DNA from: Albidovulum litorale
GTDB taxonomy: Bacteria; Pseudomonadota; Alphaproteobacteria; Rhodobacterales; Rhodobacteraceae
DNA: 64,000 bases
Direction: 5' to 3'
Assembly (NCBI RefSeq): GCF_025751495.1
Contig: NZ_JAOWKZ010000001.1
Location: forward strand, 441,920-505,919
Shown: in pieces, positions 1-64,000 of the stretch
Numbering within the stretch: the first letter of the stretch is position 1
Layout of the letters: the number at the start of each line of letters is the position of its first letter
Notes under the pieces: generated by a model
What the model saw: only the letters and a program-made list of their open reading frames with translations
What the model was told of the DNA's origin: nothing
The model's database searches: none
Made by a program: the position numbers and the translations under genes

Positions 1-38
1 CGCGCGATTTCGACTGACTTGTGCCGAGATGCGCCCAT
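1..38 (-). CDS. GTA g14 cell-wall peptidase, 5' end only
   Basis: An ATG at 36-38 on the minus strand shares one base with the stop of the hub gene and opens a frame that runs to the window edge. Only 12 codons are visible (MGASRHKSVEIA). In Rhodobacter capsulatus GTA clusters the gene after g13 is g14, an NlpC/P60-type peptidase, and an N-terminal helix followed by an IAR motif fits that family. The call rests mostly on position and overlap. Confidence 0.55.
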   Translation of the reverse strand, partial: MGASRHKSVEIA

Positions 39-925
39 CACCGCCTGCTCCCGCCGTCATTGATAGCGGCCCCGACCGGATAGGACATAAGCCAGTCCTC
101 GCCCGGAATGTCCGGAAAGCCACGGAAGTTATCGAGGTTGGCGAATTTCAGTCGGCAGGTATCCGCGCGCCTGTCACATCCCGCCTCAAGCCGAACCATG
201 TCCCCAACAGCCGGGGCAGCCCCCAGCGCCTGCCACAGCTCGACCGTCCGGATATCGCCGGTGCCCAAACGGTCATTCTTGACCGCCCCGACCAATCCGG
301 CCGCCTTCCCGGTCAGCACCCGGAACCGGCCCTTTTCGAACCACCGGTCGTCATAGCCGGTGAAATTCACGAACCGGAACACCCGCGCCTCCTCAATCTC
401 TTCGACAGCGCGTTCCTCCGAAAAACCTAACTGGTTCAGATCGAATCTGCAGCGGCTGTCCCCCAGCACTGCCGAACACCGGGCGTGATATATCTGCCCC
501 TGCTCTTGATTGAGCGCCTCCGCCAACCCGCGCAGTTCAGCGTTGAACGCGCCGCCTTTGCGCACGATCTCGCCCAATGTGCCGCGAAACTGCAGGGCAC
601 GAACCGAGACATCGGCCCAATTGACCAGCCAGCCCCGGACCTCTGCCCCGTCAAAGCGCCCGCCAAGGATGTCCTCCTCGGTGATCGCCTCGGACTGAAG
701 CGCGCCAAAGGCCTCGGTATTGTCAACCGACAGGCCCGTCGCCTGCTGGATCGCCTTCGCGGTCATGCCCGACCCGGCACGAAAGGTGATCCCCTCGAAA
801 GCCAGATCGCGGTCGTGGTCGGTAAACCCCAGAACCGCCCCATCCTTGCGGGTCACCGCAAAGGCCCGCGCAAGCGTGGTGACGCCCGTGGCCAGATGAT
901 CCTTCAACGCCTGGGGATAGGTCAA
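38..925 (-). CDS. GTA hub protein g13 (DUF2163 / TIGR02218)
   Basis: This 295-residue protein matches the DUF2163 family of baseplate hub proteins in GTAs and related siphoviruses. It would sit at the tail tip between the distal tail protein and the fibre/peptidase complex. Two cysteine pairs are visible, one in YHARCSAVLGDSRCRF near residues 150-160 and one in EAGCDRRADTC near residue 255. GTA hubs are known to hold an iron-sulphur cluster on four cysteines, and all four are present here. The conserved FRGFPDIPG stretch follows the second pair. The ATG overlaps the stop of g12 by four bases, so the two are probably translationally coupled. Confidence 0.93.
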   Translation of the reverse strand: MTYPQALKDHLATGVTTLARAFAVTRKDGAVLGFTDHDRDLAFEGITFRAGSGMTAKAIQQATGLSVDNTEAFGALQSEAITEEDILGGRFDGAEVRGWLVNWADVSVRALQFRGTLGEIVRKGGAFNAELRGLAEALNQEQGQIYHARCSAVLGDSRCRFDLNQLGFSEERAVEEIEEARVFRFVNFTGYDDRWFEKGRFRVLTGKAAGLVGAVKNDRLGTGDIRTVELWQALGAAPAVGDMVRLEAGCDRRADTCRLKFANLDNFRGFPDIPGEDWLMSYPVGAAINDGGSRR

Positions 926-1554
926 AGCCGCACCTCCACCACCGGAACCTGCGGCACGTCGCCGGCCTGAAACGAGGCGACCGAGACCTGAATCCCGTCG
1001 GTATCAAAACGCACCGGCACGTCGAATTCGAATCCGGCTGTCACCCGTTCATCGACGGCGGGCGGGCTCGCAAAGGTGACGATCCCGGTCGCCACATCGA
1101 CCGTGAAATGGACGCCTTCCTGCAATTCGTCACCCTGCAAGCCGATACGCACCGTCCCCGCCACCGGTTTGCTAATATCCCGGCTCTGCGCCTGCGACCC
1201 GGACGCATAACTTTTCACAAGCTGATACTCCGCCCTCAAGCCGTCACCGATTCCGATCAGCTGATCTGCATAGGCGGGCGTGGCCGAGGCCGTGCAGGAT
1301 TTGTAATCCGCCCAGTCCTTCCAGCGAAAGCCGTTCAACTGCCCCTGCCGTGCCTCGAAAAACGCGATCAGCGCCCCGATATCGTCAAGGCTGCGCAGGC
1401 TTACCCCCGCATCATAACGGCGCCGCGACTGCGACCAGGGGGTATTGCGTTCCTCGAACCCGTTCGACAACTGCACCACTTCCGTGCGCCGCTCAGGCCC
1501 CCCGACCGAGCCGAAGCTGAGATTCGCTGGAAACCGCACCTCATGAAATGCCAT
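922..1554 (-). CDS. GTA distal tail protein g12 (DUF2460 / TIGR02217)
   Basis: The 210-residue product begins MAFHEVRFP and carries the DUF2460 signature (FPANLSFGSVGGPER, then a YDAGVSLRS region). This family forms the distal tail ring linking tube and hub in GTAs and related phages. The chosen ATG at 1554 has a GGAGAG ribosome binding site; the longer open frame upstream is arginine-rich and not family-like. The start lies 10 bases after the tape-measure stop and the end overlaps g13, as expected of one polycistronic unit. Confidence 0.92.
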   Translation of the reverse strand: MAFHEVRFPANLSFGSVGGPERRTEVVQLSNGFEERNTPWSQSRRRYDAGVSLRSLDDIGALIAFFEARQGQLNGFRWKDWADYKSCTASATPAYADQLIGIGDGLRAEYQLVKSYASGSQAQSRDISKPVAGTVRIGLQGDELQEGVHFTVDVATGIVTFASPPAVDERVTAGFEFDVPVRFDTDGIQVSVASFQAGDVPQVPVVEVRL

Positions 1555-1564
1555 GCCGCTCTCC

Positions 1565-2236
1565 TCACCGGTTTCTGTCGCCTCGGGCGAGCGCCCGGGC
1601 CATCTGCGCCGCAATCTGGCTCTGACTGCGGGCGAAGCCCTGCACATCGGGCGTCGTCACGTTCATGACAATGTTCACCGGCCGCCCGCCACCCGCCGCC
1701 TGAACGCCCAACCGCCCGTCGGCACCGCGCGCCAAGGGCATGATCGCCTCTGGCCCCGCCTCGCCCATCAGACCCCGACCATTCCGCATCGGGAACATTG
1801 TGGGCGAGGACACGACACCTCCCTTGGCAAAGGGCATCACCCTGCCTTGAGAAAAACTCCCACCCTTTTCGAAAGGAAAGAGCCCGCTCACCAACCCGTT
1901 GATGCCATTTGCAATCGCGCCCCCGACGGCATTCTGAATAGGCTGCAGCGCGGTGTTGTAGACGCTGTTCACAATCGTCTGCGCCACCTGTTTCAGCGCA
2001 TCCGACAGCTTCATCCCGTCAAAGATCAACCCGTCGAAAGCCCGCCTCAAGCCGCCGCCGATGCTCTTCGACAGCGTATTCACCTCACGTCCGGTGAAGA
2101 CCATGCTTTCCCGCATCCGCATCAGTTCGGCGTCAAACGCCGCCGCCATCACCTGCGCACCACCCAGGCTGGTTTCAAGGGCAGCGGCCTGTGCCGCCAG
2201 CCCATCAATCCCGTCCAATCCGTCCGTCACCGGCAT
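1565..2236 (-). CDS. GTA tail tape measure protein g11
   Basis: The 223-residue protein has an N-terminal helical part and a glycine/alanine-rich centre (KSIGGGLRRAFDG; NAVGGAIANGINGLVSG). A C-terminal block, FEKGGSFSQGRVMPFAKGG followed by GLMGEAGPEAIMPL, is a hallmark of lambdoid-type tape measure ends. It is very short for a tape measure, as in R. capsulatus GTA with its short tail. The start at 2236 was chosen because AAAGGAGGG lies just upstream; it overlaps the end of the preceding chaperone by about 30 bases. Confidence 0.88.
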   Translation of the reverse strand: MPVTDGLDGIDGLAAQAAALETSLGGAQVMAAAFDAELMRMRESMVFTGREVNTLSKSIGGGLRRAFDGLIFDGMKLSDALKQVAQTIVNSVYNTALQPIQNAVGGAIANGINGLVSGLFPFEKGGSFSQGRVMPFAKGGVVSSPTMFPMRNGRGLMGEAGPEAIMPLARGADGRLGVQAAGGGRPVNIVMNVTTPDVQGFARSQSQIAAQMARALARGDRNR

Positions 2237-2432
2237 CTCGGCCCTCCTTTGTCCCGACAGGCGCATCCGGCCAGGCCCGCGCCAATTCCTCCAGCCGCGC
2301 CCGGTTAAGGGGCGGCACGGCGCCCGGATCACCCAGCATCAGCACAAGCTCGGCAGGCGTAAGCCGCCAGAAGACGTCCGGTGCCAGACCAAGGCCCGAC
2401 AGACCCGCCCGCATCAGCCCCGGCCAATCCAC
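2205..2432 (-). CDS. GTA tail assembly chaperone-like protein g10.1
   Basis: This small 75-residue protein contains LAPDVFWRLTPAELVLMLG, matching the TIGR02216-type phage proteins encoded between g10 and the tape measure gene in GTA clusters. In tailed phages this slot normally holds tail assembly chaperones that bind the tape measure protein. The likely start is a GTG at 2432, one base after the g10 stop with GGAGGCG upstream; an ATG at 2414 is the alternative. The far longer open frame upstream of the GTG is out of phase with g10 and does not look coding. Confidence 0.8.
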   Translation of the reverse strand: MDWPGLMRAGLSGLGLAPDVFWRLTPAELVLMLGDPGAVPPLNRARLEELARAWPDAPVGTKEGRDAGDGRIGRD

Positions 2433-2433
2433 C

Positions 2434-2754
2434 TCACTGCGCCTCCGGCACCGTAAAGGCACGGGCCAGCAGCTCGGCCGCCACACGCGCCGCCTCGACC
2501 GGCCCGCCGCCGATCTCCACGTTCAAAAGATCGCCAGCCGTGCCCTTCCAGCCACCGCCGCGCAGCCCCGCCACGACCAGCATCAGCACATCGCGCGTCG
2601 AAAACCGCCCCGCCTCGAACCGCTCCACCAGCTCGATCAGCGTCCCGGTCCCCAGCCCCGCCTCCAGCTCCGCCAGCGCGCCCAGCGTCAGCTTGGCCAC
2701 ATGCCGCTCACCATCGAGCGTCACGGCCACTTCCCCCGTCCACGGATTGGCCAT
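2434..2754 (-). CDS. GTA tail assembly chaperone g10
   Basis: The 106-residue product starts MANPWTGEVAVTLDG and matches the small 'gene transfer agent family' / phage tail assembly chaperone proteins encoded between the major tail protein and the tape measure gene. The central GALAELEAGLGTGTLIELVERF helix region is typical. Its ATG overlaps the stop of g9 and its stop lies against the g10.1 start, so the three are probably co-translated. No slippery sequence linking g10 and g10.1 by frameshift was evident. Confidence 0.85.
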   Translation of the reverse strand: MANPWTGEVAVTLDGERHVAKLTLGALAELEAGLGTGTLIELVERFEAGRFSTRDVLMLVVAGLRGGGWKGTAGDLLNVEIGGGPVEAARVAAELLARAFTVPEAQ

Positions 2755-3167
2755 CAGATCGCCGTGAAGTTGAGCGCGCCGGCCGAGGCAAGCGACAGCT
2801 CATAGGTCGCCTCGCCGTTGTAACTCCCGGCATATTCGATCGCGGTGATCTGGAACGGTCCCTCGACAATGCCGAAATCCGGTATGATCACCTGAAACTG
2901 CTCGACCGTTCCGGCAAAGAAAATCTGCCGTGCCCGGTCGTCGGTCGCGCTGTCGACAAATACGCCGGAACCAGAGACCGAAGCCGACCGTACGCCCGCC
3001 CCGCCCAGCAACTCCCGCCAGCCGCCCTGGCTCTCCAGACTGGTCACATCGACCGTCTCTGCGTTGAAACTGATCCGCGTCGCACGCAGCCCCGCGATTG
3101 TGGTGAATTGCCCGCCCCCGGTCAGGTCGAGCTTGATCAGAAGGTCCTTGCCGTTCTGGGCAGCCAT
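2754..3167 (-). CDS. GTA major tail tube protein g9
   Basis: The 137-residue product begins MAAQNGKDLLIKLD and belongs to the TP901-1/TIGR02126 type of phage major tail proteins (FTTIAGLRATRISFNAETVDVTS, then SVSGSGVFVDS). It would polymerise into the tail tube. A 106-base untranslated gap separates it from g8, whereas most genes around it overlap. This may reflect an extra expression signal for an abundant structural protein. Confidence 0.92.
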   Translation of the reverse strand: MAAQNGKDLLIKLDLTGGGQFTTIAGLRATRISFNAETVDVTSLESQGGWRELLGGAGVRSASVSGSGVFVDSATDDRARQIFFAGTVEQFQVIIPDFGIVEGPFQITAIEYAGSYNGEATYELSLASAGALNFTAI

Positions 3168-3273
3168 GTCCGTTCTCCGTTTCGTGAAAGTACCGGGCCG
3201 TCAGCGAAGAACTGACACCCTGAATTGTTCGATTTGTGCAACCCTGCCCCGAACCTGATCCGGAGCCCCAGGC

Positions 3274-3681
3274 TCAATCCTCGATCCGCGCCCGGAAGGT
3301 CAGGTCGATCCGCCGCACATCCGCCTTCTCGACCCGCCGCGCCCGCGCCTTGAGGAACCAGAGCCCCACCAGATGGCCGCGCGCCAGCACCAGTGTCGCG
3401 CCGGTCAAGGCATCCGACACCGCCGCCGCCACCGCCTTGGCATTCTGAAACCCCGCCTGATCGGTAACGACCGAGACGGTGAATTCGTGAAACGAGCCCC
3501 GCCCCACCTGATCGGAGGCATCGCGCACATCCTCGGGCCCGATCGACACATAGGTTCCCGTCACCGTACCCGGCGGTACGGAGTCATAGACCGCGCCAGA
3601 TAACAGCGCATCCAGCGCTGAATCCGCCGTCAACCTCTGATAGATCGCCGCCTGAAGCGCGGCCGCTGCTCCGTAACTCAT
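3274..3681 (-). CDS. GTA tail terminator / tail-completion protein g8 (DUF3168)
   Basis: The 135-residue product begins MSYGAAAALQAAIYQRL, the characteristic start of DUF3168 proteins (tail terminators of the HK97/lambda gpU type). Further family features are the YVSIGPEDVRD segment and the central FTVSVVTDQAG strand. It caps the tail tube at the head-proximal end. The ATG at 3681 overlaps the g7 stop (ATGA). The same frame is open further upstream only across the other reading of g7. Confidence 0.9.
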   Translation of the reverse strand: MSYGAAAALQAAIYQRLTADSALDALLSGAVYDSVPPGTVTGTYVSIGPEDVRDASDQVGRGSFHEFTVSVVTDQAGFQNAKAVAAAVSDALTGATLVLARGHLVGLWFLKARARRVEKADVRRIDLTFRARIED

Positions 3682-4016
3682 GCCACAACCTCCTCCTGCG
3701 CAAAGCAGGTCAGGTATTGCCCGCCCGGATCGTCCTCGGTCACGGCGGTAATGCGGAAAACCCGCGACCCGTCCCGGAACCTCTGTTCGGGCTTCGGCCG
3801 CGACGGCGCACCTTGCGGCGCGCCCCGCACCGTGATGCGGTAGTTGACCGAGGATACGGTCAGAAACTCCCCGGCCCGCTCCCGCCCCGACCCGGCATCG
3901 ACGGCCGCCCAGAGCGTGCCCAAAGCCACCCAGTTCAGCGCCCATCCGCCCGCACCATCCGGCACCCGCTGCGCCTCTTCCAGCACGAGTTTGCGATTCA
4001 GCCTCGGCGCGCTCAT
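3678..4016 (-). CDS. GTA head closure (stopper) protein g7
   Basis: The 112-residue protein MSAPRLNRKLVLEEAQRVPDG matches the phage head-tail adaptor family (SPP1 gp16-like), with typical strands GGWALNWVALGTLWAAV and RVFRITAVTEDDP. It would close the head connector and bind the tail. It overlaps g6 and g8 by four bases on each side, within a densely packed translational cascade. Confidence 0.9.
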   Translation of the reverse strand: MSAPRLNRKLVLEEAQRVPDGAGGWALNWVALGTLWAAVDAGSGRERAGEFLTVSSVNYRITVRGAPQGAPSRPKPEQRFRDGSRVFRITAVTEDDPGGQYLTCFAQEEVVA

Positions 4017-4609
4017 GCGGCACCCCCGCCAAGCACCCGCACCGTCCGCCAGCGCTCGATCAAAGCCATAACGCCAAAGGGCATCGCCATCCGTTCACCC
4101 GCCTCATGCCGGTTCTCATGATACTGCGCCGCCAGCAGGAACACCGCCTGCGCCAGATCCACCGGCACATCCGCCCACACCAGACCAAAACCAGCCGTGA
4201 ACACCACCTCGGCCACACCGCCCACCGGAATACCCGGCAACAAGGCCCCCGTCGCCACGATCTTCGGCCGGTGGGCATCCTTTTCCAGCCGGTAGCGCGT
4301 CGGGTCGATCAGGTCCGGCACCCCGTCCCGGTCCTTTACCGTGACGGACACAACCGCACTTACCGGGGCCACGGGCAAGGCTTGGGTATCGGGCCAACGC
4401 CAGCCATTCGTCTCAAGCACATAATCCCGCGCGATCAGCGCCTTGCCGATCCGTCCCTCGACCGCCGCCAAAGCGGCGCGCAGGTAACTCTCGACCAGCG
4501 CATCCTGCGCCCCGTCATCGGCAAACCCGGTGCCAAGCCGCAGATGGTCCTTGAATTCCGCCACCGGGAGTATCGCCTGCGGCACCGGTGTCACTTCGCT
4601 CAGCATCAT
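4013..4609 (-). CDS. GTA head-tail connector (adaptor) g6
   Basis: The 198-residue protein starts MMLSEVTPVPQAILPV and matches the gp6-like head-tail connector family, with early EFKDHLRLGT and then LVESYLRAALAAVEGRIGKAL. The C-terminal LAQAVFLLAAQYHENRHEAG helix is typical. It forms the adaptor ring below the portal. The ATG at 4609 has GGAG nine bases upstream. The 158-base gap to the capsid gene is one of the few large gaps inside the cluster. Confidence 0.9.
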   Translation of the reverse strand: MMLSEVTPVPQAILPVAEFKDHLRLGTGFADDGAQDALVESYLRAALAAVEGRIGKALIARDYVLETNGWRWPDTQALPVAPVSAVVSVTVKDRDGVPDLIDPTRYRLEKDAHRPKIVATGALLPGIPVGGVAEVVFTAGFGLVWADVPVDLAQAVFLLAAQYHENRHEAGERMAMPFGVMALIERWRTVRVLGGGAA

Positions 4610-4767
4610 GGGAAGTCTCCGATAGTTGCGCCCATTCTGTGAAGAATCGGACGCGGGCCAGCGCCCCGCATTGCTCGGACGGAGGGAGCAGCTAGACAAC
4701 ACGAGGGATTTGGGCAGCCCGCGCCCGAACGACCGGGGCCCGAAAGTCCCGGCCGACCCGCAATCCC

Positions 4768-5964
4768 TTACGAGATCGCGAATTTCAGCAGCTTGATCGC
4801 GGCAAAGTCGCTGACATCCCCGCCCACACGCTTGGAGGCATAGAAGAGGACATGCGGTTTGGCCGAGAACGGATCGCGCAGCACCCGCATGTCGGGGCGT
4901 TCGGCAATCGTGTAGCCGTTGTGGAAGTCACCGAAGGCAATGGCATAGGCATCATTGCCGATATCCGGCATGTCCTCGGCCACCAGAACCGGATATCCCA
5001 TCAGCCGCGCGGGCTCGCCCGCCGCCAGACCGTCCGACCACAGGAAGCGGCCATCGGCATCCTTCATCTTGCGCACGGCACCCGCCGTCTTCGAGTTCAT
5101 CACGAAGCTCGCATTCGCCCGGTATTCGGCGTTCAGCGCATAGACAAGATCAATGATCGCGTCCGAGGCATTGGTCGCGGCAAAATCGCCCGCCGCCCCC
5201 GTCGGCACGTAACCGAGCGATCCCCAGGCCCAGGCCCCGTTGTCAACGGCGCTATGGGTAAGAAAGCCCGTCGGCTTGTCGATGCCATCGCCCGAGATAA
5301 AGGACTGCGCCTCGGCCCGGCTGAACTTGTCGGCGATCCGCTCCGCAAGCCACCCTTCGACGTCAAAGGCCGAGTCGTCCAGCAGACGCTGCGACGCCTT
5401 CGGCATCGCCGCCAATTCATGCAGCGGGATAGAGATACGGTCGATCTGCGGCGTGCCGGTCTCCGCAATCGACCCGGTTTCCGTGGCCCAGCCCGACCCT
5501 AGATCGGTATGATCCACCAGCACATCGAACGAGGTCGCCTCAACCTGCACGACATTGGCGATCGAACGCAGCGACGAGGTCGCCTTCAGCACCCCGCGGA
5601 TACGCTCGGAGGTCTGCGGATCGACCAGAAAACCGCCCTCCGCGTTCACCTGGCTATTCAGCGCCTTGCCCTCCAGCGTCAGGCCGCGCAGCCCGTCATC
5701 GTCGCCCGAGCGCAGATAGGTAGCAAAGGCCTTCTTGTGCGGCGCCTCATGGTCGATGGCGGTGGACAGAACCGGACGGCCCGGCATGTGAGATTTGCGA
5801 TCCAGCATGGTCAGTCGCTCTTCCTGTTGTTGCAACCTTGATTTCACGTCGTCCTGAAAGCCCTTGAACTCGCTCAGGAAACCCTGCAGCGCGGACTTCA
5901 CCTCCCCGGCCGGAGCGTCGGACACGCCTTCCCCGGCCCGAGCCTTCGTCTCGGTCTTCTTCAT
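4768..5964 (-). CDS. GTA major capsid protein g5 (HK97 fold)
   Basis: The 398-residue product is an HK97-type major capsid protein. An N-terminal charged scaffolding-like delta region (to about residue 90) includes LQQQEERLTMLDRKSHM and would be removed by the g4 protease. The capsid core follows: GGFLVDPQTSERIRGVL, a VEATSFDVLVD strand, and the C-terminal YTIAERPDMRVLRDPF and VLFYASKRVGG. The start at 5964 was chosen because GAGGTGAT lies eight bases upstream. The other nearby ATG at 5973 has no good site. Confidence 0.95.
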   Translation of the reverse strand: MKKTETKARAGEGVSDAPAGEVKSALQGFLSEFKGFQDDVKSRLQQQEERLTMLDRKSHMPGRPVLSTAIDHEAPHKKAFATYLRSGDDDGLRGLTLEGKALNSQVNAEGGFLVDPQTSERIRGVLKATSSLRSIANVVQVEATSFDVLVDHTDLGSGWATETGSIAETGTPQIDRISIPLHELAAMPKASQRLLDDSAFDVEGWLAERIADKFSRAEAQSFISGDGIDKPTGFLTHSAVDNGAWAWGSLGYVPTGAAGDFAATNASDAIIDLVYALNAEYRANASFVMNSKTAGAVRKMKDADGRFLWSDGLAAGEPARLMGYPVLVAEDMPDIGNDAYAIAFGDFHNGYTIAERPDMRVLRDPFSAKPHVLFYASKRVGGDVSDFAAIKLLKFAIS

Positions 5965-6002
5965 ACCCATCACCTCAAGTCAGGGGTTGCGTCAGGCGGG
6001 GG

Positions 6003-6560
6003 TCATTTCCCCGCCAATGCCCGGCGCGCCTCGTCGAACAAAGCCGCCAGCTCATGCAGATCGGTCACCCCAAGCGCATCGCCCTTGGCCCCGACCCGCG
6101 CCTCGGGAAGCATCGGGAACGTGACCAGCGACACTTCCCAAAGCTCCACCTCGCGAAGCAGGCGCTGCCCCTTCGCGTCCTTCTCCGCCGTCACCGTGCG
6201 GTAGCCGATGGACAATCCGTCGATGGCGCCCGCCGCAACCAAAGCCGCCGCCTCGCGGCCCTTCTCGACCTCGGTCAGGATGCGGCCCTTCACGCGCAGG
6301 CCGCGGCCATCCTCGACGATCTCGTCCCAGACCCCGATGGGCTGGGCCGGATCGTGCTGCCACAGCATCTTCACCGCCCGGCCCTGATCCTTCAGCCGCG
6401 CCAGCGACTTGCCATAGGCCCCGCTGACCACAACATCGCCGCCCTGATCGGTGATGCCGAAGTAAGAGGCATAGCCCTCAATCCGGCAGCCCTCCTTGAC
6501 GGCGACATCCTCGCCCAGCCGGCAGAACTTCATCTCCAGCCCGTAATCACTTGTCATCAT
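6003..6560 (-). CDS. GTA prohead protease g4 (HK97 family, S78-like)
   Basis: The 185-residue product is an HK97-type prohead serine protease. The family landmarks are IEGYASYFGITDQGGDVV, the histidine in MLWQHDPAQPIG and the serine in GAIDGLSIGYR. It would cleave the capsid delta domain during maturation. Adjacency to the capsid gene, 38 bases apart, is standard. The start could be either of the first two ATGs. Confidence 0.94.
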   Translation of the reverse strand: MMTSDYGLEMKFCRLGEDVAVKEGCRIEGYASYFGITDQGGDVVVSGAYGKSLARLKDQGRAVKMLWQHDPAQPIGVWDEIVEDGRGLRVKGRILTEVEKGREAAALVAAGAIDGLSIGYRTVTAEKDAKGQRLLREVELWEVSLVTFPMLPEARVGAKGDALGVTDLHELAALFDEARRALAGK

Positions 6561-6570
6561 GTCAGATTTC

Positions 6571-6813
6571 CTATTTCGGCCCGAACTCGATCAAGGACTG
6601 CGCCGCCTGTGCCAGAAAGACGCCCACCACCCCGAAAACGGTCATCCAAAGCCGCTTTTCCACGCCCCCGATCATCGCCTCGATCCGCTCCAGCCGCTTC
6701 TCGACCATCTCGAATTGCAGCGCCATGACCCGTTCCGTCGCCTCGAACCGATGTTCATGGGCGCATTGAAAGGGCTCTTTCAGGTAACGCGACCCCGGCC
6801 CCTCCATGCTCAT
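6571..6813 (-). CDS. GTA head formation protein g3.5
   Basis: This 80-residue protein has a helical N-terminal half (FEATERVMALQFEMVEKRLERIEAMIGG) with coiled-coil character, followed by one hydrophobic segment, LWMTVFGVVGVFLAQAAQSL. Size, topology and location between portal and protease match g3.5 of R. capsulatus GTA. Its biochemical role is poorly understood. The ATG overlaps the portal stop by four bases. Confidence 0.8.
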   Translation of the reverse strand: MSMEGPGSRYLKEPFQCAHEHRFEATERVMALQFEMVEKRLERIEAMIGGVEKRLWMTVFGVVGVFLAQAAQSLIEFGPK

Positions 6814-7982
6814 TCCTCATCCGCCAGACGCGGCAGCCCCAGGATCGCCCGCTTTTCGGCATCGGTCAGGAACGTCGCCTCACCGATCCGCTTCCACTGC
6901 TGATCGCGCTCAATGGCCAAAGCCGGGACCTGATCCAGATCCGGACGCAGTTCCACATGCTCACCCAGATGGGTCGAAAGCCAATAGGACACCGCCGCCG
7001 TCACTCGTGTGGCCAGTGGCAACACCGTCAGCCGATAAAACGCCCGGTTCGCCTCCTGATAATTGGCATAGGTGGCGTCGCCCGGTATCCCCAGCAGCAT
7101 CGGCGGCACCCCGAAGGCCACCGCAATCTCCCGCGCGGCCGCCTCCTTGGTCTTCTGAAACTCCATGTCCGACGGGCTGAACCCCATCGGTTTCCAGTCG
7201 AGCCCACCCTCCAGCAGCATCGGCCGCCCGGCATTGCGCGCGCCCTGATGATGCATCTCCATCTCTTGGATCAGCCGGTCATACTGATCGCCCGACAATT
7301 GCGCCTGCCCGTCCGCCCCCTTGTAGACGATGGCGCCCGAGGGCCGCGCGGCATTGTCGAGCAGGGCCTTCGACCAGCTCGACGCCGAATTGTGCACGTC
7401 AACCGCCACCGCCGCCGCCTGCATCGGCGACAGGCCATAATGGTCATCCTGCGGATGGAACGACTTGATGTGACAGATCGGATCGACCGGCCCGGTCATG
7501 TCGAAGCGGTGTTTGCGCCCGCCCACCGTGTAGTCATAGGCCACCGGCCAGCCATCGGCGCCGGGCACCAGCGAAATCCGGTCCGACCGCAGCACATGCA
7601 GTTCCACCGGCAGGCCGGTGACGCCCACCGCCTCGACATAGCCATTGCCGCTCAGCAGAAGCTGACCGTACAAAGCCTCGAACAGCTCCGCCCGCCCCTG
7701 CCCCGGATTGGGCCGCCGCATCAGGTCGATGACAGGATGCACGTCATAACGCCGCTCGCCATCCTGACAAACCAAGGGAAGCGCCGCCGCCGCCTCGGCG
7801 ATCAGCTTTACCGCCCGGAACCCCACCGGATTACCGGAAAACCCGGTCTTCGTCAGGCTCACCACATCGCGCGGGCTCCACGCCACCCGCCCAGACGAGC
7901 CCCAGGCCACAACCCGCCCCGTGGCCGAGGCCTTATGCTCCGGCACAGCGCCTTCGGCGCGCCGGAAGATGTTCCAAACCAT
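6810..7982 (-). CDS. GTA portal protein g3 (HK97 family)
   Basis: The 390-residue product MVWNIFRRAEG is an HK97-type portal. Diagnostic segments are PRDVVSLTKTGFSGNPVGFRAV, DLMRRPNPGQGRAELFEALY, GNGYVE and the C-terminal FGVPPMLLGIPGDATYANYQEA. It forms the dodecameric DNA-entry ring on which terminase docks. The start at 7982 follows AGGAGAG at good spacing; the longer open frame reads into a dispersed repeat. The 150-base gap to the large terminase gene, filled by that repeat, is unusual for this cluster. Confidence 0.94.
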   Translation of the reverse strand: MVWNIFRRAEGAVPEHKASATGRVVAWGSSGRVAWSPRDVVSLTKTGFSGNPVGFRAVKLIAEAAAALPLVCQDGERRYDVHPVIDLMRRPNPGQGRAELFEALYGQLLLSGNGYVEAVGVTGLPVELHVLRSDRISLVPGADGWPVAYDYTVGGRKHRFDMTGPVDPICHIKSFHPQDDHYGLSPMQAAAVAVDVHNSASSWSKALLDNAARPSGAIVYKGADGQAQLSGDQYDRLIQEMEMHHQGARNAGRPMLLEGGLDWKPMGFSPSDMEFQKTKEAAAREIAVAFGVPPMLLGIPGDATYANYQEANRAFYRLTVLPLATRVTAAVSYWLSTHLGEHVELRPDLDQVPALAIERDQQWKRIGEATFLTDAEKRAILGLPRLADEE

Positions 7983-8040
7983 CCGATCTCTCCTGTCTTG
8001 CCCGACCGCCAGATGCCCGGCGCCCGCACCGGACGCCCCA

Positions 8041-8128
8041 ACTTCCACTTGGGTCAAATATCCTCGGGGGGAGCGTTCCGGACCCGGTCCGGAACGCGTC
8101 GGGGGGCAGACAGCCCCCCGCTCCGACC
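8041..8128. repeat. Dispersed palindromic intergenic element inside the GTA cluster
   Basis: The stretch between terminase and portal holds CAAATATCCTCGGGG followed by two nested palindromes, GCGTTCCGGAC/GTCCGGAACGC and GGGGGGC/GCCCCCC. It resembles four other elements in this window that combine an 'AATACTCC' box with a GC-rich hairpin (15747, 25035, 33909, 59131). It lies entirely in non-coding DNA. Confidence 0.7.
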
Positions 8129-8132
8129 TCGC

Positions 8133-9476
8133 CTACAGGCTTCGAACCTGCGGCCGCCGCCACTTCGCCGCGGGCTCCACGATCAGCTCGGTCAGCGCCC
8201 AGACCAGCGCATCGACCCGGTCGGGCGAGCCCTTGCCCTCAAACCCCCGCGCCGTCATCCGGCACATCTGATCCTCCAGCGCGCCAAGCCCCCGCAGATG
8301 ATGCACCCGCCCCTGCTCGTAAAGCGCTGCCACCGGCTCCGCCCGCGCAACCTTCCCGCGCGCGGCATGGACCGCCCGGTAGGCCACGGTCGGATCGACC
8401 TGCCGTACCACGCTTTCCACCAGCTGACCGCCCTGATTGACCTCCGCCACCAGCCGGTCGGCGCCATGCCGCGCCATCGCCGCCACAGCCGCCCGCGCCC
8501 AGGTGTCGGGCGATGCCGCACTGACCGAGGCGTCCTCCAGAACCCAGGCCCGCCAGTCCGATGGCGGTCCCTCGGTCGCGGCCCCCACCACGACTATACC
8601 GCATTCGTCCGATCCCTTGTGACCGGTCACCGGCGGGTCCACCGCCACGACGATCCGGCTCATCCTGCCGGGCACCTCAACACGCCCCGCCTCCAAGGCG
8701 GCGGTCGTCCACAATGCCCCCTCGACATCCTCCAACAGAACCCCGTCCAGCTCCTGCCGCCCCAACCGCGTGCCCTCATAACGCGCGCGCACCTCCTCCA
8801 GGAACGAGGCCGCAAGATAGGCCCGGTTCGCCTCCGTCGGCGCCTGCGTCAGCACGGTCGAGGGGTTCTTCAGGATTGCCTTCAGCACCGGAATATTCTG
8901 CGGCGTCGTCGTGACCACCTGCTGCGGATGCTCACCCAGCCGAAGCGCGAATTGCAGCATGTCCCAGGCCTCCTCCGCCTTCGGCCATTTCGCAAGCTCG
9001 TCGGCCCAGGCCGCATCGAACTGCGGCCCCCGAAGCGAGTCCGGGCTGAAGGCCGAATAGACCTCCGCCACCGCCCCGTTCGGCCAGACGAGCCGCTTGC
9101 GCCCCGCCTCCCACACCGGCCTGCGATCCGGGGGGGAACAGGCAAGAATGCCGCTCTCGCCGAACACCATCACCTCGCGGACCTGATCCACCGTCTCGCC
9201 CAGCAGAGCCACGCGGCGCGCCCGCCCCTGATCCAGCGGCCGAGCCCCCTCGACCTGTGCGCGGACCCACTCAGCCCCGGCACGGGTCTTGCCCGCGCCG
9301 CGCCCGCCCATGATCACCCAGCTTTTCCACGCGCCCTCGGGCGGCAACTGATGCGGCAGCGCCCAGAACTCGAAAAGCCAGGGCAGCGCCATCAGCGCCT
9401 CGTCACTCAGGCACTCAAGAAACTCATCCACCATCTCCGGCGTCGCGGAGGCGAGCCAGGCGGCGGCCGATCTCAT
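8133..9476 (-). CDS. GTA large terminase g2 (TerL)
   Basis: The 447-residue packaging motor has a Walker A motif GGRGAGKTRAG near residue 60, a Walker B-like FDAAWADELAKW near residue 155 and a C-terminal nuclease domain beginning VVAVDPPVTG. Later nuclease-region motifs are VAEVNQGGQLVESV and HAARGKVARAEPV. In GTAs this motor packages mostly random host DNA headfuls. The start at MRSAAAWLAS (9476) overlaps the small terminase by about 50 bases; an internal ATG at 9434 is an alternative with an 11-base overlap. Confidence 0.93.
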   Translation of the reverse strand: MRSAAAWLASATPEMVDEFLECLSDEALMALPWLFEFWALPHQLPPEGAWKSWVIMGGRGAGKTRAGAEWVRAQVEGARPLDQGRARRVALLGETVDQVREVMVFGESGILACSPPDRRPVWEAGRKRLVWPNGAVAEVYSAFSPDSLRGPQFDAAWADELAKWPKAEEAWDMLQFALRLGEHPQQVVTTTPQNIPVLKAILKNPSTVLTQAPTEANRAYLAASFLEEVRARYEGTRLGRQELDGVLLEDVEGALWTTAALEAGRVEVPGRMSRIVVAVDPPVTGHKGSDECGIVVVGAATEGPPSDWRAWVLEDASVSAASPDTWARAAVAAMARHGADRLVAEVNQGGQLVESVVRQVDPTVAYRAVHAARGKVARAEPVAALYEQGRVHHLRGLGALEDQMCRMTARGFEGKGSPDRVDALVWALTELIVEPAAKWRRPQVRSL

Positions 9477-9750
9477 CCCGCGCCACGTCGAGGTCGAGCG
9501 CGTAGTCATAGGCGATTCCGGCTTCAAGCTTGTCGAGTTTCGCAACTTTCGCCCTTTCCTCGAACACCATCAGAAGCGCCTGCCGCAGATCCTTGTAGGA
9601 TCGCGTGGCCTCTTTCAGGTCGTCGAACTGGTCCTGTCTGATCCGGTCCATCGCCGCGTTGATCTCGCCGACGATCAAACCGAGTAACCCCATGGCCTGA
9701 TCGACCAGAGGTTCAATCTTCGGCCCTTCGGCCGTATTCCCTGTTGTCAT
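9424..9750 (-). CDS. GTA small terminase g1 (TerS)
   Basis: The 108-residue, strongly helical protein (LVDQAMGLLGLIVGEINAAM; DLKEATRSYKDLRQALLMVF) sits where GTA g1 is found. R. capsulatus g1 has been shown to act as a small terminase with coiled-coil character. It is probably the first structural gene of the cluster. An in-frame ATG at 9771 could add seven residues and would overlap the stop of a short leader frame by ATGA. Neither start has a strong ribosome binding site. Confidence 0.78.
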   Translation of the reverse strand: MTTGNTAEGPKIEPLVDQAMGLLGLIVGEINAAMDRIRQDQFDDLKEATRSYKDLRQALLMVFEERAKVAKLDKLEAGIAYDYALDLDVARDEIGRRLARLRDAGDGG

Positions 9751-9797
9751 TAAGTCCCGGCCGCCTCTCATGCAGGTCCCGCACGAGCGAAATGAAA

Positions 9798-9827
9798 AAG
9801 CGGCCCTGGGGTCGCCCCCGGCCGCTT
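9798..9827 (-). terminator. Intrinsic terminator-like hairpin ahead of the GTA cluster
   Basis: On the minus strand, AAGCGGCC pairs with GGCCGCTT around a GC-rich loop, followed directly by a run of T residues (9795-9799). It can end transcripts coming from mltG. It also lies only about 20 bases downstream of the -10 box at 9853-9858, so it falls in the leader of any GTA transcript started there. Confidence 0.75.
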
Positions 9828-9852
9828 GCCCACTTCTTCTAGCATGCCCGAA

Positions 9853-9881
9853 GGTATATCCGGGAGCGTTCGGATAGTCAA
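9853..9881 (-). promoter_or_regulatory. Predicted promoter of the GTA cluster
   Basis: On the minus strand TTGACT (9876-9881) and TATACC (9853-9858) are separated by exactly 17 bases, a strong sigma-70-type match. The promoter faces the GTA genes in the 237-base gap between mltG and g1. No other convincing promoter is visible in the gap. Confidence 0.6.
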
Positions 9882-9891
9882 GAAAAACTGT

Positions 9892-9907
9892 GTTATCAAA
9901 GTGTTAA
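9892..9907 (-). promoter_or_regulatory. CtrA-like box upstream of the GTA promoter
   Basis: The minus strand reads TTAA-CACTTTG-ATAAC, one mismatch from the CtrA consensus TTAA-N7-TTAAC, and ends about ten bases upstream of the -35 box. The same bases form a near-repeat GTTAACAC/GATAACAC that another activator such as GafA might use. Assignment to a factor is inference. Confidence 0.4.
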
Positions 9908-9946
9908 CGCATAGTTCGCAGAGCGTGCCAGGTGCGGCATCTGAGA

Positions 9947-9972
9947 GTAAGGTGGATTTAAACCCACCTTAC
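9947..9972. repeat. 26-bp palindromic repeat, copy 1
   Basis: A nine-base perfect stem GTAAGGTGG/CCACCTTAC flanks a centre ATTTAAAC. It lies 15 bases beyond the end of mltG. Similar 26-base copies occur at 21776 and 57834. Confidence 0.7.
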
Positions 9973-9987
9973 CAGTTCAAGTCCGGA

Positions 9988-11145
9988 TCAATTCCCCGAA
10001 CCCTGCTCCGCCTCGATCGCCCGCCATTTGGCGACATTGGCGTTGTGCTCGTCCAACGTCTCGGCAAAGGCATGCCCGCCCGTGCCGTCGGCCACGAAGA
10101 ACAGGTACGGCGTCTCATCCGGGTTCAGCGCGGCGGCGATACTCTCCCGCCCTGGATTGGCGATTGGCGTGGGCGGCAGCCCGTCGATCACATAGGTGTT
10201 GTAGGGCGTGCGGCCCCTCAGCTCACTCTGGCGCAGCCCGCGCCCGAGCACACCTTGCCCCTTGGTGATGCCGTAGATCACCGTCGGGTCGGTTTGCAGC
10301 TTCATGCCCTGTTCCAGACGGTTCAGGAAGACACTCGCCACCCGGCCCCGCTCCTCGGGCACCCCGGTCTCCTTCTCGACGATGGAGGCCATGATCAGCG
10401 CCGTTTCGGGACTGTCGTATGGCAACCCATCCGCCCGCGCCGCCCAGAGGTCGGCGAGAACCGCGTCCTGCCGCCGTTGCATCTCGGCCAGCAGTTCGGC
10501 GCGCGAAGCGCCCCGCACGACCTCGTAGCTGTCGGGCGCAAGCCTACCCTCTGCGGGCAATTCACCCGGCTCGCCGGACAGAAACTCCGCCCGTTTCAAC
10601 GCCTCAACGATCTGCCAGCTTGTCGCGCCTTCGGCCAGCGTGATGCGGAACCGCACCGCCGGGTCCTCGGCCCTTTCGACGTAAGCAGCGGGCGCAGCCT
10701 CAACCGCCGGATCGAATTTCGCCACTTCTTCGTAGCGGTTCGTCACCGGGTCAAGCTCGCGCACCACGACATCGGCCCCGTTGACGCCGATGCGGAAGTT
10801 CACTTCCGTCCCGCAGGTCGACTGACCGCTGCCAGTCAGCGTCTCAACGATCCCGGCCATCGACGCCTTGGGCGGTATGAGGAACGAACCCGCCTTCAGA
10901 CTGCCAGCCTTGTCTTCGTAATCGGCTCCGACCCGAAAGATATAGGCCGAACTCACCGCCCCCTGATCCGCCAGATCGGCAGCCACCCCACGCAGGCTCG
11001 CGCCGCTTTCCACCCGGTAACAGATCGCCTCGGCCAGGGGCCCCGGCCCTTTATACTGCTGCTGCCCCCAGGCGACCAAAGCCGCCGCCGCCACCAGCAA
11101 CACAATGGCGATGGTCAGAAAGTTCGAGGCGATGTTGCGCCACAT
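9988..11145 (-). CDS. mltG: Endolytic murein transglycosylase MltG
   Basis: This 385-residue YceG/MltG-family enzyme cleaves nascent glycan strands at the inner membrane. It has one N-terminal membrane segment (FLTIAIVLLVAAAALVAWG), a LysM-like middle and the C-terminal catalytic region. The catalytic glutamate motif ASIVEKETGVPEERG is present, followed by VFLNRLEQGMKLQTDPTVIYG. Its ATG overlaps the fabF stop. The fabF-mltG pairing is frequent in alphaproteobacteria. Confidence 0.96.
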   Translation of the reverse strand: MWRNIASNFLTIAIVLLVAAAALVAWGQQQYKGPGPLAEAICYRVESGASLRGVAADLADQGAVSSAYIFRVGADYEDKAGSLKAGSFLIPPKASMAGIVETLTGSGQSTCGTEVNFRIGVNGADVVVRELDPVTNRYEEVAKFDPAVEAAPAAYVERAEDPAVRFRITLAEGATSWQIVEALKRAEFLSGEPGELPAEGRLAPDSYEVVRGASRAELLAEMQRRQDAVLADLWAARADGLPYDSPETALIMASIVEKETGVPEERGRVASVFLNRLEQGMKLQTDPTVIYGITKGQGVLGRGLRQSELRGRTPYNTYVIDGLPPTPIANPGRESIAAALNPDETPYLFFVADGTGGHAFAETLDEHNANVAKWRAIEAEQGSGN

Positions 11146-12407
11146 CAGTCCGTCACCCGGCCAACGACGAGCGAAGCATTGGTGCCGCCAAAGCCGAAGG
11201 AGTTTGACAGCGCAACGTTGATTTCGCGCTTCACCGCCTTGTTCGGGGCGAGATCCAGCTTCGGTTCAACCGCCGGGTTGTCGAGGTTGATCGTCGGCGG
11301 CGCCACCTGATCGCGGATCGCGAGGATACAGAAGATCGCCTCGACCGCACCCGCCGCGCCCAGAAGATGGCCGATCGACGATTTGGTCGAGGACATCGTC
11401 GCCTTCGCCGCCGCATTTCCCATCAGCCGTTCGACCGCGCCAAGCTCGATTGTGTCGGCCATGGTCGAGGTGCCATGGGCATTGATATAGTCGATCTGGT
11501 CGGGCGTGATACCTGCCCGCGCCAACGCCGCCGACATGGAGCGGAAGCCCCCATCGCCGTCCTCCGACGGTGCCGTGATGTGATAGGCATCGCCCGACAG
11601 GCCATAACCCAGAACCTCGGCATAGATCTTCGCGCCGCGCGCCTTAGCGTGCTCGTATTCCTCCAGCACGACCACACCCGCGCCCTCGCCCATCACAAAC
11701 CCGTCGCGATCGGCGTCATAGGGGCGCGAGGCCTTGGTCGGCTCGTCAGCGCGCTTGGTGGACAAAGCCTTGCAGGCATTGAAGCCGGCGATCCCGATCT
11801 CGCTGATCGGGTTCTCGGCGCCCCCTGCCAGCATCACATCAGCATCGCCCCATTGAATAAGCCGCGCCGCATCGCCGATAGCATGGGCGCCGGTGGAACA
11901 GGCGGTCACTACCGCATGGTTCGGCCCCTTGAAGCCATAGCGGATCCCGACCTGACCCGAGATGAGGTTGATCAGCGATCCCGGAATGAAGAAGGGCGAA
12001 ACCCGCTTCGGACCCCGTTCCTTGATCAGCACGGCCGTCTCCGCAATCGACGACAGCCCACCGATCCCTGACCCGATCATGACCCCGGTGCGCAACCGGC
12101 TTTCCTCGTCCTCGGGCATCCAACCGGCATCCTTCACCGCCATATCCGCGGCGGCCATGCCGTAAAGGATGAAGTCATCGACCTTGCGGCGCTCTTTCGG
12201 CTCCATCCAGTCATCGGGATTGAACGTGCCATCGCTGCCGTCACCGAAGGGGATCTCACAGGCATAGGTGGTCACCACATTCGCGGTATCGAACCGCGTG
12301 ATCGGCCCAGCGCCCGATTGCCCGGCAATCAGCCGCTTCCACGTCTCCTCGACGCCACAGGCCAACGGTGTGACCATACCCAGTCCGGTGACAACAACCC
12401 GCCTCAT
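11145..12407 (-). CDS. fabF: Beta-ketoacyl-ACP synthase II
   Basis: This 420-residue condensing enzyme elongates fatty acids. The Cys-His-His triad is visible: the nucleophile in VVTACSTGAHAIG, the first histidine in NAHGTSTMADT and the second in KSSIGHLLGAAGA. The C-terminal SNSFGFGGTNASLV is canonical. The ATG at 12407 (MRRVVVTGLG) has GGGGAA upstream. Three unrelated genes separate it from acpP, its usual neighbour. Confidence 0.97.
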   Translation of the reverse strand: MRRVVVTGLGMVTPLACGVEETWKRLIAGQSGAGPITRFDTANVVTTYACEIPFGDGSDGTFNPDDWMEPKERRKVDDFILYGMAAADMAVKDAGWMPEDEESRLRTGVMIGSGIGGLSSIAETAVLIKERGPKRVSPFFIPGSLINLISGQVGIRYGFKGPNHAVVTACSTGAHAIGDAARLIQWGDADVMLAGGAENPISEIGIAGFNACKALSTKRADEPTKASRPYDADRDGFVMGEGAGVVVLEEYEHAKARGAKIYAEVLGYGLSGDAYHITAPSEDGDGGFRSMSAALARAGITPDQIDYINAHGTSTMADTIELGAVERLMGNAAAKATMSSTKSSIGHLLGAAGAVEAIFCILAIRDQVAPPTINLDNPAVEPKLDLAPNKAVKREINVALSNSFGFGGTNASLVVGRVTD

Positions 12408-12503
12408 CGCGTTCCCCAACTCAGTTTGTATCCGGAGTTAGATATACGGCTCTGGCCGGGGCGGGCAAGGCCCGTTGCCGATACGGCAGCGGGCCGTTGC
12501 CGG

Positions 12504-13247
12504 TCAGATGAACTCGGCCACATGCGCGGTGTCGGGCCGCGCCTCACGCAGGGCATCCTTGAGATTCACGGTTTTATTGAACAGCGCCCGGCTTATCATC
12601 GCGCCGGACACTTCACCCAGCAGCCTCAGCCGCGACACATCGTCGACCGTGCGCACGATGCCACTGGCGATGACCGGAATCTTCGTCCGTTCAGCGATAC
12701 GAGAGACAACGCCAAGCGCGGCGTCGGCATCGCCGATGTCATAGTCGATATCCGTCACCACCACGGCGGCAAAGGGCGTTCCCTTGAATGCATCAATGAA
12801 CGCCTCGGGTGCATAGGAGCTTTCCGTCTTCCAGCCATGGGTCAGGACATGACCTTTCCAGACGTCGATCGACAGGACGATCTGGTCGGGGTGATGGAAT
12901 GCGATCTCCTTCACCAGATGCGGATTCTGCGCGGCCAGCGTCGACACAACGATCCGCCCCGCCCCGAGATTGATCCATTCGGCGATTCTGTCCCGCGTGC
13001 GGAACCCGCCGCCAAGCTGCACCGGCAAACCGGCATCCCGGATGATCTTCAGAATCAGATCGTGATTCTTGTTGCTGCCCGCCATCGCGTCCAGATCGGT
13101 GACATGCATCCACTCCGCGCCCGCATGCGCGAATTCCTTTGCCTTTTCAACAGGATCAACATGCCAGATGGACGGTTCTTCAAGCCTGCCGCGATGCAGA
13201 CTCACGCAGCGGCCATTTTGAATCTCGATCGTCGGATAGATGATCAT
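12504..13247 (-). CDS. Divergent HisA/HisF-type TIM barrel protein
   Basis: The 247-residue protein follows the HisA barrel from end to end, with a VQLGGGFRTRD phosphate loop and a second one near VIASGIVRTVDD. It departs at key places. The first strand reads PTIEIQNG where HisA has PAIDLKDG, so the catalytic aspartate is glutamate. The usual TDIxRDG loop reads TDIDYDIGD. The second catalytic aspartate position (VLSIDVW) is kept. It may be an isomerase with altered substrate rather than the histidine-pathway enzyme. It sits between fabF and a membrane-protein gene, not with his genes. Confidence 0.75.
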   Translation of the reverse strand: MIIYPTIEIQNGRCVSLHRGRLEEPSIWHVDPVEKAKEFAHAGAEWMHVTDLDAMAGSNKNHDLILKIIRDAGLPVQLGGGFRTRDRIAEWINLGAGRIVVSTLAAQNPHLVKEIAFHHPDQIVLSIDVWKGHVLTHGWKTESSYAPEAFIDAFKGTPFAAVVVTDIDYDIGDADAALGVVSRIAERTKIPVIASGIVRTVDDVSRLRLLGEVSGAMISRALFNKTVNLKDALREARPDTAHVAEFI

Positions 13248-13405
13248 CTAGCGCCTCCATGTTGATATCGCACGGAAAAATCCTCCGCACAGACTGGGCG
13301 GTCGCCTCATGTTCCGGGGCGCTGCCCTTACCTTGATGTTAGGTCTGATTGCGCTAAACCCAAAGGCGATTCCGACGTTTTTGAAAAAATCGCGCCACGT
13401 AGCCC

Positions 13406-13771
13406 CTATCGGCGCCAGCCCAGAAGGGCCTGCAACATGACCACAAGAGCCGCCGCAACACAGATCCATCCGATGAACCAGAACCGGCCCGCAAGCGCAT
13501 CTTCCGCATAAGAGGCCGCGAAACGCGCCGCGCCGATCTTCGCAGCTGCGAGTGCCGCCACCGTCCCGACAGCACCCAACGCCAGCCGCCAGCGGGGCGG
13601 AACCCGCACAAGGATCAGGACCAGCGCCAGCCCCGCACCAGCCGCGCCCCCGAGCCAGCCGATCTTGACGGCCCAGAACGGATGCGCCCCCAGCCGTTCG
13701 GACAGCCCCATCCAGACACATGCGAAGACGATGACAAATGCGCCTGCCAGCGCGAACACCTGTCGTCCCAT
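13406..13771 (-). CDS. Small four-helix membrane protein, unknown function
   Basis: The 121-residue product has four hydrophobic segments, starting with VFALAGAFVIVFACVWMGL, then WLGGAAGAGLALVLILV, LALGAVGTVAALAAAKIGA and WFIGWICVAAALVVMLQ. No family was recognised. The start at 13771 follows AGGAAGG at ideal spacing; the longer frame upstream is unlikely. It lies between the acetyltransferase and the HisA-like gene and is probably co-transcribed with them. Confidence 0.65.
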   Translation of the reverse strand: MGRQVFALAGAFVIVFACVWMGLSERLGAHPFWAVKIGWLGGAAGAGLALVLILVRVPPRWRLALGAVGTVAALAAAKIGAARFAASYAEDALAGRFWFIGWICVAAALVVMLQALLGWRR

Positions 13772-13859
13772 TCCCTTACCTTCCTGCAATCTGTGATGTG
13801 ATCCAGAATCCCAAAACCGGGGCCGGGCGCAACGCACCCCACGCAGACGTGAAGGGGCG

Positions 13860-14384
13860 TCAGACGCGCGTGTCACGGCGCAAGAGCATCACCGGATCAC
13901 CCAGATCCACACTCTCGCGCATGGGCCGGTAGCCGAGCGTCCGGGCAATCGCGAACGAGGCATCATGCCCGATCTCGATCATCGCATGGCTGACCCCGCC
14001 AAACTCCTGCGCATCAAACCAGCGATGCGCGGCCATGACCGCCTCCCGGCCATAGCCCCTGCCGTGGGCAGAGGCGGTCAGTACCCATCCGGCCTCAGGC
14101 GCGGCATCGAAATCATCGCCAATTCCGCGCATGCCGGTGAAAAAGCCGGTCTGGCCCAGAAACGCCCCGTCCTCGCGCCTTGTGATCGCCCATTGCCCAA
14201 ATCCCTCGACCGCCCAGTTTCCGGCCACCTTCAGAAAGACGCCCCAGCTTTCGGTCAGGGGCCTTGGCTTGCCGCCGATGAAACGCACCACCTCCGGCTC
14301 CTGCCAGACCGCGGCAAAGGAGGGAAAATCCGCTTTCACCATTTCCCTCAGGATCAGCCGTTCGGTTTCAATCACCGGAATCAT
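13860..14384 (-). CDS. GNAT family N-acetyltransferase (RimJ/RimL type)
   Basis: The 174-residue protein begins MIPVIETERLILREM, the classical opening of RimJ/RimL-like GNAT enzymes. The acetyl-CoA motif is seen in ASAHGRGYGREAVMAAHRWF and the C-terminal ARTLGYRPM is standard. The acceptor is unknown. It is encoded just downstream of acpP on the same strand, but an intrinsic terminator lies between them. Confidence 0.88.
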   Translation of the reverse strand: MIPVIETERLILREMVKADFPSFAAVWQEPEVVRFIGGKPRPLTESWGVFLKVAGNWAVEGFGQWAITRREDGAFLGQTGFFTGMRGIGDDFDAAPEAGWVLTASAHGRGYGREAVMAAHRWFDAQEFGGVSHAMIEIGHDASFAIARTLGYRPMRESVDLGDPVMLLRRDTRV

Positions 14385-14534
14385 GGACGTCTCCCTGCCT
14401 TTCATCTGTCAGGTGCGATCCGCGACTGTCAGAACGACCTGGCACCATAAGAGTTGATGGCTTCGCGCACCCGTCACGGCGACTGTCCTAATCGCATGGT
14501 CAGGGCCATGCGAACACTGCGGTCACCAAACGAA

Positions 14535-14558
14535 AACGGCGCCCGCAAGGGCGCCGTT
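14535..14558 (-). terminator. Intrinsic terminator after acpP
   Basis: On the minus strand AACGGCGCCC and GGGCGCCGTT form a ten-base perfect stem around TTGC, followed by TTCGTTT. It lies 22 bases after the acpP stop. Confidence 0.85.
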
Positions 14559-14579
14559 CCGTACTCAATCCGGTTCCGA

Positions 14580-14813
14580 TCAGGCGGCTTCGGAGATGAA
14601 CTTGACCGCGTCGCCGAAGGTCTGGATGGTTTCGGCCGCATCATCAGGGATCTCGATCCCGAATTCTTCTTCGAACGCCATCACCAGCTCGACCGTGTCG
14701 AGGCTGTCCGCGCCCAGATCGTCGATGAACGAGGCGCTTTCCGTCACCTTGTCCTCTTCGACGCCAAGATGCTCGACGACAATTTTCTTCACGCGATCTG
14801 CGATGTCGCTCAT
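14580..14813 (-). CDS. acpP: Acyl carrier protein
   Basis: The 77-residue acidic protein starts [18 protein letters not shown] and holds the phosphopantetheine attachment serine in [15 protein letters not shown]. It carries acyl chains for the fab enzymes encoded beside it. It is followed by its own terminator, consistent with strong independent expression. Confidence 0.98.
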
Positions 14814-14996
14814 GTCAAATCCTCATTTCCGCGGGTCTTCCCGCCTTCTGGTCTCTTGCTCTTCGCGAGCGGCTCATGCCCCGCATGAAAGCAAAGGCAA
14901 CCGGAAAAGCCCTTGTCCGTTCCGGCATGTCGCCGCCGCCTATAACACAGTCTAATGCGGAGGCAAACGCTTTCGCAACGTCCGTTTTGCCGGACG

Positions 14997-15734
14997 TCAG
15001 ACCATGTCCATGCCGCCGTTTACGTGGAGCGTGGCCCCAGTGACGTAAGCGGCCTCGCCGCTGGCAAGGAAAAGTACAGCCGCGGCGATCTCTTCGGGCG
15101 CACCCATGCGTCCTGCCGGAATGCCAGCCGATATGCGCGCCTTCTGTTCGTCATTCAGCTTGTCGGTCATCGCTGTGGCGATGAAACCGGGCGCCACGCA
15201 ATTGACCGTGATGCCACGGCTGGCCACTTCCTGCGCCAAGGCCTTCGACATGCCGGTCACACCGGCCTTGGCCGCGCAATAGTTGCCCTGACCGGGATTG
15301 CCCGCCGTGGCGACGACCGAGGTGATGTTCACTATCCGACCCCAGCGCGCCTTCATCATGGGCCGCATCACGCCCCGGCACAGCCGGAAGGTGGAGGTCA
15401 GGTTCACATCCAGAACCGACTGCCAATCCTCATCCGACATTCGCATGAAGAGGCTGTCGCGGGTGATGCCCGCATTGTTGACCAGGATGTCGAGCCCCCC
15501 CATGGCCTCGACCGCCTGCTTCGGCAGCGCCTCCACCGCCTCGGCGTCGGACAGGTTGCAGGGCAACACATGCGCCCGCTCGCCCAGTTCCGCCGCCAGC
15601 TCCTGCAAGGGCGCCTCACGCGTGCCCGAGAGGCCCACCGTTGCCCCCGCGCCATGCAGCGCCTTGGCAACCGCACCACCGATTCCGCCCGAAGCACCCG
15701 TCACCAGCGCCGTCTTTCCCGTCAGATCAAACAT
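14997..15734 (-). CDS. fabG: 3-oxoacyl-ACP reductase
   Basis: The 245-residue short-chain dehydrogenase has the NADP-binding GASGGIGG motif and the NNAG motif (LVNNAGITRDS). Its catalytic Ser-Tyr-Lys are in NITSVVATAGNPGQGNYCAAKAG, and the protein ends in VNGGMDMV. It reduces beta-ketoacyl-ACP in fatty acid elongation. It is downstream of fabD, separated by a dispersed repeat of about 60 bases. Confidence 0.97.
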   Translation of the reverse strand: MFDLTGKTALVTGASGGIGGAVAKALHGAGATVGLSGTREAPLQELAAELGERAHVLPCNLSDAEAVEALPKQAVEAMGGLDILVNNAGITRDSLFMRMSDEDWQSVLDVNLTSTFRLCRGVMRPMMKARWGRIVNITSVVATAGNPGQGNYCAAKAGVTGMSKALAQEVASRGITVNCVAPGFIATAMTDKLNDEQKARISAGIPAGRMGAPEEIAAAVLFLASGEAAYVTGATLHVNGGMDMV

Positions 15735-15746
15735 CGATCAGCCCCT

Positions 15747-15806
15747 CACTTTCTGTCCCACAATACTCCGGGTGGGGTCCGGGGAGGGCAGCGCCCTCCC
15801 CGGCCG
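15747..15806. repeat. Dispersed 'AATACTCC' plus GC-hairpin element
   Basis: The element reads CACTTTCTGTC, then AATACTCCGGG, then a GGGGAGGGC/GCCCTCCCC hairpin. It is between fabG and fabD. Related copies are at 8041, 25035, 33909 and 59131. Confidence 0.75.
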
Positions 15807-15808
15807 CC

Positions 15809-16738
15809 TTACCCTTTTGCCGCAACCACATCCTCAGGCGTGCCGACCGCGCGCGTCTCCGCCTCCTTGGAGATACGCCGGATCATGCCGGAAAGCGCCT
15901 TGCCCGCGCCAATCTCCCAGAACTCGGTCACACCTTTTGCCGCCATGAATCCCACACTCTCGCGCCAGCGGACCGAACCCGTGACCTGTTCCACCAGCAG
16001 GCTGCGGATCGTCGCGGGATCGGTCACATCATGGGCGGTGACATTGGCCACCAGCGGCACTTTCGGCTCATCGATATGCACATGGCTTAGGGCATCGGCC
16101 ATCGCAGCCGCCGCCGGACCCATCAATTCACAATGGAAGGGGGCAGATACCGGCAGAAGGATCGCACGTTTCGCGCCCTTCGCCTTGGCGATCTCCACCG
16201 CCCGCTCTACCGCGTCCTTGTGGCCCGAAACCACGACCTGCGCCGGGTCGTTATCGTTCGCAGCCTGACAGACCTCGCCCATCGCGGCCTCCTCGGCCAC
16301 TGCCTTAGCGGTTTCAAAATCAAGCCCCAGCAGGGCCGCCATCGCGCCAACGCCGACCGGTACCGCCTCCTGCATCGCCTTGCCCCGCAGCCGCAGAAGC
16401 CGCGCGGTATCGGAAAGGCTGAGCGCGCCCGCAGCACAAAGCGCCGAATACTCGCCCAGCGAATGGCCCGCGACGAAGGCAGCGCTTTCCACGCCGATCC
16501 CCTCTGCCTCCAGCGCCCTCAGCGCGGCGATCGAGGTCGCCATCAGCGCCGGTTGGGCATTCTGCGTCAGCGTCAGCTCTTCCTGACTGCCCTCCCAGAT
16601 GAGCCGTGAGAGGGCCTCGCCCAAAGCCTCGTCGACCTCATCGAAGACGGCCTTCGACGCCGGATAGGCCTCGGCCAGAGCCCGGCCCATGCCGGTTACC
16701 TGCGCGCCCTGCCCCGGAAATACGAATGCCCGTGCCAT
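15809..16738 (-). CDS. fabD: Malonyl-CoA:ACP transacylase
   Basis: The 309-residue product starts MARAFVFPGQGAQVTGMG. It has the nucleophile elbow AGHSLGEYSALCAAGAL and the catalytic histidine in SAPFHCELM, as in FabD enzymes that load malonate on ACP. The ATG at 16738 is supported by family length; the open frame extends upstream without similarity. It heads the minus-strand fab cluster and faces the divergent cytochrome gene. Confidence 0.96.
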   Translation of the reverse strand: MARAFVFPGQGAQVTGMGRALAEAYPASKAVFDEVDEALGEALSRLIWEGSQEELTLTQNAQPALMATSIAALRALEAEGIGVESAAFVAGHSLGEYSALCAAGALSLSDTARLLRLRGKAMQEAVPVGVGAMAALLGLDFETAKAVAEEAAMGEVCQAANDNDPAQVVVSGHKDAVERAVEIAKAKGAKRAILLPVSAPFHCELMGPAAAAMADALSHVHIDEPKVPLVANVTAHDVTDPATIRSLLVEQVTGSVRWRESVGFMAAKGVTEFWEIGAGKALSGMIRRISKEAETRAVGTPEDVVAAKG

Positions 16739-16871
16739 TATGACCCCCTGTGTTGTTTTGCCCCGAATACCCTGACGAGTGACGTCGCGCAATGCGCCGG
16801 TAACGGCGATTAGGGTGGCTGACGCCCTCAGGGCGATCGGATATCATGGGTTTACACGTATGAGGACCGTT

Positions 16872-17612
16872 ATGCGCATCCCGCCACGCGCCGAACAGCG
16901 TCACGGTTACGAGTTGCCCGCGCGCCTCCTCCACTGGCTGGCCGCGCTCGCGATCTTCGCCGCACTTGGACTGGGCCTCTGGATGACCCGGCTTCCGGCG
17001 GAAACCGAGGCCGAGGTGGCCACCGTCTTCCGCGCATACTCGGTTCACAAGACCATCGGCATGGCGGTTTTGGCACTCGGCATGGCGCGCATTCTCTGGG
17101 CCATTCTCCGCCCCGACCCCGGTCCGCTTCACCCCGAACGCGCGGTGGAAACCTTTCTCGCGCGGCTGATCCACCGCCTCCTCTGGATCGGCCTTCTGGC
17201 TCTGCCCGCCACCGGGCTCCTTTACCATTCCGCCGCTCCGGGATTTGCCCCGATCCTCTGGCCTTTCGGTCAGGCGCTGCCCTTCGTTCCCGCCGACGAG
17301 GCACTGGCGCTCGCCTTCCGAAATCTGCACGAGGCAGCAGGCTGGCTGGTCATGGCCGCCCTTGCCTTTCATATCGCAGGCACTCTGAAACATGTACTGA
17401 TTGACCGCGATGCCACGCTTGCGAGAATTACCGCCGGGACCGGCCCCTCCGTCCCACCCGCCCGCAGGGCAATCCTGACCGCCGCGTTGGCCCTTGCGCT
17501 CTGGATCGCCTCACTGACCGCGGCATGGTTCACAGCCCCGCTGCCCGAGCCTGACCCGTTCGACGTCCTGGACGGATTGGAAACCTTCGACGATCTCGAC
17601 AGGCCGGAATAG
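16872..17612 (+). CDS. Cytochrome b561-type membrane protein
   Basis: The 246-residue protein has about five hydrophobic segments. Histidines in the expected haem-binding places are LLHWLAALAIF, VHKTIGMAVLAL, RNLHEAAGWLV and AFHIAGTLKHV, as in bacterial cytochrome b561 proteins that move electrons in the inner membrane. The acidic C-terminal tail (PDPFDVLDGLETFDDLDRPE) is unusual. The ATG at 16872 has GAGG nine bases upstream and is preferred to one at 16860. Confidence 0.88.
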   Translation: MRIPPRAEQRHGYELPARLLHWLAALAIFAALGLGLWMTRLPAETEAEVATVFRAYSVHKTIGMAVLALGMARILWAILRPDPGPLHPERAVETFLARLIHRLLWIGLLALPATGLLYHSAAPGFAPILWPFGQALPFVPADEALALAFRNLHEAAGWLVMAALAFHIAGTLKHVLIDRDATLARITAGTGPSVPPARRAILTAALALALWIASLTAAWFTAPLPEPDPFDVLDGLETFDDLDRPE

Positions 17613-17642
17613 AATAAACCCGAAACTCTACACGCCGCCGGG

Positions 17643-18242
17643 TTAGGCCTCCAGTTCGGCGTCCCAGTAAAGGAAATCGACCCAGCTTTCATGCAGGTGG
17701 TTCGGTGGGAACCGCCGCCCGGCCCGCTGCATATCCTCCACATCCGGCCGGAAGGGCGGACGGCGCAGCGACAGGCCCGACTGTTTCAAAGGTTTGTTGG
17801 CTTTCTTCAGGTTGCAGGGAGAACAGGCGGCAACCACGTTTTCCCAGCTTGTCACGCCGCCCCGCGAGCGCGGCAGGACGTGATCGAAGGTCAGATCACC
17901 CCTCGACCCGCAATACTGGCAACAGAATTCGTCCCGCAGAAAAAGATTGAAGCGCGTGAAGGCCACGCGCTTCTGAGGTCTTACGTAATCCTTCAGCACC
18001 ACGACCGAGGGTATTCGGATCGCCGCACGCTGCGACCGCACCACTTCATCATATTCGGCCAGTATCATCACCCGGTCGAGAAACACCGCCTTGATCGCAT
18101 CCTGCCAAGGCCAGAGCGACAGCGGATAATAGGACAGCGGCCGGAAATCCGCGTTCAGCACCAGCGCCGGACAATGTTTCAACGCCGAAGGTTCGCGGAC
18201 GAAACCAGTGCGGAATTCGGTGTCAGTCGGATGGTCGAGCAT
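17643..18242 (-). CDS. HNH endonuclease
   Basis: The 199-residue protein holds an HNH domain with two zinc CxxC pairs (CQYCGSRGD and ACSPCNLKKANK) around the DHVLPRSRGG motif. This stand-alone type is conserved in alphaproteobacterial core genomes, and its cellular role is not established. The start MLDHPTDTEF at 18242 follows GTGAGG; a start 24 bases upstream has no binding site. It converges on the cytochrome gene. Confidence 0.88.
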   Translation of the reverse strand: MLDHPTDTEFRTGFVREPSALKHCPALVLNADFRPLSYYPLSLWPWQDAIKAVFLDRVMILAEYDEVVRSQRAAIRIPSVVVLKDYVRPQKRVAFTRFNLFLRDEFCCQYCGSRGDLTFDHVLPRSRGGVTSWENVVAACSPCNLKKANKPLKQSGLSLRRPPFRPDVEDMQRAGRRFPPNHLHESWVDFLYWDAELEA

Positions 18243-18412
18243 TCTTACGTCGTCCTCACCTCGCATGCCGCTGTGGCACCGGGGCGGGAGCGCCCGCCCC
18301 TGCTTATCCACAACTATATCTGGCGTTTCGCGTCTGACAAGCCCCGCGATATGCCATGGTTGCCACAAAGACTTTACCGGGCGAGCATGAAGGGATCATG
18401 ACAGGTCGTGGA

Positions 18413-18443
18413 ACGGCGCGCACCGACCAATGGTGCGCGCCGT
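18413..18443. other. Strong GC hairpin without T-run
   Basis: ACGGCGCGCACC and GGTGCGCGCCGT form a perfect twelve-base stem with a seven-base loop in the 251-base gap between the HNH gene and a small membrane protein gene. No T-run follows on either strand, so it is not a classical terminator. The rest of the gap shows nothing recognisable. Confidence 0.5.
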
Positions 18444-18493
18444 GTCACCAATCGGGCCTTAAAACGCGGCCCAACGCAGACATCTGCTAAGGG

Positions 18494-18613
18494 TCAGCGG
18501 CGCCGATCGTCGCGGTGGATGCGAACCGGCAGCCGCTTCGGCTCCCGGCGGGGAGAAGTCATCACGAAACCAAGGGCAATGAAGGCGAGTGCGGTCATTG
18601 CAATGATTTCCAT
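18494..18613 (-). CDS. Small single-helix membrane protein (39 aa)
   Basis: An ATG at 18613 preceded by AAGGAGAG at eight bases opens a 39-codon frame. The product is MEIIAMTALAFIALGFVMTS followed by a very basic tail rich in arginine (PRREPKRLPVRI, HRDDRRR). That gives one N-terminal hydrophobic helix and a cationic tail. No family was recognised. The good ribosome binding site and the helix-plus-tail organisation argue it is real. Confidence 0.5.
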   Translation of the reverse strand: MEIIAMTALAFIALGFVMTSPRREPKRLPVRIHRDDRRR

Positions 18614-18667
18614 GGTTCTCTCCTTGAGGGATTCGCTGGTCACAACCTAATGCCGCCGGTGGCGGTT

Positions 18668-19333
18668 TCAAGCCCCCGGCAGCTTGTCCTTGAGAAAGGC
18701 CAGAGCAACCGACAGCCCGTCCGGCGCGATGCCGTGGCCGGTGCCCTTCATGACATGGCCATAGGTCTCGAACCCCGCTGCAGTCAGCGCCTCTCCCGCC
18801 AGTCCCATTTCCTGGAACGGCACCATCGGGTCCTGATCGCCATGAATGAGCAGAACCGGCGGCTTCGACACCGCCTCGGCGGTAAACGTCTCTGGCTGCA
18901 AAAGGCGACCGGAAAAGGCGACAATCGCCGCCACGGGTTCGGCCCGGCGCGGGAGGATATGCAGCGCCATCATCGTGCCTTGCGAAAAGCCGATCACGCC
19001 CAGCCGGTCGATGGTCAGCCCCTCATCGGCCAGACGCGCATCGATGAAGGCATTGATGTCGTCGATGGAGCGGAGCATGCCCGCCGTCGCCTCCGCATCG
19101 GACGACCCGTCGAGCCAGGGGATCGGGAACCACTGATAACCCATCGGGTTGTTGCGGCAGGGCTCAGGCGCGTCCGGCGACAGGAAAACCGTGTCGGGCA
19201 GATGCGGGGCCAGCGGATCGGCAAGGCCCAGAAGGTCGGCGCCATCAGCGCCATAGCCGTGCAGGAAGATCACCATAGACTTGGCCTTCCCCGACCGTGC
19301 GGCCCTGCGGCCGAACTTCAACTCACGCGTCAC
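18668..19333 (-). CDS. Phospholipase/carboxylesterase family hydrolase
   Basis: The 221-residue alpha/beta hydrolase has the oxyanion HGYGADGADL, the nucleophile elbow GFSQGTMMAL, the acid in HGDQDPMVPF and the histidine in GTGHGI. This is the full triad of the YpfH/carboxylesterase family, and the physiological ester is unknown. The start is taken as a GTG at 19333 overlapping the stop of the glycosylase gene (GTGA), which implies coupling. Confidence 0.87.
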   Translation of the reverse strand: MTRELKFGRRAARSGKAKSMVIFLHGYGADGADLLGLADPLAPHLPDTVFLSPDAPEPCRNNPMGYQWFPIPWLDGSSDAEATAGMLRSIDDINAFIDARLADEGLTIDRLGVIGFSQGTMMALHILPRRAEPVAAIVAFSGRLLQPETFTAEAVSKPPVLLIHGDQDPMVPFQEMGLAGEALTAAGFETYGHVMKGTGHGIAPDGLSVALAFLKDKLPGA

Positions 19334-19959
19334 CTGATCCCCTCCCGGCTTTTCACGACCCGGTAGTAGGCCCAGAGCGCGCGGGCCGCAATGGCCCTCC
19401 AGGGGGACCAATCCTCAGCAATCCGGCGCAATTCCCGTTCATTCGGGCGCTCAGGCAGGCCGAACAACAGCCGCGCCGCTTCCTGCAGCGCCAGATCGCC
19501 CGGCGCGAAAACATCGGCCCGGCCAAGCGAGATGATCGCATAGACCTCAGCCGTCCATAGGCCAATGCCGGGCAGTGCGGTCAGCGTGGCGATCAACTCG
19601 TCGTCCGGCAGGAAGCGCAAAGCGGCATAGTCAAGCCGCGCCTCGGCCAGTGCCTTGCCATAGCGGATCTTCTGGCGACTGAAGCCGCAGGCGCGCAGGT
19701 CGTCTTCGGTTGCGCCCCGCATCGCCGTTTCACTCGCCAGCCCCGCCGCCTCAAGTTTCGCCCAGATCGCATCGGCCGAAGCGGTGGAAACCTGCTGGCC
19801 GATGATCGCGTCCAACAGGGCCGCGAATCCGTCCGGCCGTCGACGCAGCGGCAAAGGTCCCGTTTCGCCCAGAAGACGCGCGAAATCCGGGTGCCGTGCG
19901 GCCAGCCAGTCTGCCCCCTCGGCCACGCAGGTCTCGGTTTCAATGATGCGGCCGACCAT
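19330..19959 (-). CDS. DNA-3-methyladenine glycosylase II (HhH-GPD)
   Basis: The 209-residue protein has the HhH-GPD fold of AlkA-like glycosylases: AAIIGQQVSTASADAIWAKL-type helices, the hairpin LPGIGLWTAEVYAI and the catalytic aspartate in VFAPGDLALQEA. It would excise alkylated purines. No iron-sulphur cysteine motif is present, which fits AlkA rather than EndoIII or MutY. It overlaps the MocR stop and the esterase start, so the three may form one operon. Confidence 0.9.
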   Translation of the reverse strand: MVGRIIETETCVAEGADWLAARHPDFARLLGETGPLPLRRRPDGFAALLDAIIGQQVSTASADAIWAKLEAAGLASETAMRGATEDDLRACGFSRQKIRYGKALAEARLDYAALRFLPDDELIATLTALPGIGLWTAEVYAIISLGRADVFAPGDLALQEAARLLFGLPERPNERELRRIAEDWSPWRAIAARALWAYYRVVKSREGIR

Positions 19960-21374
19960 CAGACCGGCAGATCGCCCGGGGGATTGCGCAGAAGCCGCGC
20001 CATGGTTTCCAGCGCCTTGGAAAACTCCGCCTCGGGCAAAGCCCCGTTCAGCGCGATACGCACGGCGTTCGGCGTATGGCTCTCGATCAGCGCGAATTCA
20101 TCGGCCGACCGCACGATGACGCCCGCCGCTTCCGCCTCGCGCGCAAAGGTGGAGGCGCGCCATCCCTGCGGCATCGGCAGCCAGACAAAGGCCAACCCCT
20201 TCTGCCAGCGCAGGTCAAAAGCGCCGAGCACGTTCAGTGTCATCTCCAGACGCCGGGCAAAGACCGCCTGCACCTTGTCGCGCAGCCGTGCCCCCTCGCC
20301 CGAGGCAAGAAGGTGGTAAACGATATCGGTCACCGGACGGGCAAGCCCGAAATAGGAATGCTGCGCGGCAAGCCGCCCGGCCTCGCCCAGACCCGTGGGG
20401 CAGACGATCGCGCCAAATCGCAGACCGGCGGCCAGCGATTTTGAGACCGAGGTCACATGCCAGGTCCGTTCCGGCGCAAGGGCCCGCAGGGACGGATCAG
20501 TCGCGACCTGCACCGAATAGCAGTCATCCTCCACGATCTGGATATCGTGCCGCCGCGCCACCTCGGCAATTTCCGCCCGGCGTCGGGCTGGCATCTTTAC
20601 CGTCGTGGGGTTCTGCGCATCCGTGGTGACACAAACGATGCGCGCATCATGGCGGCGGCAGGCGGCATCCAGCGCCTCGGGGATCATGCCGCCGCCGTCG
20701 ATGGCGACGGGCACGATCTCTGCCCGATTCAGTCGCGCGGCGTGGCGGAACCCGGGATAAGAGAGTTCCTCGCAGAAGACCTGCGGTCGGGTCCCCTTCA
20801 GGCAGCATTGTAAGGCCAGATTGATCCCGTTCTGCCCACCATGTGTCAATACAATGTCATCAGCCGAGATCGGCCCGAGGATGCGGTCGGCGAGCCAGTT
20901 GGCAAGCTCCTCGCGCAACGGCCTGTCACGCCTGAGCCCGGGATAGCCGAGATAATCGACACAACCGCTCTCGCCAAGACCGGCGAAAGCCGCAGCAATG
21001 GCCTGCCCTTGCCCGACATCGGGAAGCTGCGGCGTCCGCAGATCGACCGGCGCCTTCGCGTCCGGATCACTTCTGTGGATCAGGCGCGGCTCCATCATAA
21101 GCGGTTGGGAAGCCCCGAATTTCGGGCGGTTAGAGGCGACGAACGTGCCCCGGCCGACGGCGGCTTCCAGCAAACCTTCCTGAGTCGCGATCTGATAGGC
21201 ACGCGCCACGGTGCCCGGCGTCATGCCCAGACGCCAGGCCAGATCGCGCACCGGCGGCAGCTTAGTACCCTCAGGCAGTTCGCCGTCGCGAACCGCTTCG
21301 CGAAGCGATCGCGTAAGGGCAAGGTATTTCGGCCCGTCGTAATGCGTCAGGTCAGGCTGCCACATTGTACCCAT
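19959..21374 (-). CDS. MocR-type transcriptional regulator (GntR HTH + aminotransferase fold)
   Basis: The 471-residue protein joins a GntR winged helix (residues about 10-80, LPPVRDLAWRLGMTPGTVARAY) to a class I aminotransferase-like domain. The PLP lysine is in HVTSVSKSLAAGLRFG. MocR proteins are PLP-responsive regulators that often act on a divergent neighbour. Here the neighbour is a DUF1127 gene 89 bases away. The ATG at 21374 follows AGAGGAAC. Confidence 0.92.
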   Translation of the reverse strand: MGTMWQPDLTHYDGPKYLALTRSLREAVRDGELPEGTKLPPVRDLAWRLGMTPGTVARAYQIATQEGLLEAAVGRGTFVASNRPKFGASQPLMMEPRLIHRSDPDAKAPVDLRTPQLPDVGQGQAIAAAFAGLGESGCVDYLGYPGLRRDRPLREELANWLADRILGPISADDIVLTHGGQNGINLALQCCLKGTRPQVFCEELSYPGFRHAARLNRAEIVPVAIDGGGMIPEALDAACRRHDARIVCVTTDAQNPTTVKMPARRRAEIAEVARRHDIQIVEDDCYSVQVATDPSLRALAPERTWHVTSVSKSLAAGLRFGAIVCPTGLGEAGRLAAQHSYFGLARPVTDIVYHLLASGEGARLRDKVQAVFARRLEMTLNVLGAFDLRWQKGLAFVWLPMPQGWRASTFAREAEAAGVIVRSADEFALIESHTPNAVRIALNGALPEAEFSKALETMARLLRNPPGDLPV

Positions 21375-21438
21375 GACAATGTTCCTCTGGATGGTCAGCC
21401 AATACTATTGTACGCCTTTATGTACTGAAAGCTGAATA

Positions 21439-21452
21439 TTGTATCAATACAA
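21439..21452. promoter_or_regulatory. Palindromic operator candidate between MocR and DUF1127 genes
   Basis: TTGTAT-CA-ATACAA is a perfect 14-base palindrome 10 bases upstream of the DUF1127 start. Related half-sites ATTGTAC occur nearby at about 21363 and 21409. MocR regulators typically bind such repeats in the divergent gap. The assignment is inferred. Confidence 0.45.
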
Positions 21453-21462
21453 AAGATGCAAC

Positions 21463-21684
21463 ATGACCATGATGACCAAAGCCGCCCCGCGTCCCCTCGC
21501 CGCCCCGATGGGCCGCAAGGTGCTGACCACGCTCCCGGCCGCACTGGTAAAGGTCGTGACGCAATGGCAGGCACGCCGCCGCAGCCGTATCGCGCTGTCG
21601 CACTTGAGCGATTTCCACCTGCGGGACATCGGCCTCGACCCCCTGATCCGCGATCAGGAGATCGGCCGTCCGTTCTGTAAATAA
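21463..21684 (+). CDS. DUF1127 small arginine-rich protein
   Basis: The 73-residue protein begins MTMMTKAAPRPLAAP and ends with the DUF1127 domain (WQARRRSRIALSHLSDFHLRDIGL). These small basic proteins in alphaproteobacteria have been linked to RNA turnover, phosphate or stress adaptation and motility. A canonical terminator follows. The start is the first ATG after the operator-like palindrome and has a weak binding site. Confidence 0.87.
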   Translation: MTMMTKAAPRPLAAPMGRKVLTTLPAALVKVVTQWQARRRSRIALSHLSDFHLRDIGLDPLIRDQEIGRPFCK

Positions 21685-21721
21685 GTCCCGGTTCCGTTCA
21701 TCCCCACGGAACCTCTTCCTC

Positions 21722-21747
21722 GGCCGGGCCCTGCCCGGCCGTTTTTT
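21722..21747 (+). terminator. Intrinsic terminator of the DUF1127 gene
   Basis: GGCCGGGC and GCCCGGCC form an eight-base perfect stem with a three-base loop, followed by GTTTTTT. Confidence 0.92.
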
Positions 21748-21775
21748 AACGCCGGATCGACCCGTACTCGGATAG

Positions 21776-21801
21776 GTAAGGTGGGTTGAAACCCAGCTTA
21801 C
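21776..21801. repeat. 26-bp palindromic repeat, copy 2
   Basis: GTAAGGTGGGTTG followed by AAACCCAGCTTAC matches the copy at 9947 in length and most positions. It lies just after the DUF1127 terminator. Confidence 0.7.
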
Positions 21802-21828
21802 TTCAGCCAACCACGGACGATTCGCCAA

Positions 21829-22086
21829 TCAGACCGCGACCGCCTCGATCGCGATCGAGCGACGCTTCAGCTCGCTATACATCGCCGAAACCACGCGCGG
21901 CTGGTTGACCGCACGCCGCAGCGCCTCGTCGATCAGGCTTTCGCGCACCTTGCTCTGAACGCGCCAGACAAGGCGGCGCTTCACGCCGTCATCGTAGACA
22001 ATTTCGACCGCGCCGGTCGGTGAATGGCGCAGGCCAAGGAAATCAAAGCCCCCGAGGGAGCTGTGGTAAGACACACGTATGGGCAT
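21829..22086 (-). CDS. Conserved-looking hypothetical protein (85 aa)
   Basis: The protein starts MPIRVSYHSSLGGFDFLGLR. It has two beta-hairpin-like segments (AVEIVYDDGVKRRLVWRVQ) and a helical end rich in charged residues (ESLIDEALRRAVNQPRVVSAMYSELKRR). No family was recognised. Codon use matches the neighbours. It is encoded downstream of rpsI on the same strand beyond a terminator. Confidence 0.55.
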   Translation of the reverse strand: MPIRVSYHSSLGGFDFLGLRHSPTGAVEIVYDDGVKRRLVWRVQSKVRESLIDEALRRAVNQPRVVSAMYSELKRRSIAIEAVAV

Positions 22087-22219
22087 TTTTCTGCTCTGTT
22101 TTCTGCCTCAATGGCGCGACATTGGGGTCATACCTGCCATTGCGTCAATCGGGTTGAACACAAATCCGCGTGATCGAGTCCCTAGCGCAACAGCGTAAAA
22201 GGAACGTGACAGAATCAAA

Positions 22220-22246
22220 AAGGCGCGGACCAATGGCCCGCGCCTT
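22220..22246 (-). terminator. Intrinsic terminator after rpsI
   Basis: On the minus strand AAGGCGCGGGCC and GGTCCGCGCCTT form a stem with one G-T pair, followed by TTTGATT. It lies 34 bases after the rpsI stop. Confidence 0.85.
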
Positions 22247-22279
22247 CGAGTTTTCCCTCCGGCAACAGCCGAAAAAGTA

Positions 22280-22783
22280 TCAGCGCTTCGAGAACTGGAA
22301 GCTGCGGCGGGCTTTTGCCTTGCCGTATTTCTTCCGTTCAACCACGCGGCTGTCGCGAGTCAGGAAGCCCGCAGCCTTGAGCGCACCGCGCAAGCTGGGT
22401 TCGTAAAGCTGAAGCGCTTTCGAGATGCCGTGCTTGACCGCACCGGCCTGACCCGAAAGACCGCCACCGGCAACCGTGGCCATCACGTCGAACTGACCTT
22501 CGACATTGGCGACCTGGAACGGCTGGCGCAGGATCATCTGCAGCACCGGACGGGCGAAGTACTTCGTGTAGTCGATGAACTCGCCCTTGTTGTTGCGGAT
22601 CAGGAACTTGCCGGAACCCGGCTTGATCCAGACGCGGGCAACCGCGTCCTTGCGCTTGCCCGTCGCATAGGACCGGCCCAGCGCGTCGCGCTGCGGTTCA
22701 CGGGGCGCTTCGATTTCGGCGACAGCCTCGGTGCCCGAGACGGCCGATTTCAGATCGTCGAGAGATTTGATTTCGTCAGCCAT
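22280..22783 (-). CDS. rpsI: 30S ribosomal protein S9
   Basis: The 167-residue protein has the S9 core ([21 protein letters not shown]) and ends with the invariant FSKR that reaches the P-site tRNA. An acidic N-terminal extension of about 37 residues is typical of alphaproteobacterial S9. It follows rplM by one base. Confidence 0.98.
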
Positions 22784-22784
22784 C

Positions 22785-23249
22785 TTACGCGCTCCGGGTG
22801 TTCTTCGGGTTCATCGACTTGACGTCGAGAACTTCGGGGGACTGCGCTTCATGCGGATGCTCGGCACCGGCATAGACGCGCAGGTTCGACATCTGCTGCT
22901 TGCCCAGCTTGTTGCGGCTGATCATGCGCTCGACGGCCTTGATCACCACGCGCTCGGGATGGGCGCCGTCCAGCACCTGCTCGGCGGTTCGGAACTTGAT
23001 GCCGCCCGGATGGCCGGTATGCCAGTAGTACCGCTTGTCAGCGCGCTTGTTGCCGGTCATCTGCACCTTGTCGGCGTTGATGACGATGACATTGTCGCCC
23101 ATGTCCATATGCGGGGTGAAGGTCGCCTTGTGCTTGCCGCGCAGGCGCATGGCGACGATCGTGGCGAGGCGGCCCAGAACAACGCCCTCGGCGTCGATCA
23201 GGATCCACTTCTTCTCGATCTCCGCCGGAGTTGCGGTATAGGTCTTCAT
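22785..23249 (-). CDS. rplM: 50S ribosomal protein L13
   Basis: The 154-residue protein starts [20 protein letters not shown] and carries the L13 signature around [19 protein letters not shown]. It is the first gene of the conserved rplM-rpsI pair. Confidence 0.98.
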
Positions 23250-23388
23250 TGTCAGCCCTTCGAGTTCGGGTTCCTGGGCAGCCCGGAAGCCGCCCGAAAT
23301 TCGGATGCGGGCTTGTCTCCGATCCGCACGCGCAGGTCAAGTGGGTGTTTCTGTAATTATCTGATTAATTTCAACGTGTTAAAAAATA

Positions 23389-23402
23389 GGTATTTAAATA
23401 CC
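23389..23402. promoter_or_regulatory. Palindrome in an AT-rich island upstream of rplM
   Basis: GGTATTTAAATACC is a perfect 14-base palindrome within an 80-base AT-rich block (23341-23420), in an otherwise GC-rich window. The gap 23250-23529 separates divergent rplM and a zinc-finger gene. A possible -35 for rplM (TTGACC at 23335-23340, minus strand) lies at its edge, but no good -10 is visible. A role as UP element or binding site is a guess. Confidence 0.3.
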
Positions 23403-23529
23403 CCAATAAAATCATCCCTAGGACACCCCACAACGCATCAGACCAAAGCCTGATGACTGACAGAACGGTCCATGATTTGCTAGACTCGTTTGAATTTCAG
23501 CCCTGCCCCGGAATTGTACGGATAATCAT

Positions 23530-23751
23530 ATGTCGCCAACAGGCTCGAAAAAGGATGGGACCCCGCCGGTCAAACGCCGATGCCACCGCTGCCACGGCTC
23601 CGGCCGCGCGCCCTGCCAGATCTGCGGCGGCGCGGGACAGGTCGTGATGGGAACCACGCCGCTGGGCAAACCGCAATATGACCGCTGCAGCGGCTGTTTC
23701 GGAACCCGAACCACGCGCTGCACCTCCTGCCAGGGGGATGGGTTCATCTGA
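23530..23751 (+). CDS. Small DnaJ-type zinc-finger protein (four CxxCxG-like repeats)
   Basis: The 73-residue protein carries four cysteine repeats: CHRCHGSG, CQICGGAG, CSGCFGTR and CTSCQGDG. They are spaced as in the central zinc-binding domain of DnaJ, but there is no J-domain. Two zinc ions could be bound. Stand-alone proteins of this sort may assist folding or partner binding, and the role here is unknown. The upstream binding site is weak. Confidence 0.75.
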   Translation: MSPTGSKKDGTPPVKRRCHRCHGSGRAPCQICGGAGQVVMGTTPLGKPQYDRCSGCFGTRTTRCTSCQGDGFI

Positions 23752-23753
23752 CC

Positions 23754-24185
23754 TCATTCACCGGCGCGTTTCGGCGGGATTGAATAGGTCATGTTTGCCC
23801 GCGCCACCGGCGCGTCCATCCCTTCGGACCGGATCAGCACATCCCCTATCGCCAGAACCCGTCCCATTTTCAACAGGCGCGCCGTGCCGATCAGGTCGCG
23901 CCCGGCTTCCGGCTTGCGCAGGAAATCGACCGCTCCGTTCGTGGTCACCGCCAGCGCCACCGGCCCGATGCGGGCAAGGATGGCCAGATAGACCGCGACA
24001 TCTGCCAATGCGAAGATATTCGGGCCCGAGACAGTGCCGCCGGGCCTCAGATGCCGCTCTGCCACCTTCAGCCGCATGACGATCCCGTCCTCGGTCAGAC
24101 GCTCGATCGCGAAGTCACCCTTTACCTGCGGAAACTCGCGCTCCAGAAACGCCGCCAGTTCCGCCTCGTTCATCACCGCCTGCAT
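23754..24185 (-). CDS. PaaI-family hotdog thioesterase
   Basis: The 143-residue protein has the hotdog fold pattern of PaaI-type acyl-CoA thioesterases: HLRPGGTVSGPNIFALADVAVY, then VTTNGAVDFLRKPEAGRDL and a final strand. The start follows GGGAGGGAAG. It is divergent from an enoyl-CoA hydratase-like gene 55 bases away, suggesting a shared acyl-CoA role. Confidence 0.88.
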   Translation of the reverse strand: MQAVMNEAELAAFLEREFPQVKGDFAIERLTEDGIVMRLKVAERHLRPGGTVSGPNIFALADVAVYLAILARIGPVALAVTTNGAVDFLRKPEAGRDLIGTARLLKMGRVLAIGDVLIRSEGMDAPVARANMTYSIPPKRAGE

Positions 24186-24240
24186 CTTCCCTCCCGCGCC
24201 TCACCGGCCTAGAGTTCCCTGAACCGGAAGGAATGACAAG

Positions 24241-25029
24241 ATGAGCGACCCGATCCTTTTGCGCGACGATGCCGACGGCATCGCCACGCTGATCCTCAAT
24301 AGCCCCGGCAGCCTGAACGCGCTCTCTGACGCGATGCTGGCCGCGCTGAAGGACGCCTTCACGCGATTGGCGGACGACAAGGACATCCGCGTGGTAATCC
24401 TGAAAGGCGCGGGCAAGGCCTTCTGCGCCGGTCACGATCTGAAGGAAATGCAGGCAGGCCGCGCCGCGCCCGACAAGGGCCGCGCCTATTTCGCCGACCT
24501 CTTCGCCCGCTGCGCCAAGGTCATGCAGATGATCCCCGCTTTGCCCCAGCCGGTCATCGCCGAGGCGCATGGCATCGCCACCGCCGCCGGGTGCCAGCTT
24601 GTGGCCTCCTGCGATATGGCCGTCGCCGCCGAGGGCACAAGGTTCGGCGTTAACGGCGTCAATATCGGGCTCTTCTGTTCCACCCCCATGGTCGCGCTTT
24701 CGCGCAACGTGCCGCGCAAGGTCGCGTTCGAGATGTTGACAACCGGCCAGTTCATCGACGCCGCCCGCGCCGCCGAGGTCGGGCTGGTAAACAAGGTCGT
24801 GCCCAGCCAGACCCTGTCTGCCGAGACCCGGGTCCTCGCGGAAATCGTCGCGGCCAAACTCACCGCCGCCGTCAAGATCGGCAAGCGCGCCTTCTATGAC
24901 CAGATCGAGATGACGCGGGCCGAGGCCTACGACCACGCCGCCGCCGTGATGGTCGAAAACATGCTCTGGCGTGACACCGAGGAAGGTATCTCGGCGTTTA
25001 TCGAAAAACGAAAACCCGACTGGGCCTGA
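24241..25029 (+). CDS. Enoyl-CoA hydratase/isomerase family protein (ECHDC3-like)
   Basis: The 262-residue crotonase-fold protein has the oxyanion segment KAFCAGHDLKEM. The usual glutamate-containing PExxLG loop is replaced by GVNIGLFCSTPMVALSRNV. That sequence marks the ECHDC3-like subgroup, in which the two hydratase glutamates are not conserved, so classic hydratase activity is doubtful. It may act on another acyl-CoA reaction. Confidence 0.88.
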   Translation: MSDPILLRDDADGIATLILNSPGSLNALSDAMLAALKDAFTRLADDKDIRVVILKGAGKAFCAGHDLKEMQAGRAAPDKGRAYFADLFARCAKVMQMIPALPQPVIAEAHGIATAAGCQLVASCDMAVAAEGTRFGVNGVNIGLFCSTPMVALSRNVPRKVAFEMLTTGQFIDAARAAEVGLVNKVVPSQTLSAETRVLAEIVAAKLTAAVKIGKRAFYDQIEMTRAEAYDHAAAVMVENMLWRDTEEGISAFIEKRKPDWA

Positions 25030-25034
25030 CCCTC

Positions 25035-25086
25035 CCACTTTCTGTCTGAAAATACTCCGGGGGCCCGGGGGCTGGCCCCCGGCCCG
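25035..25086. repeat. Dispersed 'AATACTCC' plus GC-hairpin element
   Basis: CACTTTCTGTCTG and AAAATACTCCGG are followed by GGGGGC/GCCCCC-type inverted repeats, between two convergent genes. It may double as a bidirectional terminator. Confidence 0.75.
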
Positions 25087-25089
25087 ACT

Positions 25090-26268
25090 TCAGATCCCGC
25101 GCGTCCTCAGCCAGACCGCGAGGCCGAGCGCCACAAGCGCGGCCACCAGCGTCACCCATAGAAGCAATGTCACGCCCCCCGCCCCAATGAGAAGCGCCCC
25201 GAGGAACGGCGCTGCCGCCCCGGCGGTCAGCGGCGCCATGGCGAGCGCCCCGCTCACCGCGCCGAAGTTGTCCTGCCCCAGCGCCTCTGCCGTCAACAGC
25301 GGGCGCAGGATCGACTGGATGCCGATCGACGCGCCCTGAAGCACGGCATAGATCACCAGAAGCCAGACCTGACCGGTCGCGATCAAGAGCGCCACGCTGG
25401 CAAGGCTCATACCCAGCGCGATGCCGCGCGCAACGGGGCCGGACTTGGCGCGCGCGCCCGCCAGCATCACAATGATGCGCCCCGCCACCTGCATCGGGCC
25501 GACGGTGGAGGCGATCAGAACGGCCAGTCCTTGCGGCGCTCCCCGGTCGGTCAGGATCGGCAGGGCGAAGGTAAAGAGCATCGTGTGATTGCCCATCAGA
25601 AGCCCGAAGAACGCCGCAAGCGCCCAGAAATCCGGTCGCTTCAGCACGGCGCGGATCGCGCCGGGCGGCGTTGCCACCATCGGCCCGCCACGCCGCTCGC
25701 CGCGCCTGAGGAACCGCACGCCGAAGACATTGGCGGGCAGCGTCACCGCGAGCTGAACCGCCGCGAAGACCAGAACCGCGCCGCGCCAGCCCAGTGCCTC
25801 ACCCGTCAGCGCGCCAAGCGGAAAGGCGAAGGTGGAGGCGAAACCCGCGACCAACGTCACCCTGATGATGCCGGTCCGCGCCTCCCGCCCCAGTCGTCGC
25901 GTCAGGAAAGAAAAGCAGGTCTCATAAAGGCTCGCGGCCTGCGCGCAGCCGATGACGATCCAGAGCGCATACCAGAGCCAGAGCACCTCGACCCGCGACA
26001 GGGCCGCCAGACACACTGCCCCCAAAGCCGCCGCGCCGCCCAGAAGCGCCCCGCCATAGCCCTTGTCCACCAACCGCCCCGAAAACGGCGCCAGCCCCGC
26101 CTGCGTCAGAAGCGCCAGCGTCGGCCCGAGCGCCAGTTCCGCCCGGCTCCAGCCGCTTCCGTCCTCCAGCGCCAGGATGATCGCCCCGAAGATATAGACC
26201 AGCGACGCGAAGCCCGCCGTCTGACCCACCGCAAGCAGCCAGACGCCGATGCTGTCGTCGCGGGACAT
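25090..26268 (-). CDS. MFS transporter
   Basis: The 392-residue protein has about twelve hydrophobic segments, typical of the major facilitator superfamily: a first helix at GVWLLAVGQTAGFASLVYIFG and a loop RLVDKGYGGALLGG resembling motif A. Substrate is not evident. The start at 26268 lies 4 bases past the stop of the M32 peptidase gene, so the two form a unit. Confidence 0.88.
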   Translation of the reverse strand: MSRDDSIGVWLLAVGQTAGFASLVYIFGAIILALEDGSGWSRAELALGPTLALLTQAGLAPFSGRLVDKGYGGALLGGAAALGAVCLAALSRVEVLWLWYALWIVIGCAQAASLYETCFSFLTRRLGREARTGIIRVTLVAGFASTFAFPLGALTGEALGWRGAVLVFAAVQLAVTLPANVFGVRFLRRGERRGGPMVATPPGAIRAVLKRPDFWALAAFFGLLMGNHTMLFTFALPILTDRGAPQGLAVLIASTVGPMQVAGRIIVMLAGARAKSGPVARGIALGMSLASVALLIATGQVWLLVIYAVLQGASIGIQSILRPLLTAEALGQDNFGAVSGALAMAPLTAGAAAPFLGALLIGAGGVTLLLWVTLVAALVALGLAVWLRTRGI

Positions 26269-26272
26269 GACT

Positions 26273-27757
26273 TCAGAGCCCGTAGAGATCGCCGAACTTG
26301 GCGTCGAGATAGTCAAGCAGCGGCGCTTCGCTGGGGGCAAAACCACAGGCCCGTTCGATCACCTCTGCCGGGCGGTACAGCCCGCCGAAGCGCTGCACCT
26401 TCGCCGCCAGCCAGTCGGTTGCCGGTCTCGCATCGCCGCGCGCCAGATCGGCGTCAATATCAGGCAGGTCGGCCCGCAAGGCCTTCATCAGGCATCCGGC
26501 ATAGACATTGCCGAGCGTATAGGTCGGGAAATAGCCGAAAAGCCCCACCGACCAATGCACATCCTGCAAGACCCCGTTCGCGGGCCGGTCGACCTTCACG
26601 CCGAAATCCTCGGCAAAGCGGGCATTCCACGCCGCCTCCAGATCGGCCACTTCAAGGACCCCCGCCATCACCTGCCGCTCCAAATCAAAGCGCATCATGA
26701 TGTGCAGGTTGTAATGCACCTCGTCGGCCTCGGTGCGGATATAGCCCGACTGGACCCGGTTGACCGAGCGATAGAACTCCTCCGCCGTCGCCACGCCGAA
26801 ATCGCCGAACGTGTCGCGCATCCGCCCGTGCAGCCAGCCGGTGAAGGCCCGCGACCGGCCCAACTGGTTTTCATAGATCCGGCTCTGGCTTTCATGCACC
26901 CCCATCGACACGCCCGCGCCTAAGGGCGTGAAAAGATGGTCGGGGTCGATCGCCAGTTCGTAACAGGCATGACCGACCTCGTGGATCGTCGAATAAAGGC
27001 AGTTGAAGGGATCGGCCTCCACCACCCGCGTGGTGATCCGGGCATCGTTGCCGGAGCCCGAGGAGAACGGATGCACCGCCAGATCGAGCCGCCCCCGATT
27101 CCAGTCATAACCAAAGGCCGTGGCAAGCTCGCGCGCCAGTGCCAGTTGCCCTTCCTTGGCAAATGTCCCTTTGACCGGCGCGGGGTGCCCCGCAGCCCCC
27201 AGCACTTTTTCCCTAAGCGCCACAAGGCGCGGCCGCATACGGCCGAACATAGCGCCAATTGTCGCGGCCGTGGCGCCCGGTTCGTAATCGTCCAGAAGTG
27301 CGTCATAGACATCGCCGCCGCCGAACCCGGCTTCCGCCAGTGCCTGCCCCTTCTCGCGCATCAGCGCCACGACCTTTTCGAAGACCGGCAGGAAATGCGC
27401 GACATCGTCCTTCGCCCGCGCCTCGGCCCAGATGCCCTGCGCGACACTCGTCACCCGCGCGATCTCGGCCGCCAGCCTTCCGGGAACGGCGACGTTGCGG
27501 TGATAGGACCGCCCGATTAGGTCGAGCGCCCGCGCCCCCGCCGCATCCGTCGCTTTGGCCGAGGCGAGCCAGTCACCCACGCGCGGATCGGTGCGCCGGG
27601 AATGCAGCACGCCCTCGATCGCCGCCATCTCCTCGCCGCGCTGTTCGGCGGCACCCTCGGGCATCATGGTTTCCTGATCCCAGCCCAGACGGCCCGCGAT
27701 CTGCGCCAGCGCCTCTGTTTCGCGCTGAAAGGCCATGAGGTCGGCAAAGGCGGTCAT
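26273..27757 (-). CDS. Carboxypeptidase Taq (M32 metallopeptidase)
   Basis: The 494-residue protein is a thermostable carboxypeptidase-1-like M32 enzyme. The zinc motif HEVGH lies in YSTIHEVGHACYEL, with downstream GVSMGVHESQSRIYENQLGRS supplying further ligands. The N-terminal LGWDQETMMPEGAAEQRGEEM is the family signature. It removes C-terminal amino acids in the cytoplasm. It follows ctaA on the same strand with a three-base gap. Confidence 0.95.
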   Translation of the reverse strand: MTAFADLMAFQRETEALAQIAGRLGWDQETMMPEGAAEQRGEEMAAIEGVLHSRRTDPRVGDWLASAKATDAAGARALDLIGRSYHRNVAVPGRLAAEIARVTSVAQGIWAEARAKDDVAHFLPVFEKVVALMREKGQALAEAGFGGGDVYDALLDDYEPGATAATIGAMFGRMRPRLVALREKVLGAAGHPAPVKGTFAKEGQLALARELATAFGYDWNRGRLDLAVHPFSSGSGNDARITTRVVEADPFNCLYSTIHEVGHACYELAIDPDHLFTPLGAGVSMGVHESQSRIYENQLGRSRAFTGWLHGRMRDTFGDFGVATAEEFYRSVNRVQSGYIRTEADEVHYNLHIMMRFDLERQVMAGVLEVADLEAAWNARFAEDFGVKVDRPANGVLQDVHWSVGLFGYFPTYTLGNVYAGCLMKALRADLPDIDADLARGDARPATDWLAAKVQRFGGLYRPAEVIERACGFAPSEAPLLDYLDAKFGDLYGL

Positions 27758-27760
27758 TTT

Positions 27761-28909
27761 TTATCCCCGGATCGTCGCGGTGATCGGATATTGCGCCCGG
27801 TGCCGCGCTCGGATCACGGCGACCCAGACCGCGACCGCGCCCAACTGGTGGATGAGCCCGAGCGACAGGGGGGCGGCATGGACAACCGTAACGATGCCCA
27901 GCACCACCTGCGCGGCCAAAGCCACGATCACGAAGGTAAAGGCCCCGCGTGTCGCCGGATGGGCAGACCGGCGCCCCCGCAGCCAGACGACGATGCCAAA
28001 GGCCAGCAGAAGATAACCCGCCATCCGGTGAACAAACTGCACCAGCCCCGGATTTTCGAAGAAGGCCAGCACCGCCGGTCCGCCCTCGGGCAGATAGAAC
28101 GCGTCAGCCGGGAAGAAACTCTCCCCCATCAGCGGCCAGGTCGGAAAGGCCCGGCCCGCGTCGATCCCTGCCACCAAGGCACCAAGCAGGATCTGGAGAA
28201 AGGCGAAATGCATCAGCCCCGTCGACATGGAGAAAAGCTTTGCCTCGCGCGACCTGCGCGCCTGCAACAGCTCTGTCTCGCGCCGCGACAGCGACAGCAT
28301 ATACCAGGCGATCAGCCCGAGGATCGCGAAGGCGAGCCCCAGATGGACCGCAAGGCGGTAGGAGGCGACATCGACCATGCGCCCCGTCAGGCCGGACGAC
28401 ACCATCCACCAGCCGATGACCCCCTGCAACCCGCCGAGCGCACCAAGGCTCGCGAGCCGTCCCGTCCAGCCGGCGGGCATGCGTTTCGTCGCCCAGAAGA
28501 AGAGGAAGCCCACGGCCCAGACCAGCCCGACAAATCGGCCAAGCTGGCGGTGACCCCATTCCCACCAATAGATCGTCTTGAACTCCTCAAGTCCCATCTG
28601 ATGGTTCTGCAACTGAAATTCCGGGCTGGCCTGATACTTGGCGAATTCGGCCTGCCACTCAGCGGCATTCATCGGCGGCAGCGCACCGGTCACGGGCCGC
28701 CACTCGGTGATCGACAACCCGCTGTCCGTCAGCCGCGTCAGACCGCCGACCGCGATCATCGCGACGACCAGCGCGAAGAGAATGGCAAGCCAGATCCGCA
28801 CAGCACCGCGCGCACCGCCCCGGCCCTGATCGATCATGCCGCCTTGTGGCGTGGCAGCGGATTTCTGCCCCTCACCGACCTCTTCGAAAATACTGCGTTT
28901 GCCGGCCAT
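27761..28909 (-). CDS. ctaA: Haem A synthase (COX15/CtaA)
   Basis: The 382-residue integral membrane protein converts haem O to haem A for cytochrome oxidase. Haem-site histidines are in EWGHRQLGRFVGLVW, RLAVHLGLAF, VHRMAGY and LIHQLGAVAV, arranged as in alphaproteobacterial type-2 CtaA with eight helices. The start MAGKRSIFEE at 28909 is preferred over one 27 bases upstream. It leads the ctaA-M32-MFS run. Confidence 0.95.
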   Translation of the reverse strand: MAGKRSIFEEVGEGQKSAATPQGGMIDQGRGGARGAVRIWLAILFALVVAMIAVGGLTRLTDSGLSITEWRPVTGALPPMNAAEWQAEFAKYQASPEFQLQNHQMGLEEFKTIYWWEWGHRQLGRFVGLVWAVGFLFFWATKRMPAGWTGRLASLGALGGLQGVIGWWMVSSGLTGRMVDVASYRLAVHLGLAFAILGLIAWYMLSLSRRETELLQARRSREAKLFSMSTGLMHFAFLQILLGALVAGIDAGRAFPTWPLMGESFFPADAFYLPEGGPAVLAFFENPGLVQFVHRMAGYLLLAFGIVVWLRGRRSAHPATRGAFTFVIVALAAQVVLGIVTVVHAAPLSLGLIHQLGAVAVWVAVIRARHRAQYPITATIRG

Positions 28910-28996
28910 CGCGCCCTCCGTTCGACGGGCGGACACTATGCAACCGCAAGGTCGGCTTCAAGGCCAGACGGCCATGCGTCCCGCCGAGCCCGGTTC

Positions 28997-29021
28997 GAAA
29001 AGTTTTGGGTCAAAACTTTTC
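28997..29021. repeat. Hairpin 1 of a tandem hairpin pair
   Basis: GAAAAGTTTTG and CAAAACTTTTC form an eleven-base perfect stem with a GGT loop, in the gap between trmJ and ctaA. Hairpin 2 starts four bases later. Confidence 0.75.
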
Positions 29022-29024
29022 AAT

Positions 29025-29055
29025 ATGGAAGGATTTTGTCTCAAAATCCTTCCAT
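29025..29055. repeat. Hairpin 2 of a tandem hairpin pair
   Basis: ATGGAAGGATTTTG and CAAAATCCTTCCAT form a 14-base perfect stem with a TCT loop, 14 bases after the trmJ stop. It is a possible terminator or a mobile palindromic repeat. Confidence 0.75.
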
Positions 29056-29069
29056 AGCCGCACCCGACT

Positions 29070-29807
29070 TCATTTTCCGGCTTTGCGCACAATCTGGCGC
29101 AGCACCCCGTGCAGCGTCTGCACATCGGCCCGCGTCAGCGGCATCCGGCTCCAGAGATTGCGCAGATTCAGCTTCATCCCCTCGGCCTTGGTCGCAGGAA
29201 AGAAGAACCCGGCCTCCTCCAGCCGCTCTTCATAATGATCTCCCAGCTTTTCGACCTCGATCGCGGGGGCAAGCTCGGTTCCTGCCAGTTCCAGCACCTC
29301 GGGCGGGGTCTGATCGCCCTGCCGCCGCCACTCATAGGCGCAGAGCAGCACCGCCTGACCGAGATTGAGCGAGGCGAAATCCGGGTTCACCGGGATTGAG
29401 ATGATCGCGTTTGCGCGGGAGATGTCCTCGTTCTCCAGCCCGGCACGTTCGGGTCCGAAAAGCACACCGACCCTCTGGCCGGAGGCCGAGAGCGCGCGGG
29501 CATGTTCCATCGCGCGTTCCGGCGTCATCACCGGCTTGGTCAGGTCGCGCGAGCGCGCGGTCGTCGCAAAGATATAGGAACAGTCGTGGATCGCCTCCGG
29601 CAGCGTCTCGAAGACGCCCGCATGGTCCAGCACCTTCCCCGCCGCACCCGAGGCCATGGCGACGGCGCGCGGATTGGGCCAGCCGTCGCGCGGATCAATC
29701 AGCCGCATGTGCGAAAGACCGAAATTCAGCATCGCCCGCGCCGCTGCGCCGATATTCTCGCCCATCTGCGGGCGAACGAGGATGAAGGCGGGCTGAAGGT
29801 CGGACAT
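29070..29807 (-). CDS. trmJ: tRNA (cytidine/uridine-2'-O-)-methyltransferase TrmJ
   Basis: The 245-residue SPOUT enzyme begins with FILVRPQMGENIGAAARAM and has the AdoMet knot motifs GVLFGPERAGLENEDI and ISIPVNPDFASLNLGQAV, the signature of TrmJ acting at position 32 of tRNAs. The tandem hairpins downstream probably end its transcript. Confidence 0.93.
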   Translation of the reverse strand: MSDLQPAFILVRPQMGENIGAAARAMLNFGLSHMRLIDPRDGWPNPRAVAMASGAAGKVLDHAGVFETLPEAIHDCSYIFATTARSRDLTKPVMTPERAMEHARALSASGQRVGVLFGPERAGLENEDISRANAIISIPVNPDFASLNLGQAVLLCAYEWRRQGDQTPPEVLELAGTELAPAIEVEKLGDHYEERLEEAGFFFPATKAEGMKLNLRNLWSRMPLTRADVQTLHGVLRQIVRKAGK

Positions 29808-29872
29808 CAGATGTTTCCTCTCGGGTCGCGGGCCTGATACTTTGACCTTGCTTCTATCGCAAGGAGGCCGCC

Positions 29873-30199
29873 ATGGCCTGGGACGAGGGGCTGGCGCAGG
29901 TCCTGCGCGACGATCTGGCCGATCTGCCGATCCGCGAACAGAAGATGTTCGGCGGGCTCTGTTTCCTGATGAACGGCAATATGCTCTGCGGCATCCACAA
30001 GGGCGGCACGATGTTCCGCGTCGGCAAGCCGAACATGGCGGCAGCCCTTGCCGTGCCCGGCGCGGGGCCGATGACCTTCACCGGCAAGCCCATGGGCGGG
30101 ATCATCGAATTCAGCCTCGAGGCCACGGCCGACGATGCGCGGCGGGGCACAGTTCTGGCGCTGGCGCTCGGTTTCGTGAAAACCCTGCCTGCAAAGTAG
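29873..30199 (+). CDS. TfoX N-terminal domain protein
   Basis: The 108-residue protein matches the TfoX_N family: IREQKMFGGLCFLMNGNMLCGIHKGG and a following FRVG strand. Stand-alone TfoX_N proteins are widespread; competence regulation is known only for larger enterobacterial and Vibrio members. A strong AAGGAGG site precedes the ATG. Confidence 0.85.
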   Translation: MAWDEGLAQVLRDDLADLPIREQKMFGGLCFLMNGNMLCGIHKGGTMFRVGKPNMAAALAVPGAGPMTFTGKPMGGIIEFSLEATADDARRGTVLALALGFVKTLPAK

Positions 30200-30263
30200 G
30201 GCCATAGCCAAGCAGACAATTCTGCGCTAATCGGCAGCGGAACCGAAAGACCCGGAGCCACCC

Positions 30264-30887
30264 ATGGCCGAAAACGACCGCCCGCAGATCTACCTCATCA
30301 CGCCGCCCGATCTCGATCTGGAGGTCTTTCCCGACCGGCTCGCCGCCGTTCTGGATGCCGAAGAGATCGCCTGCATTCGCCTTGCAATCGCCGGGGGCGA
30401 CGAGGACCGGATCGGCCGGGCGGCGGATGCGGTGCGGATGGTCGCGCATGAGCGTGACGTGGCCGTCGTGATCGAGACGCATCTGAAACTGGCCGAACGC
30501 CACGGGCTAGACGGGGTTCACCTGACCGACGGCGCGCGTAATATCCGGGACGCCCGCAAGACGCTCGGGGCCGACGCCATCGTCGGCGCCTTCTGCGGCA
30601 CGTCGCGGCATGAGGGGATGAATGCCGGCGAGGCCGGGGCCGATTACGTGTCCTTCGGCCCCGTCGGCGCCACCGCGCTCGGCACCGGCGCCCGCGCCGA
30701 CCGTGAACTCTTCGCCTGGTGGTCCGAGATGATCGAGGTCCCGGTCGTTGCCGAAGGCGGGCTGACCGCCGACCTTGTGACCGACCTCGCCCCGGTCACG
30801 GATTTCTTCGGCATCGGGGCCGAGATCTGGTCAAGCGATGATCCCGTGGCCACCCTCAAAGTACTGATCGCCCGCTCTGCTCTGTAA
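30264..30887 (+). CDS. ThiE-like TIM barrel protein
   Basis: The 207-residue protein has the thiamine phosphate synthase barrel (GLDGVHLTDGARNIRDAR, GADYVSFGPVGATALG, PVVAEGGL). Usual ThiE landmarks are altered: the IINDRxDLA strand reads VIETHLKLA, and the pyrophosphate-site loop is changed (AFCGTSRHEG). It may have lost thiamine synthase activity or act on a related substrate. No thi genes adjoin it. Confidence 0.75.
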   Translation: MAENDRPQIYLITPPDLDLEVFPDRLAAVLDAEEIACIRLAIAGGDEDRIGRAADAVRMVAHERDVAVVIETHLKLAERHGLDGVHLTDGARNIRDARKTLGADAIVGAFCGTSRHEGMNAGEAGADYVSFGPVGATALGTGARADRELFAWWSEMIEVPVVAEGGLTADLVTDLAPVTDFFGIGAEIWSSDDPVATLKVLIARSAL

Positions 30888-30976
30888 TCAGGCAGTGTCA
30901 CTCATGTCCGGCCCAATGTGCCACGCGCCTCTTCAAGTCCGGCGCTAATGGTCAGCTCTGGACGGTGCGACGCCGA

Positions 30977-31402
30977 TTAAGAGACGCATTTGAGCATGTA
31001 GGCAGGCAACTTCCGCCGCCCGCCCGGAGAGTTCCTGCCGGTGGTAATGCCCGACGGCGTCGCTTCGGCACCCGTCCGGCCGATCCGCTTGCAGTGTTCC
31101 GAAAAGGCACGGATCACCGCCTCGCCGCTTGTCTTGGCGGGGTCGTAGGCCGCAAACACGGACTCGATCTTTTCACCACCGTAATCCTGCAAACCGTGAA
31201 CCCCGCCCGGCATGCCCCAGCCGATGAAGGTCTCCAACCCCTCCCTCACCGCCGCGTCGCGGATGATCATGGTCTTAAGCGCCTCTTCTTCCGCCCGGTA
31301 GCGGGCAATCTCTGCGGGATCTTCGGCACAGGCGGCAAGCGTTACGGTCGCCACCAGTGTTGCCATCGCTCCGGTTCGGGTTCTGCCTGTCCGTCGTTCC
31401 AT
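30977..31402 (-). CDS. Putative lipoprotein
   Basis: The 141-residue product has an arginine-rich start, a hydrophobic stretch and a lipobox-like LAAC at residues 22-25, suggesting a lipid-anchored periplasmic protein. The mature part is helical and charged (IARYRAEEEALKTMIIRDAAVREG) and then contains an IGWGMPGGVHGLQDYGG segment. No family was recognised. A shorter start at 31366 has GGAG upstream but would lose the positive N-terminus. Confidence 0.6.
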   Translation of the reverse strand: MERRTGRTRTGAMATLVATVTLAACAEDPAEIARYRAEEEALKTMIIRDAAVREGLETFIGWGMPGGVHGLQDYGGEKIESVFAAYDPAKTSGEAVIRAFSEHCKRIGRTGAEATPSGITTGRNSPGGRRKLPAYMLKCVS

Positions 31403-31505
31403 GCCCCTGCCTCCGTTTATCGGCACACATATTCCACCTGAACGTGTAAGAGGGTGACGGCGTACCGGCAAGTGAGTCCCCACATGTTCAGATGCCAGTC
31501 GGCCC

Positions 31506-31533
31506 TTGACTTTCACCCCCGCCTGCCTGATAA
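31506..31533 (+). promoter_or_regulatory. Predicted rplU-rpmA promoter
   Basis: TTGACT (31506-31511) and TGATAA (31528-31533) are 16 bases apart, in the 279-base gap before rplU. This leaves a leader of about 140 bases with several GC hairpins, such as CCCGCATCCCGGCGGG. Confidence 0.45.
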
Positions 31534-31681
31534 GCCCGCATCCCGGCGGGTCTCTCGGCCCGACCGGGATTCTATATTTGGTAATGTCGTCCCGAAAGGG
31601 GCGCGCTGCCCGAGGCGGGGAAACCCATAAACGCCGGATGATCCGGGGCCACAGGGCGCGGCAGAAATGAAGGAAAGACCC

Positions 31682-32203
31682 ATGTTCGCGGTCCTCAAGA
31701 CCGGTGGCAAGCAGTACAAGGTTCAGGCGGGCGATGTGCTCCGCGTGGAACTGATCGCAGCCGCCGCTGGTGACAAAGTCCAGTTCAACGAAGTTCTCAT
31801 GATCGGCGGCGACAAGCCGGTTCTGGGTGCGCCGCTCGTCAAGGGCGCTGCCGTCCAGGCCGAAGTCATCGACGACATCAAGGCCGACAAGGTCATCACC
31901 TTCTGGAAGCGCCGCCGCAAGCACTCCTCGCAGCGCACCCGTGGCCACCGCCAGAAGCTGACCCTGCTCCGCGTCACCGACATCCTCGCCTCCGGCGCGG
32001 ACAAGTCGGGCGTGAAGGAAGCCATCGGCACCCATGCCGCCCGCGTCGCCGCGCATAACAACGCGGCCCCGACGGAGAAGTCCGAGAAGGCCGAAAAGAA
32101 AGCTGCCCCGGCGAAGAAGGCCCCGGCCAAGAAAGCCGAAGCCAAGGCCGCCCCGGCAAAGAAAGCTGCGCCTAAGAAGGCCGCGGCCAAAGCGAAGGAG
32201 TAA
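31682..32203 (+). CDS. rplU: 50S ribosomal protein L21
   Basis: The 173-residue protein has the L21 core (MFAVLKTGGKQYKVQAGDVL; KVITFWKRRRKHSSQRTRGHRQ). A lysine/alanine-rich C-terminal tail of about 45 residues holds repeats of AAPAKKA, an extension found in many alphaproteobacterial L21 proteins. The ATG at 31682 follows AAGGAAAG. rpmA is six bases downstream. Confidence 0.97.
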   Translation: MFAVLKTGGKQYKVQAGDVLRVELIAAAAGDKVQFNEVLMIGGDKPVLGAPLVKGAAVQAEVIDDIKADKVITFWKRRRKHSSQRTRGHRQKLTLLRVTDILASGADKSGVKEAIGTHAARVAAHNNAAPTEKSEKAEKKAAPAKKAPAKKAEAKAAPAKKAAPKKAAAKAKE

Positions 32204-32209
32204 CACCCC

Positions 32210-32479
32210 ATGGCACATAAAAAGGCAGGCGGTTCCTCCCGCAACGGCCGCGACAGCGCTGGTCGCCGTCTCGGCGTGAAACTCTATGGCGGTCAGGAAG
32301 CGGTTCCGGGCGCCATCATCGTGCGTCAGCGCGGCACCACCTGGTGGCCGGGCGAAGGCGTCGGCATGGGTCGTGACCACACGATCTTTGCAACCGCCGA
32401 AGGCCGCGTGACCTTCAAGAAAGGTCTCAAGGGCCGCACCTTTATTTCGGTCCTCCCGGCAGCGGAGGCAGCCGAGTAA
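32210..32479 (+). CDS. rpmA: 50S ribosomal protein L27
   Basis: The 89-residue protein begins [20 protein letters not shown], the invariant L27 N-terminus that reaches the peptidyl transferase centre. It has no Firmicutes-type cleavable extension. It ends the rplU operon ahead of a strong terminator. Confidence 0.98.
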
Positions 32480-32509
32480 GCCGAACCTTTACAATCGGAT
32501 TGTAGACGG

Positions 32510-32541
32510 GGACCGGCTGAAAGGCCGGTCCCTTTTCTTTT
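32510..32541 (+). terminator. Intrinsic terminator of rplU-rpmA
   Basis: GGGACCGGC and GCCGGTCCC surround a TGAAAG-type loop and are followed by TTTTCTTTT. The rest of the 297-base gap up to the next gene shows nothing convincing. Confidence 0.92.
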
Positions 32542-32776
32542 ACAGGCAGGAGTTTGCCAGTGTACGGTTTCAATGAGGCAGTGATGAGCATGATCACGGT
32601 ACGTGTGAACGGCGCAAGCTTGATCCGGTCATGCTCACGCCCCATTTGGGGTGTATCGGGCAGCGTGGCGCCCAAAGCGGCCGGGAGGGTCGCGCGTCAC
32701 ATTGCGAGTGTCGGACGGGGCATGGCTGGTAGGGCGGCCGTGATCCTCGCCATTCGTTGAGGAGGAGGAAGAGTTC

Positions 32777-33316
32777 ATGATGCAGGAACCGATCGTCGTC
32801 CAGCCCGCGCTGGCGGCCGAGCGTTTTGTACTGCGTCCCTTGCGGATGTCAGATGCCGGCCTCATCGAGATGTATACCGCCGACCGGCGCGTGGCCGAAG
32901 GTACGCGCACCATTCCGCACCCCCTGCCTCCCGGCGCGACCGCGGCGTTCATTGCCCGCATGCTTTCGGACGGACGGGGGGAGGATATCTGGGTCCTCGA
33001 CGGGTCTGAGCTTGGCCATGCCGAGGTGCTGGGCCTCGTCAGTCTGACACGGATGGAACGCGCGCAGAGCGAGATCAAATACTGGGTCGCGCCCGCCTTC
33101 TGGAACACCGGCTACGCGTCCGAGGCGGTTGCCGCCATCGTCGCGGCCAATCCCCAGCAGGCGCGCACACTCTTTGCCGAGGTCTTTCAGGACAATCCCG
33201 GCTCTGCCCGGGTGCTGACCAATTGCGGCTTCGAATATCTCGGCGATGCCGAGGCCTTCTCGGTCGCCCGCGGCGCCACTGCGCCGACCTGGACCTATCT
33301 GCGCAAGATGGCCTGA
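32777..33316 (+). CDS. GNAT family N-acetyltransferase
   Basis: The 179-residue RimJ/RimL-like protein has LAAERFVLRPLRMSDAGLIEMY, the GNAT core IKYWVAPAFWNTGYASEAVAA and the C-terminal NPGSARVLTNCGFEYLG. A GAGGAGGAGGAAGAG site precedes the start. The substrate is unknown. A second, frameshifted GNAT gene begins five bases downstream. Confidence 0.88.
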   Translation: MMQEPIVVQPALAAERFVLRPLRMSDAGLIEMYTADRRVAEGTRTIPHPLPPGATAAFIARMLSDGRGEDIWVLDGSELGHAEVLGLVSLTRMERAQSEIKYWVAPAFWNTGYASEAVAAIVAANPQQARTLFAEVFQDNPGSARVLTNCGFEYLGDAEAFSVARGATAPTWTYLRKMA

Positions 33317-33321
33317 CGAAA

Positions 33322-33838
33322 ATGCCTCTCCGCGCTGTGATCGAAACGGCACGGCTCACCCTGCGCCCCCTGACCGACGCCGATGAGGCGCAAGTGTTCG
33401 CCGGTATTGGTGACTACGACGTCGCGTGCTGGCTCACGGCGGTGCCGCATTCTTACCAACCGGAGGACTACCGCAGCTTTCTTGGCACCGTCCAGCCGGG
33501 CAAGGTCTGGGCGATCGACGATCGCAACGGCGCATGCGGCAAGATCGGGCTCGACCCGACCCTCGGTTACGGGCTCGCGCGGCGGGTCTGGGGCCGGGGC
33601 TATGCAACCGAAGCGCCCCCGCGCCCTGCTCGCCGCCCATTTCGCAAATCCAGCCGCCAGCATGCTCCGCTCCGGCCACTTCGCAGGCAATACCGCCTCG
33701 CACCATGTCCTGACCAAACTCGGCTTCCGGCCCGACGGGTTTCGGATGACGTCCTGTCGCGCGCGCGGAGACACCGCCATCCTCCTGCACGGCATGGCAC
33801 TGACGCGCGATGACTGGCGCGCGGCGAGTCCTTCGTGA
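33322..33838 (+). pseudogene. GNAT acetyltransferase with a frameshift
   Basis: The frame from 33322 encodes MPLRAVIETARLTLRPLTDA through VWGRGYATEA, the acetyl-CoA site. It then turns into arginine/proline-rich nonsense. In another frame the expected rest of the domain appears: LLAAHFANPAASMLRSGHF, then NTASHHVLTKLGFRPDGFRM, ending at 33838. Removing one C from the C5 run at 33616-33620 restores a full-length protein of about 171 residues. It is either a recent pseudogene, a sequencing error or a slippage site. Confidence 0.8.
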
Positions 33839-33908
33839 TCTCAACCGACAGGCCGAAGCGAACAATTCGAAAGATTCAACTCTCGGCGTGGCCCTCAGGG
33901 TCTGACCC

Positions 33909-33970
33909 TCCCATCTTCTTCTTGGCAAAAATACTCCGGGTGGGTCCGGGAGGGCAGCGCCCTCCCGGCC
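33909..33970. repeat. Dispersed 'AATACTCC' plus GC-hairpin element
   Basis: CATCTTCTTCTTGGCAAAA and ATACTCCGGGTGG lead into GGGAGGGC/GCCCTCCC. It occupies part of the 289-base gap before obgE. Confidence 0.75.
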
Positions 33971-34124
33971 GGTCGGCCGAGGCGCAGCCGAGGCCGAACC
34001 CTTAACCCACCGCGCGCGCCTGCCATACGTTTTGCCGACGCTTTGCAGACGCATTGCCGACCGCGCCACCCTTGCGAAAACCGCCGCCACAAGCTATCGC
34101 CACACGACCCCTAGGAAAGCCTGA

Positions 34125-36262
<2,138 letters not shown>

Positions 36263-36316
36263 CGGATGGCCCTGACGGGCCATGCCTGGGTGCCACGTAT
36301 TTGGGAACAGAAGAAG

Positions 36317-37566
<1,250 letters not shown>

Positions 37567-37570
<4 letters not shown>

Positions 37571-37914
37571 GTGAGCCGAGCGACGCCGAGCTTGCCGCCC
37601 GCTACCGGTCAGTGATCGAGGCTGAACTTGCGCAACTCGACACCGCGACCGATGCCACCAGTGATGACCGCAGGCCGGTGGAGCTGGACCAGCAATCGGT
37701 TGGCCGACTCAGCCGGATGGATGCGATGCAGGGTCGGGCCATGGCCACGGCGATCGAGGCCCGGCGGGGCCAGCGCCGGGTGGCCCTGAAGGCAGCGCTC
37801 CGCCGGATGGAGGACGCTGAGTTCGGCTGGTGCGCAAACTGCGGCAGCTTCATCGGCACCGGCCGGCTGGATGTCGATCCGGTGGTGATGACCTGCATCA
37901 CCTGCGCTCAGTAG
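37567..37914 (+). CDS. DksA/TraR-type zinc-finger protein
   Basis: The 115-residue protein has a helical hairpin and a C-terminal zinc finger CANCG...CITCAQ with the usual spacing of DksA/TraR proteins. These bind the RNA polymerase secondary channel. It is shorter than DksA and may be a paralogue. Translation starts at a GTG overlapping the proA stop, so expression is coupled to proline synthesis genes. Confidence 0.85.
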
Positions 37915-38507
37915 CCGATCGCGATTTGCCCGTTATCGGTTTCGACCGACAATGTGCGGCCGGACCGGCGGATTTCTTCGGGCAAAAGCGCGAACTGCAC
38001 ATGCGACGCCGAGATTTCCGTTCCGGGTAAGGAACCGTCAAGTCGGGCCCAGAGTTCAGGATCAACTTTCAGTTTTTCGGCCTTCGCCTCGATCCTCCAC
38101 ACAGGCTCGTTCGTGACGATGACGCGCCCGCCATGGGGCAGCGCGGTCTCAACACATTGCAGCGCGAGGAATGCCAGCTTGACCTCGGGGCGCGGCGGAT
38201 CGCCTGCAACCTGCCAGTCGATGCAAAGCCGCCCGCCGCGCGTCATGTCGTCGAGAATCGAACGGATTTCGGTGCGGGCGACCGGTTGCCCCGGACTGGC
38301 GAGCCCGTAAGCGATCCGGAAAAACCGGATACGGGCGCTGGCATTCGTGACGCTTTCCGAGATCAGCGCCATTTCCGGGCCATGCGCCGCGCCGGTCATC
38401 ATCAGCAACTCCACCCCATTGCCGATTGCGCCAAGGGGGCTGATAAGATCATGACAGATGCGCGATCCGAGAAGCGCCGTCAGATCGTCGGGTGGTGCAA
38501 GCGGCAT
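37908..38507 (-). CDS. chpT: Histidine phosphotransferase ChpT
   Basis: The 199-residue protein has the dimerisation/phosphotransfer helix SRICHDLISPLGAIGNGVELL with the phospho-accepting histidine, followed by a degenerate ATPase-like domain. ChpT relays phosphate from CckA to CtrA. In Rhodobacter capsulatus this relay governs GTA production and release and motility. The start at 38507 follows an AAGGAG-type region shared with the divergent gene. It converges with the DksA-like gene (7-base overlap). Confidence 0.92.
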   Translation of the reverse strand: MPLAPPDDLTALLGSRICHDLISPLGAIGNGVELLMMTGAAHGPEMALISESVTNASARIRFFRIAYGLASPGQPVARTEIRSILDDMTRGGRLCIDWQVAGDPPRPEVKLAFLALQCVETALPHGGRVIVTNEPVWRIEAKAEKLKVDPELWARLDGSLPGTEISASHVQFALLPEEIRRSGRTLSVETDNGQIAIGY

Positions 38508-38539
38508 GGAATAGTTTCCTTTACAAGGAGTTACGGGTC

Positions 38540-38719
38540 TTGAACGAGATGCTTGAGCCGGGGATGTTCGTGCGCCACCCGACCTGCACCGACTGGGGGC
38601 TGGGCCAGGTCCAGTCACGGATCGGCCAAAAGGTGACGGTCAATTTCGAACATGCCGGAAAGAAGGTGATCGATGGAACGCGTGTCGAACTGGTTCTGGT
38701 CATGGATGACGGCACTTAA
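38540..38719 (+). CDS. DUF3553 small protein
   Basis: The 59-residue product is MLEPGMFVRHPTCTDWGLGQ preceded by three residues from a TTG start, then VQSRIGQKVTVNFEHAGKKV. This matches the DUF3553 beta-barrel-like domain seen alone or at the end of UvrD-type helicases. AAGGAG at 38524-38529 fits the TTG at 38540; an ATG at 38549 is the alternative. It is divergent from chpT with a 32-base gap. Confidence 0.8.
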   Translation: MNEMLEPGMFVRHPTCTDWGLGQVQSRIGQKVTVNFEHAGKKVIDGTRVELVLVMDDGT

Positions 38720-38856
38720 CTTTCAGGCGATTATCTGGACTTAAACGCAACCTATGCGATTAGTCAACGCCGCCAGACCGGACCGTTGGTTGCAAATGAA
38801 CATTGCCCATCCTAAAAACCGAACAGAGCAGGAAACGCAGATTTCGAACGCTGGCG

Positions 38857-39642
38857 ATGACCCCAGATAGCACGCATCTTCAGGTCCGGCTGGCCGTGCG
38901 CGAAGCCGATTTTCTCTCCGCGCAGCGGTTGCGGTACCGCGTTTTCGTCGAGGAACTGGGCGGCGACGGGCCGCTTGTCGATCACCCCAACCGGCTGGAA
39001 CGGGACGAGTTCGACCCAGTTAACGATCACCTCATCCTTGTCGATCCACGTCGGAATATCGCCGAGCTCGACCACGTGGTCGGCGTCTACCGGTTGCTTC
39101 GCGGCGATCGCGCGGCCGAATTCGGACGGTTTTACTGCGACAGCGAATACGATCTTGGTCCGTTAAAAAAGTCCGGTCGCACGCTCCTGGAACTGGGCCG
39201 GTCCTGCGTCGATGCAGATTATCGCGGTGGTCCGGCAATGTTTCTTTTGTGGAACGCGCTGGCCGACTACGTGCTGGAACACGGGATCGAGGTGCTTTTT
39301 GGCGTCGCCAGTTTCCACGGCACGGATATCGAGACGCTGAAAATGCCGCTGTCGTGGCTCCATCACCACCATCTGGCCCCGGAAGCGCTGCGGGTGCGGG
39401 CTCTGCCCGCGCATTATCAACGCATGGATCTGGTGCCCGCTGATCAACTGGACCGGCGGCAGGCGATGGTGGCGATGCCCGCCCTGATCAAAGCCTATCT
39501 GCGGCTGGGCGGTTTTGTCGGCGACGGCGCGTTTATTGACCGGGAATTCAACACGACCGATGTCTGCCTCTTGATGGACACCGCCGCGATGAGCGAGCGG
39601 CATAAAGGGTTCTACACCCGCAAGCATGAGGCCCGCACGTGA
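38857..39642 (+). CDS. olsB: Ornithine N-acyltransferase (OlsB)
   Basis: The 261-residue enzyme transfers a 3-hydroxyacyl chain from ACP to ornithine, the first step in ornithine lipid synthesis. Family segments include SAQRLRYRVFVEELGGDGP, GRFYCDSEYDLGPL, LELGRSCVDADYRGGPAM and GVASFHGTD. The start MTPDSTHLQV at 38857 is chosen by homology. It overlaps olsA. Confidence 0.93.
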   Translation: MTPDSTHLQVRLAVREADFLSAQRLRYRVFVEELGGDGPLVDHPNRLERDEFDPVNDHLILVDPRRNIAELDHVVGVYRLLRGDRAAEFGRFYCDSEYDLGPLKKSGRTLLELGRSCVDADYRGGPAMFLLWNALADYVLEHGIEVLFGVASFHGTDIETLKMPLSWLHHHHLAPEALRVRALPAHYQRMDLVPADQLDRRQAMVAMPALIKAYLRLGGFVGDGAFIDREFNTTDVCLLMDTAAMSERHKGFYTRKHEART

Positions 39643-40478
39643 CGACATGGCGGTCGGAGATCGCGTCGGACCGCCCGCCGCTTGGTCCGGCGGGGCTGGT
39701 GCTGATCGTCCTGCGCGGCGGGGTTCTGGGGCTGGTGACGTTCGGCGGTCTGGGGCTGCTGCTGCTCTGCCGTCTGGTGGAACGACCGCTTTGCGGGCTG
39801 AACCGGCCCTTTACGCCCCGGATCACCCGTGGCGTCTGCCGCGTCGCCTTCCCGATAATGGGGATGCGCTATTCGGTGCGAGGGAAACCGATGCACCATG
39901 TCGGCGCTGCGGTGGCGAACCATTCGTCGTGGCTCGACATCTTCGCGCTGAATGCCTGCCAGTCGATCTATTTCGTCTCCAAGGCCGAGGTCGCGCGCTG
40001 GCCTTTCATCGGTTGGCTGGCACGGGCGACCGGCACCGCCTTCATCGCCCGCGATCCGAAACAGGCGAAGGTTCAGCAGGCCCTGTTCGAGGAGAGGATA
40101 CGGGCGGGCCACAAGCTGCTCTTTTTTCCCGAGGGAACGTCAACCGACGGGCTGCGTGTTTTGCCGTTCAAGCCGACTCTCTTTGCCGCCTTTTACAGTC
40201 ACGGTCTGGAACATGTGATGGAGATCCAGCCGGTGACGGTGATCTACCGTGCACCGCCAGGGGCGACGGATCGCTTCTATGGCTGGTGGGGTGACATGGC
40301 CTTCGGGCCGCATCTGGCGAAGGTACTCGCCAAACCTCGCCAGGGCGCGGTTGAGGTTGTGTTCCACGAGCCGATCAGCGTAGCTGACTTTGCCTCACGC
40401 AAGGACCTTGCCCTGCACTGCGAAGTCGCGGTGCGGGACGGGCTGCGCAGCGCCCTGCCAGACGGTTTTATAGACTAG
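39639..40478 (+). CDS. olsA: Lyso-ornithine lipid O-acyltransferase (OlsA)
   Basis: The 279-residue PlsC-type acyltransferase has the H(x4)D motif in NHSSWLDIFAL and the second block in FFPEGTSTDGLRV. It adds the second acyl chain to lyso-ornithine lipid. One N-terminal membrane segment is visible (GLVLIVLRGGVLGLVTFGG). Start is a GTG overlapping the olsB stop. Confidence 0.93.
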   Translation: MTTWRSEIASDRPPLGPAGLVLIVLRGGVLGLVTFGGLGLLLLCRLVERPLCGLNRPFTPRITRGVCRVAFPIMGMRYSVRGKPMHHVGAAVANHSSWLDIFALNACQSIYFVSKAEVARWPFIGWLARATGTAFIARDPKQAKVQQALFEERIRAGHKLLFFPEGTSTDGLRVLPFKPTLFAAFYSHGLEHVMEIQPVTVIYRAPPGATDRFYGWWGDMAFGPHLAKVLAKPRQGAVEVVFHEPISVADFASRKDLALHCEVAVRDGLRSALPDGFID

Positions 40479-40524
40479 ATCACGGCCCCGCTGACCCTTT
40501 TGCGCTCCGCGGCAGGAAACCCAA

Positions 40525-41757
40525 TCAGTTCTGACTGCGGTAGTCCTCAGGTCTGATGCCGTGACGGGCGAGCTTGTCGTAAAACGTTTTGCGCGGCAGT
40601 TTCAGCGCGGTCGCCGCTTCGGTCGCGTTGCCGGCATGGCGGACCAGCGCCTCAATGAGCAGCGATTTCTCAACGCGCGCCATCTGCCCGGCCAATCCGG
40701 GTGCCCCGTCATCCTCATGCGCTTCATCGAGCCCCATGGCAAAGCGCATCGCCGCATTCATCAGCGCGCGGGCATTGCCGGGCCAGTCCTGCGCCATCAG
40801 GTCGGCGATGACCTCGGGTGTGATTTCCGGCACCGGCAGATCGGACTGCTCGCAGGCAATCGCAACGTAGTGACGGAAGAGAACCGGGATGTCCTCGGGA
40901 CGTTCCTTCAGCGCCGGAATACGGACGCGAATCACGTCGAGCTTGTAGAACAGGTCCGGATTGAACCGCCCTTCCCCGGCCTCTGTCCTCAGGTCGCGAT
41001 AGGTGCCAGCGATCACCCGGATGCCAGGATTGCTGTCGATCAGGTCGAGCGCGGCAAACTGTGCTGCAGGTGGCAGGGCTGCCACCTCGTCGAGAAAGAT
41101 CGACCCGCCCTCGGCCCTCTCGAAGGCGGCCGCGAGCGTTTCGGGCGTGGCCGAGGCTGCCGAGAGTTTTTGGAACGGACGCATTGCAGCGGCCGAAAGC
41201 AGATGGATGACCTCCGCCATCTTCGCCGTCCCGGCGCCCGGCGGGCCGGAGATCAGCACCTCGGCTGAGGTCCGCGCCGCCGCGCGTGCCGCCTCGCGCA
41301 TCTGTTCCGACAGGGCTGAGGTCCCGACAAGCATCCGCGCCGCTGCATCGCCGCGCCGGATCTCGCGCTTCAGGGCTCGGTTTTCCAGAACCAGCGCCCG
41401 TGTCTTCAGGGCCTTCTGCACGACGGAAAGAAAATCCTGGGGATTGCATGGCTTTTCAAGAAAGTCGAAGGCTCCGCCGGTCATGCCCTTGACCGCCATC
41501 GGTACGTCGCCCTCTCCGGTCAGGAGGATGACCGGAAGGTCGGGATCGGTCTTGCGTGTATGTTCCAGAAGGTGAAACCCGTCCCGGCCTGGCATCCGGA
41601 TATCCGACACGACCACACCCGGGAAATCCCGCGCGATGTGGTCCTTGGCCTCGATGAAACTTGAAACCAGCACCGGACGCAGCCCGGCAAGGTCCAGCGT
41701 CTGCCCCAGCGCCTCGCGTACAGCACGGTCGTCGTCAACCAGCAACACCCGTTCCGT
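40525..41757 (-). CDS. DctD-like response regulator with degenerate AAA domain
   Basis: The 411-residue protein has a receiver domain (phospho-acceptor D53 in VVVSDIRMPG), an AAA region and a Fis-type helix-turn-helix (ATEAATALKLPRKTFYDKL). The AAA part is impaired. Walker A reads GPPGAGTAK, lacking the lysine after the last glycine. The segment carrying the sigma-54-contacting GAFTGA loop is absent, with only about 40 residues between Walker A and Walker B (GGSIFLDEV). It probably does not remodel sigma-54 holoenzyme. It overlaps the DctB gene; the ATG lies at 41760 with four bases shared. Confidence 0.88.
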   Translation of the reverse strand, partial: TERVLLVDDDRAVREALGQTLDLAGLRPVLVSSFIEAKDHIARDFPGVVVSDIRMPGRDGFHLLEHTRKTDPDLPVILLTGEGDVPMAVKGMTGGAFDFLEKPCNPQDFLSVVQKALKTRALVLENRALKREIRRGDAAARMLVGTSALSEQMREAARAAARTSAEVLISGPPGAGTAKMAEVIHLLSAAAMRPFQKLSAASATPETLAAAFERAEGGSIFLDEVAALPPAAQFAALDLIDSNPGIRVIAGTYRDLRTEAGEGRFNPDLFYKLDVIRVRIPALKERPEDIPVLFRHYVAIACEQSDLPVPEITPEVIADLMAQDWPGNARALMNAAMRFAMGLDEAHEDDGAPGLAGQMARVEKSLLIEALVRHAGNATEAATALKLPRKTFYDKLARHGIRPEDYRSQN

Positions 41758-43478
41758 CATGCCGCCCTCGCCTTCCGCGCCGGGTCGAGCTCAATCATGA
41801 ACTCCGCGCCGCCCTCCGGTCGGTTGCGCCCCGAAATCGCACCGCCAAAACTCTTGACGATCCCGTAGGAGATCGACAGGCCAAGCCCCATCCCCTCACT
41901 CGCGCCGACCTCCTTGGTCGAATAGAACGGGTCAAAGACCCGGTCGGGCTCGGCAATACCGGGCCCGGTATCGGTCACCGTAAGACGAACACGGCCTGCG
42001 ATCCGGTCGATCCGGATCGTCACCAGTCCGCCCGCCTCCATCGCATCGGCGGCGTTGGCCAGAAGATTCATCAGCACCTGCTGCAACCGCACCTCGCCAC
42101 CCCGGACCCAGACCGCGCGGACAGGCGGTGTCCAGTCGACCGTGACCCCGGCGGCCCTGAGCCGCGCTTCGCTCAGTTCCAGCGATGCGGCGACGACCTG
42201 CCCCAGATCGACATCGCTCATCGCCTCGCTTTCCTGCCGGGCGAAGGCGCGCAGGTTCTTGATGATCCGCCCCATGCGGTGGGCAAGGTCATTGATCCGT
42301 CCGAGATTTTCCACGGCTTTGTCGTTCTGGCCGCGGTCCAGAAACAGCCCGGCATTCTCGGCATAGGACCGGATCGCGGTCAGCGGCTGATTGAGTTCAT
42401 GGCTGATCCCCGCCGACATCTGGCCAAGCGCCGACAGCTTGCCCGCCCGCACCAGATCAGCCTGCGCCCGCTGCAGCTGATCATTGGCATCCGAAAGCTC
42501 GCGCGTCCGCTCCTCGACCCGGCTTTCCAGCCGCGCATTCGCCTCGGCTTCGGTCGCAAGCTGAACGGCCAAGGCACGGCGGCGTTCGAGAAGCGCGTAG
42601 ATGGCCGTACCAATGACGATGCAGGCCGCCGCTGCCAACAGGGCTTCCAGCATCGCCTGGCGTTCCGCCGGGGCGATATCCACCAGTGCCTCTCCCGTCA
42701 TCTCGATCACCGGCAGAGGTCGGGTCAGATGCAAGGCACGGGCCGGCAGATAAGGCCCGCCGTCAAGGTCCCAGATCTCGTGCCGGTCGATGCGGCGCAC
42801 CTCGCGGCGGAGCAGGTCAGCGGGCACGGTGCCCTCTTCCCCCGGCAGCAAATCAAGCCGCACCAGAACCAGTTCGTCGCGGTTCGACACGAAGGCGATG
42901 CCATCTGTGTCGGTGAAAAAGACGATCATCGGCTCACCGCGCCAGATCACCTCGACCGCCTCGGTCTCCACCCGGGTAATCAAGGTGCCAACAACCGGCC
43001 CCTCGGGCGAAAAGACCGGCGCGGCATAGACGAATAGCCGCCGCCCAGAGGAACGGTCGATCTCGTGATGAAAGCCCAGCGCCCCTTGCATGGCGCGCCG
43101 AAAATAAGGCCCCGATGACATGTCCGCACCATGATCAGGTCCGGACGAGGCGATGACTTTCCCAAACCTGTCGGTCAGCACAAGTTCGTCCGAGCGCGTC
43201 ATATCGGCGGTGCGCCGCAAAAGCCGGTCGGCCTGCCCGGCATCCGCTTCCGGATCAAGCGCAAGGCGCAGCACCTCGGGATGATCCGCCATTAGTACCG
43301 TCATCTCACGATACCGCTGCAACTGCCCCAGCAGCCGGTCACCCGCCAGCGCCAGATCGGCCCGACCTCGGTCCTCCAGCCGCGCCAGTGCATCACTCAG
43401 CGACCGCCACCAGATCCCACCGGTAACGCTTCCCGCAAGCGCAAGAAATACCAAGAGCGCCAGCGCGCGTCGGATCAT
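41757..43478 (-). CDS. DctB-like sensor histidine kinase
   Basis: The 573-residue protein has an N-terminal membrane segment (ALALLVFLALAGSVTGGIWW) and a large periplasmic double-Cache-like sensor. A second segment lies near AAACIVIGTAIYALL. The kinase core has the H-box AGISHELNQPLTAIRSYAE, N-box LLANAADAMEAGG and G-boxes DTGPGIAEPD and GMGLGLSISYGI. It pairs with the adjacent DctD-like regulator. It is divergent from the TRAP genes, its likely target. Start at 43478 (MIRRALAL). Confidence 0.92.
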   Translation of the reverse strand: MIRRALALLVFLALAGSVTGGIWWRSLSDALARLEDRGRADLALAGDRLLGQLQRYREMTVLMADHPEVLRLALDPEADAGQADRLLRRTADMTRSDELVLTDRFGKVIASSGPDHGADMSSGPYFRRAMQGALGFHHEIDRSSGRRLFVYAAPVFSPEGPVVGTLITRVETEAVEVIWRGEPMIVFFTDTDGIAFVSNRDELVLVRLDLLPGEEGTVPADLLRREVRRIDRHEIWDLDGGPYLPARALHLTRPLPVIEMTGEALVDIAPAERQAMLEALLAAAACIVIGTAIYALLERRRALAVQLATEAEANARLESRVEERTRELSDANDQLQRAQADLVRAGKLSALGQMSAGISHELNQPLTAIRSYAENAGLFLDRGQNDKAVENLGRINDLAHRMGRIIKNLRAFARQESEAMSDVDLGQVVAASLELSEARLRAAGVTVDWTPPVRAVWVRGGEVRLQQVLMNLLANAADAMEAGGLVTIRIDRIAGRVRLTVTDTGPGIAEPDRVFDPFYSTKEVGASEGMGLGLSISYGIVKSFGGAISGRNRPEGGAEFMIELDPARKARAA

Positions 43479-43689
43479 GCAGTCCTCCCTCTTCCGCACA
43501 GTCTAGCCAAGGCGACGGGGCGAACGCCAGCGGCTTTCAGGCGATTGATTGCGACCGCCTTGGCAGAAAGCTGCGAGGCTTCTTTCCCGCGCCTGCAGCT
43601 GTTGATTGCCCGGGCGCATCACACCGAACTAGCATTCGCCATCCCCGCCCGCATGGAGGTGCAGGCGGATCACGCAACGGGAGGACATA

Positions 43690-44640
43690 ATGCTCAATCT
43701 CAAAGGCAAGCTGGGTGCGCTCATCGCGGCCGCCACTCTGGCAGTTCCGGCAACGGCGCAGGCCGAGGAATTCATCAACATCCTGACCGGCGGCACGTCC
43801 GGGGTCTACTATCCGCTCGGCGTCGGCCTGTCGAAGATCTATGCCGACAATATCGACGGCGCGCGCACACAGGTGCAGTCCACGAAGGCCTCGGTCGAAA
43901 ACCTGAACCTTCTCCAGCAGGGCAAGGGTGAACTGGCGCTGGCGCTTGGCGACTCGGTCAAGCTTGCCTGGGAAGGCAATGCCGATGCAGGCTTTGCCGA
44001 ACCGCTCGCCAAACTGCGCGGCATCGCGGCGGTTTATCCGAACTACATCCAGATCGTCGCCTCGAAGGAAAGCGGCATCACCTCGCTCGACGGGCTGAAG
44101 GGCATGAGCCTGTCGGTCGGCGCGGCGAAGTCGGGCACCGAACTGAATGCGCGGACGATCTTCGCGGCGGCGGGAATGAGCTATGACGACCTCGGCAAGA
44201 CCGAATACCTGCCCTTCGCGGAATCAGTCGAACTGATCAAGAACCGCCAGCTTGACGCCACCCTGCAATCGGCTGGCCTCGGCGTGGCTTCGATCAAGGA
44301 CCTGTCGACGTCGCTCGACATCCAGATGGTTTCGGTCCCCGAAGAGGTCGTGACCGCGCTCGGCGCGCCTTACATCGCCGCGACCATCCCGGCAGGCACC
44401 TATCAGGGGCAGGATGCCGACGTGCCGACCGTGGCCGTCGTCAACTTCCTTGTTACTCATGAGGACGTGTCGGAAGAGACCGCCTATCAAATGACCAAGC
44501 TTCTCTTTGAGAACCTTGGCGAGTTGGAAGCCGCCCACAAGGCAGCCGCCCAGATCAAGCTGGAAAACGCGCTGAACGGCATGCCGATCCCGCTGCATCC
44601 GGGTGCGGAGCGCTTCTACAAGGAAGCCGGCCTGATGTAA
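43690..44640 (+). CDS. TAXI-family TRAP transporter substrate-binding protein
   Basis: The 316-residue secreted protein has a signal peptide ending in ATAQA. The TAXI family signature follows: FINILTGGTSGVYYPLGVGL, VSTKASVEN-like STKASVENLNLLQQGKG, and GAAKSGTELNARTIF. The ligand is not predictable; known TAXI proteins bind glutamate, other organic anions or unknowns. AGGAGG-like GGGAGGAC precedes the start. Confidence 0.94.
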   Translation: MLNLKGKLGALIAAATLAVPATAQAEEFINILTGGTSGVYYPLGVGLSKIYADNIDGARTQVQSTKASVENLNLLQQGKGELALALGDSVKLAWEGNADAGFAEPLAKLRGIAAVYPNYIQIVASKESGITSLDGLKGMSLSVGAAKSGTELNARTIFAAAGMSYDDLGKTEYLPFAESVELIKNRQLDATLQSAGLGVASIKDLSTSLDIQMVSVPEEVVTALGAPYIAATIPAGTYQGQDADVPTVAVVNFLVTHEDVSEETAYQMTKLLFENLGELEAAHKAAAQIKLENALNGMPIPLHPGAERFYKEAGLM

Positions 44641-44648
44641 CCTCAAAA

Positions 44649-44673
44649 CCCCGGGCGGCCCGTCCGCCCGGGG
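44649..44673 (+). other. Intercistronic hairpin after the TAXI gene
   Basis: CCCCGGGCGG and CCGCCCGGGG form a ten-base perfect stem without T-run, nine bases after the stop. Such hairpins commonly stabilise binding-protein mRNA and limit read-through to the permease. Confidence 0.65.
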
Positions 44674-44705
44674 CTCACGGCTTTCCAGGGGAGGGGAAAA
44701 CCGCA

Positions 44706-46799
44706 ATGGCTCAGCCACATCATGACATGCCAAAGGACGCTCCCGATCTGGGGCTGCACGATCCCCTGGCGGAAAGCTTTCCGGCAACGACCGAAGGCCG
44801 CGCGCTTTTCTGGATCGCGGTTCTTTTCTCCGTCTTCCAGATCGCAACGGCGGCGCATCTTCTGGACCTTTCCAGCCAGATCGTCCGGGCCTTCCATGTC
44901 GGGTTCCTGACGCTGCTGGGCTTCCCGCTGCTTGTTGCGCTGAAGCGCAAGGGTGTGCCGTTCAAGGCCGTCGCCTGGGCGCTGGCGCTGTCCGGTGTGA
45001 TTGTCGCGCTTTATCAGTGGTGGGAATACACGCCCCTGATCCTCAGGGCGGGCGACCCGCTGCCGCGTGACATATTCCTTGGCATCGTCGCGTTGATCAC
45101 CGTTTTCGCCGCCGCCTGGCTTCTGATGGGGCCCGCACTGCCGATCATTGCGGGCTGTTTCCTTGCCTATTGCTTCTGGGGGGAATACCTGCCCTCGCCC
45201 TTGAACCACAGGGGCTACGACTTCAGTCAGGTGATCGACCACATGGCCTACGGGACCGAGGGCATCTATGGCATCCCGACCTATGTGTCCTCATCCTACA
45301 TCTTCCTCTTCATCCTGTTCGGCTCGTTCCTTGAACGCGCGGGGATGATCCGGCTTTTCACCGATGTCTCGCTGGGCCTTGTCGGCCACAAGCAGGGCGG
45401 TGCGGCCAAGGTCGCGGTCGTCTCGTCGGGTCTCATGGGCACAATCTCAGGATCGGGCGTGGCGAATGTCGTAACCACCGGCCAGTTCACCATCCCCCTG
45501 ATGAAAAGCTTCGGCTACCGCCCGGCCTTCGCCGGGGGGGTCGAATCCACCGCCTCCATGGGCGGGCAACTGATGCCACCTGTGATGGGCGCCGTCGCCT
45601 TCATCATGGCCGAGACCCTGGGCGTCGAATATGTCGAGGTGGTCAAGGCCGCCCTCATCCCCGCCATCCTCTACTTCGCCTCCGCTTTCTGGATGGTGCA
45701 TCTGGAGGCCGGGCGGCACGGGCTGAAGGGGATGGCCAAGGCCGACCTGCCCTCGCCCATCAAGGCGCTGAAGGAGAACTGGTACCTCATCCTGCCGCTT
45801 GGCGTGCTGGTCTACCTGCTTTTCTCCGGCTTTACGCCGCTCTTCGCCGGGACAATCGGACTGGCGCTCACGGTGATGCTGATCCTCGGCGGTTCCATCG
45901 CGCTTGGCCTGCCGAATGGCGTCATCCGAATTATCTTCTGGATCGGCCTCGGCGCCATCGCCGCCGCCTTCTTCGAGTTCGGCATCATGCCGGTGGCCGT
46001 CGCAATCGCCGCCCTGATCGGCTGGAACGCGATCTCGAAAGGCGGGCGTGAGACGCTGGCGCTCTGCCGCGACAGTCTTGCGGAAGGCGCGAAAACCGCC
46101 CTGCCCGTCGGCATCGCCTGCGCGCTTGTCGGCATCATCATCGGCACGATGACCCTGACCGGGGCCGCCAACACCTTCGGGCAGTTCATCGTCCATGTCG
46201 GCGAAGGCAGCCTCTTCCTGTCGCTGATCCTGACGATGATCACCTGCATCATCCTCGGCATGGGAATCCCCACGATCCCCAACTACATTATCACCTCGTC
46301 GATCGCCGGCCCCGCCCTGCTGGAACTCGGCGTACCGCTCATCGTCAGCCACATGTTCGTCTTCTATTTCGGCATACTCGCCGACCTAACGCCGCCAGTG
46401 GCGCTTGCCTGTTTCGCAGCCGCCCCCATCGCCAAGGAAAACGGGCTCAAGATTTCGATGGAGGCGATCAAGGTCGCGGCCGCCGGCTTCGTCATCCCGT
46501 TCATGGCGGTCTACACTCCGACGCTGATGTTGCAGGGTGGCGGCCCGCTGGCCGAAGCCTTCGGGTTCTGGCCCGGTGTCGCCTATATCGTGGTCAAGAC
46601 CGTCATCGCCATCGGCCTTTGGGGCGCGGCCGTCATCGGCTGGCTCGGCTATCCCATCAACTGGCCGCTGCGCATTCTCGCCGCAACGGCCGCCGTCACG
46701 CTCATCGCCGCGCTTCCACTCACGGACGAAGCGGGTTTCGCCATGGCCGCGATTTTCGCGGGCCTTGTCTGGCGCACCCGCACCGCGAGGCGGGCATGA
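44706..46799 (+). CDS. TRAP transporter fused permease (4TM/12TM)
   Basis: The 697-residue integral membrane protein is a DctQM fusion, as usual with TAXI systems. The small-subunit helices occupy the first 180 residues, with many further helices after them. Signature stretches are GTISGSGVANVVTTGQFTIPLM, ASMGGQLMPPVMGAVAFIM and GMGIPTIPNYIITSSIAGPAL. It would import a carboxylate driven by a Na+ or H+ gradient. It overlaps the DUF1850 gene. Confidence 0.95.
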   Translation: MAQPHHDMPKDAPDLGLHDPLAESFPATTEGRALFWIAVLFSVFQIATAAHLLDLSSQIVRAFHVGFLTLLGFPLLVALKRKGVPFKAVAWALALSGVIVALYQWWEYTPLILRAGDPLPRDIFLGIVALITVFAAAWLLMGPALPIIAGCFLAYCFWGEYLPSPLNHRGYDFSQVIDHMAYGTEGIYGIPTYVSSSYIFLFILFGSFLERAGMIRLFTDVSLGLVGHKQGGAAKVAVVSSGLMGTISGSGVANVVTTGQFTIPLMKSFGYRPAFAGGVESTASMGGQLMPPVMGAVAFIMAETLGVEYVEVVKAALIPAILYFASAFWMVHLEAGRHGLKGMAKADLPSPIKALKENWYLILPLGVLVYLLFSGFTPLFAGTIGLALTVMLILGGSIALGLPNGVIRIIFWIGLGAIAAAFFEFGIMPVAVAIAALIGWNAISKGGRETLALCRDSLAEGAKTALPVGIACALVGIIIGTMTLTGAANTFGQFIVHVGEGSLFLSLILTMITCIILGMGIPTIPNYIITSSIAGPALLELGVPLIVSHMFVFYFGILADLTPPVALACFAAAPIAKENGLKISMEAIKVAAAGFVIPFMAVYTPTLMLQGGGPLAEAFGFWPGVAYIVVKTVIAIGLWGAAVIGWLGYPINWPLRILAATAAVTLIAALPLTDEAGFAMAAIFAGLVWRTRTARRA

Positions 46800-47170
46800 G
46801 CCTCGCCTGCCTCCTTGTCAGCGCCAGCGCCACCACCACGCTGACCCTTGCCTCGGCAAGCTTCGACCTGAGCTGGCGCCACTCTGTCGAAAAGACCGAG
46901 TGGCGAGAGACATGGGCCGTCGAAGGAGGCAGGCTGCATCTTACAGAAGCCGCCGTGAAAGGTTCCGGCGCGGGGATGGATCCCGGCGAAGGCGCTGCGC
47001 TTGTCGACGGCTGGTGGGTCTGGACCCCGGACCTGCCCCCGGTTCCGAACCTCACCCTTGCCGCATCCGGCGCAACAGGGGGTGGCTGGCGAATCTGTGA
47101 TGAAACCACCTGTCACGAAATCGGCGCAGAGCCCGGCGAGGCGATCCGGCTTTCGCCCTGCAAGGGCTGA
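46796..47170 (+). CDS. DUF1850 protein of TAXI-TRAP operon
   Basis: The 124-residue protein starts MSLACLLVSASATTTLTLAS and has the DUF1850 pattern FDLSWRHSVEKTEWRETW. The family is repeatedly found downstream of fused TRAP permeases, with unknown function; a signal-like N-terminus suggests the periplasm. Its ATG overlaps the permease stop (ATGA). Confidence 0.85.
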   Translation: MSLACLLVSASATTTLTLASASFDLSWRHSVEKTEWRETWAVEGGRLHLTEAAVKGSGAGMDPGEGAALVDGWWVWTPDLPPVPNLTLAASGATGGGWRICDETTCHEIGAEPGEAIRLSPCKG

Positions 47171-47320
47171 GCGCTTGCCTTCCGTTCCGCCGCACGGTGC
47201 TGTCACGAAGGATACCAGCGGACCGCGTGACCTTGGACGGAAGCTCCGATACGCTTCGCCCCGAATCCAGTGCCGGGGGACCGCGCCTTGCCCGAGACCA
47301 TGCCGGGAAAGCCGAAGCCG

Positions 47321-49081
47321 ATGATCGCCAGCCGCCGCATCGTCGCGATCTTCCTTGCCGTGGCCTGCCTGGCGGCGGCACTTGCCTTCACGCTCTCCTA
47401 CCGCCTTGGCCTGTCGTCCCTCGACGCCGATCTCGACCAGTCGCTGATCCTGACCCGCCGCTCCATCGAAAGCGAGATCGAGCGGTTTCGCCACCTGCCG
47501 GAGATTGCTGCCGAGGATGCCCGCATCCGTGCCGCACTCAACGCGCCCGCTCCATCGGCGATTGATGCCGCGAACCGATACCTTGAGACGGTGACCGGAA
47601 AATCGGGGGCGGCCGACTTGTTCCTTCTTGACGGCGATGGCACCGCCATTGCCGCCTCGAACTGGAATACCGGGCAAAGCTTCGTCGGCAACAACTATGC
47701 CTTCCGGCCCTATTTCCGCGATGCCATCGCCACCGGGAAGGGCCGGTTCTATGCGATCGGCGTAACCACCGGCAAACCGGGCTACTTCCTGTCCTCGCGG
47801 ATCGGGACCGGTGAAAGGACTGGCGTTCTGGCCGTGAAGATCGACCTGAAGCCGCTGGAAGAAACATGGAAAAGCGCACGTTCGGCAACCGCCATCGCCG
47901 ACCGCGACGGGGTCATATTCCTCTCCGGCATCGACGACTGGCTTTACCGCCCATTCACGGCGCTGGACGAGGGAACGCTGGCACGGTTGTCCGAAGTCCG
48001 GACCTATGACGGCGTCGATCTTGCCGCCGCTCGCCCCCTTCTCGACAGCCCGGACCGGCTGTCGCTGCCCGGCCCGGACAATTCGGCCCTGCGCGGCCGT
48101 GTTGCCCGGATCGAGGCCGATGGCTGGGTCGTTCTTTCCGCTGCGCCAACCTCTCCGGTTCTTGCCACCGCGATCCTTTGGGCCACAGGTGCGGCGCTCG
48201 TGGCCATGGCGGGCACCGGGTTTGGCCTCATCCTCCATCAACGCCGCCAGCTTGTTCAGCTTCGGCTGCGGCAAGGCGCGCTACTGGAGGCGCGGGTCGC
48301 CGAACGCACCCGTGAATTGGCCCATGAGATCGATGCGCGGCGCAAGACCGAGGCCGACCTCAGGGCAGCGCAAGAAACGCTGGTCCATACCGAGAAGATG
48401 GCGGCACTCGGCCGCATGTCGGCGGCCATCGTGCATGAGATGAGCCAACCCCTTGCGGCGATGGAAGCCACGCTTGCCGCTGCTGAACTCTCGACGTCCG
48501 AAGACAGGACTACCACCCGCATCGGCACCGCCCGCAACCTGATCCGGCGCATGCAGCGCACCACGAAACATCTCAAAAGCTTCAGCCGGAAAGAGCCGAA
48601 CCAGCTGACGCTCACCGACCTCAACCGGGTAGTCGATAGTGCGCTCGACCTCGTTGCGCCGCGCGCGAAGGCCGTGGGCGTCACGCCCGATTTCCGCCCG
48701 ACCAACCCGGCGCCAATGGTCATGGCCGGCCCGGTGCGTCTGGAGCAGGTCTGCCTCAACCTGCTTCTGAATGCGCTCGACGCGGTGGAACACAGCGAAG
48801 GTGGGATCGTGACGATTGCCACGGATTACGGGAACGGCACTGCCCGCATTACCGTGACCGACACCGGCACCGGGATCGCCCCGGACGATCTGGTTCGCGT
48901 CACCGAACCCTTCTTTTCAACCAAGATCAGCGGCGAGGGCCTTGGGCTTGGCCTGTCAATTTCTCAGGCCATCGTGACCGAGTTCGGGGGCCGAATCGAT
49001 ATCCACTCCGATCCCGGTCGCGGCACGACGGTCAGCGTTGTCCTGCCGCTCGCCCAAAGCATTGCCGAGGTCGCGGAATGA
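47321..49081 (+). CDS. Second DctB-like sensor histidine kinase
   Basis: The protein of about 586 residues has membrane segments at IVAIFLAVACLAAALAFTL and AILWATGAALVAMAGTGFGL flanking a double-Cache sensor (FVGNNYAFRPYFRDAIATGKG is typical of DctB). The kinase core is AAIVHEMSQPLAAME, LLLNALDAVEHSEGG, DTGTGIAPDD and GLGLGLSISQAI. Starts at 47300 (ATG) or 47270 (GTG) are possible; 47321 has GGGAAAG upstream. It overlaps its regulator gene. Confidence 0.9.
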   Translation: MIASRRIVAIFLAVACLAAALAFTLSYRLGLSSLDADLDQSLILTRRSIESEIERFRHLPEIAAEDARIRAALNAPAPSAIDAANRYLETVTGKSGAADLFLLDGDGTAIAASNWNTGQSFVGNNYAFRPYFRDAIATGKGRFYAIGVTTGKPGYFLSSRIGTGERTGVLAVKIDLKPLEETWKSARSATAIADRDGVIFLSGIDDWLYRPFTALDEGTLARLSEVRTYDGVDLAAARPLLDSPDRLSLPGPDNSALRGRVARIEADGWVVLSAAPTSPVLATAILWATGAALVAMAGTGFGLILHQRRQLVQLRLRQGALLEARVAERTRELAHEIDARRKTEADLRAAQETLVHTEKMAALGRMSAAIVHEMSQPLAAMEATLAAAELSTSEDRTTTRIGTARNLIRRMQRTTKHLKSFSRKEPNQLTLTDLNRVVDSALDLVAPRAKAVGVTPDFRPTNPAPMVMAGPVRLEQVCLNLLLNALDAVEHSEGGIVTIATDYGNGTARITVTDTGTGIAPDDLVRVTEPFFSTKISGEGLGLGLSISQAIVTEFGGRIDIHSDPGRGTTVSVVLPLAQSIAEVAE

Positions 49082-50379
49082 GCGCGCTTGTCTTTGTCAT
49101 CGATGACGACGCCGATCATCTGGCCGCTGCGAGCGATCTGATCGAGACGGGCGGACATCGGGTACGGGCCTTTGGCAACGCCGCTGCCGCCCTCGATGCG
49201 CTGGACGAAGATCCTGGTGTGATCGTCACCGATCTCAGAATGCCCGGGATGGATGGTTTCGGCCTGATCGCGGCGCTGAAGGATCGCGGTGGCGACCATC
49301 CGGTGATCGTGATGACCGGGCATGGCGACATCTCTCAGGCCGTGCGCGCGATCCGCGATGGTGCCGAAGATTTCCTCGAAAAACCTTATGATGCGGGGCA
49401 CCTGCTTCTGGTGATCGAGCGCACATTGAAGGCACGCGCCACCCGCGACGAACTTCACCGGCTGCGATCCGCGATGGCCCCGCAGGCCATTCTTGGCGAT
49501 AGCCCGGCGATAACCGACCTCAGGCAAAGGATCGCGGCCCTTGCGCCCCTCGATGTCGATGTGGTTGTGACCGGCGAAACCGGCACCGGCAAGGAGCTCG
49601 TCGCCCGCGCCCTTCACGCCCAGAGCCACCGCGCCAACGGTGCCTATGTCGCGCTGAACTGCGCGGCCCTGCCCGAAGCCCTCTTTGAGATCGAGATATT
49701 CGGCCATGCCGCAGGCGCTTTTCCCGGTGCTACGGCTGACCGACCCGGCAAGCTGGAACTGGCCAGCGGCGGGACGCTGGTTCTGGACGAGGTGGAGGCG
49801 ATGCCGCTGCCGGTACAGGCCAAGCTATTGCGCGCACTTCAGGAACGCAGCGTCGAACGGCTGGGCGAAAACCGGCTGCGGCCGCTTGATCTGCGGGTTG
49901 TCGCAATTTCCAAGGCGGATCTGAAAGCTCTGAGTTACGAGGGGACGTTCCGCCCCGATCTCTACTATCGGCTCGCGGGGGCAGAGATCACCACGACCCC
50001 GTTGTCCGGAATGGCCGGGGACATTCCGCTTCTCTTCGCCCATTTCGCGAATCTCGCGGCCGCCCGCACCAGTCGAACTTTACCCGAAATCACCTTCGCC
50101 ATCCGGCGCGCGCTGGCCCGCCGTGCCTGGCCCGGAAACGTGCGCGAGCTGAAGGCGGCGGCAGAGCGCTTCGCCCTTGGCATCGACACCGAAACCGGCG
50201 ACAGCCCCCGTGCCGTGACCGGAGAAACCCTGTCCGACCGCCTTGCCGATTTCGAGGCCCGCGAGATTCAGGCAGCCTTGGACAGCTGCCGCGGCAATAC
50301 CGAACGCGCCGCGCAACTCCTTGGACTTCCACGCAGAACCCTGAACGACAAGATGAAGCGCCTTGGCATCGCCGTATAG
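49078..50379 (+). CDS. Second DctD-like sigma-54-type response regulator
   Basis: The 433-residue protein has a receiver (D52 in VIVTDLRMPGMDGF), a complete AAA domain with Walker A GETGTGKE (166-173) and Walker B GGTLVLDEV, and a C-terminal Fis-type helix-turn-helix (TERAAQLLGLPRRTLNDKM). The sigma-54 contact loop reads GAFPGA (213-218) instead of GAFTGA. Whether sigma-54 activation persists is uncertain. It is cotranscribed with the second DctB. Confidence 0.92.
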   Translation: MSALVFVIDDDADHLAAASDLIETGGHRVRAFGNAAAALDALDEDPGVIVTDLRMPGMDGFGLIAALKDRGGDHPVIVMTGHGDISQAVRAIRDGAEDFLEKPYDAGHLLLVIERTLKARATRDELHRLRSAMAPQAILGDSPAITDLRQRIAALAPLDVDVVVTGETGTGKELVARALHAQSHRANGAYVALNCAALPEALFEIEIFGHAAGAFPGATADRPGKLELASGGTLVLDEVEAMPLPVQAKLLRALQERSVERLGENRLRPLDLRVVAISKADLKALSYEGTFRPDLYYRLAGAEITTTPLSGMAGDIPLLFAHFANLAAARTSRTLPEITFAIRRALARRAWPGNVRELKAAAERFALGIDTETGDSPRAVTGETLSDRLADFEAREIQAALDSCRGNTERAAQLLGLPRRTLNDKMKRLGIAV

Positions 50380-50419
50380 CGCGCCGCTGCTGATGTCGGG
50401 TTAATAATCATTTTAGCGT

Positions 50420-50438
50420 GACAAAAAAAATTTTTGTC
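50420..50438. promoter_or_regulatory. Perfect palindrome upstream of the XRE-cupin gene
   Basis: GACAAAAA-AAA-TTTTTGTC lies 38 bases before the start of the regulator gene. It is a good candidate autoregulatory operator, and in RNA could also end the dctBD transcript because its right arm is T-rich. Confidence 0.5.
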
Positions 50439-50475
50439 CTAGCATAAGGTCCATCACGACTCGGATTGAGAAGAC

Positions 50476-51105
50476 TTGTCACGCCCGCAGCCGCAGACGA
50501 CGACCAGCATCGGCCCGCTCATTCGCGGCCGCCGCCGAAAGCTGGCGATCACCTTGCAGGAGCTGGGCGAAAAGTCCGGCGTTTCGGTCGGGTATCTCAG
50601 CCAGTTGGAGCGCGACAACGCGACCCCGACCCTCGGGACGCTGGCGCAGATTGCCAAGGCACTTGGCGTCGGGCTGGACTATTTCATCGCCACGCCCCGC
50701 CCCGCCGATGCGCTGACCGTCGCCGCCAACCGGCCGCGCTTTTCTGTCGATGGTTCGTCCGTCGTCTATGAACGTATCGGCGCAGAATTTCCCGGCAGCC
50801 ATCTGTCCTCTTTCATCCTGCACGTCCCGCCCGGCTACCGTTCTGAAACGGTCAGCCATGAGGGCGAAGAGATCGTCTTCATCCTCGAAGGTTCGGTCGT
50901 GCAGGTGCTGGAGGGCGAGGAGTTTCGGATGCAGGTGGGCGACAGCCTGCATTACAGCGGCAACCGGCCCCATGGCTGGTACAATGACAGCGACGACTGG
51001 GCCAAGGTCCTGTGGACCGGGACGCTGGAGCTGTTTCACGGCCCCACCCGCGCCGCACCCATAGTACCGTCGCTCGCCACCGGATTACGGGAGGACGGCC
51101 AATGA
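50476..51105 (+). CDS. XRE-family regulator with C-terminal cupin
   Basis: The 209-residue protein has a Cro/cI-type helix-turn-helix at residues 12-66 (LAITLQELGEKSGVSVGYLSQLERDNATP) and a cupin at about 105-190 (HEGEEIVFILEGSV; GDSLHYSGNRPHGW). This type senses small ligands and often controls the adjacent amino acid, peptide or amine catabolic genes. The start is a TTG with a weak GAGAAG site. Confidence 0.9.
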   Translation: MSRPQPQTTTSIGPLIRGRRRKLAITLQELGEKSGVSVGYLSQLERDNATPTLGTLAQIAKALGVGLDYFIATPRPADALTVAANRPRFSVDGSSVVYERIGAEFPGSHLSSFILHVPPGYRSETVSHEGEEIVFILEGSVVQVLEGEEFRMQVGDSLHYSGNRPHGWYNDSDDWAKVLWTGTLELFHGPTRAAPIVPSLATGLREDGQ

Positions 51106-51238
51106 GATCGTGCTACCGTCACAAGTTTCCCCGCCCCGCCGAAACACGGCGTGACCGGGAAAAGACCTGCCATTTCAACCCCGAAATGACAGCAACAACC
51201 TGAAGAACAACAATAAACCTCAACACTGGGAGTAAGAT

Positions 51239-52831
51239 ATGAACCTCAGATACCAACTCGCCACCGGCCTTGTGCTCGCAGCCCTGATGGGCGGCGCAGC
51301 CTCGGCAAAGACGCTCGTCTACTGCTCGGAAGGCTCCCCTGAGGGCTTCGACCCGGCGCTCTACACGTCCGGCACCACCTTCGATGCTTCCGAGCACACG
51401 ATCTATGACAAGCTGGTGCTCTTTGAAACCGGCACGACCAATGTCATCCCGGGCCTCGCCGAAAGCTGGGAATCCTCGGAAGACGGGCTGGAATATACGT
51501 TCAACCTTCGCAAGGGCGTGAAGTTCCATTCCAACGATCAGTTCACGCCGTCGCGCGATTTCAACGCCGATGACGTGATCTTCTCGTTCGAGCGTCAGGG
51601 TGATGCCGAAAACCCCTACAACCAGGTTTCGGGCGGCACCTGGGAATACTTCAACGGCATGTCGATGCCGGACCTGATCAAGGAAATCGTCAAGGTTGAC
51701 GATTACACCGTCAAGTTCGTGCTGAACCGTCCCGAAGCGCCGATGATTTCGAACCTCGCGATGGGCTTTGCTTCGATCATGTCGAAGGAATATGCCGACG
51801 CGATGCTGGCTGCCGGAACGCCCGAGATGGTGAACCAGGCCCCGATCGGGACCGGTCCGTTCAGCTTCGTCGCCTACCAGAAGGATGCGGTCGTCCGTTA
51901 CAAGGCCAATGCCGACTACTGGCGCGGCGCCTCGCCCATTGACGATCTGGTCTTTGCGATCACGCCCGATGCTTCAGTACGTTACCAGAAGCTGAAGGCC
52001 GGCGAATGTCATGTCATGCCCTATCCGAACCCGGCCGATATCGAGGCGATGAAGGCCGACCCGGATGTGAATATGCTTGAGCAGGAAGGCCTGAACGTCG
52101 GCTACCTCGCCTACAACACCAAGGTTGCGCCCTTCGACAACACCAATGTCCGCAAGGCGCTGAACATGGCGATCGACAAGCAGGCGATCATCGACGTGGT
52201 GTTCCAGGGCTCTGGTCAGGCGGCGAAAAACCCGATCCCGCCGACCATCTGGTCCTACAACGACGCGATCGAGGACGATCCCTATGATCCGGAAGCCGCC
52301 AAGGCCGCGCTTGAGGCCGAAGGCGTCACCGATCTAAACATGAAGGTCTGGGCAATGCCGGTGCAGCGCCCGTACAACCCTAACGCGCGTCGCATGGCCG
52401 AGCTGATCCAGGCCGACATGGCCAAGGTCGGCGTGAATGTCGAGATCGTTTCCTACGAATGGGGCGAGTATCTTGACCGTTCGAAGGCCGAGGACCGTGA
52501 CGGTGCCGTGCTTCTGGGCTGGACCGGCGACAACGGCGATCCGGACAACTTCCTCGCAGTGCTGCTCGGCTGTGACGGTGTCGGCGGTTCCAACCGCGCC
52601 CAGTGGTGCAACGACGAGTTCGAGGCGCTGATCCAGAAGGCGAAGGTCGTGTCCGATCCGGCAGAGCGCACGCGGCTTTATGAAGAGGCGCAGGTCGTCT
52701 TCAAGCGTGAAGCGCCCTGGGCCACGATCGCCCACTCGGTCGTCTTCATGCCCGTCAGCCCGAAAGTGACCGGATACAAGGTCCACCCGCTCGGCGGCCA
52801 TATCTTCTATGGCGTCGATCTGACTGAATAA
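51239..52831 (+). CDS. Dipeptide-type ABC transporter substrate-binding protein
   Basis: The 530-residue secreted protein has a signal peptide ending AASA and SBP family 5 features (LVYCSEGSPEGFDPALYTSG; YTFNLRKGVKFHSNDQFTPS; VRKALNMAIDKQAIIDVVFQGSG). DppA-like proteins bind dipeptides, but family members also bind nickel, haem, amines or opines, so the true ligand is open. Spacing and context place it with dppBCDF. Confidence 0.94.
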   Translation: MNLRYQLATGLVLAALMGGAASAKTLVYCSEGSPEGFDPALYTSGTTFDASEHTIYDKLVLFETGTTNVIPGLAESWESSEDGLEYTFNLRKGVKFHSNDQFTPSRDFNADDVIFSFERQGDAENPYNQVSGGTWEYFNGMSMPDLIKEIVKVDDYTVKFVLNRPEAPMISNLAMGFASIMSKEYADAMLAAGTPEMVNQAPIGTGPFSFVAYQKDAVVRYKANADYWRGASPIDDLVFAITPDASVRYQKLKAGECHVMPYPNPADIEAMKADPDVNMLEQEGLNVGYLAYNTKVAPFDNTNVRKALNMAIDKQAIIDVVFQGSGQAAKNPIPPTIWSYNDAIEDDPYDPEAAKAALEAEGVTDLNMKVWAMPVQRPYNPNARRMAELIQADMAKVGVNVEIVSYEWGEYLDRSKAEDRDGAVLLGWTGDNGDPDNFLAVLLGCDGVGGSNRAQWCNDEFEALIQKAKVVSDPAERTRLYEEAQVVFKREAPWATIAHSVVFMPVSPKVTGYKVHPLGGHIFYGVDLTE

Positions 52832-52845
52832 TAACAATAAAAATC

Positions 52846-52879
52846 GGGCGGGGCCATTTCGGCCCCGCCCTTTCTTTCC
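52846..52879 (+). terminator. Hairpin with T-rich tail between the binding protein and peptidase genes
   Basis: GGGCGGGGCC and GGCCCCGCCC form a ten-base stem with loop ATTTC, followed by TTTCTTTCC. It probably acts as a partial terminator that keeps the binding protein more abundant than the downstream products. Confidence 0.75.
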
Positions 52880-52893
52880 GGGGGAGCCCATTC

Positions 52894-53994
52894 ATGACCG
52901 ACCGTTACGCCGCACATCGTGCGATTGCGCGCGATTTGGGTGTTGATGCCGTGGCACTGGTGCCGGGGCCGAATTTCGAACGCCTCTATGACGCGTCTTT
53001 CGGCACCAACGAACGGCCGATGGTCATCGTCATTCCGGCCGAGGGGACACCCGCGGCCCTTGTCCCCAATCTCGAACTGACCTCCTTCGCCAAGCTCGGT
53101 TTCGAAGGCGAAGTCTTCGACTGGCGCGACCAGACCGGCTACAATGATGCCTTCGCCGCGATGGCGGGGCACCTGCCGCTCGGCTCGGTCGCCGTCGAGG
53201 GTCAGGTCATGCGGGTCTTCACCCATCACGCGCTGACCGCCGCAAATCCTGGCCTGAATGTCGTTGATGCCGAATACCAGATCGCCGGTTTGCGGCTGAA
53301 AAAGACGCGCGAAGAGATTGCGGCACTTTCCGAGGCGATCCGGATATCCGAGGCCGCGCTTGGCGAAACGCTCGATCAGGTCAGGGCCGGCATGACCGAG
53401 ACCCAGGTCGAACGCATCCTCGTCGCCGCCCTCTTCGCCCATGGCGCCGACGATCAGGCCTTTGGCGCACTGGTCGCCGCCTCGGACAACTCCGCCCATT
53501 CCCATGCCCATGCCCGCGACGATTATGAAATCCAGCCGGGCGATGCGCTCCTGATCGACTTCGGCGCCAAGAAACACCGCTTCTGCGCCGATATCACCCG
53601 CACCGTCTTTGTCGGCCATGCCACGGATGAGGCGCAGGCGGTCTATGACACGGTGCTGCGCGCCAACCTGATGGGACATGCCAAGACCGAACCCGGCGCA
53701 ACCGCCCATGATGTCGACGATGCCGTCATTTCGGTGCTGGAAGCCTCGCCCTTCGCCGACCGCATCCGCACCAAGACCGGCCATGGCCTCGGGCGCGACG
53801 TGCACGAGGCCCCCTATATCATGCGCGGCAATCCTCAGGTGCTGGAACCCGGAATGGTCTTTACCAATGAGCCCGGACTTTACCGCACCGGACCCGGCGG
53901 TTTTGGTGTTAGGATCGAGGATGACGTCCTCGTCACCGAAACCGGCTCCCGCTCGCTCACCACTTTCCCGAAAGAACTCAAGGTCGTCGGCTGA
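52894..53994 (+). CDS. M24-family metallopeptidase (Xaa-Pro peptidase type)
   Basis: The 366-residue pita-bread-fold protein has a creatinase-like N-terminal domain and a full M24 metal site: aspartates in LLIDFGAKKHRFCADITRTV, histidine in GHGLGRDVHEAP, glutamates in TNEPGLY and VRIEDDV. Xaa-Pro dipeptidase or aminopeptidase activity is the default prediction. M24 proteins can also split other C-N bonds (creatinase) or even DMSP (DddP). It overlaps dppB by one base, inside the transporter operon. Confidence 0.93.
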   Translation: MTDRYAAHRAIARDLGVDAVALVPGPNFERLYDASFGTNERPMVIVIPAEGTPAALVPNLELTSFAKLGFEGEVFDWRDQTGYNDAFAAMAGHLPLGSVAVEGQVMRVFTHHALTAANPGLNVVDAEYQIAGLRLKKTREEIAALSEAIRISEAALGETLDQVRAGMTETQVERILVAALFAHGADDQAFGALVAASDNSAHSHAHARDDYEIQPGDALLIDFGAKKHRFCADITRTVFVGHATDEAQAVYDTVLRANLMGHAKTEPGATAHDVDDAVISVLEASPFADRIRTKTGHGLGRDVHEAPYIMRGNPQVLEPGMVFTNEPGLYRTGPGGFGVRIEDDVLVTETGSRSLTTFPKELKVVG

Positions 53995-55001
53995 TGCTCC
54001 GCTATCTCCTCTCGCGCCTTCTGACGTTTCTGCCGACCTTCTTCGGCGTGACGGTCATTTCCTTTGCTTTCATCCGCATGCTGCCGGGCGATCCGATCAT
54101 CGTCATGGCGGGCGAACGCGGGGTCAGCGAGGAACGCTATCAGGAACTGGTTCAGCAGTTCGGTTTCGACCGGCCCATCTGGCAGCAGTACCTCGACTAT
54201 CTCGGCGGTGTCGTGCAGGGCGATCTGGGGCAGAGTTTCGTGACCAAAAAGCCGGTCTGGGACGAGTTCTTCGCGCTTTTCCCCGCCACGCTGGAACTCT
54301 CGATCTGCGCGATGATCTTCGCTGTCGCGCTTGGCCTTCCGGCGGGTGTAATCGCGGCGGTGAACCGGGGCAAGCTCTTTGACCGGACGCTGATGTCGAC
54401 AGCCCTCGTCGGCTATTCGATGCCGATCTTCTGGTGGGCGCTCCTGCTGATCATCGTCTTTTCCGGTATGCTCGGGATCACGCCCGTCTCCGGCCGGATC
54501 AGCCTGCTTTACTACTTCAACGACCCATCGGGCTTCATGCTCTGGGATGCGCTTGTGTCGGATCAGAAGGGCGCATTCTGGTCGGCGCTGCATCACCTGA
54601 TCCTGCCAACGATCGTCCTGGGAACCATTCCGCTGGCCGTCATCGCCCGCCAGACCCGCTCGGCGATGCTTGAGGTCCTAAGCGAAGACTATATCCGCAC
54701 CGCCCGCGCCAAGGGCCTCGCGCCCGGTCGCGTCAACGGGATCCACGCGCTTCGTAACGCACTGATCCCGGTCATCACCGTGATCGGCCTTTCGGTCGGC
54801 ACGCTTCTGGCCGGGGCGATCCTGACCGAGACGATTTTCTCATGGCCCGGCATCGGTAAGTGGATGGTCGACAGTATCTTCCGCCGCGACTACCCGGTCG
54901 TTCAGGGCGGCCTTCTTCTGATCGCCGTCATGGTGATGATCGTGAACCTGACCGTGGACGTGCTCTACGGCCTCATCAACCCCAAGATCCGGAAGCGCTG
55001 A
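53994..55001 (+). CDS. Dipeptide-type ABC transporter permease (DppB)
   Basis: The 335-residue protein is a BPD-type inner-membrane permease with six helices. The N-terminal MLRYLLSRLLTFLPTFFGVT is typical of DppB, as is the EAA loop (EDYIRTARAKGLAPGRVNGIHALRNALIP). Confidence 0.95.
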   Translation: MLRYLLSRLLTFLPTFFGVTVISFAFIRMLPGDPIIVMAGERGVSEERYQELVQQFGFDRPIWQQYLDYLGGVVQGDLGQSFVTKKPVWDEFFALFPATLELSICAMIFAVALGLPAGVIAAVNRGKLFDRTLMSTALVGYSMPIFWWALLLIIVFSGMLGITPVSGRISLLYYFNDPSGFMLWDALVSDQKGAFWSALHHLILPTIVLGTIPLAVIARQTRSAMLEVLSEDYIRTARAKGLAPGRVNGIHALRNALIPVITVIGLSVGTLLAGAILTETIFSWPGIGKWMVDSIFRRDYPVVQGGLLLIAVMVMIVNLTVDVLYGLINPKIRKR

Positions 55002-55002
55002 C

Positions 55003-55896
55003 ATGGCCGACACGACCGCAACCGCCACCGCCCGCCCCGGCCGCCTGTCGGAATTCTGGTACTATTTCCGAGAAAACCGCGGCGCCGTGATCGGCCTCTG
55101 GGTCTTCGCCGCCTTCATCGCGGTGGCCCTTTTCGCGCCGATCCTCGCGCCGCACGACCCGACCCAGCAATTCCGCGACGCGCTTCTGCAACCGCCCTTC
55201 TGGCAGGAAGGCGGTTCCCTCACCTATCCGCTCGGCACCGATGCTGTCGGCCGCGACATGCTTTCGCGGCTGCTTCACGGCGCGCGCTATTCCTTCTATG
55301 TCGGCATCATCGTCGTGGCCTTCGCAGCCTCTGGCGGGATCGTCATCGGCCTTCTGGCGGGCTTTGCGCCGAAATGGGTCGATACGATCATCATGCGGGT
55401 GATGGACATCATCCTCGCCTTCCCGTCCCTGCTGCTCGCTCTGGTTCTGGTCGCGATCCTCGGTCCATCCCTCACCAACGCGATGATCGCCATCGCCATC
55501 GTGCTCCAGCCGCACTACGTGCGCCTCACACGCGCGAGCGTGCTGTCAGAGAGGTCGAAGGATTACGTCACGGCGGCCCGTGTCGCCGGCGCGAAGCAGA
55601 CGCGGCTGATGTTCGTCACCGTGCTGCCGAACTGCCTCTCGCCGATCATCGTGCAGGCCGCCCTGTCGTTCTCGACCGCCATCCTCGATGCCGCCGCGCT
55701 CGGCTTTCTCGGCATGGGCGCGCAGCCCCCCACCCCCGAATGGGGCACGATGCTGGCCGAGGCGCGCGAGTTCATCCTGCGCGCTTGGTGGGTTGTGACA
55801 TGGCCCGGCGTTGCGATCCTGATCACCGTTCTGGCCATCAACCTGATGGGCGACGGATTGCGCGATGCGCTCGACCCGAAACTGAAGCGGAGCTGA
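55003..55896 (+). CDS. Dipeptide-type ABC transporter permease (DppC)
   Basis: The 297-residue permease has the OppC N-terminal domain ([21 protein letters not shown]), the [23 protein letters not shown] block and the EAA loop ([18 protein letters not shown]). It starts one base after dppB. Confidence 0.95.
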
Positions 55897-55900
55897 CGCG

Positions 55901-56878
55901 ATGCCCCTTCTCGATATCCGCAACCTCTCGGTCGATTTTGCCACCGCCTCGGGCCAGTTCCGTGCCGTCGATGGTGTCGACGTCTCTGTCGATACCGGCG
56001 ACATCCTCGCCATCGTCGGCGAATCCGGCTCGGGAAAATCTGTCTCCATGCTCGCCATGATGGGCCTACTGCCCTGGACTGCGACGATTACCGCGGACGT
56101 GATGAGCTTCGGCGGCCAGGACCTGCGCGGGCTTTCCGACCGTCAGCGCCGCAAGATCATCGGCAAGGACATGGCGATGATCTTCCAGGAGCCGATGTCC
56201 TCCCTCAACCCCTGCTTCACCGCCGGGTTCCAGATCAAGGAAGCCCTGCGTCTGCATCTCGGGCTCGATGCGAAGGAACGCCACGCCAAGGCCGTCGAGC
56301 TTTTCGAGATGGTTGGTATTCCCGCACCCGAAGACCGGCTGAAGGCCTTCCCGCACCAGTTGTCGGGCGGCATGAACCAGCGGGTGATGATCGCGATGGC
56401 GATTGCGTGCAGCCCGAAACTTCTGATCGCCGACGAGCCGACAACCGCGCTCGACGTAACCATTCAGGCGCAGATTCTCGACCTGCTCACGGGCCTGCAA
56501 CGCGAAACCGGCATGGCACTGATCCTGATCACCCATGACATGGGCGTCGTGGCCGAAACCGCTGAGCGGGTTCAGGTGCAATATGCCGGCCAGAAGGTGG
56601 AGGAACAGCCCGTCGGCGATCTCTTTGAGACGCCTCACCACCCCTATACGGCCGCACTTCTGGCCGCGCTCCCTGAACGCGCCACCTCGCGCAAACTACC
56701 GACGATCCCCGGCGTCGTGCCCGGCCAGTTCGACCGGCCGGCGGGTTGCCTTTTCTCGCCCCGCTGCCAGTTCGCGGATGACAGATGCCGCAGCACGCCG
56801 CCCGCGCCCTGCGGCCCGGAACTCGGCCTCGCCCGCTGCCACTATCCCCTGAACGCCAAAGCGGAGGTCACGGCATGA
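55901..56878 (+). CDS. Dipeptide-type ABC transporter ATPase (DppD)
   Basis: The 325-residue ATPase has Walker [10 protein letters not shown], signature [14 protein letters not shown] and Walker [13 protein letters not shown]. It ends with the oligopeptide/dipeptide C-terminal domain containing [14 protein letters not shown]. It overlaps dppF by four bases. Confidence 0.95.
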
Positions 56879-57831
56879 ACACCCCCGTCGTCGTCGCTGA
56901 AAACCTCACCCGCCACTACGACGTGAAGGGCGGTCTATTCTCGAAGGGCGGCACCGTCCGCGCGGTATCCGAGACGAGCTTCAAGCTTGAACCCGGAAAG
57001 ACGCTGGCCGTCGTCGGCGAGTCCGGCTGTGGAAAATCCACTCTCGCCCGCCTCATCACGATGATCGAGGAGCCGACCTCCGGCACCTTCGCCATCGGCG
57101 GCGATAACGTGACGCCCGAGACCTGGGCGCGACACCGCGCCGACGTGCAGATCGTCTTTCAGGACCCCTACGGCTCGCTGAACCCGCGCCAGCGGATCGG
57201 CTCGATCCTTGAAGAACCCCTGAAGATCAACCGCCCCGACATGCCAGCCGCCGAACGCGAGGCCAAGGCGCGCGACATGCTGAAGCTCGTCGGCCTGCGC
57301 CCTGAGCATTTCGACCGCTACCCGCACATGTTCTCCGGCGGCCAGCGCCAGCGCATCGCAGTGGCCCGCGCGCTGATGCTGGAACCGAAGGTGCTGGTGC
57401 TGGATGAACCCGTCTCGGCGCTCGACCTGTCGATCCAGAGCCAGATCCTGAACCTTCTGGTGGACCTGCAGGAGCGGCTCGGCCTCGCCTACCTCTTCAT
57501 CAGCCATGACCTGTCGGTGGTGAAGCACATGGCCGACGACATCATCGTCATGTATCTCGGCCGCCCGGTCGAGGTCGGCCCCAAGGCCGAGATCTTCGCA
57601 AAGCCGCGCCACCCCTATACCAAGGCGCTCCTCTCGGCGACGCCGATGGCCGACCCCAAGGCGAAGAAGACCCGGATCAAGCTCGAAGGCGAACTGCCCT
57701 CGCCGCTGAACGTGCCCGCAGGCTGCGCATTCGCCCCGCGCTGCTGGAAGGTGAAAGACAAGTGCCGCGCCGAACGTCCAACACTTGGAGATGAGGGGCA
57801 TCCCGCCGCCTGCTTCTTCCCCGAAGCCTGA
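56875..57831 (+). CDS. Dipeptide-type ABC transporter ATPase (DppF)
   Basis: The 318-residue ATPase has Walker [10 protein letters not shown], signature [15 protein letters not shown], Walker [15 protein letters not shown] and the C-terminal [14 protein letters not shown] motif. It pairs with DppD. The ATG at 56875 overlaps the previous stop. Confidence 0.95.
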
Positions 57832-57833
57832 CG

Positions 57834-57859
57834 GAAGGTGGGTTGAAAACCAACCTAAC
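57834..57859. repeat. 26-bp palindromic repeat, copy 3 (diverged)
   Basis: GAAGGTGGGTTG followed by AAAACCAACCTAAC is an imperfect version of the repeats at 9947 and 21776. It starts just after dppF and could serve as a weak terminator before the amidohydrolase gene. Confidence 0.6.
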
Positions 57860-57932
57860 CCCGCGCCAAACCATTTGCCTGCAAACAGCTCTTGTGGGAC
57901 CATCCAGGACATGACGTCAAGGAGATGGTCCC

Positions 57933-59129
57933 ATGGCTGATCCCACGCCCGCCGCCACCGGCAAGACGAAGCTTGTCATCCGCAATATCGGCCAGATCCT
58001 GTCGGGCAAGATCGAGGAACCGCTGATCGACGGCGATTGCGTGGTCTGCGACGGCGACCGGATCACGGCGGTGGGCTATGAGAAGGACCTCGACACCGAC
58101 CGCGCGACGACCGTGGTCGATGCCAAGGGCGTCACCCTCTGCCCCGGCCTCATCGACAGCCATGTCCACCCGGTCATCGGCGACTACACGCCGCGCCAGC
58201 AACAGCTGAACTGGATCGACTCGTGTCTCCACGGCGGCGTCACCACGATGATCTCGGCCGGAGAGGTCCACGCGCCGGGCCGGCCGAAGGACATCGTCGG
58301 CCTCAAGGCGATGGCGATCGCCTCGCAGCGCTGGTACGACAACTTCCGACCCTCCGGCGTCAAGGTCCATTCCGGCGCGCCGGTGCTTGAAGAGGGCATG
58401 GTCGAGAGCGACTTCAAGGACCTTGCCGATGCGGGCGTCAAACTTCTGGGCGAGGTCGGCCTCGGCTCGGTCAAGGCAGGCGAGACGGCGGCCCAGATGG
58501 TCAAATGGGCACGTAAATACGGCATCCAGTCGACGATCCATACCGGCGGCCCCTCGATCCCCGGCTCCGGCCTCATCGACAAGGATGTCGTGCTGGAGGC
58601 GGACGCCGACATCATCGGCCATATCAATGGCGGACATACAGCTTTGCCCGACGACCAGATCACCTGCCTGTGCGAAAGCTGCCTGAGGGGCATCGAGATC
58701 GTCCATAACGGCAACGAACGCGCGGGCCTCCTCGCCATGCGCACCGCCTTCGAACTCGGCCAGCCCGAACGCATCATCCTCGGCACCGACGCACCCGCCG
58801 GGTCCGGCGTCCAACCCTTGGGCATCCTGCGCATGATCGCCATGCTCTCCAGCCTCGGCGATATCCCGCCCGAGATTGCCTTCTGCTTCGCCACCGGCAA
58901 CACCGCACGAATGCGCGACCTCGACTGCGGCATCATCGAACCGGGCAAGGCCGCCGACTTCGTCCTCGTCGACATGGCCCAGCACGCACCGGGCGGCTCT
59001 ATGCTCGGCTCGGTCCATCAGGGCAACCTGCCCGGCGTCGGCATGACGGTGATCGATGGCATCGTCCGCACCACCCGCAGCCGCAACACCCCGCCCGCGA
59101 CCCGACTGCCGGAAGTGATCGAAACCTGA
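57933..59129 (+). CDS. Enamidase-like amidohydrolase
   Basis: The 398-residue metal-dependent hydrolase resembles the enamidase of Eubacterium barkeri nicotinate fermentation, which opens 1,4,5,6-tetrahydro-6-oxonicotinate to 2-formylglutarate. Apparent metal ligands are H77 and H79 (IDSHVHPV), E174 in LLGEVGLGSV, H203 (STIHTGG), H230 (IIGHINGGHT) and D286 (ILGTDAPAG). A glutamate in place of the usual carboxylated lysine fits enamidase. AAGGAGATG precedes the start. The partner enzymes lie convergently at 59316-64000. Confidence 0.82.
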   Translation: MADPTPAATGKTKLVIRNIGQILSGKIEEPLIDGDCVVCDGDRITAVGYEKDLDTDRATTVVDAKGVTLCPGLIDSHVHPVIGDYTPRQQQLNWIDSCLHGGVTTMISAGEVHAPGRPKDIVGLKAMAIASQRWYDNFRPSGVKVHSGAPVLEEGMVESDFKDLADAGVKLLGEVGLGSVKAGETAAQMVKWARKYGIQSTIHTGGPSIPGSGLIDKDVVLEADADIIGHINGGHTALPDDQITCLCESCLRGIEIVHNGNERAGLLAMRTAFELGQPERIILGTDAPAGSGVQPLGILRMIAMLSSLGDIPPEIAFCFATGNTARMRDLDCGIIEPGKAADFVLVDMAQHAPGGSMLGSVHQGNLPGVGMTVIDGIVRTTRSRNTPPATRLPEVIET

Positions 59130-59130
59130 T

Positions 59131-59199
59131 TCCACTTTCTGTCCGAAAATACTCCCGCCGGAGGCAAACCGGAGCGCGCGGGCCCTGCCCGCGTGCGAC
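59131..59199. repeat. Dispersed 'AATACTCC' plus GC-hairpin element
   Basis: CACTTTCTGTCCGAAAATACTCC is followed by a CGCGCGGGC/GCCCGCGTG-type inverted repeat, in the 186-base gap between the convergent amidohydrolase and aminotransferase genes. It may terminate both transcripts. Confidence 0.7.
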
Positions 59200-59315
59200 A
59201 GATGTCGTGCGCCCGCTTGCGGGCGCTCAATCTGAAAACACCTACCGGTCTCGCCGCACGGTCCACCTTCCGCTCGATCCCACCCGCACTTTCCTCAACA
59301 GGCAGCGCCGCCTGA

Positions 59316-60479
59316 TCAGAAAGCAGCGTCCCGGAGGGCAGGCAGGGCGAATTCCACCATCTCTGCCGTCGCTGTAAGGCAGATGCGGAACTGCGCCGGG
59401 CAGTCGAACAGCGTCCCCGGCATGACGAAGACGTTCTTCTCGGCCAGACGCCGCGCGAAGGCCAGCGAGTCGCCCCCCGGCGCGTCTCCCCAGAGATAGA
59501 AGGTGCCCTCGGGTTCCGTGATCCGATACCCCCACTGCCTCAGCGACCCGACCAGCCGGTCACGCTTTGCGGTCAGCGCCGGGATGTCGAGCGACAGCTT
59601 CTCCAGTTCCGGGATCGCGTATTGCATCGTCGCATCCGGGAACCCCCAGCCTAGCGCCGTCTGGGTGGGAAAGATCGCCGCCCGCAGCGCCTCCCTGTCG
59701 GCCTCGGGCATCAGAGGGCTGAGCGCGAGGTAACCGATCCGTTGTCCCGGCGACAAAAGGATCTTGCCGTAGCTGTAATCGATCAGCGTCCATGGATAGA
59801 CCTCCGCCGGCGAGGTGAAGCCCACGCCGTCGAACCGGATCCGACGGTAGGGCTCATCCGACAGGATGAAGATGCGCGCGCCGATACGCTCCGATGCCTT
59901 GTCCAGCAATGCGGCCAGTTCCTTGAGCCGGGCGCGCGAATAGATCCGCCCGGTCGGGTTGTGCGGCGTATTGACGACGACGATCCGCGTACGCGGGGTG
60001 ATCGCCCGTTCGATCGCGTCAAGGTCGAGGTCGTATGTCTGGGGGTCGAGCGGGGTATGCACGCTGACATAGCCCCGGTGGGCAAGGATCGGCGAATAAG
60101 CAAACCAGCCAGGCTTGGGATGGATGACCTCGTCGCCGGGGTTGAGAAGCACGTCGAACGCCAGCGCAATCGCCTTGAACGCGCCTTGCGTCATCGTCAC
60201 GTCGGCCGCCTTGAACGGCAGGCGCAACTCGGCGCTCAACGCCGCGGCCACCGTCTCTGTCGCACTCTCGACGCTCGTCTTGTAGGCGAACCAGTCATTG
60301 GTATGCGGTTCGGCCGCGGTCTTGATCGCATCGACGAGGCCCGCGAGGGGACGCTCATGCGGATTGCCGAAGGTGAAGTCGGCCCGCTGGCCGTCCTCCT
60401 CAAGAAACTGCTCCGCGAATTCCGAGACGACCCGGATGGCCTCACCTGCGCGGCGCGCGCCCTCTGATACGATTGGCAT
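59316..60479 (-). CDS. PLP-dependent aminotransferase, class I/II
   Basis: The 387-residue protein is a fold-type I aminotransferase: NTPHNPTGRIYS (substrate-carboxylate asparagine loop), ILSDEPYRRIRF and the PLP lysine in YSYGKILLSPGQRIGYLAL. The start MPIVSEGARRAGEA at 60479 has GGGAGGAG upstream; longer frames are arginine-rich and unlikely. Substrate is unknown. It is 61 bases after the reductase-like gene on the same strand, and an amine-forming or amine-removing step in the heterocycle pathway is conceivable. Confidence 0.9.
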   Translation of the reverse strand: MPIVSEGARRAGEAIRVVSEFAEQFLEEDGQRADFTFGNPHERPLAGLVDAIKTAAEPHTNDWFAYKTSVESATETVAAALSAELRLPFKAADVTMTQGAFKAIALAFDVLLNPGDEVIHPKPGWFAYSPILAHRGYVSVHTPLDPQTYDLDLDAIERAITPRTRIVVVNTPHNPTGRIYSRARLKELAALLDKASERIGARIFILSDEPYRRIRFDGVGFTSPAEVYPWTLIDYSYGKILLSPGQRIGYLALSPLMPEADREALRAAIFPTQTALGWGFPDATMQYAIPELEKLSLDIPALTAKRDRLVGSLRQWGYRITEPEGTFYLWGDAPGGDSLAFARRLAEKNVFVMPGTLFDCPAQFRICLTATAEMVEFALPALRDAAF

Positions 60480-60540
60480 TCGCTCCTCCCATCTCTGCGG
60501 CCCAAAAAAACGGCCGCGATAGTCATAAAATAGCCCTGCG

Positions 60541-62016
60541 TCAGTCGCGGCTGGCGTCACGTTTTCCCGGTCGCAACGGCGGGGTCTTGATGACCCTGCG
60601 TTCGATCTCACCCGCGATCTCCTCGACCCGGCGGACCTGACCCATATGGCCCCCAAGCGCGGCGTAATCGTCAAGCCGCATGGTGAACTCGATCGGCGCC
60701 ACCAGCGCCGGCGTTGGCACATAGCCGAAAGCGTTCGACGGCATTTCGGTCACATCGGCCATGAAGGTGATACCGCCGCCGGGCCAGATATAGCACTCCG
60801 CCCCGCCGCAGGTCACATTCGTCACCGCCTCGCGCACCGACCGCGTAAGCCGAACCGGGTTCTCCGTCACCCCGGCCCTCAGAGACCCGCCAGCCCCGCC
60901 CATGAAGACGACCGATGTCATCGACGGCTCGCAATTCTCCGCGATCCTCTCAACCGATTGTCTGAGGCGCTCCGGCAGGTCTGTCTGCACCGGCCGAAGA
61001 TCGGCGTCGAGCACATAGTACCCATACTGCTCACCCGTGGTCGAAACCATAAGCAGCGTCAGGCCCGGCCGCGCGGGCGCCCGCCATGGCCCGAGGATCG
61101 TCAGCGGGTCCAGAATATTCGTGCCGCCCCAGCCGGTTCCCGGCTCCGCCACGCGGAAATAGCGGCCGGGCGTCGATTTGTGGCCGAGGATCTTGATCCC
61201 GGTAGGCTCGATCCCCAGAACCTTGCCCGCCTGATGTTCGGAAAGGACGCCGGTGATGTGATCGTCCACCACCACAACCTCATCCACGAGCCCATGCCAT
61301 TGCTTGGCGAACATGCCGATTGTCGCGGACCCGCAGCCGACCCGCATCAGATGTTCTTCCTCGCCATTCACGACAGGCGGCCTGCCCGCCTGCAACACAA
61401 CGTCGGCCCCGCCGTCGATACTCATCTCCACCGCTTCGCGGTTGCACAGGCGCAGAAGCGCATCGCAGGTGACCCGGCCTTCCTTCTTGCCGCCACCCGT
61501 CAGGTGATGCACGCCGCCCAAGGACAGCATCTGCGAGCCGTATTCGGCCGTCATCACATGGCCGATGGGCTCGCCATCGACCCTCACCGGTGCCGCCTCG
61601 GGCCCCAGATAGCGGTCGGTGTCGATCTTCACCTTGGCCCCGCAATAGGAAAATATCCCCTCGGTCACGATGGTGACCATGTCGACGCCATCATGATCCT
61701 GCGCCACGATGAAGGGGGCGGGCTTGTAGTCGGGATAGGTTGTGCCGGCGCCAATCGCGGTGATGAAGGGCCGGTCAGTCCTTAGCAGGTCGCCGTCCCA
61801 CTCGCCCGCCTCCAACTCCAGGAAAGGCACCACCTGACCGTCGCCCTCTTTCGCCGCCTCCAGCACCGTGAACGGGTCGAGCCGCACCAGCTCACCGCCC
61901 TCATTGGCATAGCGGTCACAGGCCCCGGCGCGATCCTCGGCGATGTAACACATGACCGGACAGGCATCGCAACGGATCTTGTCTTTCATACGGGATTCAA
62001 CGGCTTGTTTTACCAA
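60541..62016 (-). CDS. 6-hydroxynicotinate reductase-like Fe-S protein
   Basis: The 491-residue protein resembles 6-hydroxynicotinate reductase (Hnr) of E. barkeri in size and in its cysteine-rich start, C16-x2-C19-x3-C23 and C33 (CDACPVMCYIAEDRAGACDRY), a likely [4Fe-4S] site. Further features are GIFSYCGAKVKID, MLSLGGVHHLTGGGKKEGR and CGGAECYIWPGGG. Hnr reduces 6-hydroxynicotinate to the tetrahydro form with ferredoxin. Translation probably starts at a TTG at 62016 with GGGAGGG upstream; an ATG at 61989 lacks a site. Confidence 0.8.
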   Translation of the reverse strand: MVKQAVESRMKDKIRCDACPVMCYIAEDRAGACDRYANEGGELVRLDPFTVLEAAKEGDGQVVPFLELEAGEWDGDLLRTDRPFITAIGAGTTYPDYKPAPFIVAQDHDGVDMVTIVTEGIFSYCGAKVKIDTDRYLGPEAAPVRVDGEPIGHVMTAEYGSQMLSLGGVHHLTGGGKKEGRVTCDALLRLCNREAVEMSIDGGADVVLQAGRPPVVNGEEEHLMRVGCGSATIGMFAKQWHGLVDEVVVVDDHITGVLSEHQAGKVLGIEPTGIKILGHKSTPGRYFRVAEPGTGWGGTNILDPLTILGPWRAPARPGLTLLMVSTTGEQYGYYVLDADLRPVQTDLPERLRQSVERIAENCEPSMTSVVFMGGAGGSLRAGVTENPVRLTRSVREAVTNVTCGGAECYIWPGGGITFMADVTEMPSNAFGYVPTPALVAPIEFTMRLDDYAALGGHMGQVRRVEEIAGEIERRVIKTPPLRPGKRDASRD

Positions 62017-62017
62017 C

Positions 62018-64000
62018 TTAACCCTCCCTTGCAGCGCGGATCGCAGCCAGGATCCGATCGGGCGTAGCCGGCAGCCGCGTCACCCTTGCGCCACAAGAAT
62101 GCCGGATCGCCGAGAGGATCGCCGGTGCCGTCGGGATCAGCACATGTTCACCCAGCCCCTTTGCACCGTAAGGTCCATTGGGGTCGGCGACCTCCACGAT
62201 ATGCGAGGTGATCGGCGGTACGTCCCCGATCGTCGGGATGAGGTAGTCGTGCAGGTTGTCGGTCCGGCCAGGAATGTATTCCTCCATCAGCGCCATCCCG
62301 ATCCCCTGCGCCACGCCGCCATGGATCTGCCCCTCAACCAGAACCGGGTTGATCGCGCGTCCGACATCGTGGGCGGCATGGATGTGGTCGAGCGTCACGG
62401 TGCCAAGTTCAGTATCCACCGTCAGTTCCACCATCTGCGCGGTATAGCCGTAAACGGCATAGGGCACGCCCTGCCCGTTTTCGTCCAGAGGCGAGGTCGG
62501 CGGGTCATATGTCTCTGCCGCCTCGATCACATAACCATCGCCAGCAGGCAGCGCGGCATGATGCAGGGTGCCGTCCGGCGCGGTCACTCTCACCTCTCCC
62601 GGAGCGAGGGCAATGCGCCCCTCTGTCGCGTTCGTCAGCCGCAGGATGTCGGCGCGCAGCGCCAGCCCCGTCAGCCGCGCGGCATTGCCCGAGACATAGG
62701 TCTGGCGCGAGGCGGAGGTCTTGCCGGCATCGGGCGTCACTCCGGTATCGGGACCAATCAGGTCCACATTCCGGACGTCCACACCGAGCGCCTCGGCGAA
62801 GATCTGGGCGATGACCGTATTGGCGCCCTGACCGATATCCATCGCCCCCTGATGCAGGACGATCCGCCCGTCGCCCGTGATCCCTGCACGGATCGTCGAC
62901 GGGTTCGGCAGCGAGGTATTGCCGCAGCCATACCAGCCGCAGGCGATTCCCACGCCTTTGCGAAGAACGCCGAACTGAGCATTGAATTTGTTCGCATTCT
63001 CCAACGCGGCAACCCACGCAGGACGCAAGGCATCCAGACACGGTTTGATCCCTACCGCCCCGTCGAAGACCTGCCCCGTGGCGGTCGGAATACCGTTGTC
63101 GAGCGCGTTTAAATACCGGAACTCCAGCCGGTCCAGCCCGAGCCTTTCAGCCAGATCGTCGAACAACGCCTCCTGCGCGATGGCGGCCTGAGGCACCCCG
63201 AAACCACGGAAGGCGCCGGCAGGAACGCAGTTGGTGTACACGCCTTCCGTATGCGCGACATAATCCGCATGGGCATAGGGCCCGCCCGCGTGGACCGGCA
63301 CGCGATTGGCCACGGTCGGCCCCCAGGAAGAATGCGCGCCGGTGTTGAAGGTGCCATCAAAGGCAAAGCCCGACAGCTTGCCATCCTGCGTCGCCCCCAC
63401 CCGCACCCGCATCTGTGCCGGATGTCGCTTCGTCGTCGAGGCCATTGATTCCGAACGTGAATACGTCATCCACACCGGGCGTTTCAGATGCCAGGCGGCC
63501 AGCGCGACATGCGGGTGGAAGGAGATGTCGAGCTTCGATCCGAAGCCGCCGCCCACTGCGGTCGGCACCACCCGCACCGCGTCGGGGGAAAGCCCCAGAA
63601 TCTCGGCCACGGAATCCCGCGCCATGACCGGGGCCTGCGTGCCGCCATGGACCTCGATCCGCCCGTCCACCCAGTCGGCATAGCCCGCCTCGGGTTCGAT
63701 ATAGGCGTGTTCGATGAAACGAGTCTCGAACTCCCCCTCAACGACAATATCGGCCCTTGCGAGCGCCGCCTCTGCATCGCCCTTCTTCACGAAGCCCCGG
63801 CACATGACATTCGCGGCATGGCCCTCGTGGAAGGGCTCCAACGTCTTCGCATCTTTGGGTTCGCGGGCTGCGTCTATGGGTATCCAAGTGATTGGGAAAG
63901 ACGACAAATCCAGTGCCATCACGCTCTCGGCCAGGCCAACGACCGCCGCAACGGCCTCGCCCCGGAACCGGGCGGTTTCCTCGGCATAGACCGGCTGGTC
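62018..64000 (-). CDS. Molybdenum hydroxylase large subunit, 5' end beyond window
   Basis: At least 660 residues of a xanthine dehydrogenase-family molybdopterin subunit are present; the frame is open to the edge, where it reads DQPVYAEETARFRGEAVAAV. Cofactor motifs are VGGGFGSKLD, GAFRGFGVPQAA, GQGANTVIAQIFAEALG and GRAINPVLVEGQIHGGVAQG. The catalytic glutamate is in GAKGLGEHV. Such enzymes hydroxylate N-heterocycles such as nicotinate, xanthine or isoquinoline. It overlaps no gene but ends one base before the reductase-like gene, so the pair is coupled. Confidence 0.92.
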   Translation of the reverse strand, partial: DQPVYAEETARFRGEAVAAVVGLAESVMALDLSSFPITWIPIDAAREPKDAKTLEPFHEGHAANVMCRGFVKKGDAEAALARADIVVEGEFETRFIEHAYIEPEAGYADWVDGRIEVHGGTQAPVMARDSVAEILGLSPDAVRVVPTAVGGGFGSKLDISFHPHVALAAWHLKRPVWMTYSRSESMASTTKRHPAQMRVRVGATQDGKLSGFAFDGTFNTGAHSSWGPTVANRVPVHAGGPYAHADYVAHTEGVYTNCVPAGAFRGFGVPQAAIAQEALFDDLAERLGLDRLEFRYLNALDNGIPTATGQVFDGAVGIKPCLDALRPAWVAALENANKFNAQFGVLRKGVGIACGWYGCGNTSLPNPSTIRAGITGDGRIVLHQGAMDIGQGANTVIAQIFAEALGVDVRNVDLIGPDTGVTPDAGKTSASRQTYVSGNAARLTGLALRADILRLTNATEGRIALAPGEVRVTAPDGTLHHAALPAGDGYVIEAAETYDPPTSPLDENGQGVPYAVYGYTAQMVELTVDTELGTVTLDHIHAAHDVGRAINPVLVEGQIHGGVAQGIGMALMEEYIPGRTDNLHDYLIPTIGDVPPITSHIVEVADPNGPYGAKGLGEHVLIPTAPAILSAIRHSCGARVTRLPATPDRILAAIRAAREG

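Follow-up and report, generated by a model that had tools for sequence, protein, structure and literature searches.

A probable reductive nicotinate degradation module on the chromosome of Albidovulum litorale (Rhodobacteraceae) and the tight link between its reductase and UPF0280

Genes for a Mo-hydroxylase, a protein resembling 6-hydroxynicotinate reductase (Hnr) and an enamidase-like amidohydrolase (Ena) lie close together in Albidovulum litorale (Rhodobacteraceae). Do they form one catabolic module, which of their neighbours belong to it, and is nicotinate its substrate? The window, i.e., the whole stretch of 64,000 nucleotides that was analyzed, covers positions 441920-505919 of a contig in the 4.05 Mb genome. 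The reading was extended past the window end (64000), and coordinates above that value continue the window numbering. A preliminary description had attributed the three enzyme types, with an aminotransferase inside the group, to the reductive degradation of an N-heterocycle. All four genes are located at the positions given there. The three enzyme types are indeed grouped, but Ena lies outside the Hnr operon, to which it is convergent. An inspection of the genes beyond 64000, which had also been proposed, was carried out: the minus-strand Hnr operon continues with an FAD subunit, AA_synth (DUF1185) and UPF0280, and is flanked by a divergent MarR gene. The features are:

51239-57831, plus strand: Opp-type ABC transporter with an M24 peptidase, immediately 5' of Ena (accessory)
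57933-59129, plus strand: enamidase-like amidohydrolase (Ena), convergent to the Hnr operon
59271-59299, minus strand: what is probably left of an Hnr 3' end, between Ena and the aminotransferase insertion
59316-60722, minus strand: ORF of a PLP-dependent aminotransferase, likely start 60485 (59316-60485) (accessory insertion)
60541-62016, minus strand: Hnr-like protein, 491 aa
62018-64774 (or to 64717 from the second Met), minus strand: fused [2Fe-2S]-Mo hydroxylase, with 62018-64000 inside the window
64714-65592, minus strand: FAD subunit of the hydroxylase (FAD_binding_5 domain)
65558-66145, minus strand: AA_synth (DUF1185), in the operon beyond the window end
66142-67062, minus strand: UPF0280, in the operon beyond the window end
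67185-67676, divergent from the Hnr operon: MarR

Because the ORFs of the Hnr operon abut or overlap, the genes from UPF0280 to Hnr are likely co-transcribed. The MarR protein is probably their regulator. Beyond MarR, there are a second ABC set (recognized by reading translations) and genes for a member of the enolase superfamily, for a racemase whose score exceeds the cysteate-racemase cut-off and for a protein resembling histidinol dehydrogenase; these are left out of the module. A 33-base intergenic repeat (59133-59165), located 3' of the enamidase gene, has 11 more matches in the genome (76-100% identity).

We consider it probable that the locus is a chromosomal module for nicotinate catabolism of the reductive (THON) type. 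Its substrate, all of its reactions and the parts played by UPF0280, AA_synth and MarR are what we infer from gene content, conservation, co-occurrence and the predicted fold of UPF0280. The FAD-linked Mo-hydroxylase would convert nicotinate to 6-hydroxynicotinate, which Hnr, fed by ferredoxin, would reduce to 1,4,5,6-tetrahydro-6-oxonicotinate. Ena is predicted to open this ring, yielding 2-formylglutarate and ammonia (NH4+). By analogy with Azorhizobium, where a decarboxylation step precedes glutarate, 2-formylglutarate would then be decarboxylated and oxidized to glutarate. UPF0280, a near-exclusive partner of Hnr in the class, would most likely act as a maturation factor with an ApbE-like fold.

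At E 0.001, neither Pfam nor NCBIfam has a family that matches Hnr, which also lacks a convincing match among solved sequences. Many of its homologs in plasmid records are annotated as 6-hydroxynicotinate reductase. Eight cysteines (C16, C19, C23, C33, C125, C184, C228 and C362) are invariant in 53 sequences and could bind Fe-S clusters. The Hnr of E. barkeri carries a covalently bound flavin; in the window protein, no site for a flavin could be assigned. The window Hnr is 69-72% identical to that of Bradyrhizobium, and its link to E. barkeri Hnr is indirect, via the Hnr of Bradyrhizobiaceae; the homolog of strain SG-6C is 42% identical to the E. barkeri protein and is encoded in a conserved cluster, as stated in the part of PMC3511419 used here.

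The reductive route had been portrayed as well described only in a few organisms. Its rarity is refuted by the distribution of Hnr, which occurs in 92 of 248 sampled Rhodobacteraceae genomes (91 of 247 genera), in 44 of 289 sampled alphaproteobacterial genomes (the 43 others than that of the window at 60-73% identity) and in 21 of the 22 genomes of the window's genus. Hnr is also found in 26 plasmid records, 16 of them from Sulfitobacter or Rhizobium. The named genome collection holds at least 589 Hnr relatives, and the closest among the best 80 of these is from Defluviimonas salinarum (92%); L047 from this species and G814 (L161, L178), whose contigs are equally long (294293 bases), are probably one genome, counted once. 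Reductive nicotinate breakdown would thus be no curiosity but a trait that is likely common among aerobic rhodobacteria.

For Ena, the enamidase from E. barkeri (2VUN) is the sole strong solved relative (E 3.5e-110, 45% identity; next match 1e-5). An alignment of 43 sequences, 2VUN among them, shows no variation at H77, H79, E174, H203, H230 and D286, which we take to be metal and catalytic residues; this agrees with the matching metal ligands described earlier. Relative L048 has Hnr, with no enamidase within reach.

The ORFs in 86 Hnr loci were labelled after the sequence of a reference set that they matched best in BLAST, with thresholds. Both 10 kb flanks are available for 57 of these ("complete neighbourhoods"); they are not independent, as 19 are from Bradyrhizobium, and because 80 of the loci were the top-ranking ones among at least 589, the set is biased toward relatives of the window locus. 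UPF0280 is present in 55 of the 57, AA_synth in 54, MarR in 47, a Liv-type binding protein in 39, ferredoxin-NADP reductase in 26 and a Rieske oxygenase in 5. A homolog of the ferredoxin-NADP reductase (61%) is encoded elsewhere in the window genome. As ring opener, 35 complete neighbourhoods have only the enamidase and 8 only the hydantoinase/oxoprolinase type; none has both and 14 have neither. Hnr, Mo-hydroxylase and enamidase recur together in many genomes, which upholds the reductive N-heterocycle reading.

Several observations from these loci deserve mention in their own right. Hydantoinase/oxoprolinase genes (A, mostly also B) replace the enamidase in L041-L043, L049-L051, L053-L055, L060, L111 and L177, which suggests an ATP-dependent ring opening. 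A Rieske oxygenase is encoded in 8 of the 86 loci (7 at the thresholds of the neighbourhood survey), namely L042 (VanA_C type), L046, L056, L058, L070, L075, L110 and L120; our guess is a candidate N-demethylase for trigonelline-like compounds. HYP1373 (L043:16897-18267), a protein of 457 aa with no Pfam or NCBIfam family, occurs in 10 of the 86 loci, beside LivH/LivM-type transporters. The window's genus holds three cluster types (L173, L175, L176, L177): the window type, one that resembles roseobacter clusters and has two AA_synth genes, and the hydantoinase type.

The complete hydroxylase ORF encodes a fused [2Fe-2S] and Mo protein (918 aa) of the xanthine dehydrogenase (XDH) family, with Fer2, Fer2_2, Ald_Xan_dh_C, MoCoBD_1 and MoCoBD_2 domains and a separate FAD_binding_5 subunit. 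The Glu of its GAKGLGE motif, presumably the catalytic one, is invariant in 44 of 44 sequences. In a phmmer search, the nearest solved relatives are aldehyde oxidoreductases, followed by 4-hydroxybenzoyl-CoA reductase and then by nicotinate dehydrogenase from E. barkeri, so that the substrate cannot be named from sequence alone. Kitts is said to have described in 1992 that the nicotinate hydroxylase of Azorhizobium passes electrons to cytochrome c. A cytochrome-linked (NicB-like) nicotinate dehydrogenase was considered for the window and rejected, since Fer2, Ald_Xan_dh_C and MoCoBD domains with a separate FAD subunit are found instead.

Many other Hnr loci have another hydroxylase type, defined by its resemblance to a protein from Comamonadaceae that has Mo-binding as well as cytochrome c domains (the cytochrome domains were read in that example alone). 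Among the complete neighbourhoods, 27 have only the XDH type, 26 only the other type, none both and four neither, although one of these four (L061) has a broken XDH-type gene and another (L051) partly matches the other type. Hydroxylase labels, assigned at a looser threshold, were placed on a quick maximum-likelihood tree with 87 Hnr sequences (SH-aLRT support only); 7 rows were unlabelled, and the branches of L044 and L043 are long. The labels require three changes, at least two of which are forced by well supported branches. As the two types never occur together and have switched at least twice, they probably do the same job and are functional replacements for one another. The first enzyme of the reductive nicotinate route would then exist in two exchangeable forms. 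A "new variant" of this route had been anticipated; the FAD-linked XDH-like hydroxylase does differ, though roseobacters commonly have this type, too.

An exchange of hydroxylases is also compatible with a changed substrate. The same chemistry might act on another pyridine or lactam, with the FAD-linked hydroxylase marking a shift to a substituted nicotinate, picolinate or an N-methyl derivative, and with Hnr and the enamidase following. The Rieske oxygenases in 5 of 57 neighbourhoods, the hydantoinase/oxoprolinase-type gene instead of the enamidase in 8 of 57, and the different transporter at the window locus would agree with this. We nevertheless consider it unlikely: Hnr, UPF0280 and enamidase stay while the hydroxylase types switch, and 41 other proteobacterial enamidases are 69-95% identical to that of the window with either hydroxylase. 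Nicotinate is the likeliest substrate because the other hydroxylase type sits in a Bradyrhizobium cluster published as nicotinate-degrading (PMC3511419, in the part used here). A chance assembly, in which the enamidase serves the Opp/M24 operon while the Hnr operon is separate, is extremely improbable. Ena, whose orientation is convergent to that of the Hnr operon, begins 101 bases past the Opp ATPase gene on the same (plus) strand. The Opp-type set (binding protein, two permeases and two ATPases, named by reading translations) and the peptidase (M24 and Creatinase_N domains) adjoin Ena also in L173 and in Defluviimonas salinarum (L047 and L178, as noted probably one genome). However, in L174 the Opp block is absent next to Ena, which still adjoins Hnr, and 35 of the 57 complete neighbourhoods have an enamidase close to Hnr although their surroundings differ. 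An M24 gene is present in only one of the 57, and the Opp/M24 block is accessory to the module.

Very unlikely, too, is a pathway role of the aminotransferase, which would trap the aldehyde from ring opening in the form of an amino acid and thereby create a new branch. It lies on the strand of Hnr, its likely start 55 bases past that gene, and a single other genome of the genus, G817, also has it beside Hnr. The Hnr-Ena junction was compared in ten loci; two (L163, L127) matched Hnr alone, leaving seven genomes readable across. The stretch around 59300-60592 is absent in six of these seven (L047/L161, L158, L159, L160, L162, L164), even in L158, where Hnr is 97% identical, and is present between Hnr and Ena in L166 (G817). 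None of the 57 complete neighbourhoods has an aminotransferase. Homologs of at least 60% identity occur in the window genome (G000) and in six others of the 22 genus genomes, but adjoin Hnr in only two (G000, G817), while the other five (60-66%) carry them away from Hnr. An insertion-free stretch in L158 (1511-1539) matches both 59271-59299 and 60599-60627 of the window; compared directly, these two have only a short, weak match (14 bases, E 0.035). The Hnr 3' end in the window is unlike that of L158, and 59271-59299 is probably a remnant of an Hnr 3' end beside the enamidase. The aminotransferase is a local accessory insertion, gained or lost several times, outside the pathway. It was thus correctly placed inside the group, but is not a conserved part of the module.

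Returning to the nicotinate module, its least expected feature is the very tight link between UPF0280 and Hnr. UPF0280 is encoded in 44 of 44 Hnr-bearing alphaproteobacteria versus 2 of 245 that lack Hnr, and these two are weak. The window protein scores 330.7 bits with the curated model NF003322 (cut-off 290). Its homologs are annotated as "UPF0280 family protein", there is a profile match to 2O34, and the family is presumably COG2122. The predicted fold is ApbE-like. In the AD-x-x-AT motif, which we take to be the Mg site of ApbE, D211 and A214 are invariant and T215 is found in at least 90% of 32 UPF0280 sequences, when aligned with ApbE rows (9 of 12 loci) themselves chosen by this motif. 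The His...DPR-x-G loop, located between TSG and AD-x-x-AT in the ApbE-row consensus, is absent from the 32 sequences. Within the genus (L173, L174, L178), UPF0280 is less conserved than its neighbours (62-85% identity where Hnr has 89-97%). UPF0280 is probably a maturation or partner protein of Hnr, and it is possible that it transfers flavin to it. The window AA_synth is matched by 2QTP from the same family (E 3.5e-96). AA_synth is a frequent partner of Hnr, and one may guess that it serves a step after ring opening.

In Desulfovibrio and methanogens, COG2122 has been connected with DUF39 in a homocysteine pathway (PMC5764234, in the part used here), whereas its partner here is Hnr; no DUF39 gene was found in 299 sampled genomes of the phylum Pseudomonadota. 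It is tempting to speculate, if only tentatively, that UPF0280/COG2122, with its ApbE fold, is a general maturase of Fe-S enzymes, which in this class installs the flavin or another modification that Hnr requires, that the need for it in DUF39 homocysteine synthesis stems from like chemistry with a different client, and that AA_synth processes 2-formylglutarate in aerobes. If so, the reductive route would be a common aerobic nicotinate route of rhodobacteria. Hnr offers a testable client for UPF0280.

Among known systems, E. barkeri is the classical case, and Alhapel reportedly described its nicotinate fermentation gene set, including Ndh, Hnr and Ena, in 2006. The window resembles it in having an enamidase homolog with the presumed active site intact, a Mo-hydroxylase and an Hnr-like protein. 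However, in E. barkeri Ndh the Mo protein is divided into two subunits (chains A and B of 3HRD), while the window hydroxylase is fused, and none of the E. barkeri enzymes acting after ring opening was noticed in the stretch read. The AA_synth/DUF1185 proteins BB2672 and SPO0826, one of which is 2QTP, belong to the same Pfam family as the window protein; the part of PMC2954203 used here reads their context as amino-acid metabolism and does not mention nicotinate. The closest published counterparts are the nicotinate clusters of Azorhizobium caulinodans and Bradyrhizobiaceae, described from BLAST comparison and pathway work in the part of PMC3511419 used here, where the Azorhizobium route runs via glutarate. 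All 22 Bradyrhizobium loci surveyed have the set of Hnr, UPF0280, AA_synth and MarR, as does the window locus, and an enamidase is in view in 17. These loci have a Liv-type transporter and a hydroxylase 54-61% identical to the Comamonadaceae protein with cytochrome c domains, together with a small [2Fe-2S] subunit, whereas the window has Opp-type neighbours, a fused XDH-like hydroxylase with an FAD subunit, and, unlike Bradyrhizobium, an operon led by UPF0280 and AA_synth. The module is ordinary in kind, widespread and partly published, and differs by its hydroxylase variant.
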